Below, piece after piece: positions 1-64,000 of a DNA stretch of 64,000 bases (its first letter is position 1; every line of letters begins with the position of its first letter). The notes under the pieces are model-generated. The model made no database searches and was not told the origin of the DNA. It saw nothing but the letters and a program-made list of their open reading frames with translations. Origin of the DNA: Stappia sp. TSB10P1A. GTDB lineage: Bacteria > Pseudomonadota > Alphaproteobacteria > Rhizobiales > Stappiaceae. The stretch spans positions 62,001-126,000 of the forward strand of contig NZ_FYAU01000014.1 in assembly GCF_900185725.1 (NCBI RefSeq), in the 5' to 3' direction. Made by a program: the position numbers and the translations under genes.

Positions 1-108
1 GACATTGTAGAAGGCCCAGGCAATGGCGGCCGAAAGGCCGAACAGGACGCCCGGCAAAAGGCGGCCCGGATGCCCCAGGCCGCCGGAGTCCCTGGTCGCG
101 CGGGACAT
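1..108 (-). CDS. DMT/EamA-family transporter, N-terminal fragment (cut by window edge)
   Basis: The reverse strand opens with ATG at 108 and runs off the window after 36 codons. The peptide has a short charged, Gly/Arg-rich start followed by a hydrophobic segment (LLPGVLFGLSAAIAWAFYNV) that looks like the first membrane helix of drug/metabolite transporter (EamA) proteins. Only 2 nt separate it from the stop of the upstream FAD dehydrogenase gene, so it is most likely the next gene of that operon. The family call rests on a single helix and is tentative. Confidence 0.45.
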   Translation of the reverse strand, partial: MSRATRDSGGLGHPGRLLPGVLFGLSAAIAWAFYNV

Positions 109-110
109 GG

Positions 111-1811
111 TCAGTCGTTGGCCCCGGCCATGTGGCGCGCGGCGATATAGCCGAAGGTGATCGCCGGGCCGAGGGTGATGCCGCCGCCGGGATAGTTGCC
201 GCCCATGATGCTGAGCGCGTCGTTGCCGGCCGCATACAGCCCGGCGATCGGCCGGCCCGCCTCGTCCAGCACCCGGGCGTTCCCGTCGGTCTTGAGGCCG
301 GCGAAGGTGCCGAGATCGCCGATCACCAGCTTGACCGCGTAGAACGGGCCCTTTTCGACCGGCGCGACGCAGGGGTTGGGCAGGTGCTCGGGATCGCCGA
401 GCGAGCGGTTGTAGGAGGTCGAGCCCTTGTGGAACATCGGGTCCTCGCCCTTGCGGGCATGCTCGTTGAAGGCGTCGACGGTCTTCTCCAACTGAGTCGC
501 GTCCGCGCCGATCTTCTGCGCCAGTTCACGCAGGCTCTTGCCCTCGAACAGGTAGCCGGAGCGGATATGGCCGCGATAGGGCACCGGCGCCGGCTTGACG
601 AAGCCGAGGCCGTATTTGCGCAAGGTCTTGTGGTCGGCGATGAAGAAGGCGCAGATCTCGCCGCCCTCGGCCTCGCAGGCCTTGCGCATCGCCTGGCAGA
701 AGTCGTGGTAGGAATCCGCCTCGTTGACGAAGCGCCGGCCCGAGCGCGTCACCGCGATGACGCCGGGCTTGGAGCGGTCGACGAAATGCGGGAAGACGCC
801 GAGCGTGCCGTCGCGGCGCGGCGGCTGCGACACCGGCACCCAGGCCGCGGTGTTGGGCAGGTCGTCGCGGATCGCGCCGCCCACGGCCGCGCCAAGGCGC
901 AGGCCGTCGCCGGTGTTGCCGGGAGGGGCCGGCGAGACGTGCTCATGGCCGGACGGGGAATGCGGGAACAGCTCCTTGCGCCGCACCGCGTCCTGCGGGA
1001 AGCCGCCGGCGGCCAGCACCACGCCCTTGCGCGCGGTGATCTCGACCGGGCCCTCGTCCGTGTCGACGATGGCGCCGGTGACGGTGCCGCGCTCGTCGCG
1101 CAGCAGCTCGCGCACCCCGGCGCGGGTCCAGATCGGCACGTTCATGTCGAAGCAGGACCTGGCGAGGCGCCCGACCAGCGCGTTGCCGTTGACGAGGCGC
1201 ATCGGCCGGCCGTGGAAGGCCATGTCCTTGAGGAACTTGATGAACAGCTTGGCGACATAGAAGGCCGAGATCGGCGACCTGGTGACGCGGAAGAAGTGCA
1301 GCAGTTCCTTGCCCGAGCCGATCATCATGCCGAGGAAGGTGATCTCGGCGAGCGGCGGGCGCAGGCGGCGGATCTCCTTGCCGAGTTCGCGCCCGTCGAA
1401 GGGGCGCGCGACGATGGACCGTCCGCCCGGCATGCCGCCCGGCGCGTCCGGGTGATAATCGGCGAAGGTCGGGCCGAGGTCGAACTGCAGCGCGGTCTTC
1501 TCCTCGAAGAACTCGACCGCCTTGGGGCCGGCCTCCAGGAAGGCGTCGACGCGGGCCGGATCGAAGAACGCCCCGGTCTCGTGCTCCAGATAGGTGCGCG
1601 CCTTCTCGGGCGTGTCCTCGACGCCGGCGCGCTTTGCCGGACCGCTGCAGGGGATCCACATCCAGCCGCCCGACCGGGCGGTGGTGCCGCCGAACACCGG
1701 CTCCTTCTCCACCACCAGGACATCGAGCCGGCGATGGGCGGCCGAGACGGCGCTGGCCAGACCGCCGGCGCCCGATCCGACGACGAGAACGTCGCAACTG
1801 TGCTTTTTCAT
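111..1811 (-). CDS. FAD-dependent dehydrogenase, 3-ketosteroid-dehydrogenase/fumarate-reductase flavoprotein type
   Basis: A 566-residue flavoprotein. Residues 11-17 carry the GxGxxG dinucleotide-binding motif (VGSGAGG), followed by an acidic residue near position 35 (VVEKE) and a GGTTARSGG loop, as in the FAD_binding_2 family. The C-terminal 30 residues contain GNYPGGG and an FGYIAARHM tail, typical of 3-ketosteroid delta-1-dehydrogenase relatives that flip between FAD sites. It probably oxidises or reduces a C=C bond in a cyclic or steroid-like substrate; the substrate cannot be read from sequence. It lies 29 bp after an SDR oxidoreductase gene on the same strand and directly before a DMT transporter gene. 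The trio faces a divergent TRAP uptake operon, which suggests a small catabolic unit. Confidence 0.8.
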   Translation of the reverse strand: MKKHSCDVLVVGSGAGGLASAVSAAHRRLDVLVVEKEPVFGGTTARSGGWMWIPCSGPAKRAGVEDTPEKARTYLEHETGAFFDPARVDAFLEAGPKAVEFFEEKTALQFDLGPTFADYHPDAPGGMPGGRSIVARPFDGRELGKEIRRLRPPLAEITFLGMMIGSGKELLHFFRVTRSPISAFYVAKLFIKFLKDMAFHGRPMRLVNGNALVGRLARSCFDMNVPIWTRAGVRELLRDERGTVTGAIVDTDEGPVEITARKGVVLAAGGFPQDAVRRKELFPHSPSGHEHVSPAPPGNTGDGLRLGAAVGGAIRDDLPNTAAWVPVSQPPRRDGTLGVFPHFVDRSKPGVIAVTRSGRRFVNEADSYHDFCQAMRKACEAEGGEICAFFIADHKTLRKYGLGFVKPAPVPYRGHIRSGYLFEGKSLRELAQKIGADATQLEKTVDAFNEHARKGEDPMFHKGSTSYNRSLGDPEHLPNPCVAPVEKGPFYAVKLVIGDLGTFAGLKTDGNARVLDEAGRPIAGLYAAGNDALSIMGGNYPGGGITLGPAITFGYIAARHMAGAND

Positions 1812-1840
1812 TGGTGCAATTCCTTGAGGGACGGGCCGGA

Positions 1841-2593
1841 TCAGGCCGCCAGATAGCCGCCGTCGACGGGCAGGATGGCGCCGGTCACGTAGCTGGACAT
1901 GTCGGAGGCGAGGAACAGGACGGGGCCGACGAGCTCCTCCGGCTGGCCGGTGCGCCCGAGCGGCGTATGCGCCATGAACCGGCCGATGGCCGCCTCGTTG
2001 CCGCGCGTGTGCTCGGTCATCGGCGTGTCGATGACGCCGGGAGCAATGGCGTTGACCCTGACGCCGCGCGGGGCGAATTCATGGGCCAGCGCCTTGGTGA
2101 ACTGGGCGAGGGCGCCCTTGCTGGCGATATAGGCGGCAATGCCGGGCCCGGCCGACAGCGACATGATCGAGGCGAGATTGACGATCCGCCCGCCCGTTGC
2201 CTCGAGCTGCGCCGCGAAGGCCAGCACCATGTTGCGCGGCCCGTCGACATTGACGCGGAACGTCTGGTCCCACTCCGCCTCGAAGCCGGGATCGCCGAAC
2301 CGGTGCCGCTTCAGGATGCCGGCATTGTTGACGAGGATGCGGGCAGCGCCCAGCTCCGCGCGGGTCTTCTCGGCGAAGGCGCGGGCGGCAGCGGGATCGG
2401 ACACGTCGCACCGCGCGCTCAAGGTCTTCACCCCCGCCTCGGCCGCCAGCGCGGCGGTCTGTGCGGCGGCGTCGGCGTTGATGTCGCACACCGCCACATG
2501 CGCGCCGGCCCGGGCAAGACCCAGCGCGATCGCCCGGCCATTCCCCTGTCCGGCGCCTGTCACGACGGCGACGGAGCCTTCAACTCCAATCAT
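1841..2593 (-). CDS. SDR-family NAD(P)-dependent oxidoreductase
   Basis: A 250-residue classical short-chain dehydrogenase/reductase. The cofactor motif TGxxxGxG is at residues 12-19 (TGAGQGNG), NNAG at 89-92, and the catalytic Ser142, Tyr155 and Lys159 (YxxxK as YIASK) are all present. The C-terminal P-V-D-G-G-Y signature of the family is intact. Asp37, at the end of beta-2 (VCDIN), favours NAD over NADP. It would oxidise an alcohol or reduce a ketone. The stop lies 29 bp before the FAD dehydrogenase start, so the two are probably co-transcribed, with the promoter in the divergent region at 2594-2760. Confidence 0.88.
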   Translation of the reverse strand: MIGVEGSVAVVTGAGQGNGRAIALGLARAGAHVAVCDINADAAAQTAALAAEAGVKTLSARCDVSDPAAARAFAEKTRAELGAARILVNNAGILKRHRFGDPGFEAEWDQTFRVNVDGPRNMVLAFAAQLEATGGRIVNLASIMSLSAGPGIAAYIASKGALAQFTKALAHEFAPRGVRVNAIAPGVIDTPMTEHTRGNEAAIGRFMAHTPLGRTGQPEELVGPVLFLASDMSSYVTGAILPVDGGYLAA

Positions 2594-2607
2594 GGGCGTC
2601 TCCCGGA

Positions 2608-2635
2608 ATTAGTGTATTGCTAATCAGTTTGATTA
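2608..2635. promoter_or_regulatory. Two overlapping dyads between divergent SDR and TRAP operons (operator candidate)
   Basis: ATTAG (2608-2612) and CTAAT (2620-2624) form one inverted repeat. TAATCA-GTT-TGATTA (2621-2635) is a second, perfect 6+6 bp dyad sharing bases with the first. They sit in an AT-rich stretch of the 167-bp divergent intergenic region, immediately followed by TATAGATAACAC. The position between a catabolic pair and its likely uptake system suggests a shared regulator site; no regulator gene is adjacent in the window. Confidence 0.4.
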
Positions 2636-2760
2636 TAGATAACACTTGAGTTAGGCAAGCGGGGGGTCGAAAAAAGCCGCTCGCGCCTCGCCCGCCGCCG
2701 GACAGAGCGGCAGAAAAGCAAAGAGATGCCCCGTTCGGGGTGCGTTTTAGGGAGGTCCTG

Positions 2761-3792
2761 ATGAAGGCACGGCTCGCAACCGCTGCGCTGGCGGCAACCA
2801 TGCTTACCGCTGTTCCGGCGCTTGCCGACAGCTACGACCTGCAGAGCGTTTTCGGCCTGCAGGTGCCCTCGATCGGCCAGAGCCCGGTCAAGTGGGCCGA
2901 GCGCGTCAAGCTGATGACCGACGGCGCCATCGACATCAAGGTGCACGGCGCCGGCGATTTCGTGCCGCCGTTCGAGGTGTTCGAGGCGGTCAGCACCGGC
3001 GCGATCCCGATGGGCTTCGACTGGATCGGCTACTGGGCGAGCTCGATTCCGGTCGCCAATCTCGTCGGCTCGATGCCCTTCGGCCCGACCCCGGAAGTGG
3101 CGCTCGGCTGGATGTTCGAGGGCGGCGGCCTGGAGATCATCCAGAAGGCTTACGATCCGCACGGCGTGAAGATCATCCCGTGCCATCTCGTCGTGCCGGA
3201 GGCCGGCGGCTGGTTCAACAAGGAGATCAACACCGCCGAGGACTTCAAGGGCCTCAACATGCGCATCGCCGGCCTTGGCGGCCAGGCGCTCGCCCGCCTC
3301 GGCGCCAACACCCAGCTCGTGCCGGCCGGCGAGATCTTCGTGTCGCTGGAGACCGGCCGCATCGACGCGACGGAGTTCTCCGCGCCGCAGCTCGACATCG
3401 GCTTCGGCTTCGAGAAGGTCGCCAAGACCTATTACTTCCCGGGCTGGCACCAGCCGTCGAGCTGGGACTCCATCATCGTCAACATGGACGTGTGGAACGG
3501 CTTCACCGAGGGCCAGCAGCAGATCATGGTCGAGGCCTGCAAGGCCAACATCACGGCGAACCTTGCCGACCAGATCCACCAGCAGGCGATCGCCATCGCC
3601 AAGATCCGCGAGGCCGGCGTCGAGATCAAGCGCTTCCCCGACGAGGTGCTGGTGGCGCTGCGCGAGGCCTCCCAGGCGGTGATGGAGGACGAGGCGGCCA
3701 AGGACGCGATCTTCAAGGAGGCGCTCGACTCGCTGAACGCCTATATCGAGCGCGTCGGCGAATGGGGTGAGTTGCAGGCGCTGCCGCGCTAA
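2761..3792 (+). CDS. TRAP transporter substrate-binding protein, TakP-like
   Basis: Periplasmic solute receptor of a tripartite ATP-independent transporter, 343 residues. An Sec signal peptide occupies residues 1-23 (AVPALA-DS). Landmarks of the TakP (2-oxo acid binding) branch are seen: SVFGLQVP near 29-36, the conserved Arg168 in MRIAGLGG that normally grips the substrate carboxylate, ATEFSAPQ at 203-210 and YYFPGWHQP at 224-232. The ATG at 2761 is chosen over one seven codons upstream because GGGAGG lies 5 nt before it and the signal peptide then starts properly. It heads an operon with the small and large permeases. The ligand is probably a mono-carboxylate (2-oxo or hydroxy acid), inferred from family only. 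Confidence 0.88.
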   Translation: MKARLATAALAATMLTAVPALADSYDLQSVFGLQVPSIGQSPVKWAERVKLMTDGAIDIKVHGAGDFVPPFEVFEAVSTGAIPMGFDWIGYWASSIPVANLVGSMPFGPTPEVALGWMFEGGGLEIIQKAYDPHGVKIIPCHLVVPEAGGWFNKEINTAEDFKGLNMRIAGLGGQALARLGANTQLVPAGEIFVSLETGRIDATEFSAPQLDIGFGFEKVAKTYYFPGWHQPSSWDSIIVNMDVWNGFTEGQQQIMVEACKANITANLADQIHQQAIAIAKIREAGVEIKRFPDEVLVALREASQAVMEDEAAKDAIFKEALDSLNAYIERVGEWGELQALPR

Positions 3793-3815
3793 GCCAGTCT
3801 CACAGACCACTGATC

Positions 3816-3843
3816 GGACGGCATCCCGCGACGGGTGCCGTCC
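3816..3843 (+). terminator. Intercistronic hairpin between TRAP receptor and permease genes
   Basis: GGACGGCA pairs with TGCCGTCC, continued by CCCG/CGGG with a one-base bulge and a 3-nt loop, followed by TTT. The position between receptor and permease genes fits partial termination or 3'-end stabilisation, which would make receptor mRNA more abundant than permease mRNA. Confidence 0.5.
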
Positions 3844-3896
3844 TTTCGCACTCAAACGCCCCGCAAGGTCACGCCCGCAAGGTGAGGGAGGTCGTC

Positions 3897-4469
3897 TTGT
3901 CCGAACTGAGCCGCAAGGCGGGAGAGGCGCTGTCCTTTCCCGGCAAGATCGTCGGCTGGCTGGTGCTGCCGCTGATCGTCTCCGTCTGTCTCGGCGTGCT
4001 GGCCGCCAAGGTCGGCACCAACCGGCTGGCCGACTGGGGCGTGCGCGTGCCGCTGTTCGACACCGGCGTCACCGTCAACACCCTGCTCGACCTGCAATGG
4101 CACATCTTCGCGCTGCTGGTGCTGTTCGGCGGCGTCTATGCCTATCGCGACCGCAGCCATGTCAGCGTCGACTTCCTCGCCTCCGGCTTTTCCGCCCGCA
4201 CCAGGGCCGTGGTCGATCTGGTCTGCGACCTGATCTTCCTCTTGCCCTTCTGCCTCATCATCGTCTGGTTCGGCACGCGCTTCGCCCACCGGGCCTATGT
4301 CACCGGCGAGGGCTCGACCTATGGCGGCATGATCGACCGCTGGATGATCAAGGCCTGCATTCCGCTCGCCTTCTCGCTGCTCGGCCTTGCGGCCGTCAAC
4401 CGCATCATCGGCACCGCGATCGCCCTGGCGCGCGGCGACTTCTCTGCCAAGGACAAGAAGGGCTCGTGA
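3897..4469 (+). CDS. TRAP transporter small permease (DctQ family)
   Basis: A 190-residue membrane protein with four hydrophobic helices: about residues 16-36, 61-83, 103-127 and 149-168 counted from the TTG start. It includes the DctQ-type stretch around HIFALLVLFGGVYAYRDRSHV after helix 2. It forms the membrane complex with the large permease downstream. TTG at 3897 is preferred over GTG at 3882 because the strong Shine-Dalgarno AGGGAGG (3885-3891) would lie inside the gene if the GTG were used. The stop overlaps the next start (TGATG), so the two permeases are translationally coupled. Confidence 0.85.
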   Translation: MSELSRKAGEALSFPGKIVGWLVLPLIVSVCLGVLAAKVGTNRLADWGVRVPLFDTGVTVNTLLDLQWHIFALLVLFGGVYAYRDRSHVSVDFLASGFSARTRAVVDLVCDLIFLLPFCLIIVWFGTRFAHRAYVTGEGSTYGGMIDRWMIKACIPLAFSLLGLAAVNRIIGTAIALARGDFSAKDKKGS

Positions 4470-5809
4470 TGGAAGACGCTTTCTGGCCGCTGCTGATGCT
4501 GCTCGGGCTGATGGGCGGCATCTTCGCGGGCTATCCCGTCGCCTTCGTCCTTGCCGGCATCGGCATCCTCTTCGCCGTGATGGCCGGCGTCCCGCTGATC
4601 TTCCTGTCGACCACCGTCGCGCGGATCTATTCCGGCACGCTGACCAACTGGCTGCTGATCGCCATTCCGCTCTTCGTCTTCATGGGGCTGATGCTGGAGC
4701 GCTCCGGCGTTGCCGAGCGGCTGCTGAAGTCGCTGGCCTCGGTGTTTCGCGGCATGCCGGGCGGCTATGCCTTCGCGGTCGCGATCATCGGCGTCGTCAT
4801 GGCCGCCTCGACCGGCATCATCGGCGCCTCGGTGGTGCTGATGGGCATGATGGCGCTGCCGACCATGCTGCAGAACCGCTACGATCCGAAGATCGCCACC
4901 GGCCTGATCGCGGCGAGCGGCACGCTCGGCATCCTGATCCCGCCGAGCATCATGCTGATCGTGCTGGGCGACCAGTTGCGCGTGTCGGTCGGCGACCTGT
5001 TCATGGCCGCCGTCGGTCCGGGCCTGCTGCTCGGCCTGCTCTACATGCTCTACCTGGTCTTCGTCGCGATCTTCCAGCCACATCGCATGCCGGCGGCGCC
5101 GGCGGCCGATCCGCGGCCGTTCTGGCGGGCGGCGGCGAGCCTGGTGCTCGACCTGCTGGCGCCCGTGCTGCTGATCGTCTCGGTGCTCGGCACCATCGTC
5201 GCCGGCATCGCCACGCCGACCGAGTCCGCCGCCATCGGCGCGCTCGGCGCCATGGTGCTGGCGCTGGTGTCGCGCCAGCTCGACTGGGCAACGCTCTATG
5301 CGGCGCTGCGCGACACCACCAAGACCACCGCGATGATCATCTTCGTCATGCTCGGCGCGACCGTCTTCTCGGTCGTCTTCCGCAAGCTCGGCGGCGATGC
5401 GCTGATCGCCGACCTGTTCTCGGTGCATGTAGAGCGGCCCTATGTGGTGATCATCATGATCATGGCACTGGTCTTCGTGCTCGGCTTCTTTCTTGAGTGG
5501 GTGGAGATCACGCTCGTCGTGGTGCCGATCGTCGCCCCCGTCGTCGCCGGGCTCGACTTCGGCCTGACGCCGGAGCAGACGCTGATCTGGTTCGCCATCG
5601 CGCTGGCGGTCAACCTGCAGACGTCGTTCCTGACCCCGCCTTTCGGCTATGCGCTGTTCTACCTGCGCGGCATCGCGCCGAAAGGCGTCTCCATCGGCAC
5701 GATCTATCGCGGCGTCATTCCTTTCGTGATCCTGCAGGTCTTGGCGCTGGCGGCGGTGATCTGCTGGCCGCAGATCGCCCTCTACCTGCCGCTGGCCCTG
5801 TCGAAATAG
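4469..5809 (+). CDS. TRAP transporter large permease (DctM family)
   Basis: A 446-residue polytopic protein with about 12 hydrophobic segments. It catalyses Na+-driven import of the solute delivered by the receptor encoded upstream. Family markers are GYPVAFVLAGIGILF near the start, the STGIIGASVVLMG loop, the SGTLGILIPPSIMLI segment and the C-terminal NLQTSFLTPPFGYALFYLRG signature. Length is normal for DctM. The ATG overlaps the small-permease stop by 1 nt. A strong hairpin follows within 3 bp of the stop, so the operon probably ends here. Confidence 0.92.
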   Translation: MEDAFWPLLMLLGLMGGIFAGYPVAFVLAGIGILFAVMAGVPLIFLSTTVARIYSGTLTNWLLIAIPLFVFMGLMLERSGVAERLLKSLASVFRGMPGGYAFAVAIIGVVMAASTGIIGASVVLMGMMALPTMLQNRYDPKIATGLIAASGTLGILIPPSIMLIVLGDQLRVSVGDLFMAAVGPGLLLGLLYMLYLVFVAIFQPHRMPAAPAADPRPFWRAAASLVLDLLAPVLLIVSVLGTIVAGIATPTESAAIGALGAMVLALVSRQLDWATLYAALRDTTKTTAMIIFVMLGATVFSVVFRKLGGDALIADLFSVHVERPYVVIIMIMALVFVLGFFLEWVEITLVVVPIVAPVVAGLDFGLTPEQTLIWFAIALAVNLQTSFLTPPFGYALFYLRGIAPKGVSIGTIYRGVIPFVILQVLALAAVICWPQIALYLPLALSK

Positions 5810-5811
5810 CG

Positions 5812-5835
5812 CGCCGCCGGCCAGGTCCGGCGGCG
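5812..5835 (+). terminator. Terminator-like hairpin after TRAP operon
   Basis: A perfect 9-bp GC stem, CGCCGCCGG (5812-5820) with CCGGCGGCG (5827-5835), and a 6-nt loop, 2 nt after the DctM stop. No clear T-run follows, so efficiency is uncertain. Confidence 0.55.
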
Positions 5836-5897
5836 GGGGATGAGTTAACTCTTTCGATTGTCATTCATAAATCGTTGGCATTTTGCCGATCTTCGCT

Positions 5898-5926
5898 TTG
5901 AAGCATTTACCTGTTGCAGGCATACT
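5898..5926 (+). promoter_or_regulatory. Sigma-70-type promoter, probably giving a leaderless mRNA
   Basis: TTGAAG (5898-5903), exactly 17 bp spacer, CATACT (5921-5926). The expected transcription start, about 7 nt downstream, coincides with the ATG at 5933 of the GGDEF gene. No Shine-Dalgarno-like sequence precedes that ATG. Confidence 0.45.
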
Positions 5927-5932
5927 CGGCCC

Positions 5933-8900
5933 ATGAATTCCATCGTCCTCGATGCGCTGCCCGCAAACGAAGACAGTCGCCTGCGGGCGCTGCGCCGGCT
6001 CGGCATCCTGCATTCGGAGCGGTCGACGGAATTCGACGCCCTGGTCGAGGCGGCGGCGGCGGTCATGGACTGTCCGATCGCGATGGTCTCGTTCGTCGAC
6101 GAGCACGAACAGTGGTTGAAGGCCTTTTGCGGGCTGGATTTCCAGGAAACGCCCCGCAAGGCGGCGATCTGCCGCCACACCATTCTCAGCCCCGATCTGC
6201 TCGTGGTTCGCGATCTCGCCGCCGACCCCCGGTTCCAGCACGACCGGCTGGTGGTCGAGCCGCCGCATGTGCGCTTCTATGTCGGGTGTCCGCTGTCGAT
6301 CGACGGCGTCCACCGGCTCGGTTCGCTCTGCGTGATGCACACCGAGCCGCGCGAACCGACCCCGTCGCAACTGCAGCAATTGCGCCGGCTCGGCGTTGCC
6401 GTGGAAGGGCTGATACGGGCCTATGCCGCCCAGGCGGAGGCGGCCACCTTGCGCGAGGACGCGGTGCGCCAGCAGGCGCTGGTTGAGACCCAGTCCCAGC
6501 TCCTTGCACAGACCACCAGCATCTCCGGCGTCGGCGGCTGGGAACTCGACCTGGAGCGCGACACGCTGCTGTGGACGGATCAGGTCCGCCGCCTGCTGGA
6601 GGTGGACGACGACTACGTCCCGGACTTGAAGGAGGCCTTCGGCTTCTTCCGGCCCGAGGCGAGAGGCGAATTGCGCCGGGCGCTCGACGATGCGCGGCTG
6701 AGGGGCTTTCCCTTCAGCCTCGAACTCCTCGCACGCACCGCCAAGGGCCGCGAGCGCTGGGTCCGTCTCGCCGGCAAGCCGTTGATGCGCGAGGACAGGA
6801 CCCTGCGCATCGTCGGCGCGATCCGCGATGTCACCGACCGCAAGACGGCCGAGATCCGGCTGCAGCATTCCGAGGCGCTGTATCGCACGACGCTGCTCTC
6901 CCTGTCCGAGGGGGTGATCGTCGCCGATGCCGACGGCCGGATCCTGTCCCACAACCCGGCGGCGCTCGCCATGCTCGGCCTGGACGGGCAGGACATTACG
7001 GGCCGCGAGTTGCAGACGCTCGACCTCGACTTTCTCGCCAAGGACGGCGGGCAGGGCAGCCTTGGCAACCTTCTCGCGCGCGGCGTCGCGGATCCGGCCA
7101 GCCTGTCCAGCACCGTTGCCGGCCTGCGCCTCGGCGATGGGGTCCTGCGCTGGCTCAATCTCAATGCGGTGGCCTATTCCGGTCCCGGCGACGGGGCCGG
7201 CGGGGGCGCGGTGATCTCCCTCACCGATGTCACCGAGACGGTGCGCCAGGCGGTGACGCTCGAAGGGGTGTTCCGGAACTATCCCGGCGCCGTGGTCTAT
7301 TTCGACCAGGACCTTGTCGTCGCCGGCTGGAACCGGGCTTTCGAGACCCTGCTCGACGTGCCGCCCGACTATCTGAGGCGGCGTCCCTCGCTCGCCGACT
7401 ACGTGCTGATGAACGCCGAGCGCGGCGAATATGGCGAAGGCGATCCGCGGGAACTCGCCCGCCAGCGGCTCGAAACCATCCTCGGCGGACCCGAACATGC
7501 CTATGAGCGCAGCCGGCCAAACGGCATGATGCTCGATATTCGCGGCACCTTCCTGCCGGGCGGCGGGTTGCTGTCGACCTTCACGGACATCTCCGACCGC
7601 AAGCGGATCGAGCGGCAGCTTATCGAGAACGCGCGTGTGGCACGCGAGAAGTCCGACGAGTTGGAGACCGTGCTCGCCAACATGAACCAGGGGGTCAGCG
7701 TCTTCGACCGGGACGGCCGCTTGACCCTGTGGAACGAGCAATATGTCTCGCTGTTCGGCTTCGAGCCCGACGCCATCGCGCCTGGAAGGCCCTTCCGCGA
7801 ACTGGTGTTCCAGACCAACGTGCGGCAGGAGGCGCGCGAGGATGTCGAGGCCCGCATCACAATGCTGATGCGGCGCATGGAAGCGGGCGAGACCATGCGC
7901 TCCACCTTCCGTCTGAAGACCGGCCGCATCATCTCCACCGTCCATGCCCCGCTGCCCGACGGCGGCTGGGTGGGAACGCATGAAGATGTCACCGAGCGCG
8001 AGCTTGCCGCCGACAAGGTGCTGCATGCGGCCCGCCACGACACGCTGACCGGCCTGGCCAACCGGACCTATCTCAACGAGCAGCTCGAAAAGCTCGCCAC
8101 CGGCGAGGCGCCGGCCGAGGGGTGTCTCGGAATTCTGATGCTGGTCGATCTCGACCGGTTCAAGCCGGTGAACGACGCGCTCGGCCACAATGCCGGCGAC
8201 GCGGTGCTATGCGAGGTGGCGCGCCGGCTGCGGCTGTGCGTGCGCGAGAGCGACTTCGTCGCGCGCATCGGCGGCGACGAATTCGCCGTGCTGCTGTTGT
8301 CGGGAAGCGGGCTGACCTGGCCGTCCGATCTGGCGGAAGCGGCGGCGCGCAGGATCCTGTCCGCCATGTCGACGCGGTTCGCCGTCGAGGGCAGCAGCAT
8401 CCAGATCGGCGCCAGCATCGGCATCGCGCCGATCCTTCGCGGCGCCGAGATGTCCGAGCTCCTGCGCCACGCGGATGCCGCGCTCTACCAGGTCAAGCAC
8501 CAGGGACGGAACGGCTTCCGCATTCACGAGCCGCCGGTCGACGAACCGGCGGGAGCGGGGCAGGTCATCGCCTGGCCGGGAGCGGCGGCAGCGGCCGCGG
8601 CCGGCACCGTCGCCCCGGTACTGCTTCGACCGGCGCCCTCCGGCGGCGAGTTGCTGTTCCAGCCGATCGTCTGTCTGCGCAGCCGCGAATTGCGGGGCTA
8701 TCAGGCGCTGCAGCATCTGCCGGGCCAGACCGGCGGAGCCGGGGACGTGGCGCAGGACACCGCGGCGGTGGAAGCGGCGACCGCCGGGCTTCTGCGCGAG
8801 GCGCTGAGCGCGGCGGTCCGGCTGCCCGACGCGCAGATGATCTCCCTGTCGCTCGGTGCGCGCCAGTTCGGCCTCGAAACCCTGGCGGCCACCATCGAGC

Positions 8901-9322
8901 GGGAGATCGCCGCCGCCGGCATCGATCCGGGGCGCCTCCACCTGCAGGTCGCGGACGGCTACTTCCTGCTCAACTCCGGTGCGGCCTCGGGCCAGTTCGA
9001 GGCGTTGCGCGACATCGGCGTGCGGCTGGTTCTCGACAGGTTCGGGGCGGAGGCGTCCTGTCTCAAGCTGCTCAGCCGCTTCCGCTTCGATGCCCTGCGG
9101 ATCGATCGCTGCAGCCTGCAGGACATCCTGGCCGGAGGGCGCGGCGCGGCGGCGATCCGGGCGCTGGTCGCCGTCGCCGAGACGCTGGGCGTGCCTGTGG
9201 GGGTCGAGGGGGTCGACAGCGAGGAGCGTGCGAGCCTGCTCTCGGCCGCGGGCTGCGTCCAGGGCCAGGGCCGGCTGTTCGGGACACCCGAACCCATCGA
9301 GGCCTTCCTCTCCGTCGCCTGA
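5933..9322 (+). CDS. GAF-PAS-GGDEF protein with degenerate EAL domain (cyclic-di-GMP signalling)
   Basis: A 1129-residue cytoplasmic signalling protein with no membrane segments. An N-terminal GAF domain (about 15-165) is followed by four PAS-like modules (about 190-700), a GGDEF domain (about 705-865) and an EAL-like C-terminus (about 890-1129). The active site G780-G781-D782-E783-F784 is intact and an inhibitory I-site RESD (771-774) sits five residues upstream, so diguanylate cyclase activity with product feedback is predicted. The EAL half has lost key residues: EAL is QAL (about 924-926), the second Asp of DDFG is Arg (LDRFG), and the catalytic Glu of the VEGVE-type motif is displaced. 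It should not hydrolyse c-di-GMP. The ATG at 5933 is chosen from the promoter geometry; upstream codons show no ribosome site. It stands alone between the TRAP operon and the hisD block. Confidence 0.9.
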   Translation: MNSIVLDALPANEDSRLRALRRLGILHSERSTEFDALVEAAAAVMDCPIAMVSFVDEHEQWLKAFCGLDFQETPRKAAICRHTILSPDLLVVRDLAADPRFQHDRLVVEPPHVRFYVGCPLSIDGVHRLGSLCVMHTEPREPTPSQLQQLRRLGVAVEGLIRAYAAQAEAATLREDAVRQQALVETQSQLLAQTTSISGVGGWELDLERDTLLWTDQVRRLLEVDDDYVPDLKEAFGFFRPEARGELRRALDDARLRGFPFSLELLARTAKGRERWVRLAGKPLMREDRTLRIVGAIRDVTDRKTAEIRLQHSEALYRTTLLSLSEGVIVADADGRILSHNPAALAMLGLDGQDITGRELQTLDLDFLAKDGGQGSLGNLLARGVADPASLSSTVAGLRLGDGVLRWLNLNAVAYSGPGDGAGGGAVISLTDVTETVRQAVTLEGVFRNYPGAVVYFDQDLVVAGWNRAFETLLDVPPDYLRRRPSLADYVLMNAERGEYGEGDPRELARQRLETILGGPEHAYERSRPNGMMLDIRGTFLPGGGLLSTFTDISDRKRIERQLIENARVAREKSDELETVLANMNQGVSVFDRDGRLTLWNEQYVSLFGFEPDAIAPGRPFRELVFQTNVRQEAREDVEARITMLMRRMEAGETMRSTFRLKTGRIISTVHAPLPDGGWVGTHEDVTERELAADKVLHAARHDTLTGLANRTYLNEQLEKLATGEAPAEGCLGILMLVDLDRFKPVNDALGHNAGDAVLCEVARRLRLCVRESDFVARIGGDEFAVLLLSGSGLTWPSDLAEAAARRILSAMSTRFAVEGSSIQIGASIGIAPILRGAEMSELLRHADAALYQVKHQGRNGFRIHEPPVDEPAGAGQVIAWPGAAAAAAAGTVAPVLLRPAPSGGELLFQPIVCLRSRELRGYQALQHLPGQTGGAGDVAQDTAAVEAATAGLLREALSAAVRLPDAQMISLSLGARQFGLETLAATIEREIAAAGIDPGRLHLQVADGYFLLNSGAASGQFEALRDIGVRLVLDRFGAEASCLKLLSRFRFDALRIDRCSLQDILAGGRGAAAIRALVAVAETLGVPVGVEGVDSEERASLLSAAGCVQGQGRLFGTPEPIEAFLSVA

Positions 9323-9344
9323 TCTTGGCGGCGCTGCTCCCTGT

Positions 9345-9398
9345 CGCGTCAACTGGCCCGCGTCAACTGGCCCGCGTCAACTGGCCCGCGTCAACTGG
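9345..9398. repeat. Four tandem copies of a 14-bp repeat
   Basis: CGCGTCAACTGGCC is repeated at 9345, 9359, 9373 and 9387; the last copy diverges in its final two bases. It lies 22 bp after the GGDEF gene stop and about 105 bp before the DUF2948 gene. Each copy carries a GTCAAC half-site, so it may be an iterated protein-binding site or simple slippage expansion. There are no variable spacers, so this is not CRISPR. Confidence 0.85.
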
Positions 9399-9503
9399 GT
9401 AGTTGCTTTGCCGCGTGAATTCATTAGGTAAGGGCGGACGGTCGGCGCCCCGCGCGCCGGCTGCGGGCACGACCCCGGGCACAACCCATAAGGTGGCTGA
9501 TCC

Positions 9504-9941
9504 ATGCGGCAACTGAAGCTGGCGGCGTTGGACGAGGAAGACCTGGCGGTGATTTCCGCGCAGGTGCAGGACGCCGTGCTCAAGGTGGGCGATATCCGCT
9601 ACTATCCTTCCGACCGGCACCTGGTGCTCGTCATGAACCGCTTCGCCTGGGACGGCGAGAGCACGGGGAGCCGCGCCACCAACGAGCGCCGCCGTTCCGC
9701 CCTGTCCTTCGCCCGGGCGGAGCGCCCGCGCGCGCTGAACATCCGCCAGGACGCGAAGGACGCGGTGCTGTCGCTGCTGGCGGTCAACTTCGTCGCCGGC
9801 AGCGAGCCGGCCGGGCGCATCGACCTCGTCTTCGCCGGCGGCGGCACGCTCTCCTTCGATGTCGAATGCATCGAGGCGCAGCTCGCCGACCTCGGCGCGG
9901 CTTGGGCGACCGGGCACCGTCCCAGCCACCCGCTCGACTGA
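9504..9941 (+). CDS. DUF2948 family protein
   Basis: A 145-residue soluble protein of unknown function. The start MRQLKLAALDEEDLAVISAQ, the RYYP and NRFAWD segments, the Arg-rich stretch around residues 58-75 and the LSFDVECIEAQLADLG end match the DUF2948 family known from alphaproteobacteria. In related genomes it sits directly upstream of hisD, as here (52 bp gap). No catalytic motif or signal peptide is visible. The immediate upstream neighbour, a GGDEF gene, is not the usual one (often murA). Confidence 0.85.
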   Translation: MRQLKLAALDEEDLAVISAQVQDAVLKVGDIRYYPSDRHLVLVMNRFAWDGESTGSRATNERRRSALSFARAERPRALNIRQDAKDAVLSLLAVNFVAGSEPAGRIDLVFAGGGTLSFDVECIEAQLADLGAAWATGHRPSHPLD

Positions 9942-9993
9942 CGTTTTCTCAACACCCTCCGGGCGGTGCCCGGCAAATCGTGGAGGTCCCGCC

Positions 9994-11289
9994 GTGGCGA
10001 TCCGCCTGTCCACCGGCGCAGCCGATTTCGAGGCCGCTTTCGCGGCCCTGCTCGCCAGCAAGCGCGAGGCATCCGCCGATGTCGATGCGGCGGTGCGCGA
10101 CATCATCGAGGCGGTGCGGGAGCGGGGCGACGCCGCGCTTCTCGACTACCCCCGCCGCTTCGACCGGCTGGAGGCGCAAAGCCTTGCCGAACTGACCGTC
10201 ACCGCCGAGGAGATCGAGGCGGCGGTGAAGAAGGTGGATGCCCGCACGCTCGACGCCCTGACGCTGGCGCGCGACCGCATCGCCTCCCATCACGCCCGCC
10301 AGATGCCGGCGGACGACCGCTACACCGACCCGATCGGCGTCGAGCTCGGCTCGCGCTGGACGGCGATCGAGGCGGTCGGCCTCTATGTGCCCGGCGGCAC
10401 GGCCAGCTACCCGTCCTCGGTGCTGATGAATGCGGTGCCCGCCAGCGTCGCCGGCGTGTCGCGCATGGTCATGTGCGTGCCGAGCCCGGACGGCGCGCTC
10501 AATCCGCTGGTGCTGGCCGCGGCCCATCTTGCCGGCGTCACCGAGATCTACCGGATCGGCGGGGCGCAGGCGATCGCCGCCCTGGCCTTCGGGACGCAGA
10601 CGATCCGGCCGGTCGCCAAGATCGTCGGTCCCGGCAACGCCTATGTGGCGGCCGCCAAGCGGCGGGTGTTCGGCACGGTCGGCATCGACATGATCGCCGG
10701 CCCGTCCGAGATCCTCGTCGTCGCGGACGGCGCCAACGATCCCGACTGGATCGCCGCCGACCTGTTGTCGCAGGCCGAGCACGACACCAGCGCCCAGTCG
10801 ATCCTGATCACCGACGACGCGGGTTTTGCCGAGGCCGTCGAGAAGGCGGTCGAGCGCCAGTTGCGGACCCTGCCGCGCGCCGATGTCGCCGGTCCGAGCT
10901 GGGCCGATTTCGGCGCTATCATCACCGTTGCCTCGATGGACGAGGCGCCGGCGCTGGTCGATGCCATCGCCCCCGAACACCTGGAGCTCGCCGTCGAGGA
11001 CGCGGAAGCTTTGTTCGCCCGCATCCGCAATGTCGGCGCGGTGTTCCTCGGCCGGCACACGCCGGAGGCCATCGGCGACTATGTCGGCGGCTCCAACCAC
11101 GTGTTGCCGACGGCGCGCTCGGCGCGCTTTTCCTCCGGCCTGTCGGTGCTCGATTTCGTCAAGCGCACCTCGATCCTGCGCTGCGATGCGCGGACGCTGC
11201 GCGAGCTCGGCCCGGCGGCGATCGCCCTTGCCGAGGCGGAGGGGCTGGCCGCGCACGGCCGCTCGGTCGCCATCCGGCTCAACCTGTGA
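9994..11289 (+). CDS. hisD: Histidinol dehydrogenase
   Basis: Catalyses the last two steps of histidine synthesis, L-histidinol to L-histidine with two NAD+ (EC 1.1.1.23). At 431 residues it has normal length. The NAD/zinc site landmarks are present: GPGNAYVAAAKR, IDMIAGPSE, SQAEHDTSAQS (zinc Gln and His), IAPEHLEL (catalytic Glu-His pair) and GGSNHVLPT. The GTG at 9994 is chosen because TGGAGG lies 7 nt upstream and the protein then begins AIRLSTGAADFEA, as in homologues; an in-frame 45-codon extension lacks support. It is the first enzyme gene of the conserved hisD-infA-maf block and not part of a his operon. Confidence 0.97.
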   Translation: MAIRLSTGAADFEAAFAALLASKREASADVDAAVRDIIEAVRERGDAALLDYPRRFDRLEAQSLAELTVTAEEIEAAVKKVDARTLDALTLARDRIASHHARQMPADDRYTDPIGVELGSRWTAIEAVGLYVPGGTASYPSSVLMNAVPASVAGVSRMVMCVPSPDGALNPLVLAAAHLAGVTEIYRIGGAQAIAALAFGTQTIRPVAKIVGPGNAYVAAAKRRVFGTVGIDMIAGPSEILVVADGANDPDWIAADLLSQAEHDTSAQSILITDDAGFAEAVEKAVERQLRTLPRADVAGPSWADFGAIITVASMDEAPALVDAIAPEHLELAVEDAEALFARIRNVGAVFLGRHTPEAIGDYVGGSNHVLPTARSARFSSGLSVLDFVKRTSILRCDARTLRELGPAAIALAEAEGLAAHGRSVAIRLNL

Positions 11290-11408
11290 GGGCGCGGCGC
11301 CGAGCAAGCGGCTTGTCGGCACGGGCGTTGACGGGATAGGTGTTGGGACGATTGCTGGACGGCGCGCTGCGACGGCGGCGCGGGCAATGGAGGGTGCAAG
11401 CGCAGGTC

Positions 11409-11888
11409 ATGGGAGAAAAGAACAGCGCTCGGCTGGTCGCGGTGGAGCTCGACGAGGCGTCGATCGTCCGCTCGACGCCCGATATCGAGCATGAGCGCGC
11501 CGTCGCCATCTACGATCTCATCGAGGAGAACGAGTTCGAGCCGAACGGCGACGACGGCGGCCCCTACCGGCTGAGATTGTCGCTCGTCGAGAAGCGCCTG
11601 GTCTTCCTGGTCGAGCGGGAGGAGGGGCACCCCGTCGTCACCCACATCCTGTCGCTGACGCCGCTGCGCAAGGTGGTGAAGGACTATTTCCTGATCTGCG
11701 AGAGCTATTTCGAGGCGATCAGGACGGCGACGCCGAGCCAGATCGAGGCCATCGACATGGGCCGCCGCGGCGTCCACAACGAGGGGTCGCGCATCCTGAT
11801 GGAGCGGCTGGAGGGCAAGATCCGGGTCGACATGCAGACCGCCCGCCGTCTCTTCACCCTCGTCTGCGCCCTGCACTGGAAGGGCTAG
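11409..11888 (+). CDS. UPF0262 family protein
   Basis: A 159-residue cytoplasmic protein of unknown function, conserved in alphaproteobacteria next to hisD. Recognisable stretches are [20 protein letters not shown] near the N-terminus, [19 protein letters not shown] in the middle and the conserved end [20 protein letters not shown]. The ATG at 11409 fits the family start; in-frame codons upstream (GTG 11394, TTG 11344) would add residues not usual in the family. GGAGGG lies about 14 nt upstream, a long spacing. The next gene follows 4 bp after the stop, so co-translation is likely. Confidence 0.88.
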
Positions 11889-11892
11889 CGGC

Positions 11893-12369
11893 GTGTCTGG
11901 GCCGGCGGCGGCACCGGGGGAGGCACTGGCGGCGGCGCCCGGTGCCGTGCTGTTTGTCTGCGGCATGAACGCCGTGCGCTCGCCGATGGCGGCAGCGATG
12001 CTCGCCCAACTGTTTCCCGGCCGGGTCTATGTGAAATCCTGCGGCGTGCGGGCCGGCGAGCCCGACCCCTTCGTCGAGGCGGTGATGAGCGAGATCGGCT
12101 GCGATCTCGCCAGGCACCGGCCGAAGACCTTCGAGGATCTCGACGAGTCGGGCTTCGACCTGGTGGTGACGCTGGCGCCGGAAGCCCATCACAAGGCGCT
12201 GGAGATGACCCGCACCGACGCGGTCGAGGTGGAATACTGGCCCACCCCCGACCCGACGCTTGCCACCGGCTCGCGCGAGCAGATCCTCGACGCCTATCGC
12301 GCCGTCCGCGACGGGCTGATGGGCCGTATCAAGAAGCGTTTCGGCTGGACCGCGACCCCGGCCGGCTAG
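11893..12369 (+). CDS. Low-molecular-weight protein tyrosine phosphatase-like protein
   Basis: A 158-residue protein with the LMW-PTP/arsenate reductase fold. The P-loop C(X)5R-S is Cys23-GMNAV-Arg29-Ser30, and a C-terminal acidic loop (WPTPDPT, about 116-122) supplies the usual general-acid Asp. It starts at GTG 11893, 4 bp after the UPF0262 stop. In alphaproteobacteria this gene sits before infA, as seen here. Whether it dephosphorylates a protein or reduces arsenate is not decidable: no further Cys pair characteristic of thioredoxin-coupled ArsC is visible, which favours phosphatase activity. Confidence 0.85.
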   Translation: MSGPAAAPGEALAAAPGAVLFVCGMNAVRSPMAAAMLAQLFPGRVYVKSCGVRAGEPDPFVEAVMSEIGCDLARHRPKTFEDLDESGFDLVVTLAPEAHHKALEMTRTDAVEVEYWPTPDPTLATGSREQILDAYRAVRDGLMGRIKKRFGWTATPAG

Positions 12370-12482
12370 ACCCCTTGTCCGGCCTCTGCACAGCCGCGGA
12401 TTTTCGCGAATCCCGCTGTTCCCTTTCGCGGTGCGATCCGGTAGGTTCCCCGCCACATCCGGCTCGATAATCAGGAAACCAT

Positions 12483-12701
12483 ATGGCCAAGGAAGAAGTC
12501 CTCGAATTCCCGGGGGTTGTGACCGAACTGCTCCCCAACGCGACCTTTCGCGTGAAGCTCGAAAACGACCACGAGATCATTGCCCACACCGCCGGGCGCA
12601 TGCGCAAGAACCGCATTCGCGTTCTCGCGGGCGACCGCGTGCTTGTCGAAATGACGCCCTACGACCTGACCAAGGGGCGCATCACCTACCGTTTCAAGTG
12701 A
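12483..12701 (+). CDS. infA: Translation initiation factor IF-1
   Basis: A 72-residue S1/OB-fold protein binding the A site of the 30S subunit during initiation. The sequence is near-canonical: [20 protein letters not shown] at the start, [20 protein letters not shown] in the middle and GRITYRFK at the end. Full length, no anomalies. It lies between the phosphatase and maf genes, the usual alphaproteobacterial order. CAGGAAACC ahead of the ATG provides a weak ribosome site. Confidence 0.98.
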
Positions 12702-12756
12702 CGCCGAACGGCCATCCGGCCCGGTCCGCCACCCGTGACAGAGAGATAGCGGTCCG

Positions 12757-13440
12757 ATGAGCGCCGCAGCTTCCGACGACAGCAAGACCGCAGGGGCCCG
12801 CGGGACGGGCGCGCGCCCGACGCTCGTGCTTGCCTCCGGCTCGCCGCGCCGGCTGGCGCTGCTCCAGCAGATCGGCATCGATCCGGACACGCTGCTGCCC
12901 GCCGATATCGACGAGACGCCGCGCCGGGGCGAGACCCCGCGTGCGCTGGCGCAGCGGCTTGCCCGCACCAAGGCCGAGGTGGCGCGCCGCGCCGCCGACC
13001 GCAATCCGGCGCATGTCGACGGGCTGGTGCTGGCCGCCGACACCGTCGTCGCGGTCGGGCGCCGGATCCTGCCCAAGGCCGAGACCCATGAGCAGGCGCT
13101 TGCCTGCCTCGAACTGCTCTCCGGGCGCGGCCACCGCGTCTATACCGGCCTGTGCGTCAGCGCCCCGAAGGATGTGGTGCGCCAGCGGCTGGTCGAGACG
13201 CGCGTGCGGTTCAAGCGCCTGTCGCGCGCCGAGATCCACGCCTATCTCGACAGCGGCGAGTGGCGCGGCAAGGCCGGCGGCTATGCCATCCAGGGCCTTG
13301 CCGGCGCTTTCGTCGCCAAGCTGGTCGGCTCCTACACCAATGTGGTCGGCCTGCCGTTGCACGAGACGGCGAACCTGTTGGCCGGGCTCAAGTATCCGGT
13401 TCTTGCCGGCTGGGCCGACCCGGCCGCGATCCGACCCTGA
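12757..13440 (+). CDS. maf: Maf-family nucleoside triphosphate pyrophosphatase
   Basis: Hydrolyses non-canonical or surplus nucleoside triphosphates (dTTP/UTP/m7GTP type) to monophosphates and pyrophosphate. At 227 residues it has an N-terminal extension of about 20 residues before the family start [20 protein letters not shown]. The conserved [23 protein letters not shown] and [10 protein letters not shown] motifs and the C-terminal NVVGLPLHE are intact. It lies 55 bp after infA. The gene normally following it in relatives, yacG, is displaced here by an inserted acyl-CoA synthetase gene. Confidence 0.94.
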
Positions 13441-13570
13441 GGCGCTCCGGTCCGGCCGGGCGATTGCCGCTTGGCCTTGCCGGCGGTTCCTGTCACAACG
13501 GGTCGGGTCATGAGGCTGGGGCACGTCCGTGCCGGCTGCTCGGGGGGATCATGCGAAGCGGGGAATGCCG

Positions 13571-15082
13571 ATGAATCTCGCAGCCTGGCTGGCGCGTGCC
13601 GGACGCGCGCGCGCGGATGCCGTGGCGCTGGCGCGGGGGACGTCGCCGGTCGCCAGCTATCGCGACTTCGCCGGGCGGGCGGCCCGGCTCGCCGGCAGCC
13701 TGGTCTCGCAATACGGCCTTGTCCGCGGCGACCGGGTCGCCATCGTCGCGAAGAACGGCCCGCATTATCTCGAGGCGCTCTATGCGATCTGGTGGGCCGG
13801 GCTGGTCGCGGTTCCCGTCAACGTCAAGCTGCACGGCGCCGAGATCGGCTGGATCCTGGAGCATTGCGGTGCGCGCCTCGCCTTCGTCAGCACCGGCATG
13901 GAGGCGGATGTCGCCGCCTATGCGCCCGAGGGCCTGCGCGACGTGGTGACGCTCGGCGGGCCGCCGTTCTGGGCGCTGGTCGCCGGCGATCCGCTGCCGC
14001 TTGCCGATGCCGCACCGGACGACCTTGCCTGGCTGTTCTACACCTCCGGCACCACCGGCCGGCCCAAGGGCGCGATGCTCAGCCACCGCAACCTTGCGGC
14101 CATGAGCCTTGCCTATCTCACCGAGGTCGATCCGGTGGCGCAGGGCGACACCCTGCTGCACGCGGCGCCGATGAGCCATGGCTCCGGCCTTTACGCCATG
14201 GCCCATGTCATGCGTTTCGGCATCAACGCGGTGCCGGAGTCCGGCACCTTCGAGGCCGGCGAGGTGCTGGAGATCATCGCCCGCACCCCCGGCGTGTCGA
14301 TGTTCGCCGCGCCCACCATGGTCCGCCGGCTGACCGAGTCTCCGGTCGAGGCGATGGCGGAGAATATCCGCACCATCGTCTGGGGCGGGGCGCCGATGCA
14401 TCTGGCGGACACGCGCCGCGCCATCGACCGCTTCGGCCCGCGCTTCGCCCAGATCTACGGCCAGGGCGAAACGCCGATGACCGGCACCGTGCTGTCGAAG
14501 GCGGACATTGCCGACCGCGACCACCCGCGCTGGGAGGCAAGGCTCGCCAGCGCCGGCCTTGTCAGCTCAGTGGTCGAGATGCGGATCGAGGGCGCCGCCG
14601 CCGATCACGGCGCGACCGGCGAGATCCTGGTGCGCGGCGACACGGTGATGCTCGGCTACTGGGACAATCCGCAGGCGAGCGCCGAGGCGCTGCGCGGCGG
14701 CTGGCTCCATACCGGCGATATCGGCAGTTTCGATGCGGAGGGCTATCTCACCCTGCTCGACCGTTCGAAGGACGTGATCATTTCCGGCGGCAGCAACGTC
14801 TATCCGCGCGAGGTGGAGGAGGTGCTGCTGACCCATCCCGGCGTGCGCGAGGTCGCCGTCATCGGCCGGCCGGATGAGGAATGGGGCGAATGCGTCGTCG
14901 CCGTCTATGCCGGCGAGGCCGAACCGGCCGATCTCGACGCGCTCTGCCTCGAGCGGATCGCCCGCTTCAAGCGGCCGAAGGACTATCTGCGGGTCGACGA
15001 CCTGCCGCGCAACAGCTACGGCAAGGTGCTGAAGACCGAATTGCGCGCCCTCGACCAGCGCCGCCGGCGCGCCAGGGGCTGA
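13571..15082 (+). CDS. AMP-dependent acyl-CoA synthetase/ligase
   Basis: A 503-residue ANL-superfamily enzyme: activates a carboxylic acid with ATP to the acyl-adenylate, then transfers it to CoA. The P-loop-like motif YTSGTTGRPKGAMLSH is at about 157-172, the A5 motif appears as YGQGETPMTG, the hinge GYLTLLDRSKDVIISGG is near 390-406 and the catalytic lysine lies in SYGKVLKTEL close to the end. Substrate chain length cannot be read. The ATG at 13571 has GGGGA 8 nt upstream. It sits between maf and yacG, which are normally adjacent, so it is probably a lineage-specific insertion into the block. Confidence 0.88.
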   Translation: MNLAAWLARAGRARADAVALARGTSPVASYRDFAGRAARLAGSLVSQYGLVRGDRVAIVAKNGPHYLEALYAIWWAGLVAVPVNVKLHGAEIGWILEHCGARLAFVSTGMEADVAAYAPEGLRDVVTLGGPPFWALVAGDPLPLADAAPDDLAWLFYTSGTTGRPKGAMLSHRNLAAMSLAYLTEVDPVAQGDTLLHAAPMSHGSGLYAMAHVMRFGINAVPESGTFEAGEVLEIIARTPGVSMFAAPTMVRRLTESPVEAMAENIRTIVWGGAPMHLADTRRAIDRFGPRFAQIYGQGETPMTGTVLSKADIADRDHPRWEARLASAGLVSSVVEMRIEGAAADHGATGEILVRGDTVMLGYWDNPQASAEALRGGWLHTGDIGSFDAEGYLTLLDRSKDVIISGGSNVYPREVEEVLLTHPGVREVAVIGRPDEEWGECVVAVYAGEAEPADLDALCLERIARFKRPKDYLRVDDLPRNSYGKVLKTELRALDQRRRRARG

Positions 15083-15171
15083 CGCAGGGCCGCCGGGGTC
15101 AAGGTCGACGCCGGAGGGCGGGTCGGGTAGAACTGGCCGACGAGGGCCGGGCACGGGACGAAGGACAGGCA

Positions 15172-15414
15172 ATGACGGGCGAAGGGCGCGAGGGAGACAG
15201 CAACGGGGGCGACCGGCAGAGGCGGGCGCGGCCATGCCCCGTCTGCGGCAAGCTCTCGGTGGAGCGCTTTCATCCCTTCTGCTCGTCGCGCTGCGCCGAT
15301 GTCGACCTCAACCGCTGGCTGTCGGGCAGCTACAGCGTGCCGGTGGTCGAACTGGAGCCGGAGGACCTTGCCGCGCTGGAGGCGATGCAGGACACTGGCG
15401 AGGACGGCAAGTGA
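15172..15414 (+). CDS. yacG: DNA gyrase inhibitor YacG (zinc ribbon)
   Basis: An 80-residue zinc-binding protein; E. coli YacG binds GyrB and blocks DNA binding by gyrase. The four zinc ligands are visible as CPVCGK (residues 22-27) and FCSSRCADVDLNRWLSGSY (from about residue 38). An acidic C-terminus follows. The N-terminal 20 residues are Gly/Glu/Arg-rich and probably unstructured. An in-frame reading extends far upstream across the acyl-CoA synthetase end, but the ATG at 15172 with AAGGACAGG before it gives the family-typical size. Confidence 0.9.
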   Translation: MTGEGREGDSNGGDRQRRARPCPVCGKLSVERFHPFCSSRCADVDLNRWLSGSYSVPVVELEPEDLAALEAMQDTGEDGK

Positions 15415-15445
15415 GCCGGACGTGACGCACGGGATTGCGCCGGTG

Positions 15446-15461
15446 TGTGATCCCGATCACC
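15446..15461. promoter_or_regulatory. CRP/FNR-family binding site candidate
   Basis: TGTGATCCCGATCACC matches the CRP consensus TGTGA-N6-TCACA in nine of ten defined bases and has perfect GTGAT/ATCAC arms. It lies 82 bp before the ATG of the FecR-domain gene at 15543, a normal position for an activator site. Confidence 0.5.
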
Positions 15462-15542
15462 GCCCGGTCCCGGAGACCTGATAGGCTTGCCGCAGGATGA
15501 GCGGGAGAGCCTGCTTGTGACCCGCCGACAGGAGCCTGGACC

Positions 15543-16379
15543 ATGGCCGTGACATTTCGCCCCCTCGCCCTTGCCGCAGCGGCCTGCGCCCTGCTTGCCG
15601 CCGCCGCTCCGCAGGCCCTGGCCAGCGAGCGGGTCGGGGTGGCCAGCGCCGTCAACCAGAGCGCCCAGAGCCAGCGTGGCGGCGCGGGAATGCGCACCAT
15701 CCATATCGGCGCGAATTTCGTGAACCGCGAGAAGATCGAGACCGGGGCCACCGGCCTTGTCCAGGTTCTGCTCGCCGACGGGTCCAACTTCGTCGTCGGC
15801 CCCAATTCCACCCTGGTGATCGACGAATTCGTCTACCGCCCCTCGGAGGGCGGCGGGCGTCTCGTGGCGACGTTCGGCCGGGGCGTTGCCCGCTATGTCG
15901 GCGGCCGCATCTCCAAGGAGCGCGGCGGCGTCACCATCAACACCCGCCAGGGCACCATCGGCGTGCGCGGCGGCATGGCCAATCTGGTCGACCGCGGCAA
16001 CGAGGCGATCTTCTCCTTCCTCTATGGCAAGGACCTGACCTTCACGGGCCGGGACGGCAAGACCACCCGCGTCTACCGGCCGGGCTTCTCGATCCAGGCG
16101 AGCGGCGGGCGGGGCGTCAGCCAGCGCACGCCGCAGGCGCTGATCGCCAGCGTCAACCAGATCCTGGCCGGCAATCGTCCGTCCGGCAAGCGGCCGACCG
16201 GCAGCCAGCTTGCCGGCTTCGCCGCCGTCAATTCCACCCTGCCGCCGTCGGCGGAGGCCCGCTATCCGGCTCCGATTCTCGGCCAGCCGGCTTCGCCGAC
16301 CCAGCTTCTCGATCTCAGCCACGCCAATTCCGTGGTTCTGCAGGCGACCAAGCAGTATTGCGGTTACTACTGCTACTGA
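15543..16379 (+). CDS. Secreted FecR-domain protein (short form)
   Basis: A 278-residue protein with a Sec signal peptide (residues 1-27, cleavage after ALA-SE). The FecR domain covers about 45-160: a beta-rich stretch with the pattern ETGATGLVQVLLADGSNFVVG and the conserved GTIGVRGG turn. Unlike sigma-factor regulators of the FecR type it has no N-terminal cytoplasmic domain or membrane anchor, so it is free in the periplasm or exported. The C-terminal 100 residues are low-complexity and end in QYCGYYCY. It is a clear paralogue of the first 165 residues of the 925-residue protein at 19750 in the same locus. Exact role unknown. Confidence 0.8.
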   Translation: MAVTFRPLALAAAACALLAAAAPQALASERVGVASAVNQSAQSQRGGAGMRTIHIGANFVNREKIETGATGLVQVLLADGSNFVVGPNSTLVIDEFVYRPSEGGGRLVATFGRGVARYVGGRISKERGGVTINTRQGTIGVRGGMANLVDRGNEAIFSFLYGKDLTFTGRDGKTTRVYRPGFSIQASGGRGVSQRTPQALIASVNQILAGNRPSGKRPTGSQLAGFAAVNSTLPPSAEARYPAPILGQPASPTQLLDLSHANSVVLQATKQYCGYYCY

Positions 16380-16539
16380 CGCGCCGTGCGGCCTGGCCGC
16401 GTCATCGGGTACGGTTGATCTGGCTCCGGCAAGCTGGCAGTGTCGCGTGAGCGAAGCCGGGGGCACCTTCGGCCGGGTTTGGCGGCGCGGGCGGGGCCAG
16501 GGCATGGCGCCCGGCGGCGGCATGTGAGGAGTGAGCGGG

Positions 16540-18177
16540 ATGCGGTTGGCTTCGTTCGGCGCGGGTGCGCTGTCTGTGATTGGCGGGATGCTGCTGTCGG
16601 CGTCCCTCGCGGTTGCTCCGGCCCAGGCCGATTTTGCCCTCACCATCCTGCATATCAACGACCTGCACTCGCGGCTTGAGCCGATCAATCGCTTCGATTC
16701 CACCTGCGATGCCAAGGACGATGCCGAGGGCAAGTGCTTCGGCGGCATCGCCCGGATCAAGAGCAAGATCGACGAGCGGCGCGCGGCGCTGGCCGCGGCC
16801 GGCCGCAATGTCATCACCCTGGATGCCGGCGACCAGTTCCAGGGCTCGCTGTTCTACACCACCTACAAGGGGGCAGCGGCGGCCGAGTTCATGAACATGA
16901 TCGGCTTCGACGCGATGGCCGTCGGCAATCACGAGTTCGACGACGGGCCGGCCGGCCTTGCCGCCTTCCTCGAGGCGGTCGAGTTCCCGGTCCTGTCCGG
17001 CAATATCGACGTGGAGAACGAGCCGGCGCTCAAGGGCAAGGTGCCGGGAGCAATCGTGATCGAGGTCGGCGGCGAGAAGATCGGCATCGTCGCGGTGCTG
17101 GCCGAGGACACGGTCGAGACCTCGTCTCCCGGTCCCAATGTCCTTTTCCAGCGCGCCGAGACCTATCTCAAGGGCGCGGTGGAAGGGCTGCAGGCGGCCG
17201 GCGTCAACAAGATCATCGCGCTGACGCATATGGGGCTGCCGCGCGACATGGAGATCGCCGCGCGGGTGGCCGGGGTCGACGTCATCGTCGGCGGCCATTC
17301 CCACACGCTGCTGTCCAACACCCATGAGGGCGCCGCCGGTCCCTATCCGTTGCTGGTGCAGAATCCGGCCGGCCGCCAGGTGCCGGTCGTCCAGGCCTAT
17401 GCCTATGGCAAGTATCTGGGCGAGATCGAGATCGTCTTCGACGATGCCGGCAAGGTGATCTCCGCCGCCGGCAACCCGATCCTGCTCGACGCCTCCGTGC
17501 CGGCCGACAAGGCCGCCGCCGCCCGCCTTGCCGAACTTGCCGCACCGCTGGAGGAAATCCGCGCCAAGGTGATCGGCAGCACCAGCGAGACCATCGACGG
17601 CTCGCGCGAGACCTGCCGTGCCCAGGAGTGCTCGATGGGCAACCTGATCGCCGATGCCATGCTCGACCGCACCAGGGCGCAGGGCGTGCGGATCGTCATC
17701 CAGAACGGCGGCGGCATCCGCGCCTCCATCGATGCCGGCGAGATCACCATGGGCGAGGTGCTCACGGTGCTGCCGTTCCAGAACACCCTCGCGACGTTCC
17801 AGATCAAGGGCCGCGATGTCGTCGCGGCGCTGGAAAACGGCGTGTCGCAGGTGGAGGAGGGGGCCGGCCGCTTCCCGCAGGTCGCCGGTATCCGCTTCTC
17901 CTGGACCCGCGCGCGCAAGCCCGGCGAGGGGCGAATCATCCAGGTCGAGGTTGAGGGCGACGCCGGCTGGGAGCCGCTCGACATGGACGCGACCTATCTG
18001 GTCGCGACCAACAACTACATGCGCGGCGGCGGCGACGGCTACAGGATCTTTTCCGAGGCCGGCACCAATGCCTATGATTATGGTCCGGGGCTGGAAGAAG
18101 TGGTGGCCGACTATATCGGCGCCCGTGCCGACGGCTATGTTCCCTATACCGACGGCCGCATCCGCGAAGTGCAGTAG
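16540..18177 (+). CDS. Periplasmic bifunctional metallophosphatase/5'-nucleotidase (UshA-like)
   Basis: A 545-residue protein with a signal peptide (residues 1-30, cleavage near AQA-DF). The calcineurin-like metal site is complete: DLHSR with Asp41/His43, DAGDQFQG, GNHEFDDG and GGHSHT. The C-terminal substrate-binding domain contains NGGGIRASI and the aromatic clamp region near NYMRGGGDGY. It should hydrolyse extracellular nucleotides to nucleosides for phosphate or purine salvage. ATG 16540 is preferred to GTG 16531 because GAGGAG lies 8 nt before the ATG. A hairpin follows the stop. Its presence between FecR and secretion genes is unexplained. Confidence 0.9.
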   Translation: MRLASFGAGALSVIGGMLLSASLAVAPAQADFALTILHINDLHSRLEPINRFDSTCDAKDDAEGKCFGGIARIKSKIDERRAALAAAGRNVITLDAGDQFQGSLFYTTYKGAAAAEFMNMIGFDAMAVGNHEFDDGPAGLAAFLEAVEFPVLSGNIDVENEPALKGKVPGAIVIEVGGEKIGIVAVLAEDTVETSSPGPNVLFQRAETYLKGAVEGLQAAGVNKIIALTHMGLPRDMEIAARVAGVDVIVGGHSHTLLSNTHEGAAGPYPLLVQNPAGRQVPVVQAYAYGKYLGEIEIVFDDAGKVISAAGNPILLDASVPADKAAAARLAELAAPLEEIRAKVIGSTSETIDGSRETCRAQECSMGNLIADAMLDRTRAQGVRIVIQNGGGIRASIDAGEITMGEVLTVLPFQNTLATFQIKGRDVVAALENGVSQVEEGAGRFPQVAGIRFSWTRARKPGEGRIIQVEVEGDAGWEPLDMDATYLVATNNYMRGGGDGYRIFSEAGTNAYDYGPGLEEVVADYIGARADGYVPYTDGRIREVQ

Positions 18178-18192
18178 CAGGCCCGCACGGCC

Positions 18193-18224
18193 GGGGGCAT
18201 GTGCCCGGATTGCAACATGCCCCC
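18193..18224 (+). terminator. Hairpin after nucleotidase gene
   Basis: A perfect 9-bp stem GGGGGCATG (18193-18201) and CATGCCCCC (18216-18224) with a 14-nt loop, followed by CAATATTT, 16 nt after the stop. This is a probable intrinsic terminator separating the nucleotidase from the secretion genes. Confidence 0.6.
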
Positions 18225-18320
18225 CAATATTTGACGAGGCCTCTTCTTGAGGCAGGACTCGTCGCGGCCGCGTGGCGTAATGTCCTCCCGTTCTAATGTG
18301 TTTTTTGATTGGAGGGGCCG

Positions 18321-19715
18321 GTGAGCTTGGCGGTCTATGCCCGGCGCGAGAGTCTGCGTTTCGCTGGATGTGCCGTGGCCGCCCTTGTCGCGTTTGCCTG
18401 CATGCCGGCGCCGGCTGCGCTTGCGCAGGGCGCTCCGCAGGGCGCGCAGGTGTCGCTGTCTCACGAGCAGCTCCGCGCCCGCCAGGCCGAGTTGCTGGCG
18501 GCGATGATGCGCGATCCGGCCGACCTCGACATCGCCTTCGAATATGCCAACCTGTCCGCCCGCATGGGCGACTACGAGGCCGCGATCGGCACCTTCGAGC
18601 GCATGCTGATCTATGCGCCGGGCCTGCCGCGCATCCAGCTCGAACTCGGCGTGCTCTATTTCCGGCTTGGCTCCTTCGATGCGGCGCGCTCCTATTTCGA
18701 GCAGGCGCTTCAGGCGCCGAACGTGCCGCCGGAGGTGGCTGAGCGCGTCCAGACCTTCATGACCGCGATCGACACGGCCGAGGATCCGGCCAAGTTCTCG
18801 GCGACGGTGATGACCGGCCTGCGCTGGCAGTCGAATGCCAATGCCGGGCCGGGCGGTCGCTTCGTGACGTTGAACGGCATCTCCTTCCTGCTCGACGACA
18901 CCGCCGTCGGCCGCGCCGACTGGAACGCATTCGTTGCCGGCAACGTGCACGCGGCCTATGACCTCGGCACCCAGGGCGACCTGCTGGAGGCGGACCTGCT
19001 GTTCTATGGCGGGCGCTATTTCGACAGCACGCGGCTCAACACCGAACTCGCCGAACTGACCTTCGGGCCGTCGTTCAACATGGCCCGCTTCGACATCGAC
19101 AATGCCCGCTTCGGCGTCTACGGCATCCTCACGGGCGTGCGCCTCAACGAGACCAACTATACCGGCGCCACCGGCTTCGGCGCTCGCTTCGCCATCCAGC
19201 CGGACCCGCGCTCGTCGATCAATGCCAAGGTCGAATACCGCTACCGCTGGTATCGCGATAGCGCCACCTATCCGACCGTCAGCAACCGCAACGGCTATCA
19301 GATCCTGGCGCAGTTGAGCCATGCCTACCAGTTCTCGCAGGCCTGGTCGGGGCGGGTGTCGCTGCTCGGCGACTATGAGGAGGCGGCGGCCCGTTTCGAG
19401 CAGAGCTGGGAGATCGGCGCGACGGCCGGGCTCACCTATCGCTTCGCCTCGCCGGTCGAGATGCTGCGCACCGTCTGGTCGATCGATGCCGATGTCGGCT
19501 ATGTCCGCCGCGCTTTCGCGGCGCCGGACCCGGTGGTCAGCTTCACGGAAAGCCAGCGGGACAACGAGTTCTGGGTGCGCGGCGCGCTCAACGTGCCGTT
19601 CCGCCCGGACATTGCCATGTCCCTGTCCGGGGAGTTCCGTAGGCTGCAATCCAATTACCAGACACGCGATTATTCCAATGCGTCCGTGACGCTCAGTCTG
19701 ATCAAGACGTTCTGA
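18321..19715 (+). CDS. TPR plus outer-membrane beta-barrel protein, Slam (DUF560)-like translocon
   Basis: A 464-residue exported protein. A signal peptide (about 1-36) is followed by tetratricopeptide repeats (about 45-135: GDYEAAIGTFERML, GSFDAARSYFEQAL) and then some 310 residues of alternating amphipathic beta strands ending in a terminal Phe, as outer-membrane barrels do. N-terminal TPR plus a C-terminal barrel of this size, with GLRWQSNANAGPGG at the junction, is the architecture of surface lipoprotein assembly modulators (type XI secretion). Such proteins move a cargo ending in a TbpB-like barrel across the outer membrane, and the next gene, 34 bp downstream, encodes one. The GTG at 18321 is chosen because GGAGGGG (18311-18317) precedes it at 3-4 nt; the TTG at 18309 would bury that site. 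Confidence 0.75.
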   Translation: MSLAVYARRESLRFAGCAVAALVAFACMPAPAALAQGAPQGAQVSLSHEQLRARQAELLAAMMRDPADLDIAFEYANLSARMGDYEAAIGTFERMLIYAPGLPRIQLELGVLYFRLGSFDAARSYFEQALQAPNVPPEVAERVQTFMTAIDTAEDPAKFSATVMTGLRWQSNANAGPGGRFVTLNGISFLLDDTAVGRADWNAFVAGNVHAAYDLGTQGDLLEADLLFYGGRYFDSTRLNTELAELTFGPSFNMARFDIDNARFGVYGILTGVRLNETNYTGATGFGARFAIQPDPRSSINAKVEYRYRWYRDSATYPTVSNRNGYQILAQLSHAYQFSQAWSGRVSLLGDYEEAAARFEQSWEIGATAGLTYRFASPVEMLRTVWSIDADVGYVRRAFAAPDPVVSFTESQRDNEFWVRGALNVPFRPDIAMSLSGEFRRLQSNYQTRDYSNASVTLSLIKTF

Positions 19716-19749
19716 TCTTCTGATTTACGCCGTCCTATCGGGGGCTGAT

Positions 19750-22527
19750 ATGCGCAGGCAGTGTTTCATGGCGGCTCTCGGGGCTGCCCTTGTCGTGGTG
19801 CCGGGTACTGCTACGGCGCGCAACGACGTGGGCGTTGCGGCAGCGGTCAATCAGGACGCGCGGCGCACGCCGCCGGGCGCCGGCACCCGCACCGTGGTGC
19901 TCGGCGACACGCTGATCTATCGCGAGCGGATCGAGACGGCCGGCGAAGGGCTGGTGCAGATCCTGCTGGTCGACGGCTCGACCTTCACCGTCGGCGCCAA
20001 TTCCGACCTTGTCATCGACGAATTCGTCTACGATCCCGATGCCGGGACGGGCAGGCTGGTCGCCTCCTTCGGCAAGGGCGTCGCCCGCTTCGTCGGCGGC
20101 AAGCTCAGCAAGAACCCGGGCGGCGTCACCGTTAACACCCCGGTCGGCACCATCGGCATCCGCGGCGGCATCGCCAATCTCAACCTGACCGACGGCGCGG
20201 GGCGCTTCTCGCTGCTGTTCGGCAAGGAACTGAGCTTCCGCGGCCCGGACGGCCAGACCCGCCGCATCTACGAGGCCGGCTACACGCTCGCCGTCGCCGC
20301 GGCGGCGGCCGGGGGCTACCGGCCGGAGATCCGGCGCACCAGCCAGGCGGACATTGCCGGCGTGCAGCAGGGGCTGGCGGGGCGCGGCGGCCAGACCGGC
20401 GGCGCATCCAGTTCCCCGACCGACGCCCGCGTGCGCGACTCCGGCATCGGCCAGGGCAATTCCGGCCAGCCCGTCGTCACCGTCATGCCGCGCCCGCGGC
20501 CGCTGGTGGTGGCCTCGACCGGCATCGACGACGGCGGCTACATCGTCAGCGACATCGTGCCCGGCGCCAACGGCAACCACATCCGCGAGATCGTCAATGA
20601 TCCGCCCCAGGTGGACGGCACGCAGGTGGTCCTGCGGGTGCTGACGACCGGCTCCTCCTACGATCCCTCGCTGGAAACCTTCACGGTCTCCAACCCCGGC
20701 CGGCAGGGTCTGGTTGGCGGGTCCGCGGCCACCGACACCACCGCCACCTTCACGATCACCGGCGGCGGCACCCAGCTCACCGGGACGATCGGCGGCGAGA
20801 CAATCACCATACCGCTTCCCGCCGGCGGCCAGGCGGCGTTCCGTGTCGTGACCTCGGGCGGGCGCACGGTGGTCGGGACGGTGCACCGCAACGGCAACCA
20901 TTTCCTCGCCTTCACCTTCTTCGAGGAAATCTCGTCCTCGGTGCTGGCGGTCAACGATCCCGTCATCGGCATCTGGGGCACGCGCACCGATCCGGCGACG
21001 CTGCGCGCCACGGCGGTCAACCAGATCCGCCGCTACCGCCTGTCGGCCGATCCGTTGCAGGTCGCCAGGACCGGCGTTGCCCACGACCTTTATTTCCTCA
21101 ACCCGCTGGCGGGAGAGTTGCTCGGCCCCGCCTTCCTGCAGACCGTGCGCACCAGCGATTTCCTCGTCGTCACGGGCTCCGATCTTGACGACGACGACGC
21201 GCGCTACCTTGTCGCCTCGATGTCCATCCAGGGCAGCGGTGCCGCCCAGGCGTCGGCGATCTCGGTGTCCACCGGACTGATCTACGAGGACGAGACGGAA
21301 GGCTTCGTCATCGAGGGGCCGCGGCGCGGCGGCTTCCGCATCTCCGGCTACGACCCTTCGGTGTTGCATGGGGGGCCTGTCGATTCCGTGCCGGGCGCGG
21401 ATGGGGGCCACATCTTCGGCCCGAACGCGGAGAATTTCGTGCTCGGCTTCGATGTCGGCGGGCTTGAGACCGGCACCGACGTGTCGGCGCGCGGGCCGTA
21501 TCCCTATGGCTCGTTGACCGAGATGGTTTCCGGCTACACCCATGTCGGCCAGCTTGAGTCGGTCTCGCCGACGGGCGAGTTCATCCGCACCAGCCGGGTG
21601 CTCAACGGCTATGCCTCCGGCATGGTCGAGGCGGCGACGAATGGCGGTGTCGCAACGCCGTTCTGGTCCCTTGCTCCGGAGATGCTCACCATCGCCTTCG
21701 ATGCCGGCAACAATTCGGTCGGCGCGTCGATGACGATCCTCGACACGTTCGACGGCGACGATCACCTTGCCGGCCTGGTGCTCGGCTTCGGCGACAGCCT
21801 GTTCACCTGGAGCGGCGACGGTCATTCGGCCCTGATCGACGACGATCGCTACGCGTTGAGCGGCAATTTCGGTGAGACCTTCGCCGTGACCGACGATGGC
21901 GAGATCATCGCGCCGGACAGCAACCCGCGCAGCTACATGATACCTTCGACGCTGGTGGCGGGGGCCGACGACGCCCTGTTCACGGATGTCGCGCGCTGCA
22001 CCTGCGCCTTCCTGGAATGGGGCTATTGGGGCACCCGCTTCCGCGGCGAGGACACGTCCGAGACGGCGCCGTTCGATCCCCGGCGGCGCGATTTCGTCCA
22101 TCTCGGCACCTGGGCGGCGGGCGATGTCTCCACCATCGGCGAGCTGCCGCTGACCGGCACGGCCTCCTATGCCGGCCATGCGGTCGGCAGCGTCACCAAC
22201 ATCACCAATGATGGCCAGGCACAATATCTGGCGGCCGGCAATTTCAACATGACCTTCGATTTCGGCGCGCGCACCGGCGAAGCCAGCATCAGCAATTTCG
22301 ATGGTCGCAGCTTCGGCGGCTCGGTCTACTCCCCCACCGGCAGCCCGAGCGACCTCAGCCATTTCGTCGGCGGCCTCGGCAACATGAGCGAGACGGTGTC
22401 GGGCGTGCTGACCGGCTCTTTCGTGAACGGTCCGATGGGCGCGGCGCAAGGGGTGGTCGGCAGCTTCGGCATCTCCGACATCACCGGCGCCTACACCGCC
22501 ACCGGCGTCGTCGTCGGCCAGCGCTAG
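19750..22527 (+). CDS. Large secreted protein: FecR domain plus TbpB-like C-terminal barrel (probable Slam cargo)
   Basis: A 925-residue protein with a signal peptide (about 1-23, TATA-RN). It has no lipobox cysteine: the single early Cys is at position 5. A FecR domain covers about 45-165 (VQILLVDGSTFTVGANSDL, GTIGIRGG). A long beta-rich middle region of unknown family follows. The last 120 residues have the pattern of transferrin-binding-protein-like barrels (GTASYAGHAVG, AAGNFNMTFDFGARTG, SISNFDGRSFGG). That barrel is the recognition handle of Slam/type XI cargo. The translocon candidate is the preceding gene. The likely fate is release or display at the cell surface; the ligand is unknown. 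GGGGG precedes the ATG. Confidence 0.72.
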   Translation: MRRQCFMAALGAALVVVPGTATARNDVGVAAAVNQDARRTPPGAGTRTVVLGDTLIYRERIETAGEGLVQILLVDGSTFTVGANSDLVIDEFVYDPDAGTGRLVASFGKGVARFVGGKLSKNPGGVTVNTPVGTIGIRGGIANLNLTDGAGRFSLLFGKELSFRGPDGQTRRIYEAGYTLAVAAAAAGGYRPEIRRTSQADIAGVQQGLAGRGGQTGGASSSPTDARVRDSGIGQGNSGQPVVTVMPRPRPLVVASTGIDDGGYIVSDIVPGANGNHIREIVNDPPQVDGTQVVLRVLTTGSSYDPSLETFTVSNPGRQGLVGGSAATDTTATFTITGGGTQLTGTIGGETITIPLPAGGQAAFRVVTSGGRTVVGTVHRNGNHFLAFTFFEEISSSVLAVNDPVIGIWGTRTDPATLRATAVNQIRRYRLSADPLQVARTGVAHDLYFLNPLAGELLGPAFLQTVRTSDFLVVTGSDLDDDDARYLVASMSIQGSGAAQASAISVSTGLIYEDETEGFVIEGPRRGGFRISGYDPSVLHGGPVDSVPGADGGHIFGPNAENFVLGFDVGGLETGTDVSARGPYPYGSLTEMVSGYTHVGQLESVSPTGEFIRTSRVLNGYASGMVEAATNGGVATPFWSLAPEMLTIAFDAGNNSVGASMTILDTFDGDDHLAGLVLGFGDSLFTWSGDGHSALIDDDRYALSGNFGETFAVTDDGEIIAPDSNPRSYMIPSTLVAGADDALFTDVARCTCAFLEWGYWGTRFRGEDTSETAPFDPRRRDFVHLGTWAAGDVSTIGELPLTGTASYAGHAVGSVTNITNDGQAQYLAAGNFNMTFDFGARTGEASISNFDGRSFGGSVYSPTGSPSDLSHFVGGLGNMSETVSGVLTGSFVNGPMGAAQGVVGSFGISDITGAYTATGVVVGQR

Positions 22528-22611
22528 GCGAGCCGTTTCAAGGACTTGCCCGCCGCCAGGGTCGGTTTGCCGAGCCAGTGGCGGGCATGGCCCCGATGCC
22601 TGTCCGGCTTG

Positions 22612-22662
22612 TGCAAAACTTTGCAAGGGCAACTGGACAGGCTTGGTGCGAGCCTCTATAAG
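22612..22662 (+). promoter_or_regulatory. tRNA-Phe promoter with upstream palindrome
   Basis: TGGACA (22634-22639), 17-bp spacer, TATAAG (22657-22662), about 48 bp before the mature tRNA 5' end. Directly upstream is the perfect palindrome TGCAAA-AC-TTTGCA (22612-22625), which may be a regulator site or part of the upstream terminator region. Confidence 0.5.
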
Positions 22663-22709
22663 ACCGGCACTCCGATGCGACGCAGGCAGATGGCCGCGCC
22701 GCTTCGCGG

Positions 22710-22785
22710 GCCCAGGTAGCTCAGTTGGTAGAGCAGCGGATTGAAAATCCGCGTGTCGCTGGTTCGATTCCGGCCCTGGGCACCA
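22710..22785 (+). tRNA. tRNA-Phe (GAA), CCA encoded
   Basis: A complete 76-nt cloverleaf. The acceptor stem GCCCAGG/CCTGGGC is perfect, the D-arm carries GCTCAGTTGGTAGAGC, and the anticodon loop TTGAAAA has GAA at positions 34-36 (22743-22745). The T-arm shows GGTTCGATTCC and the gene ends in genomically encoded ACCA. No matching 3'-end direct repeat or integrase gene is seen nearby, so there is no sign that it serves as an attachment site here. Confidence 0.97.
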
Positions 22786-23183
22786 CTTTCCCTTAGATAA
22801 ATCCCTACAGACCAAGCCCTTAACGGCGTCCCTTTAACGGTGGCATCGTGTAACTTGGCGAGTCCGTCGTCGAGCCCTGCGTCACGCATCCGGTCCTGTC
22901 GATGTGACGCCCGCCGCAACGGCGGCCCGTGAAGTTGGCGCCGGACCTGCGTTGAGGATGTCGTGCAAGGGGAGTGGCGGGCGGAAGATGGGCGGACCGG
23001 GCCTGCACAGGTGCCGAAGCGTCCGCTGCCGGAGCGCCCGCTGCGGGAGCGTCTGCCGTGCGTTGCCTCTGCGCGGTCGCGGATCGTGACCGCCCGCGGC
23101 GAGGCGAGCGTGGTCACGCCGAAGCTGCGCCCCGAACGGACGCCATCGGCCGCCTCGTCAATCGGCGTATCAATCGGTCGCCC
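22786..23183. other. Gene-free region between tRNA-Phe and tctA
   Basis: 398 bp with no convincing gene on either strand. It is where plus-strand tRNA transcription and the minus-strand tct operon converge. GCGGTC-(9 nt)-GACCGC at 23073-23093 is a small perfect hairpin that could help terminate the tct transcript. GC-rich short repeats (CCGGAGCGCCCGCTGCGGGAGCG) occur around 23030-23050. Confidence 0.5.
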
Positions 23184-24665
23184 TCAGTCGTTCCCCTGTA
23201 CCGGCGAATTTCGTTTCAGGAGAGCCCAGAGCAGGATTGCCAGCGTGAGCAGCATCAGCGCGGCGGTGGCGGGACGCGAGAACATCTCGATGTAGCTGCC
23301 GCGATGGATCAGCAGCGCCCGGCGCAGGTTCTCTTCCAGCATGGGTCCGAGAATGAAGCCGATGAGCAGCGGCGCCGGCGAATAGTCGAAGAGCCGCAAC
23401 AGGAAGCCGACGAAGCCGAAGCCGAGAACCAGCCATACCGCGAAGGCGCTGTTGGTGAGCGTGTAGACGCCCGCGCAGATCAGCGCCACGATCACCGGAT
23501 ACATCATCGAATAGGGGATGCGCAGCAGCCAGAGCCAGATGCCGACCAGCGGCAGGTTGAGCCCCAGCAGGAGGATGTTGCCGAGCCAGAAGCTCGCGAT
23601 CAGGCCCCAGAACATCTCCGGCTGCTCGAAGATGAACTTGGGACCGGGCGAGATGCCGTGGATCATCAGCGCGCCAAGCATGATCGCCATCGTCGGGCTG
23701 CCGGGAATGCCGAGCGACAGGGTGGGAATGAAGGCGGTCTGGACGGCCGCGTTGTTGGCGGCCTCGGGCGAGGAAATGCCCTCGATCGCTCCCTTCCCGA
23801 ACCGGTGCGGCGTCCGGCTGATGCGTTTTTCGACCGCGTAGCCGATCAGCGAGGCGATGGTCGGCCCGGCGCCGGGCAGCGGCCCGACCACGCTGCCGAC
23901 CCCGGCGCCGCGCGCCATCGGCAGCAGCGTCTTCAGGAATTCCGGCCGGCTCGGGATCATCGAGCGCCACGTGACCTTGGGCATCGGGCCGCGCGCCTTC
24001 TGGGCGCTGATCGCGAAGATGATCTCGCCGACGCCGAACGTGCCCAGAGCCAGCGCGACCAGGCTGACGCCGTCGAAGAGCTCCGGAACGCCGAAGGTGA
24101 AGCGATAGTCGCCGCTGTTGACGTCGATGCCGACGGTGCCGAGCAAGGCGCCGAAAAGCACCATCGCGATCCCCTTCAGCGGCGGCCCGTCGGAGATCGT
24201 GGCCGCCATGATGATGCTCAGCAGCAGGATCGCGGCATATTCGGACGGACCGACGGCGACGGCCAGCCGGCTGATCACCGGCGAGAGGAAGGTCAGCAGC
24301 AGGATGCCGACGGTTCCTCCGAAGAACGACACATAGGTGGTGACGGTCAGCGCCACGCCGGCCTTTCCGTTCTGGGCCATCGGATAGCCATCGAGACAGG
24401 TGATGGCGTTCGACGAGGTGCCCGGCAGATTGAGCATGATGGAGGCGGTCGAGCCGCCATATTCGGCGCCGTAATAGATCCCCGACAGGAACACCAGCGC
24501 CGTTGTCGGGTCGAGATAGAAGGAGACCGGCATCAGCAGCGAGATCGCCGACAAGGCCCCGACGCCGGGCAGCACCCCGACCAGCGTTCCAAGGAAGACA
24601 CCCGCGAAGCAATAGACCACCGAGGTCAGCGTCAGCGATGCGAAGCCGAGCGTGAACAACTCCAT
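23184..24665 (-). CDS. tctA: Tripartite tricarboxylate transporter, large permease TctA
   Basis: A 493-residue polytopic membrane protein with about 11-12 helices, the main transport subunit of a Na+-driven TctABC uptake system. The two TctA signature loops are present: GVLPGVGALSAISLLMP (about 30-46) with YYGAEYGGSTASIMLNLPGT (about 64-83), and PLPGAGPTIASLIGYAVEKR followed by SPEAANNAAVQTAFIPTLSLGIPGSP. Normal family length. It is the last gene of the minus-strand operon, 4 bp after tctB. The substrate is set by the TctC receptor and is not predictable from TctA. Confidence 0.93.
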   Translation of the reverse strand: MELFTLGFASLTLTSVVYCFAGVFLGTLVGVLPGVGALSAISLLMPVSFYLDPTTALVFLSGIYYGAEYGGSTASIMLNLPGTSSNAITCLDGYPMAQNGKAGVALTVTTYVSFFGGTVGILLLTFLSPVISRLAVAVGPSEYAAILLLSIIMAATISDGPPLKGIAMVLFGALLGTVGIDVNSGDYRFTFGVPELFDGVSLVALALGTFGVGEIIFAISAQKARGPMPKVTWRSMIPSRPEFLKTLLPMARGAGVGSVVGPLPGAGPTIASLIGYAVEKRISRTPHRFGKGAIEGISSPEAANNAAVQTAFIPTLSLGIPGSPTMAIMLGALMIHGISPGPKFIFEQPEMFWGLIASFWLGNILLLGLNLPLVGIWLWLLRIPYSMMYPVIVALICAGVYTLTNSAFAVWLVLGFGFVGFLLRLFDYSPAPLLIGFILGPMLEENLRRALLIHRGSYIEMFSRPATAALMLLTLAILLWALLKRNSPVQGND

Positions 24666-24669
24666 CGGA

Positions 24670-25110
24670 TCACACCTTGATCAGAGCCGTGGGGGAATTC
24701 AGCCCGATCACGAAGACGAGCCAGACGAGCAGGCAGGAGAAGAGGACGATGCCGATCGTTTGCCGCAGTCCGGCGCCCCGGTCGGCCAGGCACGCGAGCA
24801 GGACCGAGACGCCAAGGGCCGGAAACAGACCGAACCGTCCGATGATCAGCGCGAAGCTCGCGACGCTGAATGCGATCAGAAGCAGCTCGCGCCGGGGAAT
24901 GTGGACGGGCGTCGCCGACGCGCGCAGCCCGCCGATCGCGATGACAGCGCCGAGCAGCACCAGCGCCCCGCCGATCAGCAACGGAAAGTAGCCAGAGCCC
25001 ATCCGCGCGGCGCTGCCGATGCCGTAGTCGAAGGCGCGATAGGCCGCGGCGGCTCCGATCAGGGCGAGCAGGAAACCGCTGATGGCGTCGCGATTGAGCT
25101 TCGGCTGCAT
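24670..25110 (-). CDS. tctB: Tripartite tricarboxylate transporter, small permease TctB
   Basis: A 146-residue membrane protein with four hydrophobic helices. The start contains LNRDAISGFLLALIGAAAAY and GSAARMGSGYFPLLIGGALVLLGA, the latter matching the TctB-family pattern GxGxxPxxxG. It pairs with TctA. It lies between gntR and tctA on the same strand, which is an unusual operon order because the receptor gene tctC is four genes upstream. Confidence 0.85.
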   Translation of the reverse strand: MQPKLNRDAISGFLLALIGAAAAYRAFDYGIGSAARMGSGYFPLLIGGALVLLGAVIAIGGLRASATPVHIPRRELLLIAFSVASFALIIGRFGLFPALGVSVLLACLADRGAGLRQTIGIVLFSCLLVWLVFVIGLNSPTALIKV

Positions 25111-25173
25111 GGGGGGGCGGTCTCTTTGTGCGATGATGGGGCGCGATTACGGGGGCGCGATTAGTGGGCACGA

Positions 25174-25860
25174 TTAGGGGGCAGAAGGCGCCGGCATCGC
25201 GGCCTTGGCCTGAGCGCGGGCGTTGCGAATGTGTATGACCGCGGCCTGCTGGGCGCCCGGAACGTTCCCCTCGCGGATGCAGGACAGGATGTCGCGCATC
25301 TCCTTCAGGCTCTCCTTCGGGCGCCCGGGCCGGGACATCGAGCGCGAGCGCAGCAGGTTCACCCGCGCGAGGAGGCCGCGCAGGATGTCGGCGAGGATGT
25401 CGTTGCTGCAGCCCTGGAACATCACCTCGTAGAAGGTCGTCGTGGCCCCGATCAGTTGAGCCGGGTTCAGCCCCTCGGACGAGGCCTGCTCGAATTCCTC
25501 GAGTGCCGCGTCCATCCGCTCCAGGTGCTCGCCGGTTGCGGCGAGCGCGAAAAGGCGCACGACCTCCGGTTCGATCAACTCCCGCACGTCGTAGATCCGT
25601 TCGGCCTCCTCCCAGCCGAGCTTGACCACGATCGGGCCCCGGTTGGGGCGGACCTCGACCAGGCGCTCCGCCTCGAGCTGACGGAGCGCTTCGCGGACCG
25701 GCGTGCGCGACGCATCGAGGTGGGAGCACAGCTCGGCCTCGGACAGCCGCTGGCCGGGCACGAACACCCCGGTGATGATGTCGGCCCGCAATGCATTGGT
25801 GACGCGCTCGCGCACGCTGCCGCCGCGGACGCGCGCCGTATCGCTGGTGTTGCTGTCCAT
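25174..25860 (-). CDS. GntR-family transcriptional regulator (FCD/FadR type)
   Basis: A 228-residue regulator. The winged helix-turn-helix is at about 17-80 (RVTNALRADIITGVFVPGQR, then EAELCSHLDASRTPVREALRQLEAERLVEV), and an all-helical FCD ligand-binding domain covers about 95-215. It starts directly after the hydrolase stop without gap, so it is made from the transporter operon it probably controls. The candidate operator is the paired dyad at 28350-28379 before tctC. Ligand unknown; FCD regulators usually sense a carboxylic acid of the pathway. Confidence 0.88.
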   Translation of the reverse strand: MDSNTSDTARVRGGSVRERVTNALRADIITGVFVPGQRLSEAELCSHLDASRTPVREALRQLEAERLVEVRPNRGPIVVKLGWEEAERIYDVRELIEPEVVRLFALAATGEHLERMDAALEEFEQASSEGLNPAQLIGATTTFYEVMFQGCSNDILADILRGLLARVNLLRSRSMSRPGRPKESLKEMRDILSCIREGNVPGAQQAAVIHIRNARAQAKAAMPAPSAP

Positions 25861-26730
25861 CTATCTCCGTCCTGCGTCTCTCGCTCCGGCGACACGGTCG
25901 AGAAATGCGCCGACCGCACGGTTGAAGCTTACCGGATTGTCGTCATGCACATAGTGCCCGGCACCTTCGATCTCCTGGGCGACCACGCGCGGGTTCGTTT
26001 CGCACATTCGCTGGACCCGTGCCGGGTCGAGATAGTCGGAGTTTGCGCCGCGCAGCACGAGAACGGGGCAGGCGAGGCCGGACAGGGCCGGCCAGAGGTC
26101 CGGGTTCGGTCGCACGCTGGCCTGCTCGATCCGGCATTTCCCGATCCCGAGCTGATCGTGGCGCCAGACGATCTTGCCGCCGACGGCTTTCATCGAATGG
26201 GTGATGCGCGATTCGATCGCCGCGTCGGTGACGTTCGGCCGGATCGACCGCCAGAAGGCGCGCGCCTTGTCCAGATCGTCGAAGGAGAGCGGCGTCGTTT
26301 TAAGTTCCTTCAGGATCCGCTCGATGCCGGCGCTGCCGTCGGCCTCGGGTCCGCTGTCTTCGAGTATCAGCGACGCGAAGCGCTGGCCATGTGTCAGCGC
26401 ATAGGTCAGCGCGTTGATGCCGCCCATGGAGTGGCCGAGAACATGGAGCGTCTCGGCCCTCAGGTGGTCGACAAGCGCGCCCAGATCGGCAGCGTATTGA
26501 TCGGCGAAGTAGTTTCGCGCCGGATCCCAGTCCGTTTCTCCCCGGCCGCGCTGGTCGGGCGCCACCACGTAGAAGCGATCCGCGAGGGTCTGCGCCAGTC
26601 CGGCGAAGGTCCGGCCATAGCTGCGCAGACCATGCAGGCAGATCAGCATCGGGCGGCCGGGATCGCCCCAGGTCAGATAGTGGAACCGCAACCCGTTCAG
26701 GTAGACGAAACTGGACCGCTCCCGGTGCAT
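25861..26730 (-). CDS. Alpha/beta hydrolase
   Basis: A 289-residue alpha/beta-fold hydrolase. The catalytic triad can be assigned: Ser in GHSMG (about 98-102), Asp in GANSDYLDP and His in GAGHYVHDD near the end. The oxyanion-hole HG motif (LICLHGLRS) is near 30-36. No signal peptide, so it is cytoplasmic. It sits inside the tct operon between the DUF1185 and gntR genes and probably acts on the imported compound or a derived ester, amide or C-C bond substrate. Specific reaction unknown. Confidence 0.85.
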   Translation of the reverse strand: MHRERSSFVYLNGLRFHYLTWGDPGRPMLICLHGLRSYGRTFAGLAQTLADRFYVVAPDQRGRGETDWDPARNYFADQYAADLGALVDHLRAETLHVLGHSMGGINALTYALTHGQRFASLILEDSGPEADGSAGIERILKELKTTPLSFDDLDKARAFWRSIRPNVTDAAIESRITHSMKAVGGKIVWRHDQLGIGKCRIEQASVRPNPDLWPALSGLACPVLVLRGANSDYLDPARVQRMCETNPRVVAQEIEGAGHYVHDDNPVSFNRAVGAFLDRVAGARDAGRR

Positions 26731-26748
26731 CGTGTCTGGCTCCGCGTT

Positions 26749-27339
26749 CTATTCGGCCGCGAGCGGTGCGACCTGCGGTCCGCCGAGGCGTGCGTGGATA
26801 CGTCCGCGCGTCGCGACGGCGAAAGCCACCACCACCTCGTCGGCATTGGGCGCATCGTCGAAATAGGCGCTCACCGTGTCGTAATAGGCGCGCGCATAGA
26901 GTTCGCCGATATGGGCGAGCGGCACGTCGATCAGGGCGCCCGGGCCGCTGCGCTTGCCGGTCGAGGGAATCCACTCCTTCGCGCCGGGGAGCACGGCCCG
27001 GATCGGGGTCGCGAAACGGGCGGTGATGAAGGCGTTGCCGTGCTCGTATTCGCCGGCGCTGCCGACGACGCAGGCCTTGCCGTAGCTTTCGGCCTGCGCG
27101 CCGCCCAGGGCGGTGAGGATGCGCCGGGCAAACTCCTCTCCCAGTCGGTCGCTGCCATCGATGATCTCGCTCAGATCTCTGCTGAACCGGCCCGCATAAG
27201 GGTTCCTGATCGCCGCGGCGATCAGGATCTTGCGCAAGGGAGCACCTTCGTCCGACTCATAGATCTCGTTGGTCAGGACTTCCTGTTCCTGACCGTACCA
27301 ACGGCGGATCTGGTAGTCGGCGATGTTGTCTTGACGCAT
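26749..27339 (-). CDS. Amino acid synthesis family protein (DUF1185, PF06684)
   Basis: A 196-residue soluble protein. The family segments are recognisable: IRRWYGQEQEVLTNEIYES near the start, IAAAIRNPYAGRFSRDL, a GKACVVGSAGEYEHGNAFIT loop and SGPGALIDVPLAH. Structures of this family show a chorismate-mutase-like fold and its genes often cluster with amino-acid or amidase enzymes and solute receptors; no reaction has been established to my knowledge. It lies second in the tct operon, 20 bp after tctC. Confidence 0.82.
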   Translation of the reverse strand: MRQDNIADYQIRRWYGQEQEVLTNEIYESDEGAPLRKILIAAAIRNPYAGRFSRDLSEIIDGSDRLGEEFARRILTALGGAQAESYGKACVVGSAGEYEHGNAFITARFATPIRAVLPGAKEWIPSTGKRSGPGALIDVPLAHIGELYARAYYDTVSAYFDDAPNADEVVVAFAVATRGRIHARLGGPQVAPLAAE

Positions 27340-27359
27340 CGTCTCGTTGACCTTTCAGC

Positions 27360-28334
27360 TTACTCGGAAATGTCGATATTGGTGGTGGCGAGGATGTGTC
27401 TCACCAGCGCCACGGAGGCGTCGCGCTTCTTCTCCAGCTCTTCCGGCGAGCTGCCCTGCGCCGTGACGCCGAGCTTGGCGAACTCCTCCTGCGCCTCCGG
27501 CTGGTCGAGGACCGTCTGGATCGCCTTGGAGACCTGGGTGCGGATCTCGGCCGGCACCCCCGACGGGGCGAAGATCCCGAACCAGCCGGCGTCGTCGAGA
27601 TCCTCATAGCCTTCTTCGGCGAAGGTCGGAATGTCGGGGAACTGCGACAGGCGCTCTGGCGCTGCCACCGCCAGACCCCGCATGGCCCCGTCATCGAGCG
27701 AGGCGGTGAGTGCGGTCACCGTCAGGAAGGCGCTGTCGATATGGCCGCCGGTCACGTCGGCAACGGCGGGGGCGGATCCCTTGTAGGGCACATGGATCGT
27801 CTCGGCGCCGGATCTGGAGGCGAGCAGCGTGCCCAGCAGGTGCGGCGTCGAGCCGACGCCGAAAGTGCCGTAGGTCAGCGGCCGCGCTTTCGAGGCGTCC
27901 ACATAGCCCTTCAGGTCCGTGATCGGCGATGACGCCGGGACCACGAGGATGAGCGCACTGTTGGCGACCATGCTCACCGGATCGAGGCCGGTGAGCATGT
28001 CGCCCATCTTGTCCTCGTGCAGCACCGGCGAGATCGCGTTGGTCGAGGAGGTCCCGAACAGCAGCGTGTAGCCGTCGGCGGGCTGCGTCTTCACATAGGC
28101 ACCGGCAACGGCGCCGCTCGCGCCGGGACGATTGTCGACGACGACCGGCGCCCCGAGCGCGGTCTCCAGCTTGTTCGAGACCAGCCGCGCCAGCAGGTCG
28201 GTGCCGCCACCTGGAGCGAAAGGCACGACGAGCGTGACCGGACGGGCGGGATATCCCTGGCCCAGGACCGGGCCTGTCAGCCCGGCGGTTGCCGCGACGC
28301 AAGCTGCGGCCAGCAGAAAACAGCGACGGTTCAT
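27360..28334 (-). CDS. tctC: Tripartite tricarboxylate transporter substrate-binding protein (TctC/Bug)
   Basis: A 324-residue periplasmic receptor with a signal peptide (about 1-25, VLG-QG). Bug-family features are visible: YPARPVTLVVPFAPGGGTDLLARLV near the mature start, VVDNRPGASG, and the ADGYTLLFGTSSTNAI loop that contacts the ligand carboxylate. It is the first gene of the operon, with GAGGAGGGG 3 nt before the ATG and the operator candidate directly upstream. Bug proteins bind diverse carboxylates, so the ligand is open. Confidence 0.92.
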   Translation of the reverse strand: MNRRCFLLAAACVAATAGLTGPVLGQGYPARPVTLVVPFAPGGGTDLLARLVSNKLETALGAPVVVDNRPGASGAVAGAYVKTQPADGYTLLFGTSSTNAISPVLHEDKMGDMLTGLDPVSMVANSALILVVPASSPITDLKGYVDASKARPLTYGTFGVGSTPHLLGTLLASRSGAETIHVPYKGSAPAVADVTGGHIDSAFLTVTALTASLDDGAMRGLAVAAPERLSQFPDIPTFAEEGYEDLDDAGWFGIFAPSGVPAEIRTQVSKAIQTVLDQPEAQEEFAKLGVTAQGSSPEELEKKRDASVALVRHILATTNIDISE

Positions 28335-28784
28335 GTTCCCCTCCTCTTAATACAAGATTGTATGATAATCACATCATACGTTCTGAGTTTCAAGGCCTGA
28401 TTTGCGCGTCGAAGAGAGGCCCGTTCTGCGACGGGCGATGTGTCTCGGGTTAGGGTCCTGACCCTGACCCTCGTCCGAAGGCGCAGAGCGGCGGCTGAGG
28501 CAGCTTCCTTCCTTCAAAACGACGGCATGTTGCGCGGACAATCCAAAGGCCCGAACGATCGGGCGCGCGGTCCGCACCGGGGGCGGACGCGTCTGCCTTT
28601 TCAGCTCTCGATGCTGGGCGGATGAGACTTTCATGCCTCGTCGATGCCGCGCTGGCATGCGAGACCGGCCTTTCTCAAGGCAACCTGGAGCGCGCGATCG
28701 AACTGTCCGATCCGATCCCGGTGTCGGCACCGTCAGCGAGGGCCGGGCAGGGCGGCTCGCACCGCGCAGTTCACTCCGGCCGGT
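28335..28784. other. Intergenic region upstream of tctC
   Basis: 450 bp between the tctC start and the end of the FmdE-like gene, both on the minus strand. Apart from the operator candidate at 28350-28379 it contains a 24-bp dyad at 28447-28470 (GGGTTAGGGTC-CT-GACCCTGACCC, one mismatch), which may terminate the upstream transcript or bind a regulator. No convincing gene is seen; short open readings lack ribosome sites and similarity I can recognise. Confidence 0.5.
28350..28379. promoter_or_regulatory. Interlocked inverted repeats upstream of tctC (GntR operator candidate)
   Basis: ATACAA-GA-TTGTAT (28350-28363) is a perfect dyad. Its right arm overlaps GTATGAT (28360-28366), which pairs with ATCATAC (28373-28379). 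The AT-rich block lies 15-45 bp before the tctC start. FCD-type GntR proteins bind short dyads with T-G-T/A-C-A cores of this kind, and one is encoded in the operon. Confidence 0.55.
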
Positions 28785-29309
28785 TCACGCCGGAACCACC
28801 ACCGCGTTCACCGGCGCGGCCATGATGCGGAACGCCAGTTCTTCCTTGAGTTCGCTCCAGCGGGCCTGCTCGGCGGGTGTCAGCGGCCGCTGCTTGGAGG
28901 TTCGTCCGATCGCGACGAACTCCGCGCCGACGGCGCCGGAGGCCGTGACATAGGCGCGGGTGTGGCCGTCCACGGTCACCTCGAACCAGAACCCGCCCTC
29001 CGCGGCTTCCGGAGCGCTGTGCGGCGCCATCGCCGTATCGATGTGATAGGCGCCCCGGCTTGTGGTCCGCGCGATCATCTCGACGGCATCGCGCACGCCG
29101 AGACCGGGAAAGGCGGTGCGCACGGACACGGTTTCCCGGTCGGGCGGGCCGGCCGGCGACAGGTCGGCGAAGGCGCGCTGCATCAGACGGAAGCCGAGCG
29201 CGACACCGCCGATATTGGTGCGGCCATGATACTTGATGCAGTCCTCGTAGGTGATGGCGAGCGTGGTGCCATGGTCGATGATGGCGAGTTCGGGAGCGAC
29301 GATCGTCAT
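28785..29309 (-). CDS. FmdE-like domain protein lacking the usual cysteines (second of a pair)
   Basis: A 174-residue soluble protein without signal peptide. Residues 23-37 (IKYHGRTNIGGVALG) resemble the HGH-x-PG-x-x-LG opening of FmdE (formylmethanofuran dehydrogenase subunit E) proteins. FPGLGVRDAVEMIARTTSRG (from about residue 69) resembles the following GC-x-x-DA-x-x-x-x-T-G-C-T segment with its cysteines replaced. It is a paralogue of the gene immediately upstream; the shared block AFADLSPxGPPxR is nearly identical. Start ATG 29309 overlaps the upstream stop by 4 nt. Function unknown; the FmdE assignment is by pattern only. Confidence 0.55.
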   Translation of the reverse strand: MTIVAPELAIIDHGTTLAITYEDCIKYHGRTNIGGVALGFRLMQRAFADLSPAGPPDRETVSVRTAFPGLGVRDAVEMIARTTSRGAYHIDTAMAPHSAPEAAEGGFWFEVTVDGHTRAYVTASGAVGAEFVAIGRTSKQRPLTPAEQARWSELKEELAFRIMAAPVNAVVVPA

Positions 29310-29902
29310 GGCATGTGAACCTTGCGGCTGTGGAACAGGGCATCGTCGGGGGCCCCGAGCAGGCGGCCGATCACGGTGTGCTTGGCGATCTGATAGGCGG
29401 CGAGTTCCTCCCGCGTGCCTTGGCCGTCCTGATGACGGCGGATCTGGTCGACGAAGGCGTCGGTGAAATAGCCGTCGGCCAGCCAGTAGCCGCTTGCGCG
29501 GGAGCCGACGGCGATCTCGAAATAGAACCTGCCGACGATCGCCGCCGGGGCGTCCGGCGGGCCGGCCTCGGGATCCACGGTCAGGCGGCCGCGCGTCCGT
29601 GCCCGGGTGATCATCTCGACGCAGTCGAGAATTCCGGCTCCGGGGAAACCGACCAGAACCCGGATGTCGTCGCGATGCGGCGGGCCCTCGGGGCTGAGAT
29701 CGGCAAAGGCGCGCGCGAACAGCCGCAGGCACAGGGCCGTGGCGACGATCTGGCCGGGACCGGCGTAGCGCACCAGGTCGTCGCGGCCGATGGCCACCAC
29801 GCCGTCCTGGTCGCGCACCACGACACATTGCACGGGGACGCCCGCGGTCACCGCTTGCTGCGTCGGGGCGGAACGGATGGGCTGAGGAACGTGGTCAGGC
29901 AT
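29306..29902 (-). CDS. FmdE-like domain protein lacking the usual cysteines (first of a pair)
   Basis: A 198-residue soluble protein. The middle region (FARAFADLSPEGPPHRDDIR, then VGFPGAGILDCVEMITRART) aligns along its length with the downstream 174-residue protein, showing they arose by duplication. The N-terminal 35 residues are extra. The HGH motif typical of FmdE is absent (RYAGPGQIVATALCLRL in its place). The only Cys near the expected metal site is in ILDCVEM. A short C-terminal extension contains an ankyrin-like YQIAKHTVIGRLLG. It is the first gene of a two-gene unit, with an AT-rich promoter region at about 29960-30000. Role unknown; neighbours are transporter and sulfur-oxidation genes. 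Confidence 0.5.
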   Translation of the reverse strand: MPDHVPQPIRSAPTQQAVTAGVPVQCVVVRDQDGVVAIGRDDLVRYAGPGQIVATALCLRLFARAFADLSPEGPPHRDDIRVLVGFPGAGILDCVEMITRARTRGRLTVDPEAGPPDAPAAIVGRFYFEIAVGSRASGYWLADGYFTDAFVDQIRRHQDGQGTREELAAYQIAKHTVIGRLLGAPDDALFHSRKVHMP

Positions 29903-30115
29903 GGGATTCCTGCTGCTTCGGCGGGGCGGAGCACGCCGACGAGGGCCGCGAACACCGCGCGGCTAATATGAATTAATGTCTCAAGTTTGCAGCGGAAAAA
30001 TGCGGTCCCAGGCGGGGTTGCGCTGCCGTGACGCAGGCGCGCTGTCGCGCCCGCCGGCAGGACGGCCGGGGCGTTGGGAGGCGTGGAGGAGGCTGCCGGG
30101 CGCGCCGGAGCCGGG

Positions 30116-31162
30116 CTATTCCGGCTGGAAGCCGCCGATCAACTGCCGCAGGCCGATGACCCCGCCGACGAGAATGGCGGCCAGCGTCGTCGGGCCCGAC
30201 CAGGCCAGCGCGGCGCTCGCCGTCACCCCCTGGCCGACCGAGCAGCCCATGGCGACGACGCCGCCGATGCCCATCAGCATGGCGCCGCTGACCTGACGGC
30301 CGAGTTCGCGCGGGTCCTCGCAGGCTTCCCAGCGGAACAGGCCGCGGATCGACGAGCCGATCAGCGCGCCGCCGATCACCCCGATCACCGCGCCGACGGA
30401 AAAGCTGATGCCGCCGGCGGTCGAGGTCATCAGGAACACCAGGGTGCGCCCCACCGGAGCGGTGAAGGACGGGCCCTCGACGGAGACGGCGCCAAGGCTG
30501 ATGTCGGAGAGATAACTGGTTCCGGCGAAGCACCAGACGACGGCGACGCCGGCGGCGATGCCCCAGCCGATCATCCGCGGCGAGCGGCGCAGCGGCGCAT
30601 GGGCGAGGCCCCAGGCGAGGCAGGCGAGGCCGATGACCACCACCGTCACCACGGCGGGGATGCCGAGCAACGAGTTGAGATCGTGGACGATACCCTGCGG
30701 CCCGGTGGCGTCCGGCTGGGGAAACAGGGCGGTGCGCACCGGCGCCAGCGGACCGGACAGGGCGATGAAGCCGAAGATGCCCATCACCACCACGACGACC
30801 AGCGAGCGCAGGTCGCCGCCGCCGAAGCGTACCAGGGCGCCGAAGCCGCAATTGCCGGCCAGCGCCATGCCGTAGCCGAAAACGAGGCCGCCGAGGATCG
30901 AGGCGAGCGGGTTCCAGGAAATCGAGTGGTAGAAGCTGCCGCCGAGATCGACGATGCCGGCCATGGCGGCGAACTGGGTGCCGAGAACGGCGACGCCGAC
31001 GACGATGCCCCACAGCCGCAGCATCGTCTGGTCCTTGCCGTAGACCGCGCTTTCCAGCGCGCCGAGCGTGCAGAAATCGCCGAGCCGGGCCGCCAGTCCG
31101 AGCACGATCCCGCCCGCCAGCCCGACCAGGGCCGCAAGCAGGCCAATTGGCACCGCGTCCAT
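30116..31162 (-). CDS. soxT: YeeE/YedE-family sulfur compound transporter (SoxT-like)
   Basis: A 348-residue membrane protein with about nine helices. The YeeE/TsuA cysteine signatures are present: DFCTLGALESAVYG near 30, GNCGFGALVRFGGGDLRS near 105-122 and MGCSVGQGVTA near 308-318. TsuA of this family imports thiosulfate, passing it along these cysteines. Here it probably moves thiosulfate or another sulfur species across the inner membrane for signalling or supply. It is the last gene of the minus-strand soxS-soxR-soxT unit; a second family member closes the other end of the sox locus at 43201. Confidence 0.85.
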   Translation of the reverse strand: MDAVPIGLLAALVGLAGGIVLGLAARLGDFCTLGALESAVYGKDQTMLRLWGIVVGVAVLGTQFAAMAGIVDLGGSFYHSISWNPLASILGGLVFGYGMALAGNCGFGALVRFGGGDLRSLVVVVVMGIFGFIALSGPLAPVRTALFPQPDATGPQGIVHDLNSLLGIPAVVTVVVIGLACLAWGLAHAPLRRSPRMIGWGIAAGVAVVWCFAGTSYLSDISLGAVSVEGPSFTAPVGRTLVFLMTSTAGGISFSVGAVIGVIGGALIGSSIRGLFRWEACEDPRELGRQVSGAMLMGIGGVVAMGCSVGQGVTASAALAWSGPTTLAAILVGGVIGLRQLIGGFQPE

Positions 31163-31202
31163 GCCTTTTCCTCCCTCCCGAATGATGTCGCGGCGGCCGG
31201 TC

Positions 31203-31577
31203 TTATGCCGGTTTCGGGAACAGCCGCGCCAGGGTTTCGATCATCGCGGCCACCTTCGGGTCGAGGATCGAATAATAGATCGCCTGCCCGTCCCGCCTGG
31301 CGCTTACCAGGCCTTCGAGACGCAGGCGCGCCAATTGCTGGCTGACCACAGCCTGACGTGAGGACAGCAGATTTTCAAGCTCGGTGACGCTCTTGGCGCC
31401 GCCGTGGAGATGGCACAGGATCGTCAGCCGCCCGTCGTGACCGAGCGCCTTGAGGAAGGTGGCGACCTCGTTGGCCTGCCCGACCAGATCGTCCAGGTCG
31501 ACAGTGTCCGTCTCGCCCTCACTGATATCCTGCGTGCCGGACAAGAGAATGGCCCCAATCGTCGCGTGGCCTTTCAT
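31203..31577 (-). CDS. soxR: ArsR-family sox repressor SoxR
   Basis: A 124-residue winged-helix repressor. The HTH spans about 61-100 (VTELENLLSSRQAVVSQQLARLR, then RRDGQAIYYSI). It belongs to the SqrR/BigR/SoxR branch that represses sulfide or thiosulfate oxidation genes and is released by sulfane sulfur through a pair of cysteines. Here only one Cys is present (Cys55, in RLTILCHLHGG); the second, normally near the C-terminus, is missing (LARLFPKPA end). ATG 31577 gives the usual length; an upstream GTG/ATG extension adds untypical residues. Operator candidates lie at 32133-32154 and possibly 33554-33591. Confidence 0.88.
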   Translation of the reverse strand: MKGHATIGAILLSGTQDISEGETDTVDLDDLVGQANEVATFLKALGHDGRLTILCHLHGGAKSVTELENLLSSRQAVVSQQLARLRLEGLVSARRDGQAIYYSILDPKVAAMIETLARLFPKPA

Positions 31578-31637
31578 AGAGCGGCCGTAGCGGCATCGCA
31601 ACCGAAACCGGCGCGATGCGCCCGCCCGTCCGAGGCG

Positions 31638-32120
31638 TCAGCGGGCGTCGGCCCGGGCGATCAGGGCGGCGAGCAGGGGCCAGAAGAAATCCTCACCCGG
31701 GTAACCTTCCAGGCGGCCGATCTCGCGACCGCCGGCCAGCAGGATGAAGGTCGGGGTGAACACCGGCGGCGCCGCCAGATGGATGTCGTCCGGCACCGGC
31801 GCGCGCAATTGCTGGCTGCGCAGCGGCGCCTGGCGCCCCTCGTCGGTCAGCGGATATTGCGGGCCGATCTCCTCGTGCCAGCGGGCGCAATAGGCGCAGC
31901 CCGGCTGCTCCACCATCAGCAGTTCGAGCGGGGCTGCGGCCACCGAAGCGACCGGCGAATCGGCCACCGCCCGCGGCGCGGTCATCGTCAGTCCCGCGAG
32001 GAGCAGGCCGGGAAGGAGCAGGCCGGGAAGGAGCAGGCCGGAAAGGAGCAGGCTGGCCAGGGCGAGACGGCCGAGGCGACGGCGTGCCGGAAGACTGTCG
32101 AGAGGGAGGCGGCGGAGCAT
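31638..32120 (-). CDS. soxS: SoxS, periplasmic thioredoxin-like protein
   Basis: A 160-residue exported thioredoxin-fold protein. The active site is Cys75-Ala-Tyr-Cys78 followed by RWHEEIGPQYP, and the cis-Pro region is FTPTFILLAGG. In Paracoccus, SoxS is needed to keep the Sox system reactivated. The signal peptide is unusually long because its hydrophobic core contains four repeats of a five-residue unit (L-L-L-x-G, about 25-44), encoded by a 15-bp DNA tandem repeat. It is divergent from soxV, with the shared regulatory region between them. ATG 32120 is preferred; upstream in-frame codons run into the regulatory DNA. Confidence 0.85.
   Translation of the reverse strand: MLRRLPLDSLPARRRLGRLALASLLLSGLLLPGLLLPGLLLAGLTMTAPRAVADSPVASVAAAPLELLMVEQPGCAYCARWHEEIGPQYPLTDEGRQAPLRSQQLRAPVPDDIHLAAPPVFTPTFILLAGGREIGRLEGYPGEDFFWPLLAALIARADAR
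32001..32060. repeat. 15-bp tandem repeat inside soxS signal-peptide coding region
   Basis: GAGCAGGCCGGGAAG occurs at 32001 and 32016, with near copies at 32031 (GAGCAGGCCGGAAAG) and 32046 (GAGCAGGCTGGCCAG). The unit is a multiple of three, so gain or loss of copies changes only the length of the signal-peptide hydrophobic core. Confidence 0.92.
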
Positions 32121-32121
32121 G

Positions 32122-32154
32122 TTGACAAACCTATATTCACATAGGAATATCCTA
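32122..32154. promoter_or_regulatory. soxS-soxV divergent promoter/operator
   Basis: TTGACA (32122-32127) with GAATAT at 17-bp spacing is a promoter candidate for soxV. Over it lie two overlapping dyads: ATATTC-N6-GAATAT (32133-32150) and TAGGA-ATA-TCCTA (32142-32154). ATTC...GAAT dyads are characteristic of SqrR/BigR/SoxR-type repressor sites, and SoxR is encoded next door. Confidence 0.65.
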
Positions 32155-32202
32155 ATATAATTGAATAGACCGAACAAGGCTGACGCGTCGGGGGAGGGGC
32201 GG

Positions 32203-32940
32203 ATGCTGGAAATCAGCTTCGGAGGGGCCGCCCTGGCGGGGCTGCTCTCCTTTTTTTCGCCCTGCATCCTGCCGATGGTGCCGTTCTATCTGTCCTATAT
32301 GGCCGGATTGTCGGCGGCGGAACTGCGGGAGGGCGAGGTCATCTCGCCCGGCGCCCGGCGCCGGCTGATGGTCCAGGCGCTGGCCTTCGCGCTCGGTGTC
32401 ACCTCCATCTTCGTGCTGCTGGGGCTCGGCGCCACGGCGCTCGGCCGGGTGTTCCTGGAATGGCGGGAGGTGCTGTCCTGGGCAGCGGCGGCGGTGCTCA
32501 TCCTCTTCGGCCTGCATTTCCTCGGCGTGCTGCGCATCGGCCTGCTCTATCGCGAGGCGCGGGTGCAGAGCGGCGCGCGGCCGACGACGCTGGTGGGGGC
32601 CTATGTCATGGGCCTTGCCTTCGGCTTCGGCTGGACGCCCTGCGTCGGCCCGGCGCTGGCGGCGATCCTGATGGTCGCCGGCGGCATGGGCGAGGTCTGG
32701 CGCGGCGGCGCCCTGCTGCTCGTCTATGGCCTTGCCATGACCCTGCCCTTCGTCGTCGCCGCGCTCTTCGCCGGGCCGTTCCTCGGCTTCGTCGCCCGCC
32801 ACCGCCGGCTGATGGGCTATGTGGAGAAGGCGATGGGCGTGATGCTCATCCTGTTCGGCCTGCTGATCGCCACCAATTCGGTCAACCTGATCGCCGACTG
32901 GATGATCCGCAATTTCGACTGGAGCGCCACGCTGACCTGA
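32203..32940 (+). CDS. soxV: SoxV, CcdA-family membrane thiol-disulfide transporter
   Basis: A 245-residue membrane protein with six helices. The two redox cysteines are in FFSPCILPMVPFYLSYMAG (helix 1) and GWTPCVGPALAAIL (helix 4), the CcdA/DsbD-beta signature. It carries electrons from cytoplasmic thioredoxin to the periplasmic thioredoxin SoxW, and thereby to the Sox proteins. ATG 32203 follows GGGGAGGGGC; a longer in-frame reading from 32161 overlaps the promoter and is rejected. soxW follows 34 bp downstream. Confidence 0.92.
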   Translation: MLEISFGGAALAGLLSFFSPCILPMVPFYLSYMAGLSAAELREGEVISPGARRRLMVQALAFALGVTSIFVLLGLGATALGRVFLEWREVLSWAAAAVLILFGLHFLGVLRIGLLYREARVQSGARPTTLVGAYVMGLAFGFGWTPCVGPALAAILMVAGGMGEVWRGGALLLVYGLAMTLPFVVAALFAGPFLGFVARHRRLMGYVEKAMGVMLILFGLLIATNSVNLIADWMIRNFDWSATLT

Positions 32941-32974
32941 CCGCCCCGCTGACCTATCGAAGGGAGATATCGTC

Positions 32975-33535
32975 ATGATCCGTCTTGCCATTCTTGCCGT
33001 CATCGGCTGGCTGGCCGTGCTGCCGGCCTCCGCCGCCGAGCTCGGCGACGACGGTCTGCACAAGCCGGCCTGGCTGCGCGAAACCTTCAAGGACCTGCGC
33101 GAGGATCTCGCCGAGGCCAATGCGGAGGGCAAGCGGCTGATGATCACCATCGAGCAGCGCGGCTGCATCTATTGCACGCGCATGCATGAGGAGGTGTTCA
33201 CCGACCCGGCGATCGAGGCGCTGATCCGCGAGCAGTATTTCGTGGTGCAGATCAACCTGTTCGGCGATGTCGAGGTGACCGATTTCGACGGCACCGTGCT
33301 GCCGGAGAAGGCGATGGCGACGCGCTGGGGCGTCCTGTTCACGCCGACGCTGATCTTCCTGCCGGAAGCCGTTTCGCCGGATCAGACGACCGCTGAGGCG
33401 GCTGTCGCGATGATGCCGGGCGCCTTCGGCAAGGGCACGACCGAGGCTCTGCTGACCTGGGTGCGCGAGCACGGCTACGAATCGGGCGAGCACTTCCAGG
33501 CCTATCTGGCGCGCCGCATGGCCGGACAGCAGTGA
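32975..33535 (+). CDS. soxW: SoxW, periplasmic thioredoxin
   Basis: A 186-residue exported thioredoxin-fold protein with signal peptide (1-21, ASA-AE). The active site is Cys64-Ile-Tyr-Cys67 (RGCIYCTRMHEEVF), and the cis-Pro segment is GVLFTPTLIFL. It receives electrons from SoxV and reduces periplasmic Sox partners such as the SoxY carrier cysteine. Good Shine-Dalgarno AGGGAGA. The last gene before the soxX promoter region. Confidence 0.9.
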   Translation: MIRLAILAVIGWLAVLPASAAELGDDGLHKPAWLRETFKDLREDLAEANAEGKRLMITIEQRGCIYCTRMHEEVFTDPAIEALIREQYFVVQINLFGDVEVTDFDGTVLPEKAMATRWGVLFTPTLIFLPEAVSPDQTTAEAAVAMMPGAFGKGTTEALLTWVREHGYESGEHFQAYLARRMAGQQ

Positions 33536-33544
33536 CCCAAGCGT

Positions 33545-33591
33545 TTGACAAACAGAGATAAATTAAGACATTCAAAAAAATATATATCTCT
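33545..33591. promoter_or_regulatory. soxW-soxX intergenic promoter/operator region
   Basis: An AT-rich 119-bp gap. TTGACAAAC (33545-33553) repeats exactly the nine bases found in the soxS-soxV control region (32122-32130). AGAGATA (33554-33560) and TATCTCT (33585-33591) form a 7-bp dyad with 24-nt spacing. No good -10 hexamer at 17-bp spacing is visible. This is the expected second control point of the locus, known in other sox clusters to bind SoxR. Confidence 0.5.
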
Positions 33592-33654
33592 ATTGCAAGA
33601 AGGATGGCAGGGTTGCTATCCTTGCAACCGAGGAAGCACTCTGGGAGGAGAGCA

Positions 33655-34128
33655 ATGACACGCTGGCTCGTGCTGGGGGGCGCAATGGCCATGGCCATGG
33701 TGGCGCCCGCCCTGTCTGAAACCGCACCCAAGGAAGTCAAGTACGAGGAGGGGGCCGTCGCCGCCTCGCTCACCGGCGTCCCCGGCGATCCCGAGGTCGG
33801 CATCAAGGTCATGACGACCAATGCCCTCGGCAACTGCGTCGCCTGCCACGCCATCGAGGCGCTGCCCGATGTCGAGTTCCCCGGCACGATCGCGCCGATG
33901 CTGGACGGTGTCGCCGATCGCTATGACGAGGCGCAACTGCGCGGCATCGTCGCCAATGCGAAGATGACCTTCGACGGCTCGTTCATGCCGGCCTTCTACA
34001 AGACCGACGGCTTCGTCCGTCCGGGCGACGGCTTCAGCGGCAAGGCGGGAACCGAACCGCTTCCCCCCGTCCTCAGTGCGCAGCAGATCGAGGATGTGGT
34101 GGCCTATCTTCTCACCCTCAAGGACTGA
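33655..34128 (+). CDS. soxX: SoxX, monohaem cytochrome c subunit of SoxXA
   Basis: A 157-residue periplasmic cytochrome with signal peptide (about 1-21). The single c-type haem site is Cys61-Val-Ala-Cys64-His65, and a Met in DGSFMPAFY supplies the distal ligand. SoxXA joins thiosulfate oxidatively to the SoxY carrier cysteine; SoxX passes the electrons onward. ATG 33655 follows GGGAGGAG; an upstream in-frame ATG at 33604 would place 17 non-signal residues first. First gene of soxXYZABCDEF. Confidence 0.94.
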   Translation: MTRWLVLGGAMAMAMVAPALSETAPKEVKYEEGAVAASLTGVPGDPEVGIKVMTTNALGNCVACHAIEALPDVEFPGTIAPMLDGVADRYDEAQLRGIVANAKMTFDGSFMPAFYKTDGFVRPGDGFSGKAGTEPLPPVLSAQQIEDVVAYLLTLKD

Positions 34129-34158
34129 CGCGGCAGCGCGACGCTCAAGGAGATGACT

Positions 34159-34578
34159 ATGAAACTGACACGACGCGAGGTGCTCTGGGTCGGGCTTGGC
34201 GGCCTTGCCGTGGCCGCCGTGCCGGGCCTTGCCCGGGCCGCGACCATTGAGGAACTGACGGCGGCCTTCACCGGCGGCGCCGCTCCGGCGGGCGAGGGGA
34301 TCTCGATCACCGCGCCGGAGATCGCCGAGAACGGCAACACGGTGCCGATCGGCGTCGATGCGCCGGGCGCCGTCGCCATCATGCTGCTGGCGACCGGCAA
34401 TCCGGAGCCGGCGGTGGCGACCTTCACCTTCGGCCCGGCGGCCGGCAGCCAGCGGGCGGCGACCCGCATCCGTCTCGCCCAGACCCAGGACGTGGTCGCG
34501 CTGGCGAAGATGGCCGACGGATCGATCCGTCAGGCGCAAGCGACCGTCAAGGTCACCATCGGCGGCTGCGGCGGCTGA
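34159..34578 (+). CDS. soxY: SoxY, sulfur carrier subunit of SoxYZ
   Basis: A 139-residue periplasmic protein. It has a Tat-type signal (TRREVLWVGLGGLAVAAV) and the hallmark C-terminal swinging arm GGCGG, whose Cys137 carries the sulfur intermediates. ATG 34159 is chosen over 34153 because AAGGAG lies 6 nt before 34159 but abuts 34153. It pairs with SoxZ 24 bp downstream and is exported with it, since SoxZ has no signal. Confidence 0.96.
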   Translation: MKLTRREVLWVGLGGLAVAAVPGLARAATIEELTAAFTGGAAPAGEGISITAPEIAENGNTVPIGVDAPGAVAIMLLATGNPEPAVATFTFGPAAGSQRAATRIRLAQTQDVVALAKMADGSIRQAQATVKVTIGGCGG

Positions 34579-34602
34579 TCGTCAGGCAACAGGAGAGGCA
34601 AT

Positions 34603-34932
34603 ATGGCAAGCGATGCAAAGCCCCGGGTCAAGGTCCCGAAGTCGGCGTCCGCCGGTGAGGTGGTGACGATCAAGGCGCTGATCAGCCACAAGATGGAATC
34701 CGGCCAGCGCAAGGACAAGGACGGCAAGCTGATCCCGCGCTCGATCATCAACCGGTTCACCTGCGACTTCAACGGCGTCAACGTCGTCGATGTCGCCATC
34801 GATCCGGCGGTGTCGACCAACCCCTATTTCGAGTTCGACGTCAGGGTCGATGCGGCGGGTGACATCAAGTTCACCTGGTACGACGACGACGGCTCGGTCT
34901 ACGAGGACGTCAAGGCGATCGAAATCGCCTGA
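34603..34932 (+). CDS. soxZ: SoxZ, partner subunit of SoxYZ
   Basis: A 109-residue immunoglobulin-like beta-sandwich protein without a signal peptide; it is carried out by the Tat signal of SoxY. The family segments VTIKALISHKMESGQRKD, NPYFEFDVRVDAAGDIKFTW and the end YEDVKAIEIA are present. AGGAGAGG lies 6 nt before the ATG. Standard length and position. Confidence 0.95.
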   Translation: MASDAKPRVKVPKSASAGEVVTIKALISHKMESGQRKDKDGKLIPRSIINRFTCDFNGVNVVDVAIDPAVSTNPYFEFDVRVDAAGDIKFTWYDDDGSVYEDVKAIEIA

Positions 34933-34966
34933 TCGCGCTGCCACACCGAGTTTGGGAGGAAGGCTC

Positions 34967-35836
34967 ATGCAGCCGCGCAACATGATCATCAGGACCGCCG
35001 TCGCGGCATTCGGCCTCGCGATGGCCGGTACCGTGCTGGCGGATCCGGTGGAGGATACGCTCGTCGTCGAGACGGACGACGGCACCATCGAATTCGTGAC
35101 GCAGACATCGCCGCCGGAGCACCTGAACGGCGCCTTGCGGGAGATCTATTCGGGCTGGCTGTTCCGCGAGGACGAAACCCGCGACCTGCAACGGGACGAT
35201 TTCGACAATCCGGGCATGGTCTTCGTCGACCGGGGCCTCGATGCCTGGAACAACCCGATGGGTGCCAAGGGCGAGTCCTGCGCCGGCTGTCACCAGGAGC
35301 CGGACAGCATGCGCGGCCTGCGCTCGGTCACCCCGCGCGTGGATCAGGCCTCGGGCAAGCTGATGCTGGTCGAGGACTATGTCAACGAATGCGTGACCCG
35401 GCACATGGGTCTCGAGGCCTGGGGCTGGACGTCCGAGAAGATGAAGGACATGCTGGCGCTGATCTCGATGCAGTCGCGTGGCGAACCGGTGAATGTGGCG
35501 ATCGACGGGCCCGCCGCCTCCTATTGGGAGAAGGGCAAGGAGATCTACTACACGCGCTTCGGCCAGTTGGAGATGTCCTGTGCCAATTGTCACGAGGACA
35601 ACTATGGCCAGATGATCCGCGCCGATCACCTGTCCCAGGGCCAGGTCAATGGCTTTCCGACCTATCGCCTCAAGGATGCCGGCATGGTCAGCGCGCAGCA
35701 GCGCTTCGTCGGTTGCGTGCGCGACACCCGTGCGGAGACCTTCAAGGCCGGGTCGGACGAGTTCAAGGCTCTGGAACTCTATGTCGCCTCGCGCGGCAAC
35801 GGGCTCAGCGTCGAGGGCGTTTCGGTCCGGCATTGA
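34967..35836 (+). CDS. soxA: SoxA, dihaem cytochrome c, catalytic subunit of SoxXA
   Basis: A 289-residue periplasmic protein with signal peptide (1-25, VLA-DP). Two haem sites are seen, Cys105-AG-Cys108-His109 and Cys205-AN-Cys208-His209, so this is the dihaem form. Cys142 (NECVTRHM) is the likely distal ligand of the first haem, and Cys250 (VGCVRDTR) the modified cysteine ligand of the catalytic haem. With SoxX it conjugates thiosulfate to SoxY. GGGAGGAAGG precedes the ATG. Confidence 0.95.
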   Translation: MQPRNMIIRTAVAAFGLAMAGTVLADPVEDTLVVETDDGTIEFVTQTSPPEHLNGALREIYSGWLFREDETRDLQRDDFDNPGMVFVDRGLDAWNNPMGAKGESCAGCHQEPDSMRGLRSVTPRVDQASGKLMLVEDYVNECVTRHMGLEAWGWTSEKMKDMLALISMQSRGEPVNVAIDGPAASYWEKGKEIYYTRFGQLEMSCANCHEDNYGQMIRADHLSQGQVNGFPTYRLKDAGMVSAQQRFVGCVRDTRAETFKAGSDEFKALELYVASRGNGLSVEGVSVRH

Positions 35837-35975
35837 GATCGGACCCGCGCTGATGTCAGGGGGCGGCCGCGCGGATCGGCCGGCCGCCCTCGAACACCGT
35901 CTTTCACATGCGGACAGCCACGCGGCGCGCTTCGGCGCGAACGGAGGAGGTGTATCCGCGGCAAGGAGTTAGCGA

Positions 35976-37667
35976 ATGATCACGCGCCGGGAATTCCTGC
36001 AGGCGTCGATGGCCGCCTCGGCCATCGTCGGCACCAGTGGCTTCGGCACCTGGGCGCGGCTCGCCGCGCAGCAGGCCCTGACCCAGGACCAACTGCTGCG
36101 GTTCGACGATTTCGGCAACGTGACGCTGATCCATGTCACCGACATCCATGCCCAGTTGAAGCCGATCTGGTTCCGCGAGCCGGAGGTCAATCTCGGCGTC
36201 GGCGGCGCCAAGGGCCATGTTCCGCATGTTACCGGCGCCGACTTCCTGAAGATGTTCGACATCGCGCCCGGCTCCGCCGACGCCTATGCGCTGACCTGCG
36301 AGGACTTTGCCGCGCTGGCGCGGGCCTATGGCCGCATGGGCGGCATGGACCGGGTCGCCACGGTGGTCAAGGCGATCCGGGCGGCGCGGCCGGACTCGAT
36401 CCTGCTCGACGGCGGCGACACCTGGCACGGCTCGATGACCAGCTTCCTGACCAAGGGGCAGGACATGGTCAATGTCATGAACGCCCTGGGCGTCGAGGCC
36501 ATGACCAGCCACTGGGAATGGACCTATGGCACCGACCGGGTGAAGGAGATCGTCGAGGGACTGCCGTTCCCTTTCCTCGGCGCCAACATCTTCGACGCCG
36601 AATGGGACGAGCCGGCCTTCGAGCCCTATCAGGTCTTCGAGAAGGGCGGCGTCAAGGTGGCGGTCATCGGCCAGGCCTTCCCCTATATGCCGATCGCCAA
36701 TCCCGGCTGGATGTTCCCCGAATTCTCCTTCGGCATCCGCGAGGAGCGGATGCAGGCGGTGGTGAACGAGGTCCGCGCCGACGGCGCCGATCTGGTGGTC
36801 TGCCTGTCGCATAACGGCTTCGACGTCGACCGCAAGATGGCCGGCCGGGTCAAGGGCATCGACGTCATCCTGACCGGCCACACCCATGACGCGGTGCCCG
36901 AGCCGGTGCTGGTCGGCGAGACCATCCTCATCGCCTCGGGCTCCAACGGCAAGTTCGTCTCGCGCGTCGATCTCGACGTGCGCGACGGGCGCATGATGGG
37001 CTATCGCCACAAGCTGATCCCGATCTTCTCCGACGTGATCGAGCCCGATCCGGAGATGGCGGCGCTGATCGACGGCGAGCGCGAACCGTTCAAGGCGCAA
37101 CTGGAGGAGCAGATCGGCACCACCGAGAGCCTGCTCTACCGGCGCGGCAATTTCAACGGCACCTGGGACGACCTGATCTGCGACGCGATCCGCTCCGAGC
37201 GCGACGCCGAGATCGCCATGTCGCCGGGGGTGCGCTGGGGCACGACGCTGCTGCCGGGCGATCCGATCACCCGCGAGGACATCCACAACGTCACCTCGAT
37301 GACCTATGGCGCCTGCTACCGCACCGAAATGACCGGCGAGACGATCCGGGCGATCCTGGAGGATGTCGCCGACAACATCTTCAACCCCGATCCCTACTAC
37401 CAGCAGGGCGGCGACATGGTGCGGATCGGCGGCCTCGCCTATGCCATCGACGTGTCGAAGCCGATCGGCCAGCGCATCTCCGACATGGCGCTGGTCGACA
37501 CCGGCGAGGCGATCGAGGCCGGCCGCTCCTACACCGTCGCCGGCTGGGCCAGCGTCAACGAGGGCACCGAGGGCCCGCAGATCTGGGATGTGATCGAAGC
37601 GCATGTGCGCAAGCTCGGCTCGGTGAAGCTGGAGCCCAACACGTCGGTCGTCGTGACCGGTATCTGA
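35976..37667 (+). CDS. soxB: SoxB, thiosulfohydrolase
   Basis: A 563-residue Mn-dependent enzyme that releases sulfate from the SoxY-bound S-sulfonate by hydrolysis. Tat signal RREFLQAS at residues 4-11. The metal-site motifs of the 5'-nucleotidase superfamily are present in SoxB form: HVTDIHAQ, LDGGDTWHGS, the SoxB-specific SHWEWTYG in place of GNHEFD, SHNGFDVD and TGHTHDAVPEP. Standard length. It lies 139 bp after soxA. This family differs from the true nucleotidase at 16540 in the same window. Confidence 0.96.
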   Translation: MITRREFLQASMAASAIVGTSGFGTWARLAAQQALTQDQLLRFDDFGNVTLIHVTDIHAQLKPIWFREPEVNLGVGGAKGHVPHVTGADFLKMFDIAPGSADAYALTCEDFAALARAYGRMGGMDRVATVVKAIRAARPDSILLDGGDTWHGSMTSFLTKGQDMVNVMNALGVEAMTSHWEWTYGTDRVKEIVEGLPFPFLGANIFDAEWDEPAFEPYQVFEKGGVKVAVIGQAFPYMPIANPGWMFPEFSFGIREERMQAVVNEVRADGADLVVCLSHNGFDVDRKMAGRVKGIDVILTGHTHDAVPEPVLVGETILIASGSNGKFVSRVDLDVRDGRMMGYRHKLIPIFSDVIEPDPEMAALIDGEREPFKAQLEEQIGTTESLLYRRGNFNGTWDDLICDAIRSERDAEIAMSPGVRWGTTLLPGDPITREDIHNVTSMTYGACYRTEMTGETIRAILEDVADNIFNPDPYYQQGGDMVRIGGLAYAIDVSKPIGQRISDMALVDTGEAIEAGRSYTVAGWASVNEGTEGPQIWDVIEAHVRKLGSVKLEPNTSVVVTGI

Positions 37668-37689
37668 GACGAAGCAAGGAGCGTTCGCC

Positions 37690-38961
37690 ATGTCCGACGA
37701 ACCCATCGCCCGCACCTCCCGCCGCGACTTCCTGCGCAGCACGGCCCTGGCCGGCGCGGGTCTTGTCGCCGGAAGTGCCACCGCCGGCGCGGCCGGCCCC
37801 GATCCCAAGATTGTCGAGGTGCAGGACTGGGCCAGCAGCTTCGGCGATCCGGTCGACGCCACGCCCTACGGCATGCCGATCCGTTTCGAGTCCCATGTGG
37901 TTCGGCGCAATGTCGAATGGCTGACCGAAAGCCCGGTCTCCTCGATCAATTTCACGCCGATCCACGCGCTGGAAGGCACGATCACGCCGCAGGGCTGCGC
38001 CTTCGAGCGGCACCATTCCGGCGCGATCGAGCTCAGCAAGGCGGATTACCGGCTGATGATCAACGGCCTGGTCGACACGCCGCTGGTGTTCACCTTCGAG
38101 GACCTGCTGCGCTTCCCGCGCTCGGTCACCACGGCCTTCTGCGAATGCGCGGCCAATGGCGGCATGGAATGGGCCGGGGCGCAGTTGGAAGGCTGCCAGT
38201 ACACCCAAGGCATGATCCACAACATGGAATATACCGGCGTGCCGCTGCGGCTGCTGCTGGAGGAGGCCGGCGTCAAGCCGGAGGGCAAGTGGGTCTATGC
38301 GGAAGGCGCCGACGCCAGTTCCAACGGGCGCTCGCTGCCGCTCGACAAGGCGCTGGACGACGTCATGGTCGCCTTCTTCGCCAATGGCGAGGCGCTGCGC
38401 AAGGAGCATGGCTATCCCGTCCGCCTGGTGGTACCGGGCTGGGAAGGCAACATTTGGGTGAAGTGGCTGCGCCGCCTCGGTGTCTATGACCAGGCCGTGG
38501 AAAGCCGCGAGGAAACCTCGAAATACACCGACCTGATGCCGGACGGCCGGGCCCGCAAATGGACCTGGGTGATGGACGCCAAGTCGGTCATCACCTCGCC
38601 CTCGCCGCAGGTGCCGATCCGCCACGGCAAGGGGCCGCTGGTGATCTCCGGCCTCGCCTGGTCGGGCAATGGCCGCATCACCCGGGTCGACGTCTCGCTC
38701 GACGGCGGCGTCAACTGGCAGAGCGCGCGGCTCTCCGGGCTGGCCCTGCCCAAGGCGCTGACCCGCTTCCATCTCGATATCGACTGGAATGGCGAGGAGC
38801 TGCTGCTGCAGTCCCGCGCCGTCGACGAGACCGGCTATGTCCAGCCGACCAAGGATCAGTTGCGCGAGATCCGCGGACTCAACAATGTCTATCACAACAA
38901 CGGCATCCAGACCTGGTGGGTCAAGGCCGACGGGGAGGTCGAGAATGTCGAAGTCGCGTGA
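37690..38961 (+). CDS. soxC: SoxC, molybdenum sulfane dehydrogenase subunit
   Basis: A 423-residue Moco protein of the sulfite-oxidase family. A Tat signal (SRRDFLRSTA, 10-19) and the Moco-binding cysteine Cys153 in FCECAANGG are present, followed by a C-terminal dimerisation domain. With SoxD it oxidises the SoxY-bound sulfane sulfur by six electrons, so possession of soxCD predicts complete oxidation of thiosulfate to sulfate without sulfur globules. Its end overlaps soxD by 17 nt. Confidence 0.96.
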   Translation: MSDEPIARTSRRDFLRSTALAGAGLVAGSATAGAAGPDPKIVEVQDWASSFGDPVDATPYGMPIRFESHVVRRNVEWLTESPVSSINFTPIHALEGTITPQGCAFERHHSGAIELSKADYRLMINGLVDTPLVFTFEDLLRFPRSVTTAFCECAANGGMEWAGAQLEGCQYTQGMIHNMEYTGVPLRLLLEEAGVKPEGKWVYAEGADASSNGRSLPLDKALDDVMVAFFANGEALRKEHGYPVRLVVPGWEGNIWVKWLRRLGVYDQAVESREETSKYTDLMPDGRARKWTWVMDAKSVITSPSPQVPIRHGKGPLVISGLAWSGNGRITRVDVSLDGGVNWQSARLSGLALPKALTRFHLDIDWNGEELLLQSRAVDETGYVQPTKDQLREIRGLNNVYHNNGIQTWWVKADGEVENVEVA

Positions 38962-40075
38962 CGTCCTGATCCTCGCGATCTGCGCCGGTGCGCTGCTGGC
39001 GACGCCGGCGCTTGCCGGCAAGCTCGGCCTCGGCCGCGAGGCGCTGCCGGAGGAAGTCGCGGCCTGGGACGTCGCCGTGCTACCCGACGGCACGGGCCTG
39101 CGTCCCGGCTCCGGCGATGTCGCCACCGGCGACGAGGTCTTCGCCGAGAAATGCGCCTCCTGTCACGGCGAGTTCGCCGAGGGCCTCGACAGTTGGCCGG
39201 TGCTGGCCGGCGGCGGCGGCACCCTTACCGATCGCCGGCCGGTGAAGACGGTCGGCAGCTACTGGCCGTATCTGTCGACCGTGTGGGACTATGTGCATCG
39301 CTCGATGCCCTTTGGCGCGGCCCAGACCCTCAGCGTCGACGAGACCTATGCGATCACCGCCTTCCTGCTCTATTCGAACGGGCTGGTGGACGAGGATTTC
39401 GTCCTCTCCGACGAGAATTTCCGCGAGGTCGAGCTGCCCAACGCCGTCGGCTTCTATCCCGATGACCGGCCGCAGACCGAATATCCGCTGTTCAGCGGCG
39501 AGCCCTGCATGAGCGATTGCCGCCGGCCGGTGGCGATCACCAAGCGGGCGGTCGAGCTGAACGTCACGCCGCAGGATCCCGACGGCCGCCCCGCCGGAAC
39601 CCTGCCGCCGCTTTCGGAGGCCGCCGCGCTGCCGGCGGATCCCGCGCCCGCCACCGAGACCGCCGCGGCAACCGAGACCGCCGCGGCAACCGAGGTCGCC
39701 GCCGCTCCGGCCGAGACTGTCGACGAGACTGCGACCGAGGCCGCCGCCGCCGATCCGGCCCTGATCGCCGAGGGCGTCGGCGTCTTCAAGAAATGCGTCG
39801 CCTGTCACAAGGTCGGCGAGGGCGCCAAACATGCGGTCGGCCCGGTGCTGAATGGCATCGTCGGGGCTCCGGTCGGGGCGGCGGACGGCTACAAATATTC
39901 CAAGGTGATGCTGGAGGCCGGCGCCGGCGGCATGGTCTGGGATGCGGAGACGCTCCACGCCTATCTCGCCGATCCCAAGGGCTTCCTGCCGAAGAACAAG
40001 ATGGCCTTTGTCGGTCTCAAGAAGGACCGGGACCGGGAGGCGGTGATCGCCTATCTGGCCTCGCTCGGAAAGTAG
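38945..40075 (+). CDS. soxD: SoxD, dihaem cytochrome c subunit of SoxCD
   Basis: A 376-residue exported cytochrome with signal peptide (1-25, ALA-GK). The first haem site is Cys70-AS-Cys73-His74 in the SoxD-specific domain; the second is Cys284-VA-Cys287-His288 in a cytochrome c550-like domain. The two are joined by an Ala/Thr/Glu-rich linker (about 225-275) with an imperfect six-residue repeat. It accepts electrons from SoxC. ATG 38945 lies inside the soxC end, implying translational coupling. Confidence 0.93.
   Translation: MSKSRDVLILAICAGALLATPALAGKLGLGREALPEEVAAWDVAVLPDGTGLRPGSGDVATGDEVFAEKCASCHGEFAEGLDSWPVLAGGGGTLTDRRPVKTVGSYWPYLSTVWDYVHRSMPFGAAQTLSVDETYAITAFLLYSNGLVDEDFVLSDENFREVELPNAVGFYPDDRPQTEYPLFSGEPCMSDCRRPVAITKRAVELNVTPQDPDGRPAGTLPPLSEAAALPADPAPATETAAATETAAATEVAAAPAETVDETATEAAAADPALIAEGVGVFKKCVACHKVGEGAKHAVGPVLNGIVGAPVGAADGYKYSKVMLEAGAGGMVWDAETLHAYLADPKGFLPKNKMAFVGLKKDRDREAVIAYLASLGK
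39653..39703. repeat. 18-bp tandem repeat in the soxD linker
   Basis: ACCGAGACCGCCGCGGCA occurs at 39653 and 39671, with a third degenerate copy at 39689. It encodes T-E-T-A-A-A repeats in the flexible linker between the two SoxD haem domains, so copy-number change alters only linker length. Confidence 0.85.
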
Positions 40076-40079
40076 CACG

Positions 40080-40805
40080 ATGCGCCGCCGCCACCTCCTC
40101 TCCGCCCTGGTCCTGCTCGCCGTCGGCGTGGGGATCTGGCCGGGGGCGGGGCCGGTGGCGGCAGCGCCGATCGGCGATGCGGAGCGCGGCGCGCTGCTGT
40201 TCGCGCGGCAGTGCTCGGCCTGTCATCAACTGGGGAAGGGCGCCGTCAACCGCGTCGGTCCCCAGCTCAACCGCGTCTTCGGCCGCACCGCCGGCAGCGT
40301 CGAGGGCTACAAATATTCCAAGTCGATGGCCCGGATGGGCAGCGACGGGCTGGTCTGGACCCTGGACACGCTGGACGCCTATGTCGAGAACCCGCGCAGC
40401 CTGGTGTCGGGCACCCGGATGGCCTATCGCGGCATGAAGGACGCCGAGGCGCGCTCGGCGCTGCTCGCCTATCTGCGCGAATGGTCCGACAAGCCGCAGA
40501 ACATCCCCGAGGCGGAGCCGACGGCCCGCGCCAGCGGGCTGGTTCTCGACCCGGCGATCCTCGCCATCCAGGGCGATCCGGATTTCGGCGAATACCTCTC
40601 CTCGGAATGCACCACCTGTCACCAGCGGGACGGCAGCGACCAGGGCATTCCGGCGATCACCCGCTGGCCGACGGAGGATTTCGTCGCCGCCATGCATGCC
40701 TACAAGCGGAAATTGCGGCCGCATCCGGTGATGCAGATGATGGCCGGACGACTTTCGGACGAGGAGATCGCGGCGCTCGCCGCGTATTTCACCACCCTCG
40801 ACTGA
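40080..40805 (+). CDS. soxE: SoxE, dihaem cytochrome c
   Basis: A 241-residue periplasmic cytochrome with signal peptide (about 1-29). The N-terminal half is a class I cytochrome with Cys45-SA-Cys48-His49 and is similar to the C-terminal domain of SoxD (shared GYKYSK...M...W...TLDAY pattern). The second haem is Cys177-TT-Cys180-His181. SoxE is the cytochrome partner of the SoxF flavoprotein in Paracoccus. It begins 4 nt after the soxD stop. Confidence 0.88.
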   Translation: MRRRHLLSALVLLAVGVGIWPGAGPVAAAPIGDAERGALLFARQCSACHQLGKGAVNRVGPQLNRVFGRTAGSVEGYKYSKSMARMGSDGLVWTLDTLDAYVENPRSLVSGTRMAYRGMKDAEARSALLAYLREWSDKPQNIPEAEPTARASGLVLDPAILAIQGDPDFGEYLSSECTTCHQRDGSDQGIPAITRWPTEDFVAAMHAYKRKLRPHPVMQMMAGRLSDEEIAALAAYFTTLD

Positions 40806-40869
40806 GACGAAACGATGCGCGGATCCACCGCGCTCGCAAGGGGGAGAGGACACCCCGGAGGAAACGCGC

Positions 40870-42132
40870 ATGACCTTGAGCAGACGCACTTTCATCGCCA
40901 CCGGCCTGGCGGCCGGCAGCGTGTTGCATGCCCCAGTCGTGTTCGGCCAGTCGCGGCCGAAGGTCGTGGTGATCGGTGGCGGTGCCGGCGGCGGGACGGC
41001 GGCCCGTTACCTCGCCAAGGACAGCAAGGGCGCCCTCGATGTCACCCTGGTCGAGGCCAACCCGATCTACACGACCTGCTTCTTCTCCAATCTCTATCTC
41101 GGCGGCTTCCGCGACTTCGAGAGCCTGCAGCACGGCTATGACGGGCTCGCGGCGAGCGGCGTCACCGTGATCAACGACACCGCGACCGCCGTCGACCGGC
41201 AGGCACGCACCGTCACCCTCGCCGGCGGGCAGGTTCTGTCCTATGACCGGCTGGTTCTGTCTCCGGGCATCGATTTCAAGGACGGGTCGGTGCCCGGCTG
41301 GTCGCTGGCCGACGCGGAGGTGATGCCGCATGCCTACAAGGCCGGGCCGCAGACCCAGCTCCTGAAGCAGATGGTCGAGGCCATGCCGGCGGGCGGCACC
41401 TTCGCCATGGTGGCGCCGCCCAACCCCTATCGCTGCCCTCCCGGCCCCTATGAGCGCATCAGCATGGTCGCGCATCTGCTGAAGCAGACCAATCCGACCG
41501 CCAAGATCCTGGTGCTCGATCCCAAGGACAAATACTCCAAGCAGGCGCTGTTCGAGGAGGGCTGGCAGCGGCATTACGACGGCATGGTGACCTGGGTCGG
41601 ACCCGATTTCGGCGGCGGCTCGGTCGAGGTGCGGCCGGCGGCGATGGAGATCGTCGTCGACGGCGAGGTGCAGAAGGTCGACGTCTGCAACGTCATTCCC
41701 GGGCAGATGGCCGGCAAGATCGCCCAGATCGCCGGCGTGACCGACGACAGCGGCTGGGCGCCGGTCGATCCGGCCTCGATGCAGTCGAAGCTGGATGCCA
41801 ATGTCTGGGTGCTCGGCGACAGCTCGGCCCAGGGCGACATGCCCAAGTCCGCCTTCTCCGCCAATTCCCAGGCCAAGGTCGCGGCCATGGCCATTCGCGG
41901 CGAGCTGACCGGCTCCAGGACCTTCCCGGCGAAATACTCCAACACCTGCTGGTCGCTGATCGCACCGGAGGACGGGGTCAAGGTCGGCGCCTCCTACGAG
42001 CCGACGCCGGACAAGATCGCTTCGGTGCACAGTTTCATCAGCCAGACCGGCGAGGACGCGGCCCTGCGCAAGGTCACTTTCGAGGAATCCCTCGGCTGGT
42101 ATGCCGGCATCACCGCCGACATCTTCGGATAA
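40870..42132 (+). CDS. soxF: SoxF, flavocytochrome c sulfide dehydrogenase flavoprotein
   Basis: A 420-residue FAD protein. Tat signal SRRTFIATG (4-12), FAD motif GGGAGGG (36-42) and Cys70 in YTTCFFSN, the residue that links FAD covalently in FccB. A redox-active disulfide pair is predicted at about Cys189 (RCPPGPYER) and Cys360 (NTCWSLI). It oxidises sulfide and passes electrons to cytochrome c, probably SoxE. It lies 64 bp after soxE. A metallo-beta-lactamase gene follows. Confidence 0.93.
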   Translation: MTLSRRTFIATGLAAGSVLHAPVVFGQSRPKVVVIGGGAGGGTAARYLAKDSKGALDVTLVEANPIYTTCFFSNLYLGGFRDFESLQHGYDGLAASGVTVINDTATAVDRQARTVTLAGGQVLSYDRLVLSPGIDFKDGSVPGWSLADAEVMPHAYKAGPQTQLLKQMVEAMPAGGTFAMVAPPNPYRCPPGPYERISMVAHLLKQTNPTAKILVLDPKDKYSKQALFEEGWQRHYDGMVTWVGPDFGGGSVEVRPAAMEIVVDGEVQKVDVCNVIPGQMAGKIAQIAGVTDDSGWAPVDPASMQSKLDANVWVLGDSSAQGDMPKSAFSANSQAKVAAMAIRGELTGSRTFPAKYSNTCWSLIAPEDGVKVGASYEPTPDKIASVHSFISQTGEDAALRKVTFEESLGWYAGITADIFG

Positions 42133-42209
42133 CGGCTCCTCCCCACCTGCGGGCGCCCCCTGTCCGGGCGCCCGCCTTCTTTTCGCAGCCCCGCCTTCCG
42201 TCGGAGCCC

Positions 42210-42243
42210 CCCTTCTTTCGGAGTCCCCTTCTTTCGGAGTCCA
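42210..42243. repeat. Tandem repeat covering the ribosome-binding site of the MBL gene
   Basis: CCCCTTCTTTCGGAGT is present twice in a row (about 42209-42240), preceded by a more diverged copy (CGCCTTCCGTCGGAGC, 42192-42207). Each copy carries a GGAG core; only the last lies at working distance (8 nt) from the ATG at 42248. Confidence 0.75.
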
Positions 42244-42247
42244 TGCC

Positions 42248-43162
42248 ATGCTCTCCCGTCGCCAGTTTCTCGCCGCCAGCGCTGCCGCCGCCGCCCTGCC
42301 TCTGTCGGGCCACCGTGTCTGGTCAGCCGCCTCGCTGGAGCTTGGCGCGGCCCGGCTCGACACCCTGTCCGACGGCATGCTGATGCTGCCGGGCGACTTC
42401 ATCCTCGGCGGCATGCCCGAGGCGGAGCTTGCCGGGATCATCGCCCGTCACGGCCTGTCCCGCGACCAGCTCACCCCGCCGTGCAACGTCACGCTGCTGC
42501 GCGACGGCACCAACACGATCCTGTTCGACGTCGGCGCCGGACCCGACTTCCAGCCGAGCGCCGGCAAGCTCGGCGAGGCGCTGGACGCGCTCGGCGTGAC
42601 GGTCGAGGACATCACCCATGTGCTGTTCACCCATGCCCATCCCGACCATCTGTGGGGCCTGCTCGACGAGTTCGACGAGCCGCTGTTTCCCAATGCCGAA
42701 TTCATGATCGGCGCGGCGGAAATGGACTACTGGGTGGATCCCGGCACGGTCGCCAGCATCGGCGAGGCGCGGGCGACATTCGCCATCGGCGCCCAGCGGC
42801 GGCTTGAGGTCATCGCCGACCAGGTGCGCCGGCTGGAGGAGGGCGAGGAGGCCCTGCCGGGCATCGTCGCCCGGCTGACGCCCGGCCACACGCCCGGCCA
42901 CATGGGTTTCGAGATCGCCGCCGGCGGCGATCCGGTGATGGTGGTGGGCGATGCCATCGGCAATCACCACGTCGCCTTCGAGCAGCCGGGCTGGGCCTCG
43001 GGATCGGATCAGGATGAGGATCTTGCCGCCGCCACCCGGCTCGCCCTGCTCGACCGGCTCGCCGGCGAGCGGATGCGCCTCGTCGGCTTCCACTTGCCCG
43101 ACGGTGGCATCGGCCGCGCCGAACGCGCCGGCAGCGCCTATCGCTTCATCGCCGACATCTGA
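42248..43162 (+). CDS. MBL-fold metallo-hydrolase in the sox locus (SoxH-like)
   Basis: A 304-residue exported zinc hydrolase. Tat signal SRRQFLAAS (3-11). The metal-binding motif HTHAHPDHLWG (about 124-134) and downstream ligands GHTPGHMG, VGDAI and a final His in VGFHLPDGG are complete. Family members hydrolyse thioesters, lactones or persulfides. In Paracoccus the sox locus also ends with metallo-hydrolase genes (soxG/soxH), so an auxiliary sulfur role is inferred, not shown. Confidence 0.82.
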   Translation: MLSRRQFLAASAAAAALPLSGHRVWSAASLELGAARLDTLSDGMLMLPGDFILGGMPEAELAGIIARHGLSRDQLTPPCNVTLLRDGTNTILFDVGAGPDFQPSAGKLGEALDALGVTVEDITHVLFTHAHPDHLWGLLDEFDEPLFPNAEFMIGAAEMDYWVDPGTVASIGEARATFAIGAQRRLEVIADQVRRLEEGEEALPGIVARLTPGHTPGHMGFEIAAGGDPVMVVGDAIGNHHVAFEQPGWASGSDQDEDLAAATRLALLDRLAGERMRLVGFHLPDGGIGRAERAGSAYRFIADI

Positions 43163-43200
43163 GAGGGCCGGCCAAGCCTGCCGGCATCTGCTTCGGCCCT

Positions 43201-44295
43201 CTACTCGGCCGGCACGGTCTCGGGGGCGGCCTCGGGGCCGGCAGCGGGGCTGGGCGCCTGGTCGACCAGGGCATCGGTCACCACCGCGCCGATCCACATG
43301 CAGGCCAGCGCCAGCCAGGCGGTTGCGACGAAGATCGAGCCGCCGGTGACGCCGGCACCGACCGCGCAGCCGCCGGCCAGCATGGCGCCGAAGCCCATCA
43401 GCGCCGCGCCGAGCATCGAGCGGCGCATCTGGCTTTCGCCGTCGAAACCCTGGAATTTCAGTTCGCGCGCCAGCGCCGCCGCGACGAGTGCGCCGAGGAA
43501 CACGCCGGGCACCAGGCCGATGTCGAAATCCAGCACCGGATTGTCGGTCAGGAAGAACATCAAGGTATTGGCCGAAGGGCCGGAGAAGGTCGCCGAGGTG
43601 ACGCTCATCGGCTCGAACGCGACCTGCGCCAGGGTGAAGGTCAGCGTCCAGCCGAGGGCGACCGCGAAGCCGACGCCGGAGGCGAAGACCAGCGTCGACC
43701 AGCCGATGGCGTTGCGCAGCGCCAGCCACAGGGCGAGGGCGGCGCAGGCAAGGCCGAGCACCAGCCCCGCCTCCTGCGGCAGCGACAGGGCGGGCAGCAG
43801 GTCGACATTGTGGCCGCCGGGAGTGACCCACAGTCCGGCCAGCCACTGGCGCAGCGGCGCCAGCCAGCCATGCAGGGTCATCTGCGCGACCACGGCGAAG
43901 ATCAGTCCGGAGACGACGGAGCGCAGGTTGCCGGTCGCCGCCAGCACCAGCAGCCGGCCGGAGCAGCCGCGCGCCAGCACCATGCCGGCGCCGAACATCA
44001 GGCCGCCGATGATGGCGCCGGACCAGGAGCCGGCCACCGCCATCATCCGCGCGTCGGAGCTGCGGAACAGGCCGGCAAGCTGGGCCGCCTGCACCCAGAT
44101 CACCGCCGCCGAGAAGGTCAGCAGCCAGACCGCCATGCGCGGGCCGAGCCGCTTGCGCGCGAACTCCACCGTCGCCGCGCGCAGGCAGAAGGAGGAGCGC
44201 TGGGCGGCGAAGCCGAAGACGGCGCCGGTGGCGAGGCCGAACAGCGCCGCCAGTTCGGCCTCGTCGACGATCTCAAGCAGAAAGGTGATGTCCAT
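43201..44295 (-). CDS. YeeE/YedE-family transporter, second sox-linked copy
   Basis: A 364-residue membrane protein with about ten helices. The family cysteine loops appear as SSFCLRAATVEFARKRLG, ARGCSGRLLVLAATGNLRS and GGCAVGAGVTGGS. It is only distantly similar to the copy at 30116, so the two probably move different sulfur species or work in opposite directions. It is transcribed towards the end of the soxF-MBL unit, convergent with it, and ends 38 bp away. Confidence 0.83.
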   Translation of the reverse strand: MDITFLLEIVDEAELAALFGLATGAVFGFAAQRSSFCLRAATVEFARKRLGPRMAVWLLTFSAAVIWVQAAQLAGLFRSSDARMMAVAGSWSGAIIGGLMFGAGMVLARGCSGRLLVLAATGNLRSVVSGLIFAVVAQMTLHGWLAPLRQWLAGLWVTPGGHNVDLLPALSLPQEAGLVLGLACAALALWLALRNAIGWSTLVFASGVGFAVALGWTLTFTLAQVAFEPMSVTSATFSGPSANTLMFFLTDNPVLDFDIGLVPGVFLGALVAAALARELKFQGFDGESQMRRSMLGAALMGFGAMLAGGCAVGAGVTGGSIFVATAWLALACMWIGAVVTDALVDQAPSPAAGPEAAPETVPAE

Positions 44296-44385
44296 GGGAA
44301 GAGCCCTCCGCCGGCATACTGCCCGCCGGCAACGAGGGAATCATTGATCTGGAGCATGGTCCAGCGCGATTTGCTGCAAGCACGA

Positions 44386-45225
44386 TTATCCCGCCGTCGG
44401 GGCGATCACCGGGCGCCCCTCCGTCTCGCTGGCCTTGCGGATCCTGGCGAAGCTCATGGCAATATGCGCCCGCCGCACATGGCCGGCGGCGACGAGGTCG
44501 CCATGCTCGATCGCCTCGGTGGTGTCGGTGACCTCGCGCTGGAAGGTCGTGAACTCGGTGTGGATCAGTTCTTTGGAATTCCTCAGCCGCAATGCCGTCT
44601 TCAGCCAGATGCGCGCCGTCTGATAATACAGCCGCTCGTTGATCTCGCGCAGCGGCCCGTTGGTGGTCAACGCGTTGTACAGGTGGAAGAAGTCCATGTT
44701 GATCCGCGAAAAGGTGCGCGGATCGCCCTCGCTCACCATCTCGTCGCATCGCGCCCGGATCTCGTGGAAGCGGGCGATCAGCGCCGCGTCGACGGGGGCC
44801 GGCGACAGCCTGCCGACCAGTTCGGCCAGTTCCACCCGCAGTTCGTAGACCTGCGCCAGCTCGTTGACGTCGATGTCGGTGACGATGGTGCCGACGCCGT
44901 GCACCGAGCGCAGCAGCCCCTCCGCCTCCAGCTTGACGAGAACGCGGCGGATCGGGGTCCGCGACACGCGAAACTCCTCGGCAAGGTCCTCCTCGCGCAG
45001 CCGGCTGCCCGGCGCATGGTCGAGCAGGCAGATGCGCATCCGCAAGGTCCGGTAGATCCGTTCGAAGCGCCCGCGCGCGCCCTCGTCGGACGGCCGCCGC
45101 GCGCCACTGTCCACCGTCATCGGCGCGTCCGCTTTTCCCGTCCGGCCCTCCATCCGGTTCCCGTCTTCCGTTGCCGCCAACCGCGCTACTCCCGCATTCC
45201 GTTCCAGCCCGCCCTTGTCCGGCAT
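44386..45225 (-). CDS. GntR-family regulator (FCD type) of the ehu-eut operon
   Basis: Up to 279 residues. The winged HTH contains LREEDLAEEFRVSRTPIRRV and LEAEGLLRSVHGVGT; an FCD helical domain follows. The start is uncertain: internal ATGs at 45153 and 45120 would give 255 or 244 residues, and the HTH begins soon after the latter. It is divergent from ehuB, with a 16-bp palindrome between them, so it is the likely local regulator. Ectoine operons usually use the MocR-type EnuR instead, which makes this regulator atypical. Confidence 0.82.
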   Translation of the reverse strand: MPDKGGLERNAGVARLAATEDGNRMEGRTGKADAPMTVDSGARRPSDEGARGRFERIYRTLRMRICLLDHAPGSRLREEDLAEEFRVSRTPIRRVLVKLEAEGLLRSVHGVGTIVTDIDVNELAQVYELRVELAELVGRLSPAPVDAALIARFHEIRARCDEMVSEGDPRTFSRINMDFFHLYNALTTNGPLREINERLYYQTARIWLKTALRLRNSKELIHTEFTTFQREVTDTTEAIEHGDLVAAGHVRRAHIAMSFARIRKASETEGRPVIAPTAG

Positions 45226-45304
45226 TTCCCAGCGGACGGCAAGGCGCCCGGCCCGGGCGCGGCGTCATGTCTCCCTCACCTTCGACGGCAGGGTATTTTC
45301 GCCA

Positions 45305-45411
45305 ATGTGTACAACTAAATCCGAATTTCGAAAAGGCGTTGAGATGTCTCTCGATTTTCCCGAGAAAATCCGTTGACACGCTCCTCTGCGGCATGATGTT
45401 GTGCACAACAT
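45305..45411. promoter_or_regulatory. gntR-ehuB divergent control region with palindromic operator
   Basis: ATGTTGTGCACAACAT (45396-45411) is a perfect 16-bp palindrome lying just downstream of TTGACA (45373-45378), so a bound protein would cover the -10 region of ehuB. A related half-complete copy, ATGTGTACAAC (45305-45315, reverse GTTGTACACAT), lies near the other side of the gap. Two sites flanking divergent promoters fit autoregulation by the adjacent GntR protein. Confidence 0.65.
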
Positions 45412-45447
45412 AACAAGCAAGACGTGGTGGAACAGAGGAGCTGTCTG

Positions 45448-46299
45448 ATGAAAAGTGCCATCTTCAAGGGCCTTGCCGCGCTCGGCATGGCCGCGGTCGC
45501 CTATGGGTTCGTGGGCGCCGCCAATGCCCAGTCCCTGCTGGAGCGCGCCGACAAGGGCGAGCCGATCCGCATCGGCTTCGCCAACGAGATCCCCTTCGCC
45601 TATCCGGGCGACGACGGCAGCCCGAAGGGCTTCGTCAACGCCTTCACCATCGGCGTGCTGAAGTCGATGGGCTACGAGAACATCGAGCCGGTGCAGACCG
45701 AGTGGGGCGGCCTCATTCCGGGCCTCAATGCCAACCGCTTCGACATCGTCACCGGCGGCATGAACATCCTCGCCAGCCGCTGCGAGAACATCGCCTTCTC
45801 CGAGCCGATGGCCAAGGTCGGCGACGGCTTCATCGTGGCGCCGGGCAACCCGAAGAACATCAGCGACTATGAGAGCCTCGTGGCGGCCAATGCGGTGATG
45901 GTCACCGGCGCCGGCTATTCCAACATCGAGGCCGCCAGGGCCGCCGGCGTTGCCGATGCCAACATCATGCAGGTGCCCGGCCCGACCGAAATCCTCGCCG
46001 CCGTGCGCGCCGGCCGCGCCGATGCCGGCGCCGGCACCTACTTCACCATGAAGCAGCTCGCCGACAGCTCGGGCGGTGCCGTCGAGGCCTCCGATCCGAA
46101 CGCCATGCCGGAAGACTCCTTCAACTGGGCCGGCATCGGCTTCCGCAAGGCCGACCAGGACTTCCTCGACAAGTTCAACGAGGCCCAGGCCGCCTATCTC
46201 GGCTCTGAAGAGATGCTCGCCGCCGTTGCCGAATACGGCTACGGCGAGGGCTCGCTGCCGGGCGAGCGGACCACCGAATGGGTCTGCGCCAACCGCTGA
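45448..46299 (+). CDS. ehuB: ABC transporter substrate-binding protein, EhuB-like
   Basis: A 283-residue periplasmic receptor with signal peptide (1-27, ANA-QS). The mature start LLERADKGEPIRIGFANEIP, the TEWGGLIPGLNANRFDIVTGGM segment and CENIAFSEPMAKVGDGFIV resemble EhuB, the ectoine/hydroxyectoine receptor. Position-wise it heads an Ehu-type operon. GAGGAG lies 8 nt before the ATG. Ligand assignment is by similarity and context; another amino acid-like compound is possible because the downstream catabolic set is incomplete. Confidence 0.82.
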   Translation: MKSAIFKGLAALGMAAVAYGFVGAANAQSLLERADKGEPIRIGFANEIPFAYPGDDGSPKGFVNAFTIGVLKSMGYENIEPVQTEWGGLIPGLNANRFDIVTGGMNILASRCENIAFSEPMAKVGDGFIVAPGNPKNISDYESLVAANAVMVTGAGYSNIEAARAAGVADANIMQVPGPTEILAAVRAGRADAGAGTYFTMKQLADSSGGAVEASDPNAMPEDSFNWAGIGFRKADQDFLDKFNEAQAAYLGSEEMLAAVAEYGYGEGSLPGERTTEWVCANR

Positions 46300-46315
46300 C
46301 ATGACGACGACGACA

Positions 46316-46340
46316 GGCGGGCCGGCGCGGCCGGTCCGCC
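46316..46340 (+). terminator. Intercistronic hairpin between ehuB and ehuC
   Basis: GGCGGGCCGG pairs with CCGGTCCGCC (one G-U pair) around a 5-nt loop, followed by GCCTTTCCCC. As in many ABC operons, a hairpin after the receptor gene probably lowers permease expression relative to the receptor. Confidence 0.55.
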
Positions 46341-46426
46341 GCCTTTCCCCTGCAGTCGCGCGGGGCGCGGTGCCTGCCGCGCCGTCGTGGCCTTGAGCAA
46401 GGTCGGAGAGCAAAGGGCTGGGCGGC

Positions 46427-47092
46427 ATGTCCTATTTCGAATTCCTCGGCCAGTATGGCGACCGCATCTTCAGCGGGACGCTGATCACCATGGCGCTGAC
46501 GGTGCTCTCGGCGCTGCTGGCGGTGGCGATCGCGGTTGCCGCCGGCCTGATGCGGATGGCGCCGAACATGGCGGTGCGCGGCCTCGCCACCGTCTATATC
46601 GAGATCTTTCGCGGCACCTCGCTGCTCGTCCAGCTCTACTGGATCTTCTTCGTGCTGCCGCTGTTCGGCATCACGCTGGAAAAGTTCACTGCCGGCTTCG
46701 TCGCGGTGGGCATGAATCTCGGCGCCTATGGCGCGGAGCTGGTGCGCGGCGCGATCCTTTCGGTGCCCAAGGGGCAATGGGAGGCGGCGCTGGCGCTCAA
46801 CATGTCGCCGGCCAAGCGGATGATCCGGGTGATCCTGCCGCAGGCGGTGCTGATCATGCTGCCGTCCTGGGGCAATCTCCTGATCGAGCTGCTGAAGGGC
46901 ACCGCGCTCGTCGCGCTGATCTCCGTCGCTGACCTGATGTTCCAGGTGAAGCAGATCAATGGCACCACCTTCCTCTCCGCCCAGACCTTCGGCACCGCGC
47001 TGATCATCTACTATGTGCTGGCGCGCTTCATGATCACGCCGTTCATGCGCTGGCTGGAGCGGGTGATGATGCGCAAGATGGGGAGGGCCTGA
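46427..47092 (+). CDS. ehuC: Amino acid-type ABC permease, EhuC-like
   Basis: A 221-residue HisMQ-type membrane protein with five helices. The EAA loop that docks the ATPase is GAYGAELVRGAILSVPKGQWEAALALNMSP (about 106-135). It also shows the N-terminal signature IEIFRGTSLLVQLYWIFF. Forms a heterodimer with EhuD, whose gene starts 3 nt after this stop. Confidence 0.87.
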   Translation: MSYFEFLGQYGDRIFSGTLITMALTVLSALLAVAIAVAAGLMRMAPNMAVRGLATVYIEIFRGTSLLVQLYWIFFVLPLFGITLEKFTAGFVAVGMNLGAYGAELVRGAILSVPKGQWEAALALNMSPAKRMIRVILPQAVLIMLPSWGNLLIELLKGTALVALISVADLMFQVKQINGTTFLSAQTFGTALIIYYVLARFMITPFMRWLERVMMRKMGRA

Positions 47093-47095
47093 GCC

Positions 47096-47764
47096 ATGTT
47101 CGACTGGCGCTGGGACTTCACCTTCCAGATCCTGCCCCGGCTGATCGTCGCCACCGGCAACACCCTGCTCGCCGCCGGCCTCGGCTATGCCATCGCCGTT
47201 GTGCTCGGCCTTGCCCTGGTGCTGGCGCAGCGCACGCCCTTCCGCCCGCTCACGGTGGTGGTGCGCGAGGCGGTCGAGTTCATCCGCTCCACGCCCTTGG
47301 TGCTGCAGATCTTCTTCGTCTTCTATGTCGGCCCGCAATTCGGCATCCGCCTGTCGCCCTGGACGGCCGGCATGATCGCCATCGGCCTGCACTATGCGGC
47401 CTACCTGTCGGAGGTCTATCGCGGCGGGCTGGAATGCGTGCCGAAGGGCCAGTGGGAGGCGGCCAAGTCGCTCAACCTGTCGACGGCGCGCACCTACTTC
47501 CGCGTCATCCTTCCACAGGCGCTGCCGCCCTCGCTTGCCGGCATGGGCAACTATCTCGTCGGCATCTTCAAGGACACGCCGATGCTCTCGGTCATCGGCG
47601 TCGCGGAACTGATGCACACCGCCAACGCCATCGGCTCGGAAACCTACCGCTTCCTCGAGCCGTTCACGCTGGTCGGCATCATCTTCCTTTGCATCTCGCT
47701 GCCAACGGCGGCGCTGATCCGGCTCTTCGAGGCCTGGGTTCGCCGCAAACTCGGAATGGGCTGA
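47096..47764 (+). CDS. ehuD: Amino acid-type ABC permease, EhuD-like
   Basis: A 222-residue HisMQ-type permease with five helices and the EAA loop HYAAYLSEVYRGGLECVPKGQWEAAKSL (about 100-127). The pattern EFIRSTPLVLQIFFVFYVGPQFGI matches EhuD. The stop overlaps the ehuA start (TGATG), giving tight coupling with the ATPase. Confidence 0.87.
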   Translation: MFDWRWDFTFQILPRLIVATGNTLLAAGLGYAIAVVLGLALVLAQRTPFRPLTVVVREAVEFIRSTPLVLQIFFVFYVGPQFGIRLSPWTAGMIAIGLHYAAYLSEVYRGGLECVPKGQWEAAKSLNLSTARTYFRVILPQALPPSLAGMGNYLVGIFKDTPMLSVIGVAELMHTANAIGSETYRFLEPFTLVGIIFLCISLPTAALIRLFEAWVRRKLGMG

Positions 47765-48585
47765 TGGACACCACAGACGTTTCCGCCTTCCCCTTGAGGC
47801 TCGAGGGCGAGGCGACCCCGATGGTCAGCTTCAAGAAGGTCACCAAGTCCTATGGCAGCCTGGTGGTGCTGGACTCGCTCGACCTCGACGTTGCGGAAGG
47901 CGAGATGGTCACCATCATCGGCCCCTCCGGCTCGGGCAAGACCACCGTGCTGCGCATGTTGATGACGCTGGAGACCATCAATGGCGGCGTCATCTATGTC
48001 GACGGCGAGCCGCTGACGCATATGCCGCGCGGCGGCGGGTTGGTGCGCGCCGACAACCGGCACATGCGCAAGATGCGCTCGAAGATCGGCATGTGCTTCC
48101 AGCACTTCAACCTGTTCCCGCATATGACGGCGCTGGAAAACTGCATGGAAGGTCCCGTGCATGTGCTCGGCCTGGCGAAACGGGAAGCGCGCGAGCGCGC
48201 CGAGGAACTGCTGGCGATGGTCGGCATGGCCGACAAGCGCGACCAGCATCCCTCGCGCCTGTCCGGCGGCCAGCAGCAGCGCGTGGCGATTGCCCGCGCG
48301 CTGGCCATGCGGCCCAAGGTGATGCTGTTCGACGAGGTGACCTCGGCGCTCGATCCGGAAGTGATCGGCGAGGTGACCAACGTCATCCGCCAGCTCGTCG
48401 CCGAGCACAATCTTACCATGCTGATGGTCACCCACCAGATGGGCTTCGCCAAGGACATTTCCGACCGCATCTGCTTCTTCTACGGCGGCCGCATCGAGGA
48501 GCAGGGCTCGCCGGACGAGCTGTTCGGTAATCCGCGCAAGGAGCGCACCCAGCAGTTCCTCAGCGCGGTCAAGGAGGCGACGTGA
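47764..48585 (+). CDS. ehuA: Amino acid-type ABC ATPase, EhuA-like
   Basis: A 273-residue ABC ATPase powering the EhuCD permease. Walker A GPSGSGKTT, Q-loop CFQHFNLFPH, signature LSGGQQQRVAIARAL, Walker B VMLFDEVTSALDP and switch His in VTHQMGFAKD are all intact. The N-terminal 22 residues precede the usual start VSFKKVTKSYG. The stop overlaps eutB by 4 nt (GTGA). Confidence 0.9.
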   Translation: MDTTDVSAFPLRLEGEATPMVSFKKVTKSYGSLVVLDSLDLDVAEGEMVTIIGPSGSGKTTVLRMLMTLETINGGVIYVDGEPLTHMPRGGGLVRADNRHMRKMRSKIGMCFQHFNLFPHMTALENCMEGPVHVLGLAKREARERAEELLAMVGMADKRDQHPSRLSGGQQQRVAIARALAMRPKVMLFDEVTSALDPEVIGEVTNVIRQLVAEHNLTMLMVTHQMGFAKDISDRICFFYGGRIEEQGSPDELFGNPRKERTQQFLSAVKEAT

Positions 48586-49577
48586 GCGTCGATCTCGCCG
48601 ACATCCTGGCGGCGCGCCGCGCCATCGCCGGCATTGCCGCGCGCACGCCGATGGTGCCCTCGCTCGCCGTGGACGGCGACCTGCTGCTCAAGCTGGAGAC
48701 GGCGCAGCCGATCGGCGCGTTCAAGCTGCGCGGCGCGCTCAATGCCGTCGCCGCCGTGCCCGATGGGGCGCCCGGCGTCACCTGCTGCTCCACCGGCAAT
48801 CACGGCCGCGGCGTTGCCTTCGCGGCGCGCGCCGCCGGCCTTCGCGCCGTCATCTGCATGTCCGAGCTGGTGCCGCGGGCCAAGGTCGAGGGCATCCTGG
48901 CGCTCGGCGCCGAAGTGCGCATTGCCGGCCGCAGCCAGGACGAGGCCCATGCCGAAAGCCGCCGGCTGGCGCGCGAGGAGGGGCTCATCGAGATCTCCCC
49001 CTTCGACGATCCGCTGGTGATCGCCGGCCAGGGCACCATCGGCCTCGAAATGCTGGAGGACCGCCCCGACCTTGCGGCGATCCTGGTGCCGCTGTCCGGC
49101 GGCGGGCTTGCCGCCGGCGTCGCGCTGGCGGCCAAGGCGATCAAGCCGTCGATCCGCGTTGTCGGCGTCACCATGGAGCGCGGCGCGGCGATGTTCGCCT
49201 CCATCCGCGCCGGTCATCCGGTCGAGGTGGAGGAGGTGGCGAGCCTTGCCGATTCCCTTGGCGGCGGCATCGGCCTCGACAACCGGCTGACCTTCGCCCT
49301 GTGCCGCGACCTGCTCGACGACTGCGTCCTCGTCACCGAGCAGGAGATCTACGAGGCGATGCAGGCGCTTTACTACGAGGACCGCATGGTGGCGGAGGGC
49401 GCCAGCGTCGTCGGCATCGCCGCGATGCGGGCCGGCCGGCTGCCGGCCTTCGACGGCCCGGTCGCCACCATCCTGACGGGCCGCAATGTCGACATGATCA
49501 CCTTCACCGACATCGTCGTCGGGCGTGGCATTCGTCTCGGTGAGGTCGAGGTAAAAGGGCGTGGCTATGGCGCATGA
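48582..49577 (+). CDS. eutB: PLP-dependent threonine-dehydratase-like enzyme (EutB / beta-hydroxyaspartate dehydratase type)
   Basis: A 331-residue fold-type II PLP enzyme. The PLP lysine is in GAFKLRGAL (about 47-55), with the phosphate-binding loop as SGGGLAAG and the STGNHGRGVAFAA substrate loop as in EutB, where the Gln of threonine dehydratases is replaced. It should eliminate water and ammonia from a hydroxy amino acid. In ectoine clusters it is EutB; the close relative BhcB is beta-hydroxyaspartate dehydratase. GTG start overlapping ehuA. Confidence 0.82.
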   Translation: MSVDLADILAARRAIAGIAARTPMVPSLAVDGDLLLKLETAQPIGAFKLRGALNAVAAVPDGAPGVTCCSTGNHGRGVAFAARAAGLRAVICMSELVPRAKVEGILALGAEVRIAGRSQDEAHAESRRLAREEGLIEISPFDDPLVIAGQGTIGLEMLEDRPDLAAILVPLSGGGLAAGVALAAKAIKPSIRVVGVTMERGAAMFASIRAGHPVEVEEVASLADSLGGGIGLDNRLTFALCRDLLDDCVLVTEQEIYEAMQALYYEDRMVAEGASVVGIAAMRAGRLPAFDGPVATILTGRNVDMITFTDIVVGRGIRLGEVEVKGRGYGA

Positions 49578-50559
49578 GGTAACCGTCCTGACCGCCGGCG
49601 AACTGCGCGGTCTCGTGCATCTGGATCCGGCCGCCGTCGATGTGGTCGAGCGGGCCTTCGCCGCACTCGCCTCCGGCACGGTGGTGATGCCGCCGATCCT
49701 GTCGATGGCGATCCCGCAGGCCAATGGCGAGGTCGACGTCAAGACCGCCTATATCCCCGGCTTCGACGGTTTCGCGATCAAGGTCAGCCCCGGCTTCTTC
49801 GACAATCCCAAGCTCGGCCTGCCGAGCCTCAACGGCTTGATGATCTTGTTTTCCGCCAAGACCGGCCTCGTCGAGGCCCTGCTGCTCGACAATGGCTATC
49901 TGACGGATGTGCGCACGGCCGCCGCCGGCGCCGTCGCCGCGCGCCATCTTGCGCCCTCAACGGTCGAGACGGCGACGGTCATCGGCACCGGCGTCCAGGC
50001 GCGGCTGCAGATCGAGGCGGCCCATCTGGTGCGCCCGTTCTCCCGCGTCTTCGTCTGGGGCCGCGACAGGGCGAAGGCGGAGGCCTGCGCCGCGGATATT
50101 GCCGAGCGGCTGAAGATTGCGGCCGAGGCCGTTTCTGACCCGGCCCAGGCTGTGGCGCAGAGCCAGCTCGTCGTCACTACGACCCCGGCCGAGCATCCGG
50201 TGTTCAAGGCCGAATGGCTGCATCCCGGCCTCCACATCACGGCGATGGGCTCGGACCAGGCCGGCAAGAACGAGATCGATCCGGCCGCGCTCGTTGCCGC
50301 CGATCTTTATGTCTGCGACCGGGTCAGCCAGTGCGAGGCCCTCGGCGAGTTGCGCGCCGCCATTGCCGCGGGCCTCTGGCAGGGCGGCACGCCGCCGGAG
50401 CTCGGCGAGATCGTCACGGGCCGCCATCCAGGCCGCCGCTCGGATGACGAGATCACCCTCTGCGATCTCACCGGCACGGGCGCGCAGGACACCGCGATTG
50501 CCACCTTTGCCATCGCTGCCGCCCGCAAGGCTGGCGCCGGATCGGTGATCGTCACCTGA
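49567..50559 (+). CDS. eutC: Ornithine cyclodeaminase/mu-crystallin-family enzyme (EutC / iminosuccinate reductase type)
   Basis: A 330-residue NAD(P)-binding enzyme. Family landmarks are VKVSPGFFDNPKLGLPS (lysine in the active site), DNGYLTDVRTAAAGAVAARHL and the Rossmann motif VIGTGVQARLQ (about 139-149). EutC proteins act with EutB in ectoine breakdown, while BhcD of the same branch reduces iminosuccinate to aspartate. ATG 49567 is preferred to GTG 49561 because AAAAGGG lies at a better distance. It overlaps eutB by 11 nt and ends the operon. Confidence 0.82.
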   Translation: MAHEVTVLTAGELRGLVHLDPAAVDVVERAFAALASGTVVMPPILSMAIPQANGEVDVKTAYIPGFDGFAIKVSPGFFDNPKLGLPSLNGLMILFSAKTGLVEALLLDNGYLTDVRTAAAGAVAARHLAPSTVETATVIGTGVQARLQIEAAHLVRPFSRVFVWGRDRAKAEACAADIAERLKIAAEAVSDPAQAVAQSQLVVTTTPAEHPVFKAEWLHPGLHITAMGSDQAGKNEIDPAALVAADLYVCDRVSQCEALGELRAAIAAGLWQGGTPPELGEIVTGRHPGRRSDDEITLCDLTGTGAQDTAIATFAIAAARKAGAGSVIVT

Positions 50560-50565
50560 CGGCTC

Positions 50566-51219
50566 TCAACTCGATCCGAGATAGCGGCCGGGCCGGTGGT
50601 TCATCGCCAGCACCAGGTTGAGGACCACGGTGCCGATCACCGAGAACAGGAGTTCGCCGGCGCCGAGCACGAAGACCGCCCCGGCGATCACCGCAAGGTC
50701 CAGCCCCATCTGGACATAGCCGGCGCGCAGGCCGAACCGGTCCTGCAGATACATCGCCAGCAGGTTGAAGCCGCCGAGCCCGGTCCGGTGGCGGAACAGC
50801 ATCAACAGCCCGACGCCGCACAGCCCGCCGCCGGCGAGCGCGGCGAAGGCCGGGTCGAGATGCGAGAACTCCACCCAGACATGGATCACCCCCGACAGCA
50901 GGCTGACCAGGCTGACCGCGACCAGGGTCCTCAGCGCCACCGCCGGCCCGAGCCGCAGCCATGCCAGCAGGTAGAAGGGCAGGTTCACCGCGAAGAAGCC
51001 GGCCCAGAACGGCACGCCGCTCGTGTGCTGCAGCAGCAGCGCAAGGCCGGCGACCCCTCCCGTGACCAGATGCGCGTCGGCGAACATCTTGGTCCCCAGC
51101 GCGACGAAGGACGTGCCGAGCAGGATCGCCGCGACATCCTCGTGCAGGCCGTGCCGGGCAAGGCCGCCCGTCGTATCGCTGCCCGGCGCGTCGCCGTCTG
51201 CCGCCGCCGGAGCCGTCAT
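50566..51219 (-). CDS. YitT/YczE-family membrane protein
   Basis: A 217-residue inner-membrane protein with five to six helices: AILLGTSFVALGTKMF, GGVAGLALLLQHTSGVPFW, VSLVSLLSGVIHVW and others. The GGVAGLALLL and TGLGGFNLLAMYL glycine motifs match YitT-type proteins of unknown function. The N-terminal 25 residues are polar. ATG 51219 gives the family start. It is convergent with eutC (6 bp between stops) and downstream of the SRPBCC gene on the same strand but separated by 193 bp with a dyad. Confidence 0.75.
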   Translation of the reverse strand: MTAPAAADGDAPGSDTTGGLARHGLHEDVAAILLGTSFVALGTKMFADAHLVTGGVAGLALLLQHTSGVPFWAGFFAVNLPFYLLAWLRLGPAVALRTLVAVSLVSLLSGVIHVWVEFSHLDPAFAALAGGGLCGVGLLMLFRHRTGLGGFNLLAMYLQDRFGLRAGYVQMGLDLAVIAGAVFVLGAGELLFSVIGTVVLNLVLAMNHRPGRYLGSS

Positions 51220-51314
51220 GCTGCGGCCCTCCGCTCGGGGCATCGGAAGGGCGCCGCCGGCGCCGGGCTGGCGGCGGTTGCGAAGGGGGAGCGGTCCATG
51301 GCCTCGGGTCCTGT

Positions 51315-51337
51315 CTGTGTCCGACGATTGGACACAG
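51315..51337. promoter_or_regulatory. Perfect 8-bp inverted repeat between SRPBCC and YitT genes
   Basis: CTGTGTCC (51315-51322) and GGACACAG (51330-51337) around GACGATT. It lies 75 bp after the SRPBCC stop and about 95 bp before the YitT start. It may terminate the long upstream operon or act as operator for the YitT gene; no T-run is present. Confidence 0.45.
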
Positions 51338-51412
51338 TCCTACCCGGCCGCACGCCCGCGATCTTTGACCTGTCACAACCCCGGGCGCAATGAGCCGGGC
51401 GTCACGGCTCTC

Positions 51413-52333
51413 TCAGCCGGCCCCGCCTCCCAGTTGTTCTTCCAGCGTGTCGAATGCCTTCTGGAAGACGTTGCCATGCACGTTGGGGATCAGCTCCAGG
51501 TCGTCCTGCGGCGCCGCGGTCCAGTCGGCGGTCCACACCGCGAAGGTGTGATCCCGGTCGGTGACCGGATAGAGCCGCGCGCCGGCATGGTAGTTGAGCC
51601 AGGGCATCGGGCTTTTCAGGATGCGGTAGCGGAAGGCGCGCTTCGTGTCGGAGAGATAGGTAAGCTGCTCCCACAGCAGGCCTTCGCCGAACAGGAAGTC
51701 GCGCACCCCCGACACCTTGTCGGAGCGCGCGCCGTCCAGCATGTGCATCTTCGTGATGTCCTCGTGCCAGCCGCCCATGCCGGCAAAGTCGCGCATCTTC
51801 GCCCAGACCGTCTCGACCGGCGCGGTAATAGTGCTGGAGGTGAACACCTTGGCCGGGCGCAGGCCCTGCCAGCGCTCGGCCCCCGCCGGCGCGCTCGCGC
51901 CGGTGAGCTTTTCGGCAAGCGCCGCGAGACCGGCGGCGAAGACATCGCGCGAGACGATCTCGGTGAAGCGCCCCGCATCCTCCGGCGTCTCGTCGAAGGT
52001 CGCCCACCACTGCACATAGGTGCGCCCGCTCTTCGTCTCGGGGATCAGCTCCATGCCGGCGAGGTAATTGTCGACCGGGAAGGCCGGCGTCTCGAAATTG
52101 TAGGTGAAGCTGTAGCGGCTGTCGTCGAGCGACAGCAGCCGCTCGCGCACGAAAGTGCCGTCGGAAAGCGTGAAGGCGCGCACGCAGCCGACCACGTCGG
52201 AGGCAAGGCCGCCCTCGATGGAACTGTCACGCACGGCCGGGTTCCAGTCCGGCAGGCCGTTGAAGTCGCGGACCATTGCCCAGACCGCCTCCACCGGCGC
52301 ATCTAACAGGGTGCTGGCGAAAGCCCTTGCCAT
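51413..52333 (-). CDS. Tandem SRPBCC (START-like) domain protein
   Basis: A 306-residue soluble protein made of two similar halves (about 1-150 and 160-305). Each half opens with a strand-helix motif (DAPVEAVWAMVRDFNGLPDWNPAV; TAPVETVWAKMRDFAGMGGWHEDI) and contains the long C-terminal helix region typical of polyketide-cyclase/Bet v1-like folds, which hold hydrophobic ligands. No catalytic motif is recognisable. It is the last gene of the Liv/Tm-1 operon, so it may bind or cyclise the pathway substrate. Confidence 0.8.
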   Translation of the reverse strand: MARAFASTLLDAPVEAVWAMVRDFNGLPDWNPAVRDSSIEGGLASDVVGCVRAFTLSDGTFVRERLLSLDDSRYSFTYNFETPAFPVDNYLAGMELIPETKSGRTYVQWWATFDETPEDAGRFTEIVSRDVFAAGLAALAEKLTGASAPAGAERWQGLRPAKVFTSSTITAPVETVWAKMRDFAGMGGWHEDITKMHMLDGARSDKVSGVRDFLFGEGLLWEQLTYLSDTKRAFRYRILKSPMPWLNYHAGARLYPVTDRDHTFAVWTADWTAAPQDDLELIPNVHGNVFQKAFDTLEEQLGGGAG

Positions 52334-52347
52334 GGCTGGTTCTCCCC

Positions 52348-53214
52348 TCAGAAGCTGAGCTGCTTGAAGCGCCGGGTCTGGTCGATCAGCGCCGATTCCG
52401 CCGGCAGCCGCTCCATCGAGCTGGCGCCGTAGAAGCCGTTGCAGCTTGGTGTGTTGCGCAGCACGAATTCGGCGTCCTCCGGGTTGGCGATCGGCCCGCC
52501 ATGGCACATGACGAGAATGTCCGGGCGCACGCTGCGCGCCGCCTCGGCCCAGGCGCCGATGTCGCGCACGCAGTCCTCCAGGGTGCGCGCGGTCTCCGCG
52601 CCGATCGAGCCGCCGGTGGTCAGGCCCATATGGGCGACCAGGATGTCGGCGCCGGCCTCGGCCATCGCGATGGCTTCCTGCGAGGAGAAGACATAGGGCG
52701 TCGTCAGCAGGTCCTTCTCGGCGGCGAGGCGGATCATCTCCACCTCGTGGTGAAAGCCCATGCCGGTCTCCTCCAGGTTCTGCCGGAACATCCCGTCGAT
52801 CAGCCCGACCGTCGGGAAGTTCTGCACCCCGGCAAAGCCCAGCGCCTTCAGCCGGTCGAGGTGGTCATGCATGATTACGAAAGGATCGGTGCCGTTGACG
52901 CCGGCCAGCACCGGCGTGTGCTTGACGACGGGCAGCACCTCGCGCGCCATGTCGAGCACGATCTCGTTGGCATTGCCATAGGCCAGCACGCCGGCCAGCG
53001 AGCCGCGCCCGGCCATGCGGTAGCGGCCGGAATTGTAGATGACGATGAGGTCGATGCCGCCGGCTTCCTCGCATTTCGCCGAAAGGCCGGTGCCGGCGCC
53101 GCCGCCGATGATCGGGATCCGGCGCCGGGCCATGTCCTGGAACCGGTCCAGCAGCTCGCGGCGCGTCGGCCGGGCGGGCCGGGAGGAGGTCTTGGGGTTG
53201 GGTACTTCGTTCAT
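52348..53214 (-). CDS. Phosphoenolpyruvate hydrolase-like TIM-barrel protein (Tm-1 C-terminal type)
   Basis: A 288-residue cytoplasmic TIM-barrel protein. Conserved features are the loop [20 protein letters not shown] (about 34-53), [32 protein letters not shown] (about 128-143), HMGLTTGG and [15 protein letters not shown] near the end. The family is annotated as PEP hydrolase-like and is also the C-terminal domain of plant Tm-1; its reaction is poorly defined. It overlaps the Tm-1-like gene by 4 nt, so two domains that are one protein in plants are separate, coupled genes here. Related copies lie at 59478 and within 60172-61917. Confidence 0.85.
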
Positions 53215-54410
53215 GACGCGATCTTTCGGAATTCGGCGACCGCCGCATCGGCGAAGGCCGGATCGTTGATGGTGAAGGGCAGTTCGATCAACTGGCGCTT
53301 GGGGGTGGTGACGAGGGTGTCGCGGATGGCGGCGAACAGCGCCGCATCGGCCTCAGGGTCGTGGAAGGGCATGCCGGGAACGTCGATGGCCGAGACCCCG
53401 CCGAGCGGCAGCAGGAAGCGGACCTCGCCCTCGCAGCGGTTCAGCCGTTCGGCGATCCACCGGCCGATGGCGGCGTTCTCTTCCGCCGTCGTGCGCATCA
53501 AGGTCACCTGCGGATTGTGGACATAGAGGTTGCGGTCCCGGTACTTCTCCGGAACCGTTTCCAGCGCGCCGAAATTCACCATGTCGACGGCCCCGACCGA
53601 GCCGACATAGGGCAGGCGGGTGCGCGCCACCGCGCCGAACCGGTCCTGCGTGCAGGGAAACACCCCGCCCATCAAAAGGTCCGGAACCTCGGTCGTGGTG
53701 ATGTCGATCATGCCGGCGAGCAGGCCGGATTCCGCCAGCTTCTCCATCGACTGGCCACCGGTGCCGGTGGCGTGGAAGACATAGCACTCGTAGCTGTCGC
53801 CGATCCGCTCGCGGATCTGGTCGACGCAGGTCGTGGTGACGCCGAACATCGTCATGCCGACGCCCGGCCGGTCGCCGCTCGCCTCCGGCGCCTGCCACAG
53901 CGCCATGGCGGCGGCGGCATGGGCGGCATTGGCGATGATCTTCCGGCTGATGGCGTTGAGCCCGGCGACATCGGTGACCGAATACATCATGGCGATGTCG
54001 GTCGGCCCGACATAGGGCGCCACATTGCCGGAGGTGACGGTGGAGACCATCAGCTTGGGCACGCCGACCGGCAGCGCCCGCATCGCCTGCGTCACCAGCG
54101 CCGTGTTGCCCGACCCGCCAAGGCCGAGCACCGCGCCGATGTCGTCGCGGGCCGTCAGCCAGTGTGTCAGCGCCTCGGCCATCGCGCCGACGGCCGCGCC
54201 CCGGTCGCTGCCGCCGAGCACCGCCTCCACCCCGCCCGGATGCCTGGCGGCGACCTCGCGCGCCGGCACGTCGGCGACGTCCGTCTCGCTGCGGGTGCCC
54301 ACATCCACGAGCACCGCCTCGACGCCGGCGGCCCGGATCAGCGACCTGGCATAGGCCAGCTCCTCCGCCTTGGTGTCGCAGGTGCCGACAACATAGACCG
54401 TCCTGCCCAT
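53211..54410 (-). CDS. Tm-1-like ATP-binding domain protein (UPF0261)
   Basis: A 399-residue protein of two Rossmann-like lobes. The N-terminal [20 protein letters not shown] and the nucleotide-binding region [32 protein letters not shown] and [18 protein letters not shown] closely match the N-terminal ATP-binding domain of tomato Tm-1 as remembered. Family members occur in bacterial catabolic operons, without an established reaction. ATG 54410 with GGGAGA upstream is preferred to the TTG one codon earlier. It lies 18 bp after livF and overlaps the TIM-barrel gene. Confidence 0.85.
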
Positions 54411-54428
54411 CAAGCTGTCTCCCGCCCT

Positions 54429-55138
54429 TCAATGTCCATGGCTGACGCCGAGATAGCGGCGCTGGGCGTCGCGGTCGGCCTCCAACTCGCGCGCGGGCAT
54501 GGTCGTGGCGATCCGCCCGGTGACCATGATCGCGACCTGGTCGGAGACCGAGGTCGCAACCCGCATGTTCTGTTCCACCAGCAGCACGCCCATGCCTTCG
54601 GCGGCGATGGCGCGCAGCGTCTCGATCAGGTGGTCGACGATCACCGGCGCCAGCCCTTCCGAGGGCTCGTCCATGATGACGATGCGCGGGTTCATCAGGA
54701 GAGCCCGCGAGATCGCCAGCATCTGCTGCTCGCCGCCCGAGAGCTGGTGGCCGCCGTTGCGGCGCCGTTCGGCAAGGCGCGGGAAGGTCTCGTAGACCCG
54801 CTCCACCGTCCAGGCGCCCTTGCTCCGCCCGGCCACCAGCAGCAGGTGTTCATGCACCGAGAGCGAGGGGAACATCCGCCGCCCCTGCGGCACCAGGGCG
54901 ATGCCGCCGCGCGCCACCCGGCTGGGCCCGAGGCCGAGCAACGGCCGGCCGTCCAGCGTCACCGAGCCCTGGCGCGCCGCCACCATGCCCATGATCGCGT
55001 GGCACAGGGTCGACTTGCCCATGCCGTTGCGCCCGACCAAGGACAGCGGCGCGCGATCGAGCGACAGCGTTACGCCCTGCAGGATCACCGCCTGGCCGAA
55101 AGTCACATGCAGGTCGTCGATCTCCAGACGGCCGCCCA

Positions 55139-55139
<1 letters not shown>
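54429..55139 (-). CDS. livF: Branched-chain amino acid-type ABC ATPase LivF
   Basis: A 236-residue ABC ATPase. Walker A is GRNGMGKST, the Q-loop ALVPQGRRMFPSLSV is the LivF pattern, the signature is LSGGEQQMLAISRALL, Walker B IVIMDEPSEGLAP and the H-loop Gln is replaced as usual in this group (LLVEQNM). Start shared with the stop of livG (1-nt overlap). It pairs with LivG to energise LivHM. Confidence 0.9.
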
Positions 55140-55954
<815 letters not shown>

Positions 55955-56016
55955 GCTGGTATCGGAAGGAGCCTCCCCCCGCGCAGCACGCGGGAGGAGG
56001 CAGGCTGGAGGGAGCC

Positions 56017-57282
56017 TCAGTTGGCCGGCGGGCAGTCCGGATTGTCGCGCGAGGGGGCGCCGAGCGCCAGGAACGCCTCGCGGTCCATGCCCATCGTCTG
56101 GGTCACGCCCTCGGTCTTGCCGAAGGCGGCGGTGCGCAGCGTGCCGCCGTCATTGACGATCCGCGTCAGGAAGATGTCGGAGATCGCCTGCCGGTTCTCG
56201 TCGAGGCGGACATTCGCCCCCATCGGGTTCTTGAACTCGACCTTGGCCAGCGCCTCCTGGAACGCCTTCTGGCCGTCCGACAGGTCGCCGCCCACCTCGT
56301 CCAGCGCCAGCAGCACCGCCTTGGTGTTGGTGTAGTAGTTGAAGGCGTGGATCGAGGGCGAGTCGAAGCCGTCGGGGAAGCGCTCGCGATAGGCGGAGAC
56401 CCAGGCGACCCACATCGGGTCCTCGTTGAGGTCGGCGATCGGGCCGGCCGCCAGCATCCCCTCCATCAGCCGCTGGTGCGGGCCGCGGGCGCTGAGCAGC
56501 GTCTGGTCGGCGGTGATCGAGCCGCCGATGATCGGCAGGTCGCCGCCGGCCTCGGCATATTGCGTCAGGAAGGCGAGGGCGTCGGTGCCGCCCTGGATCA
56601 GCACGATGGCGCCGGCATCCTGCGGGATGTTGGCGATGATCGAGCCGAAGTCGGTGGTGTTGAGCGGCGACCACAGCTTGGTCACCGCGCCGCCCGCCTG
56701 GCAGTATTCGAGCATGAAGCCCATCACCTGCGCATAGGGGAAGGCATAGTCGGCGGCGACCAGCGCCACATGGCCGACATTCAGGTCCTTGTAGACGTGG
56801 TTGCCGAGGCCGGCCATCCACTGGGTGCCTTCCGTGCTGAAGCGGAAGAAGTTCGGCGAGGCATCGCGCAAGGTGGTGTCGGCGGCGCCCGACGAGCCGT
56901 TGACGATGGTCTTGCCCTCCAGTGTGCGCGAGTAGTCGCGCAGCGCGATGCCTTCGGCGCCGGACAGCGGGCCGACGATGATGTCGACATTGTCCTGCTC
57001 GATCAGCTTGCGGGCGCGGGCCAGCGCCACATCGGCCTGGGCGTTGGAGGATTCGCGGATCCACTCGATCTTCTTGCCGTTGATCGTGTAGTCGATCTCC
57101 TCCAGCGCCATTTCCATGGCGCGGTAGGCGTCCTGGCCGCCGGTGGCGAAGGGGCCTTCCAGCGTGGTGATCGAGCCGAGCTTGATGACGTCCTGCGTGG
57201 CGGCGGCACCGATCCCCGCCAGTGCGAACAGGCCGGCGGCCAGCGCCGTCGCGGTTCTATAGGCCAGTTTCTTCCTGAGCAT
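56017..57282 (-). CDS. livK: ABC substrate-binding protein, LivK/urea-amide-type receptor
   Basis: A 421-residue periplasmic receptor with signal peptide (1-28, AAA-TQ). Periplasmic-binding-protein type I fold: IKLGSITTLEGPFATGGQDAY at the mature start, VDIIVGPLSGAEGIALRDYS, and the C-terminal hinge segment with HAFNYYTNTKAVLLALDEVG. The pocket is unusual for leucine, since the canonical Ser-Ser-Thr pattern reads GSSGAADTTLRDASPNFFR. Ligand unknown and probably not an ordinary amino acid, given the operon. GGGGAGAAG precedes the ATG. Confidence 0.85.
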   Translation of the reverse strand: MLRKKLAYRTATALAAGLFALAGIGAAATQDVIKLGSITTLEGPFATGGQDAYRAMEMALEEIDYTINGKKIEWIRESSNAQADVALARARKLIEQDNVDIIVGPLSGAEGIALRDYSRTLEGKTIVNGSSGAADTTLRDASPNFFRFSTEGTQWMAGLGNHVYKDLNVGHVALVAADYAFPYAQVMGFMLEYCQAGGAVTKLWSPLNTTDFGSIIANIPQDAGAIVLIQGGTDALAFLTQYAEAGGDLPIIGGSITADQTLLSARGPHQRLMEGMLAAGPIADLNEDPMWVAWVSAYRERFPDGFDSPSIHAFNYYTNTKAVLLALDEVGGDLSDGQKAFQEALAKVEFKNPMGANVRLDENRQAISDIFLTRIVNDGGTLRTAAFGKTEGVTQTMGMDREAFLALGAPSRDNPDCPPAN

Positions 57283-57331
57283 GGTCTTCTCCCCTTGGTG
57301 GTCTTGCTCGGCCATTTCTCCTCCACGGCCG

Positions 57332-57383
57332 GGCTCCGGTGATGCCGGCCTTGCGGCCGGTGCCTGCCTGCGGCGCCGGAGCC
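57332..57383. repeat. Nested hairpins between livM and livK
   Basis: An inner stem GCCGGCC-TTGC-GGCCGG (57344-57360) lies within an outer 8-bp inverted repeat GGCTCCGG (57332-57339) / CCGGAGCC (57376-57383). It occupies the 121-bp gap before the receptor gene in the direction of transcription; it may act as an RNA-processing or attenuation element. Confidence 0.5.
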
Positions 57384-57403
57384 GGGCTGCCGCAGGCAAT
57401 TCC

Positions 57404-58405
57404 TCAGTGCGGCGTGCCGCCGTCCCCCGCGTCCCGTTGCTTGCGCCAGCCGGTCAGGCGCTTGCCGAGCCCCAGCACGCCGTCGGGCGAGGCCACGACG
57501 ATGCCGAGGAAGACGAGGCCGATCAGCGTGTTGAAGCGGTCGCGGTCGTAGATCGTGGCGGCGAACGTATCGATCAGCGTGAAGATCACCGCGCCGATGA
57601 AGGCGCCGATCGGGTGGCCCAGCCCGCCGATCACCGACATCACCAGCACGTTGACCGTCGCCGTCATGCCGATCGAGCCGGGGGTGATGCCGATATTGTA
57701 GAAGGTGATCAGCACGCCGCCGCAGCCGGCGATGAAGCCCGCCATGGCGAAGGCGGCGATACGGTGCACGGCGACGTCGAAGCCGAGCGCCGACACCCGG
57801 CGCGGATTGTCGCGGATGCCCTGCAGCACCAGGCCGAACGGCGTGCGCACCACATAGAGCACCATGAGATAGAGCAGCGCCGAGACGGTCAGGGCCACAT
57901 AATAGAACACCGCATGGGCACGGAACGGCTGGCCGAAAAGCTCCGGTCCGACGACGTTGCGGATGCCCTCGTAGCCATTGAACCAGTCGATGTTGGACTG
58001 GGCGAACAGGCTGAAGCCGACCGCCAGCGCCAGGGTGATCATCAGCAGGTAGATGTCGCGGGTGCGGATGGCGATCAGTCCGACCACGGCGCCGGCAAGG
58101 GTCGCGGCGAGCACGGCGAGCGGCATGGCGAGCCAGTAGCTGACGGCGTTCTGGCCGGCCGGGATCGCCGTCGGTGCCAGGATCGCCACCGTGTAGCCGG
58201 CAATGCCGGCGAGCATCGTCTGGGCCAGCGAGATGAAGCCGCCATAGCTCGCCAGGAAGGTGATCGACAGGGCGACGATGCCGTAGATCAGCGAGCGGCC
58301 GAGAATGCCGCTCAGCCAGAAATCGGGCAGCAGCAGCGGCAGGACGGCGAGGATCGCCAGTGCCAGCGCGGTGACGGCCCATTGCGTGCGGGACATCAGG
58401 ATCAT
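57404..58405 (-). CDS. livM: Branched-chain amino acid-type ABC permease LivM
   Basis: A 333-residue membrane permease with about nine helices. The LivM pattern GGFISLAQTMLAGIAGYTVA near 55-74, the EAA-like loop RDNPRRVSALGFDVAVHRI and the AFIGAVIFTLI segment with GVLGLGKRL near the end are present. It overlaps livH by 4 nt (ATGA). Together with LivH it forms the channel for the LivK ligand. Confidence 0.9.
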   Translation of the reverse strand: MILMSRTQWAVTALALAILAVLPLLLPDFWLSGILGRSLIYGIVALSITFLASYGGFISLAQTMLAGIAGYTVAILAPTAIPAGQNAVSYWLAMPLAVLAATLAGAVVGLIAIRTRDIYLLMITLALAVGFSLFAQSNIDWFNGYEGIRNVVGPELFGQPFRAHAVFYYVALTVSALLYLMVLYVVRTPFGLVLQGIRDNPRRVSALGFDVAVHRIAAFAMAGFIAGCGGVLITFYNIGITPGSIGMTATVNVLVMSVIGGLGHPIGAFIGAVIFTLIDTFAATIYDRDRFNTLIGLVFLGIVVASPDGVLGLGKRLTGWRKQRDAGDGGTPH

Positions 58406-59295
58406 CGTCCGGTCCTCCCGAGCAGGCCCTGCGGACGCACCGCCAGCACGGCGACCATGATCGCGAAGGTGAGGATCACCGAGTAGGTCGGAAACAGCGC
58501 CTGTCCCCATTGCTCGGCAACGCCGATCAGGATCGCGCCGATGGCCGTGCCGCCGATCGAGCCCATGCCGCCGACGATCACCACCACCAGCGAGGTCAGC
58601 AGGAACTTGACGTCGACCCCGAGCGCGACCGGCTGCGCCGTGGCGCCGATGACGCCGCCAAGGCCTGCCAGCCCGGCGCCCAGCGCGAAGGTGGCGACCG
58701 AGATCAGCGGCACGTTGACGCCGCAGGCGGCCAGCATCTGCCGGTCGTCGACGCCGGCCCGCACCATGATGCCGAGCCGCGTCTTGTTGAGCAGTAGCCA
58801 CAGCCCGACGCCGACGGCGAGCGCAAGGCCGATCTGGAACAGGCGGAAGGTCGAGTAGCGGCCGATCACCGGCACCGGCGTCGGGCCGAACAGCGCGTCG
58901 GGCGCGAAGAACTGGAACGGGTTGCCGCCGAAATGCGCCAGCAACTGGTCGGCGATGATGATCGACAGGCCGATGGTCACCAGCGCCTGGCGCAGCTCCT
59001 GCCCCTGCATCCAGCCGAGGAACACGACCTGGATCACCACGCCGGCGACCGCCGCCGCCACCACGCCGGCCAGCAGCCCGACATACCAGGCATAGCCGGC
59101 CGTGGCGTTGGAGGCGTAGAGGCTGTCGAAAACCGAGAACCCGACATAGGCGCCGATCATGTAGAGTGATCCATGCGCCATGTTGACCGTGCGCATCAGG
59201 CCGAATATCAGAGAGAAACCGCTGGCGACGATGAAGTAGAGAGCGGCCAAGGTGAGGCCGTTCAACGTCACCGTGATCATGAACTGAAGCGACAA
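58402..59295 (-). CDS. livH: Branched-chain amino acid-type ABC permease LivH
   Basis: A 297-residue permease with eight helices. LivH markers are ASGFSLIFGLMRTVNMAHGSLYMIGAY (about 25-51) and the ATPase-contact loop GVDDRQMLAACGVNVPLIS. The TTG at 59295 is favoured because GGGAGGG lies a few bases upstream; the alternative ATG at 59280 would remove only five residues but has no ribosome site. First gene of the eight-gene operon; the control region is at 59296-59477. Confidence 0.9.
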   Translation of the reverse strand: MSLQFMITVTLNGLTLAALYFIVASGFSLIFGLMRTVNMAHGSLYMIGAYVGFSVFDSLYASNATAGYAWYVGLLAGVVAAAVAGVVIQVVFLGWMQGQELRQALVTIGLSIIIADQLLAHFGGNPFQFFAPDALFGPTPVPVIGRYSTFRLFQIGLALAVGVGLWLLLNKTRLGIMVRAGVDDRQMLAACGVNVPLISVATFALGAGLAGLGGVIGATAQPVALGVDVKFLLTSLVVVIVGGMGSIGGTAIGAILIGVAEQWGQALFPTYSVILTFAIMVAVLAVRPQGLLGRTGR

Positions 59296-59308
59296 AAATC
59301 CCTCCCGT

Positions 59309-59426
59309 GCGAAAGATCATCAATCTTCCGCGCATCGTTTTTGTTTGTTTTGAGGGTAAGTTTCGGCTCCTCCCAAAACCTCCCGATCTGCTACGAATGT
59401 TTACAAGCGCGGAAGATCCGTGCCAG
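59309..59426. promoter_or_regulatory. Control region of the Liv/Tm-1 operon: repeated dyad and near-sigma-54 element
   Basis: GCGAAAGAT-CATCA-ATCTTCCGC (59309-59331) is an imperfect 9-bp dyad. The same arm extended to 11 bp, ATCTTCCGCGC (59323-59333), reappears inverted as GCGCGGAAGAT (59407-59417). On the minus strand, TGGCAC-N5-TTCCG (59410-59425) resembles a sigma-54 -24/-12 promoter but lacks the GC of the -12 element. The regulator encoded at 60172-61917 is the obvious candidate to bind here. Confidence 0.5.
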
Positions 59427-59477
59427 AAGGAATTTTCGGCAATTTCGGGTAAGAATGGGTAACATGGGTCAACGATC

Positions 59478-60149
59478 ATGTCCTTGACGCTGCCGATCCT
59501 GGCCCACCCGCCAGCCCGCCCGCCCGCCGAGCGTCCCGACGGGGGCTACCTCCTCGCGCCCTTCCTCGCGCAGGTCGCGCCCGCCCATCGCGAGCTTGTC
59601 GGCATGTTGCCGGTGGTGGATGTCAACGCCGCCGCGCTGGCGGGGCTGCGCGCCGCGTCCCCCGCATCGCCTCCCTGCCGCCGGGCGGTGGCCGGCCTGA
59701 TGCTGGTCGATCCGTTCCTGCGCCTGCGCGATGCGACGCTGGCGCTGGCCGAGGCGGGGGTGAGCAGCGTCGCGAATTATCCGACGGTGCAGCTCATCGA
59801 CGGCGAGACGGCCCGCGTCTTCGACAGCGCCGGGGCCGGGGTTGCGCGCGAGATCGCGGTTCTGACGGCGTTTCGTGAGGCCGGCTTCGAGACCGTCGCC
59901 TTCGCCGCCTCGCTGGACACCGCCCGGGCGATGCTCCGCCACGGCCCCTCGCGGCTGGTGCTGCATCCGGGCCTGGCGCTTGCCGACTGGCGCGAGCGGG
60001 CCGCCGCCAGCCTTGCCGTCGCCCACATGATTCCCGTCTTGCGCGACCAGTGCGACACGCCCCTGCTGGTCTATCGTCCGCATGGCTTCGGCCCGGAGCT
60101 CGATCAGGCGGAGGCGCTGGCCGACGGCCGCGTCTGGGTCGCCGATTGA
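59478..60149 (+). CDS. Divergent PEP hydrolase-like TIM-barrel relative (eroded paralogue)
   Basis: A 223-residue protein without signal peptide. VSSVANYPTVQLIDGETARV (from about residue 95) and the following AGAGVAREIAVLTAFREAGF align with [16 protein letters not shown]...[14 protein letters not shown] of the TIM-barrel enzyme at 52348. The Gly-rich N-terminal loop [11 protein letters not shown] and the [10 protein letters not shown] strand of that enzyme are absent, and the remainder is shortened and Ala-rich. It may be a regulatory or non-catalytic copy, or a gene in decay. It is divergent from livH and convergent (22 bp) with the regulator gene. Confidence 0.6.
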   Translation: MSLTLPILAHPPARPPAERPDGGYLLAPFLAQVAPAHRELVGMLPVVDVNAAALAGLRAASPASPPCRRAVAGLMLVDPFLRLRDATLALAEAGVSSVANYPTVQLIDGETARVFDSAGAGVAREIAVLTAFREAGFETVAFAASLDTARAMLRHGPSRLVLHPGLALADWRERAAASLAVAHMIPVLRDQCDTPLLVYRPHGFGPELDQAEALADGRVWVAD

Positions 60150-60171
60150 GCGGTTTTCAATCCAATAGGCC

Positions 60172-61917
60172 TCAGTCCAGGAGACCGGCGCGGCGCATCT
60201 TGTTGTAGAGCGTCTTGCGCGAGATGCCGAGGAAGGTCGCCGTCTCGCCCCGGCGGAAGCGGTGGCGGCGCAGCGCGTCGAGGATCCAGTCCTTCTCGGC
60301 GAGCGGCGTCGTCGTCCCTTGCGCCCCGTCCGCGGCCTCGATCACCGCCCGCAAGACCTGCGAGCCGATCACCCGTCCCTCGTTCAGCACCGCCGCCTGT
60401 TCGACGACCCGGCGCAATTCCCGTGTGTTCTCCTGCCAGCCATGGGCGAACAGCACCCGGTAACCGTCGGCCGAGATCTCCAGCGGCCCCAATTGCCGCG
60501 CCTCGCCGATCGCCTCCAGATAGGCGCGGGCATGGGCGGGAATGTCCTCGGGCCGGTCGCGCAGCGGCAGCACGTCGATGCGCCCCGGTTGCAGCCGCGC
60601 GGCGAGCGCCTCCGCCAGCCGGCCTTCCGCGAGGTCCTCAGGGCTTGCGATCAGCACCAGCCGCCCTTGCGGGCTATGGCTGCGGCTGCCGCCGACGCGC
60701 TCGGTTTCGCCGCGTTCCAGCCAGGACAGGATATGCTGCTGCGCCGCCTCGTCCAGCGCGCCGGCATTCTCCACCACCACCGTCGCCTCGCGCGCATCGA
60801 GCGCGCCGTTGCGCCGCACCCGGCCGAAATCCGCCTCCGCGCCGAACAGCAATTCGGCCGGCGGCACCTCGCGCTCGGCCCCGTTCAGCACGGCGAGGCC
60901 GCCCTTGCGGTTGGCCAGCGCATGCAGGCTGCGGGCGAGGGTGGTGCGCCCCAGGCCCCTTTCGCCGACGATCAGGATCGGCAGGTTGGTGCCGGAAAGC
61001 TTCACCACCTGCTCCAGCAGCCGGGCGACGGCCTTCGACTGGCCGGCGATGCCGGTCAGCCGTGCGGCGCGCATCGTCTCGCGCGACTGCGCCGCGTCCG
61101 CCTGTTGCAGCACGCTGAAGGCCTTGAACGCCGAGGTCTTCTGCATCACCGAGATTTCCAGCGGCATCCGGTCGAGCGTCGAGCCGCCGACATAGCCGTC
61201 GGCCCGCGCATCCCGGCAGACCCGATACATGTCGTCCGGGCTGACGATCGGCCCGCCCTCGAAGACGCAGATCGTCTGCGGGCTCGCCTGCCGCACCTCG
61301 GAGAAGATGCGCCGCGCCCGGTCGGCCGCCTCTTCCAGGGTGAAGGCCTGCGCCACGGCGCGCGTGCCGCCGGCGTTCCAGCCGAAATTCAGGCACAGGA
61401 TGTCGACGCCGATCTCCAGCAGGTGCTGGATTTCCTTGCGGCTCTTGGCATAACCGAAGGTGGCGAGCCCCTGGCGCTGTGCTTCCCCTAGCAGCTCGAC
61501 CTCGCGCGAATAGCCAAGCCCCGCTTCCTCCAGCGCCCGCCGGAAGCGGCCATCGTAGTGGATGGATGTCGGGAAATTGGCGATGCCGTGATAGCCGGCG
61601 GCGGCCAGTTCGGCGACGAAGGCACGCAGGTCCAGCTTTGGATCGAAGGCGGAGGCGCCGAAGAACACCGGCACGCCGACCCGGTCGAGGATCTCGCGCC
61701 GGGCGAAATGATCGGTGAAGCGGTTGGCGTTGTTCAGCGGCAGCATGGCGGCGATGGAGGTCGCGCCCATCACCCGGTAGCGCCCGGCATTGAGCGCCAG
61801 CAGGAAGTCCGCGCCGCCCCGCTCGGCCGCCTCGGCGGTCATGCCGACGCCGATGGCCGCCCCCACGAGCGGTTCGACAGTGCCTTTCGAGCGCAGTTGC
61901 TGGTGCCAGGAAAACAT
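60172..61917 (-). CDS. Regulator: PEP hydrolase-like TIM barrel fused to degenerate NtrC-type AAA+ and Fis-type HTH
   Basis: 581 residues in three parts. Residues 1-270 are a full-length relative of the TIM-barrel enzyme at 52348 (ALNAGRYRVMG at 41-51, GIANFPTSIHYDGRFR at 111-126, EGGPIVSPDDM at 220-230). Residues 285-505 are an NtrC-type AAA+ module and 535-581 a Fis-type HTH (ETATFLGISRKTLYNKM). The AAA+ part keeps the sensor region (PLRDRPEDI 451-459; GWQENTREL 493-501) but Walker A is GERGLGR (Lys to Arg324), GAFTGA is missing after ELLFG (355-359), and Walker B is VVVEN (Asp to Glu383, Glu to Asn384). It probably senses the pathway ligand with its barrel and controls the operon at 51413-59295 without normal sigma-54 remodelling. 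ATG 61917 fits the barrel start. Confidence 0.85.
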   Translation of the reverse strand: MFSWHQQLRSKGTVEPLVGAAIGVGMTAEAAERGGADFLLALNAGRYRVMGATSIAAMLPLNNANRFTDHFARREILDRVGVPVFFGASAFDPKLDLRAFVAELAAAGYHGIANFPTSIHYDGRFRRALEEAGLGYSREVELLGEAQRQGLATFGYAKSRKEIQHLLEIGVDILCLNFGWNAGGTRAVAQAFTLEEAADRARRIFSEVRQASPQTICVFEGGPIVSPDDMYRVCRDARADGYVGGSTLDRMPLEISVMQKTSAFKAFSVLQQADAAQSRETMRAARLTGIAGQSKAVARLLEQVVKLSGTNLPILIVGERGLGRTTLARSLHALANRKGGLAVLNGAEREVPPAELLFGAEADFGRVRRNGALDAREATVVVENAGALDEAAQQHILSWLERGETERVGGSRSHSPQGRLVLIASPEDLAEGRLAEALAARLQPGRIDVLPLRDRPEDIPAHARAYLEAIGEARQLGPLEISADGYRVLFAHGWQENTRELRRVVEQAAVLNEGRVIGSQVLRAVIEAADGAQGTTTPLAEKDWILDALRRHRFRRGETATFLGISRKTLYNKMRRAGLLD

Positions 61918-62424
61918 GCCGCCGGACCGGGTCTCTGGTGAACGCAGGATCGTCTGAACGCAGGATCGCCTTGCAAACGGTAGGGGCGAACGGCCCCCCG
62001 AACAAGACGCTCCCCGCAAGACGGCTCCCCAAGCCGCTCCCCGCAAGCTGCCCTTCGCCTGCCGCCAGGGGCGGCGGCCCGTCCGGACGGGTGCATTTCC
62101 CTTGTTGCGTATCAATAAATATTTTCATCATATAAATGGAACGATCCTGCGAGAAATGACAATACTTAGTTCCTGTGATGAATTTTATGAAATGAAATTT
62201 ATACATGAAGAATAGACAGTAATAGCAAGTTGACACCTCGGGGGTTCACTTTAAGATCGCGCCATAGCCAGCCGTTGCGCATGGATCGCAAGCCAGACGA
62301 GGGCACGCGGTCCACCTGCCGGCCAGCCAGCGACACGCATTCGGCCGACCCTGCCGGCAGGGTCGCCGGTGCGGTTTTCGGGGCTGTGGCTGTGGATCTA
62401 TCCGGATATGTTCCGAGACGGGCT
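61918..62424. other. Gene-free region upstream of the TIM-AAA regulator
   Basis: 507 bp with no convincing gene. It holds two direct copies of TGAACGCAGGATCG (61939-61952, 61955-61968), whose core CGCAGGATCG recurs inverted as CGATCCTGCG at 62142-62151. It also holds an AT-rich block at about 62105-62225 that stands out against the GC-rich surroundings. TTGACA (62230-62235) with TTAAGA 15 bp on is a weak promoter candidate for the plus-strand permease gene. Confidence 0.55.
61943..62151. repeat. Three copies of decamer CGATCCTGCG around the regulator promoter
   Basis: Minus-strand copies at 61943-61952 and 61959-61968 (16-bp spacing, about one and a half helical turns) and a plus-strand copy at 62142-62151, about 175 bp further out. 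The arrangement resembles an autoregulatory binding array with DNA looping, but no protein is assigned. Confidence 0.6.
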
Positions 62425-64000
62425 GTGTTTCGCGCTGTCGCCGCGAAGCTCCACCGCCAGTGGGTCAGCTTCCTCCTGCTGTTCGTTGTCCTGTCGCTGG
62501 CCGTGGCGGTCTGCATCGTCCTCATCGGGGCGATCCGCTATTATTTCGCGCCGGGCCGTCTCGTCGATGCCGACCTGTGGCGCATCGATACGCTCTGGAG
62601 TTCCAGCCATTCCGGCGAGAGCGGGCGCTGGGCGACCTCGCCCGATCCGCTGGCCCGGCTGATCCGCCAGGATCACGGGGCGCTGGCGCTTGCCGGCCGC
62701 TTCACGCCGCTGCGCTCGCAGCTTGTGGTCGACGACATGTCGCTGCCCGGCGGCGCCGTCTTCCGCAGCGATCCGCCGTCGCTTGCCGTCTTCGACTGGC
62801 GGATCCGCCAGGGGGCGCCCGCCATCGACCGGCTCGGGCCGGGCGAGGCGCTGGTCAGCTCCGCCGAGGCCCGCCGCCTGTTCGGCACCCGCGATCCGGT
62901 CGGCCAGCGCATCACCCCGGCCCAGCCGGACCGGCGCGGCCGCCGGACGACCTACACCGTCGCCGCCGTGTTCCAGCCTTTCGCCGAAAACGCCGTCTTC
63001 CGTCCCGACGTGGTGCTTGTCGATGCGGTGCCCGGCGCCATCGACCGGGCGCTGCTGCCGGACAGCCTCCGGCAACTGCCGATGGAGTGGCTGCGCCCGA
63101 GCGCCTACACCTTCCTGCGGTTCCGCGGCGAGGGCGGGCGCGAAAAGGCCGGAGCGATCGCCGCCGCGCTGACCGCCCGCGCCCCCTATCTCGGCGGCTG
63201 GACGCCGGAGTTCCGCGCCCGGCCGGCGGCGGCCATCTGGCTGTCGGACGGCGTCTACGAGGAACTCGTGGCGGCGATCCCGCCGGCCTCGGCGCGTCTG
63301 CTGTGGATCGGCGCCGCGGCGCTGGCCGGCGTCGCGCTGGCGGCCTTCGGCTACGGGGCGGGGCTGGCGCGCCTGCAGGTGGCGGAGCTGATGCGCATCC
63401 TCGCCAGCCTCGCGGTGCCGGCGGCGAACGGGCGGGTGGCCCTGGCAGCGCTCGCAGCCGCCGCTGCCGTCGGCGTCTGCGCTGTCGGTGCGCTCGCCGG
63501 CATCGGCCTGTCGCGGCTGGTCGCCGGGCTGCTGCGGCTCGATCCGTCGGCCTTCGCCCTGACGCCGGCCGAGGGGCTGGCGCTGGTCGCCCTCGCCGCG
63601 CCCGCCTTCGTCCTCGTCGCCCTGGTGCCGCTCGCCCGGCCCGACGCCGCTCCGGGTGCCGTCCGGCGCGCCGTGCCCTTGTGGGCGACCTTCGTCGTCT
63701 GCGGCACGGCGGCCGGCCTGTCGCTGGTGCTGGTGCTGCAGCATCTGCATCTCGCCGGCCGCGACAGCGGCCTGTCGCTGGAGCGCACCCTTGCCCTGGA
63801 GGTCGACCAGGACGACGTGCTCGGCGAGCGTCACGAGGCCTTCCGCCAGGAGCTGCTGGCGCTGCCGGGCGTGCGCGAGGTGGGCTTTGCCAAGACGCTG
63901 CCCGGCGCGCTGCACGATTACAGCTATATGGAGCTGCGCGCCGCCACCGACCGCCGCCAGAGCGAGAAGCGCTACCAGGCGCTGGCGGCCGATGCCGGCT
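62425..64000 (+). CDS. MacB/FtsX-type ABC transporter permease, N-terminal part (runs off window)
   Basis: A continuous reading frame of 525 codons to the window end. The first membrane helix (about residues 13-34, WVSFLLLFVVLSLAVAVCIV) is followed by a large extracytoplasmic domain containing the MacB_PCD landmarks RRLFGTRDPVGQRIT and TYTVAAVFQPF. Then come three helices (about 290-312, 345-370, 380-402) and, after RRAVPLWATFVVCGTAAGLS, a second periplasmic-like domain, as in the duplicated permeases of large MacB-like proteins. The start is uncertain: GTG 62425 is the nearest to the first helix; earlier in-frame GTGs exist. It probably moves lipids, peptides or lipoproteins with an ATPase outside the window. 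Confidence 0.72.
   Translation, partial: MFRAVAAKLHRQWVSFLLLFVVLSLAVAVCIVLIGAIRYYFAPGRLVDADLWRIDTLWSSSHSGESGRWATSPDPLARLIRQDHGALALAGRFTPLRSQLVVDDMSLPGGAVFRSDPPSLAVFDWRIRQGAPAIDRLGPGEALVSSAEARRLFGTRDPVGQRITPAQPDRRGRRTTYTVAAVFQPFAENAVFRPDVVLVDAVPGAIDRALLPDSLRQLPMEWLRPSAYTFLRFRGEGGREKAGAIAAALTARAPYLGGWTPEFRARPAAAIWLSDGVYEELVAAIPPASARLLWIGAAALAGVALAAFGYGAGLARLQVAELMRILASLAVPAANGRVALAALAAAAAVGVCAVGALAGIGLSRLVAGLLRLDPSAFALTPAEGLALVALAAPAFVLVALVPLARPDAAPGAVRRAVPLWATFVVCGTAAGLSLVLVLQHLHLAGRDSGLSLERTLALEVDQDDVLGERHEAFRQELLALPGVREVGFAKTLPGALHDYSYMELRAATDRRQSEKRYQALAADAG

Follow-up and report, generated by a model that had tools for sequence, protein, structure and literature searches.

A putative divergent type XI (Slam) secretion pair with a FecR-headed, possibly tethered cargo in Stappia sp. 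TSB10P1A

In the window, the whole 64,000-nt stretch of Stappia DNA analysed here, a barrel gene and two genes for FecR-domain proteins stand together and raise the question of whether they encode a type XI (Slam) secretion system, and if so, what a FecR domain does at the head of its cargo. A sequence-only reading had proposed such a locus. Its layout of open reading frames is borne out, with a short FecR protein of 278 aa, the barrel frame and, after a gap of 34 bp (barrel gene end 19715, cargo start 19750), a long FecR protein of 925 aa (Table 1). The starts were assigned mechanically; the longest form of the barrel frame begins with a TTG at 18309, and the start used here, 18321, is an in-frame GTG. 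That reading had passed over the NT5 gene, which separates the short FecR gene from the barrel gene and, by neighbourhood comparison, often lies nearby in the Stappia group. The short FecR protein has an export-type N-terminus, no C-terminal handle was found on it, and a two-cysteine tail ends 12 of 13 aligned Stappia-group copies. Protein families, folds, handle homology, gene pairing and the CHASE2 neighbours seen in part of the relatives were computed, and the reading that we favour is that the locus probably represents a divergent type XI pair with a FecR-tethered cargo.

Table 1. Coordinates of the features of the locus within the window.
Feature	Position	Strand	Evidence
Short FecR-domain protein, 278 aa	15543..16379	+	Pfam FecR 29 bits, cut-off 24
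5'-nucleotidase/UshA-like protein (NT5)	16531..18177	+	Pfam 5_nucleotid_C E 7.5e-44, Metallophos E 2.1e-13
Slam-like outer-membrane protein, 464 aa	18321..19715	+	AlphaFold2 model; hhalign against Slam set
TPR region of Slam-like protein, residues 48-153	18462..18779	+	Pfam; AlphaFold2
Predicted 14-stranded barrel of Slam-like protein, residues 157-463	18789..19709	+	AlphaFold2
FecR-headed, TbpB-like predicted cargo, 925 aa, without lipobox pattern	19750..22527	+	
FecR domain of cargo, residues 60-159	19927..20226	+	Pfam FecR 33 bits, cut-off 24
Predicted beta-rich middle region of cargo, residues ~290-767	20617..22050	+	AlphaFold2 model
Predicted C-terminal eight-stranded handle barrel of cargo, residues 804-924	22159..22521	+	AlphaFold2, hhalign, Foldseek, profile search

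The barrel protein and the cargo handle

The barrel protein had been assigned to Slam/DUF560, an assignment that holds at the level of its family and falls below the Pfam cut-off for the window protein itself. PF04575 (SlipAM/DUF560) reaches 16.4 bits (curated cut-off 22) and TPR_Slam 14.8 bits (cut-off 35.2), and several TPR models pass their cut-offs. A search of the whole genome with PF04575 gave no match, which says little since the model was silent in all 14 control genomes as well. As the window proteins alone are inconclusive in Pfam and NCBIfam, the case rests on family profiles. The AlphaFold2 model of the barrel protein (mean pLDDT 92.1) displays TPR helices followed by 14 long strands, the architecture of N-terminal TPRs plus a 14-stranded barrel that is typical of Slams. 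Compared with 13 strong Slams in hhalign, a barrel-only profile of 23 sequences (the window protein and 22 of its family) gave a probability of 98.5% over 283 columns, and two wider barrel-only sets gave 99.7% over 291 and 99.8% over 289 columns; the reversed control reached 9.8% and 20 shuffles at most 0.56%. Among 69 relatives, 13 match SlipAM itself at E<=0.01 (best 1.7e-8). Judged by these profiles, the barrel is homologous to strong Slams at the family level, and the window protein very likely belongs to the Slam family.

A barrel of another outer-membrane family (porin, FadL-like or polysaccharide exporter) in an incidental neighbourhood, a reading already disfavoured, would explain why the SlipAM score lies below its cut-off, why assorted porins, FadL, BcsC and PelBC head the Foldseek results (the best 50 rows listed, not used here as Slam evidence) and why one of the three barrel-only profiles matches FadL with 70.3% over 142 columns. 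The other two profiles, however, match FadL with only 1.4% and 2.0%, against 98.5-99.8% for the full-length Slam match, and the pairing of the barrel with a Slam-cargo-type handle is conserved, so this explanation is highly improbable. Apart from that one partial FadL match, a plain FadL-type barrel is rejected by the hhalign controls. PDB searches with the barrel protein, whether as single sequence or as profile, returned TPR-type proteins, and a search with a single Slam found no relative of known structure.

The cargo C-terminus had been described as a TbpB-type barrel, which agrees with the eight strands in the AlphaFold2 model (mean pLDDT 85.9 for the cargo). Searches with HMMs give a divided answer: in the window protein, the tail matches slam_lipo (NF041636; E 6.3e-5, 23.3 bits, cut-off 80) and TbpB_B_D (PF01298; E 0.067, 14.1 bits, cut-off 26) below their cut-offs and the Pfam model FHBP_C very weakly (E 0.02), and it is the family-level handle profile that supports the assignment. 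Built from 51 sequences, this profile finds NHBA/GNA2132 at E 7e-8 and fHbp from 1.7e-6, and the first 23 of its 29 rows (E<=0.031) are GNA2132, fHbp or fusions, lipoproteins of that type, or LbpB. Against 19 TbpB_B_D stretches, the handle gave 97.4% over 127 columns in hhalign, with 20 shuffles at most 0.27%. Furthermore, 38 of 39 Foldseek matches of the handle with E<=0.001 are TbpB, LbpB, fHbp, NHBA or HphA entries. On profile and model evidence, the tail is a barrel of eight strands whose sequence and fold both relate it to NHBA, fHbp, LbpB and TbpB, making it a homologue of Slam-cargo-type proteins with solved structures. The handles of known cargos had also been described as metal- or haem-binding, which does not stand, as the recognition part that such cargos share is the C-terminal barrel. 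For the middle region (residues 286-645), no solved relative with a convincing sequence match was found; in the model, residues ~290-767 could form a first lobe and pedestal.

Conservation of the pair

The co-occurrence of both genes, proposed as a check, is found across the relatives. A FecR-plus-handle protein lies directly downstream in 52 of 80 barrel loci, and the barrel gene adjoins 17 of 26 handle loci (not adjacent in 9). Each of the 26 handle proteins that is not truncated at a contig end starts with FecR, and the barrel is present in 25/25 genomes with a strong handle as opposed to 68/360 others (Fisher tests; kinship ignored); absences in these genome searches are soft, as only part of the first-look candidates was scored. 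The FecR and handle HMMs, which picked 52 relatives among 53 cargos, had been seeded with the window and built up on these very loci; Pfam and NCBIfam searches over the 53 cargos provide an independent check, with FecR found in 52/53 and slam_lipo in 43/53, respectively. Two of the sets sampled for relatives overlap, and one set of 18 loci was chosen rather than drawn, five for CHASE2 and the rest other, mostly weaker PF04575 hits. In 13 of 80 barrel loci no FecR gene was seen in the locus DNA examined, and the full-length long cargo is missing in 9 of 25 barrel-bearing genomes of the window's family. These loci and genomes indicate that the barrel may have other work.

Outside the alphaproteobacteria, one protein of locus L256 combines FecR (51.7 bits, cut-off 24) with TbpB_B_D (30.3 bits, cut-off 26) beside an outer-membrane protein with SlipAM at 57.3 bits, and the like set L254 carries SlipAM at 70.3 bits (cut-off 22). 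The FecR cargo class announced for an alphaproteobacterium is present and its scope is wider: by sequence comparison, the pairing of FecR cargo and Slam-like barrel is a class spread broadly over the alphaproteobacteria, and related sets occur beyond them. It is likely that the barrel protein exports this cargo.

FecR tethering and possible sensing

FecR (PF04773) had been claimed for both proteins and is confirmed above the cut-off in each, the genome's two FecR matches both lying in this locus. Regulation of the FecIRA kind is set aside as no anti-sigma domain was found: PF04773 is the only Pfam match of the short protein down to E 1, and the anti-sigma domain is not among the weak extra Pfam matches of the long one. 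The cargo N-terminus is hydrophobic by eye. The retention_LapA model (NF033682) scores 13.7 bits in the window cargo (cut-off 50) and is matched by 17 of 53 cargos at E<=0.01 (NCBIfam); the retention match is weak and spans positions 3-73 of 177. The FecR family profile has a sole PDB match, 5ix9 (E 1.3e-6), which we take to be an entry of this kind and count with the LapA-type likeness. This weak likeness leads us to propose a tether after Slam-type export, and FecR is somewhat more probably a tether or reporter than a free surface domain.

Alternatively, the whole cargo including FecR might be released or displayed in the manner of haemophilin by an ordinary type XI pair, with FecR as an extracellular adhesive or ligand-binding part. 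No lipobox pattern was found in the window cargo (a lipobox-like pattern occurs in 3/53 cargos), PMC8406197 describes TXISS-1B as having soluble cargos that carry signal peptidase I signals, and at E<=0.01 the NCBIfam models of the surface adhesin Lsa33 and the lipoprotein LipL45 match 27/53 and 10/53 cargos, all in keeping with this alternative. The retention-module likeness and the CHASE2 neighbours of relatives, by contrast, suggest a periplasmic role for FecR, and we consider this alternative unlikely.

A CHASE2 protein occurs in 17 of 80 barrel loci, in varied orientation, and in 12 of 17 barrel-adjacent handle loci, despite only one to five CHASE2 matches each in 34/37 genomes of the window's kin. 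For part of the relatives, among them proteobacteria of other classes, the gene beside the pair encodes a CHASE2 receptor cyclase or kinase. This arrangement suggests that the FecR-cargo pair has a role in sensing, which goes beyond what had been read before. The window, where NT5 stands instead, yielded no CHASE2 gene, nor did 23/23 loci of the window's family, and the window genome's two CHASE2 genes lie on another contig.

These neighbours would also fit a receptor without secretion, in which an NsrA/FecA-like barrel signals through periplasmic FecR transducers to CHASE2 cyclases or kinases. At L257, L258 and L271, outside the class, FecR partners without a detected handle stand beside Slam-like outer-membrane proteins and CHASE2, and Nitrobacter-type loci have barrel and CHASE2 with no FecR found. 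NsrA and CHASE2 cyclases are a described outer-membrane signalling pair in the parts of PMC7529298 and PMC13001267 available to us. Numbering in excerpts of PMC5498481 places the FecR-domain gene smc02177 between cyaD1 (smc02176) and smc02178, and that study found it dispensable for perceiving the tested signal. Such a receptor is nevertheless improbable, given the homology of the cargo tail to Slam-cargo handles and of the outer-membrane protein to Slams rather than FadL-type barrels, and given that the window and its family's loci show no CHASE2 gene; NsrA, whose barrel part comprises residues 600-1200 in the text available, is hence much larger. Though this is the main rival, the tethered type XI pair remains our preferred reading.

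For this pair, export through the barrel, tethering by FecR and signalling are all three proposed. The cargo would first be exported to the periplasm, where its C-terminal eight-stranded barrel would serve as the recognition part, and the TPR-barrel protein would move the TbpB-like part to the cell surface. The N-terminal FecR domain would most likely fold or bind in the periplasm and keep the cargo attached to the envelope, from where it could report surface events to periplasmic CHASE2-type receptors. A complete sensory type XI system, with a TbpB-like arm through a Slam-like pore, a periplasmic FecR plug or reporter and a signal to CHASE2 cyclases or kinases, is a tentative extension. If this is true, a single device would combine secretion, tethering and signalling across alphaproteobacteria and other classes of the phylum.

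Comparison with known systems

According to PMC12282271, the seven experimentally verified T11SS outer-membrane proteins all belong to one animal-associated cluster of the family. The FecR-cargo set is large; its FecR head and its handle are constant, and a receptor gene recurs beside it. In environmental bacteria kept as laboratory strains, it opens three questions to testing: which proteins divergent Slams export, by what means a lipid-free cargo might be retained at the surface, and which cues CHASE2 domains respond to, cues that a 2016 paper (PMC5192318) calls unknown. A word search of main texts found no occurrence of FecR in PMC12282271, PMC8406197 and PMC5449769, and none of CHASE in the first two. 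In Lysobacter, a separate FecR regulator lies near a Slam-dependent TbpB-like protein, as stated in an excerpt of PMC11233812.

The FecR domain is shared with FecIRA; the window proteins lack a match to the anti-sigma N-terminal domain and begin with an export-type N-terminus. The cargo domain is weakly related in sequence to the LapA-type retention module found in RTX adhesins of type 1 secretion and shares its N-terminal position, but the score lies below the model cut-off and the partner is a Slam-like barrel rather than TolC-like. The NsrA-CyaK plant-signal receptor of Sinorhizobium meliloti, compared by description in the sources available, likewise combines an outer-membrane barrel with CHASE2 receptor cyclases, and NsrA is the much larger protein. 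The closest likeness is to type XI/Slam systems (DUF560, PF04575; TbpB-, fHbp- or haemophilin-type cargo), with a TPR plus 14-stranded outer-membrane protein, an eight-stranded C-terminal handle and adjacent genes. The locus differs in its sub-cut-off outer-membrane protein, in scanned neighbours that are AMP-binding, 5'-nucleotidase and TctA (Pfam) rather than TonB or haem genes, in a cargo without the lipobox expected where known lipoprotein Slam cargos are held by an N-terminal lipid, in the FecR domain that heads this cargo, and in the CHASE2 neighbours of part of its relatives.

The locus and its outer-membrane protein

The genome holding the window comprises 5.13 Mb in 64 contigs, and its closest named relatives are Stappia species. 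The coordinates and the 34 bp gap between the TPR-barrel and long FecR genes given by the sequence-only reading hold, while the nucleotidase gene had been left out of it. This gene adjoins the barrel in many Stappia-group loci, where CHASE2 receptor domains were not found. A two-cysteine tail closes the short FecR protein in 12 of 13 aligned copies (that of the window and 12 related ones).

Genes of the locus, in window coordinates
Feature	Position	Strand	Placement
Short FecR protein	15543-16379	+	first of the locus
5'-nucleotidase/UshA-like protein	16531-18177	+	between short FecR and TPR-barrel genes
TPR-barrel protein	18321-19715	+	precedes long FecR gene
Long FecR protein	19750-22527	+	3' of TPR-barrel gene
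tRNA-Phe	22710-22785	+	after long FecR gene

Taken alone, the TPR-barrel protein reaches 16.4 bits, under the Pfam Slam cut-off of 22. Barrel-only profiles, from which the TPRs were removed, were compared with 13 strong PF04575 (Slam) proteins. Here, a 23-sequence profile (the window and 22 of its family) scored 98.5% over 283 columns, a 31-sequence profile (those 23 and eight distant sequences) 99.7% over 291 columns, and another 43-sequence set 99.8% over 289 columns. The barrel of FadL is also 14-stranded, and as a control it gave 1.4, 70.3 (over only 142 columns) and 2.0% with the three profiles, respectively. With the 31-sequence profile, shuffling the columns of the Slam set 20 times gave at most 0.56%, and the reversed set gave 9.8%. 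Among 69 barrel proteins tested (the window and 68 of 77 candidate barrels), SlipAM (best E 1.7e-8) and TPR_Slam were each matched in 13 at E<=0.01. The AlphaFold2 model consists of TPRs followed by 14 long strands, the strand number stated for type XI systems (T11SS) in the accessible text of PMC8406197.

The predicted long cargo and its handle

In the long protein, FecR is the only Pfam match over a cut-off. Its model (mean pLDDT 85.9) shows a beta-rich FecR part at about 28-200, a low-confidence linker at about 215-285 and a beta-rich middle, followed by eight strands at 804-924, hereafter the handle. A handle profile built from 51 of 53 cargos (the window and 52 relatives) matched solved structures of GNA2132/NHBA (E 7e-8), many fHbp entries (from 1.7e-6) and LbpB (0.0044), and three unrelated entries all lay at E 0.31 or more. 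In Foldseek searches of the cargo, TbpB ranked top, and 38 of the 39 matches at E<=0.001 were TbpB, LbpB, fHbp, NHBA or HphA, the remaining one being an LptDE entry (probability 0.25). NHBA and HphA are Slam-dependent. The available part of PMC8406197 names TbpB, LbpB and fHbp as Slam substrates. By hhalign, the handle matched a set of 19 TbpB_B_D stretches at 97.4%, as opposed to at most 0.6% with three outer-membrane protein profiles, at most 0.27% in 20 shuffles and 0.4% with the reversed set. At E<=0.01, matches among the 53 cargos comprise FecR (52), slam_lipo (43), FHBP_C (25) and TbpB_B_D (12).

Just 3 of the 53 cargos bear a lipobox-like pattern. A FecR profile of 38 sequences, run against structures in the PDB, had a single match, 5ix9 ("Antifreeze protein"; E 1.3e-6, positions 3-73 of 177), which we take to be the N-terminal part of the ice adhesin of Marinomonas. 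The LapA retention module has an NCBIfam model, which matched 17 of the 53 cargos at E<=0.01, the window cargo lying under the model's cut-off. LapA stays in its outer-membrane channel by means of an N-terminal retention domain located in the periplasm, as described in the accessible text of PMC6890996. By analogy, we infer that the FecR domain would act like this retention domain, keeping the cargo on the surface.

Pairing of barrel and cargo

Across 37 genomes (the window's own and 36 of its genus and family), the barrel is found in 25, leaving a TPR-only match in one genome out of the count, and the long cargo in 16 (broken in one), all of them among the barrel-bearing 25. Thus, in this sample the cargo was never seen without the barrel. 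Nine genomes keep the barrel and lack the long cargo; the short FecR and nucleotidase genes adjoin it in eight, while the ninth locus starts right at the edge of its contig, and in two of the nine, FecR-like matches occur at other sites, within further very long ORFs. The barrel can therefore exist with a short FecR partner, which is left unexplained by plain secretion through a type XI pair.

Of 385 genomes from Alphaproteobacteria, 45 were matched by the handle profile and 93 by the barrel profile, with 39 matched by both. All 25 genomes whose handle match is strong (E<=1e-20) also have the barrel, as opposed to 68/360 of the remainder, a comparison that ignores kinship. Weaker handle matches include short ORFs, which are probably ordinary cargos. 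Of 35 handle places fetched (32 of 36 at E<=7.5e-23 and three weaker), nine have a contig end no more than 250 bp upstream; FecR was seen in three of these and not in the other six. The remaining 26 all have FecR at the start, and in 17 the barrel is adjacent, each of these barrels being recognized by an HMM built from strong Slams as well; the other nine, five of which come from one genome, belong to four genomes that all encode a barrel elsewhere.

Seen from the barrel side, the best 80 of 181 loci include 52 with a FecR-handle protein downstream, starting between 95 bp before and 130 bp after the barrel stop (median about 10 bp; start positions assigned mechanically). In eight, the FecR ORF itself carries no handle: four of these extend past the edge of their contig (L156, L160, L172, L184), that of L169 stops 17 bp short of such an edge, L124 is broken so that the handle falls into the following ORF, in L120 a FecR-handle gene follows, and L143 encodes a plain FecR protein of 319 residues. 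Among the other 20, four reach a contig edge, a FecR-handle gene lies upstream in L194 and a short FecR gene upstream in L126 and L127; in 13 of the 80, FecR was not found within the DNA fetched around the barrel. Four loci from uncultured bacteria (L159, L168, L182, L187) place the barrel gene in a different shared neighborhood where no FecR gene was found, so the barrel may have another role there or serve a cargo encoded elsewhere.

Two or three consecutive FecR genes with long and short middle regions follow a single barrel gene in L138, L140, L142, L155 and L166. Barrel and cargo genes are split into several ORFs in L051 (genome G027), as are nucleotidase and cargo genes in L124. The pair also occurs in L175, from a MAG labelled Planctomycetota.

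CHASE2 neighbors and comparison with type XI systems

A CHASE2 protein is encoded upstream, downstream or divergently in 17 of the 80 barrel loci and 12 of the 17 barrel-adjacent handle loci, whereas in the window's kin 34 of the 37 genomes contain just one to five CHASE2 matches each. None was found in 25 TbpB_B_D protein loci (82,669 bases) or 23 loci of the window's family (400,523 bases). CHASE2 occurs in 6 of 30 PF04575 loci. Among 18 PF04575 loci that were chosen rather than drawn, five of them for their CHASE2, 16 lie outside the Alphaproteobacteria; FecR adjoins the outer-membrane protein in nine of the 18 (L268 by coordinates only) and CHASE2 occurs in seven. L254 combines a FecR-handle protein, a SlipAM match of 70.3 bits and a CHASE2 protein with a cyclase domain, whereas the CHASE2 protein of L258 carries histidine-kinase parts. 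As the periplasmic part is the constant one, this points to contact with the CHASE2 receptor in the periplasm.

The main rival to secretion is a barrel that exports nothing and signals as an outer-membrane receptor to CHASE2 proteins. It draws on published work, as far as the accessible texts go: in Sinorhizobium, the outer-membrane protein NsrA signals via CHASE2 cyclases (PMC7529298; PMC13001267) and the cyaD1-clr region includes a FecR-domain gene, though one dispensable for the signal tested (PMC5498481), and for Burkholderiales, operons of CHASE2 and FecR genes have been described (PMC5192318).

Outside the Alphaproteobacteria, SlipAM-matched proteins adjoin CHASE2 receptor cyclases or kinases in L096, L098, L100, L101, L109, L111, L254-L258, L268 and L271, and all seven larger CHASE2-bearing loci there also contain a FecR protein. 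Nitrobacter-type loci (L173, L174, L179, L180, L183, L188) pair a TPR-barrel protein with a CHASE2 cyclase, no FecR gene being found in the fetched DNA. In L053 (genome G040), a CHASE2 gene is divergent to a distant TPR-barrel relative, downstream of which a 381-residue FecR protein is encoded.

The accessible main texts of T11SS papers contain no occurrence of FecR (PMC12282271; PMC8406197; PMC5449769) or CHASE (PMC12282271; PMC8406197), and among the papers listed by a search of openly available literature, none combines T11SS terms with FecR or CHASE2. Two papers containing both "Slam" and "FecR" do so through an author named Slamti. In the text available, a Lysobacter FecR regulator lies near a Slam-dependent TbpB-like protein, as separate proteins (PMC11233812), and Acinetobacter slam and fecIR are likewise given, in the part available, as separate genes. 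By its outer-membrane protein family and its handle, the pair is of the same kind as type XI systems; the literature searched describes neither a FecR head, nor the lack of a lipobox in such a setting, nor the receptor link.
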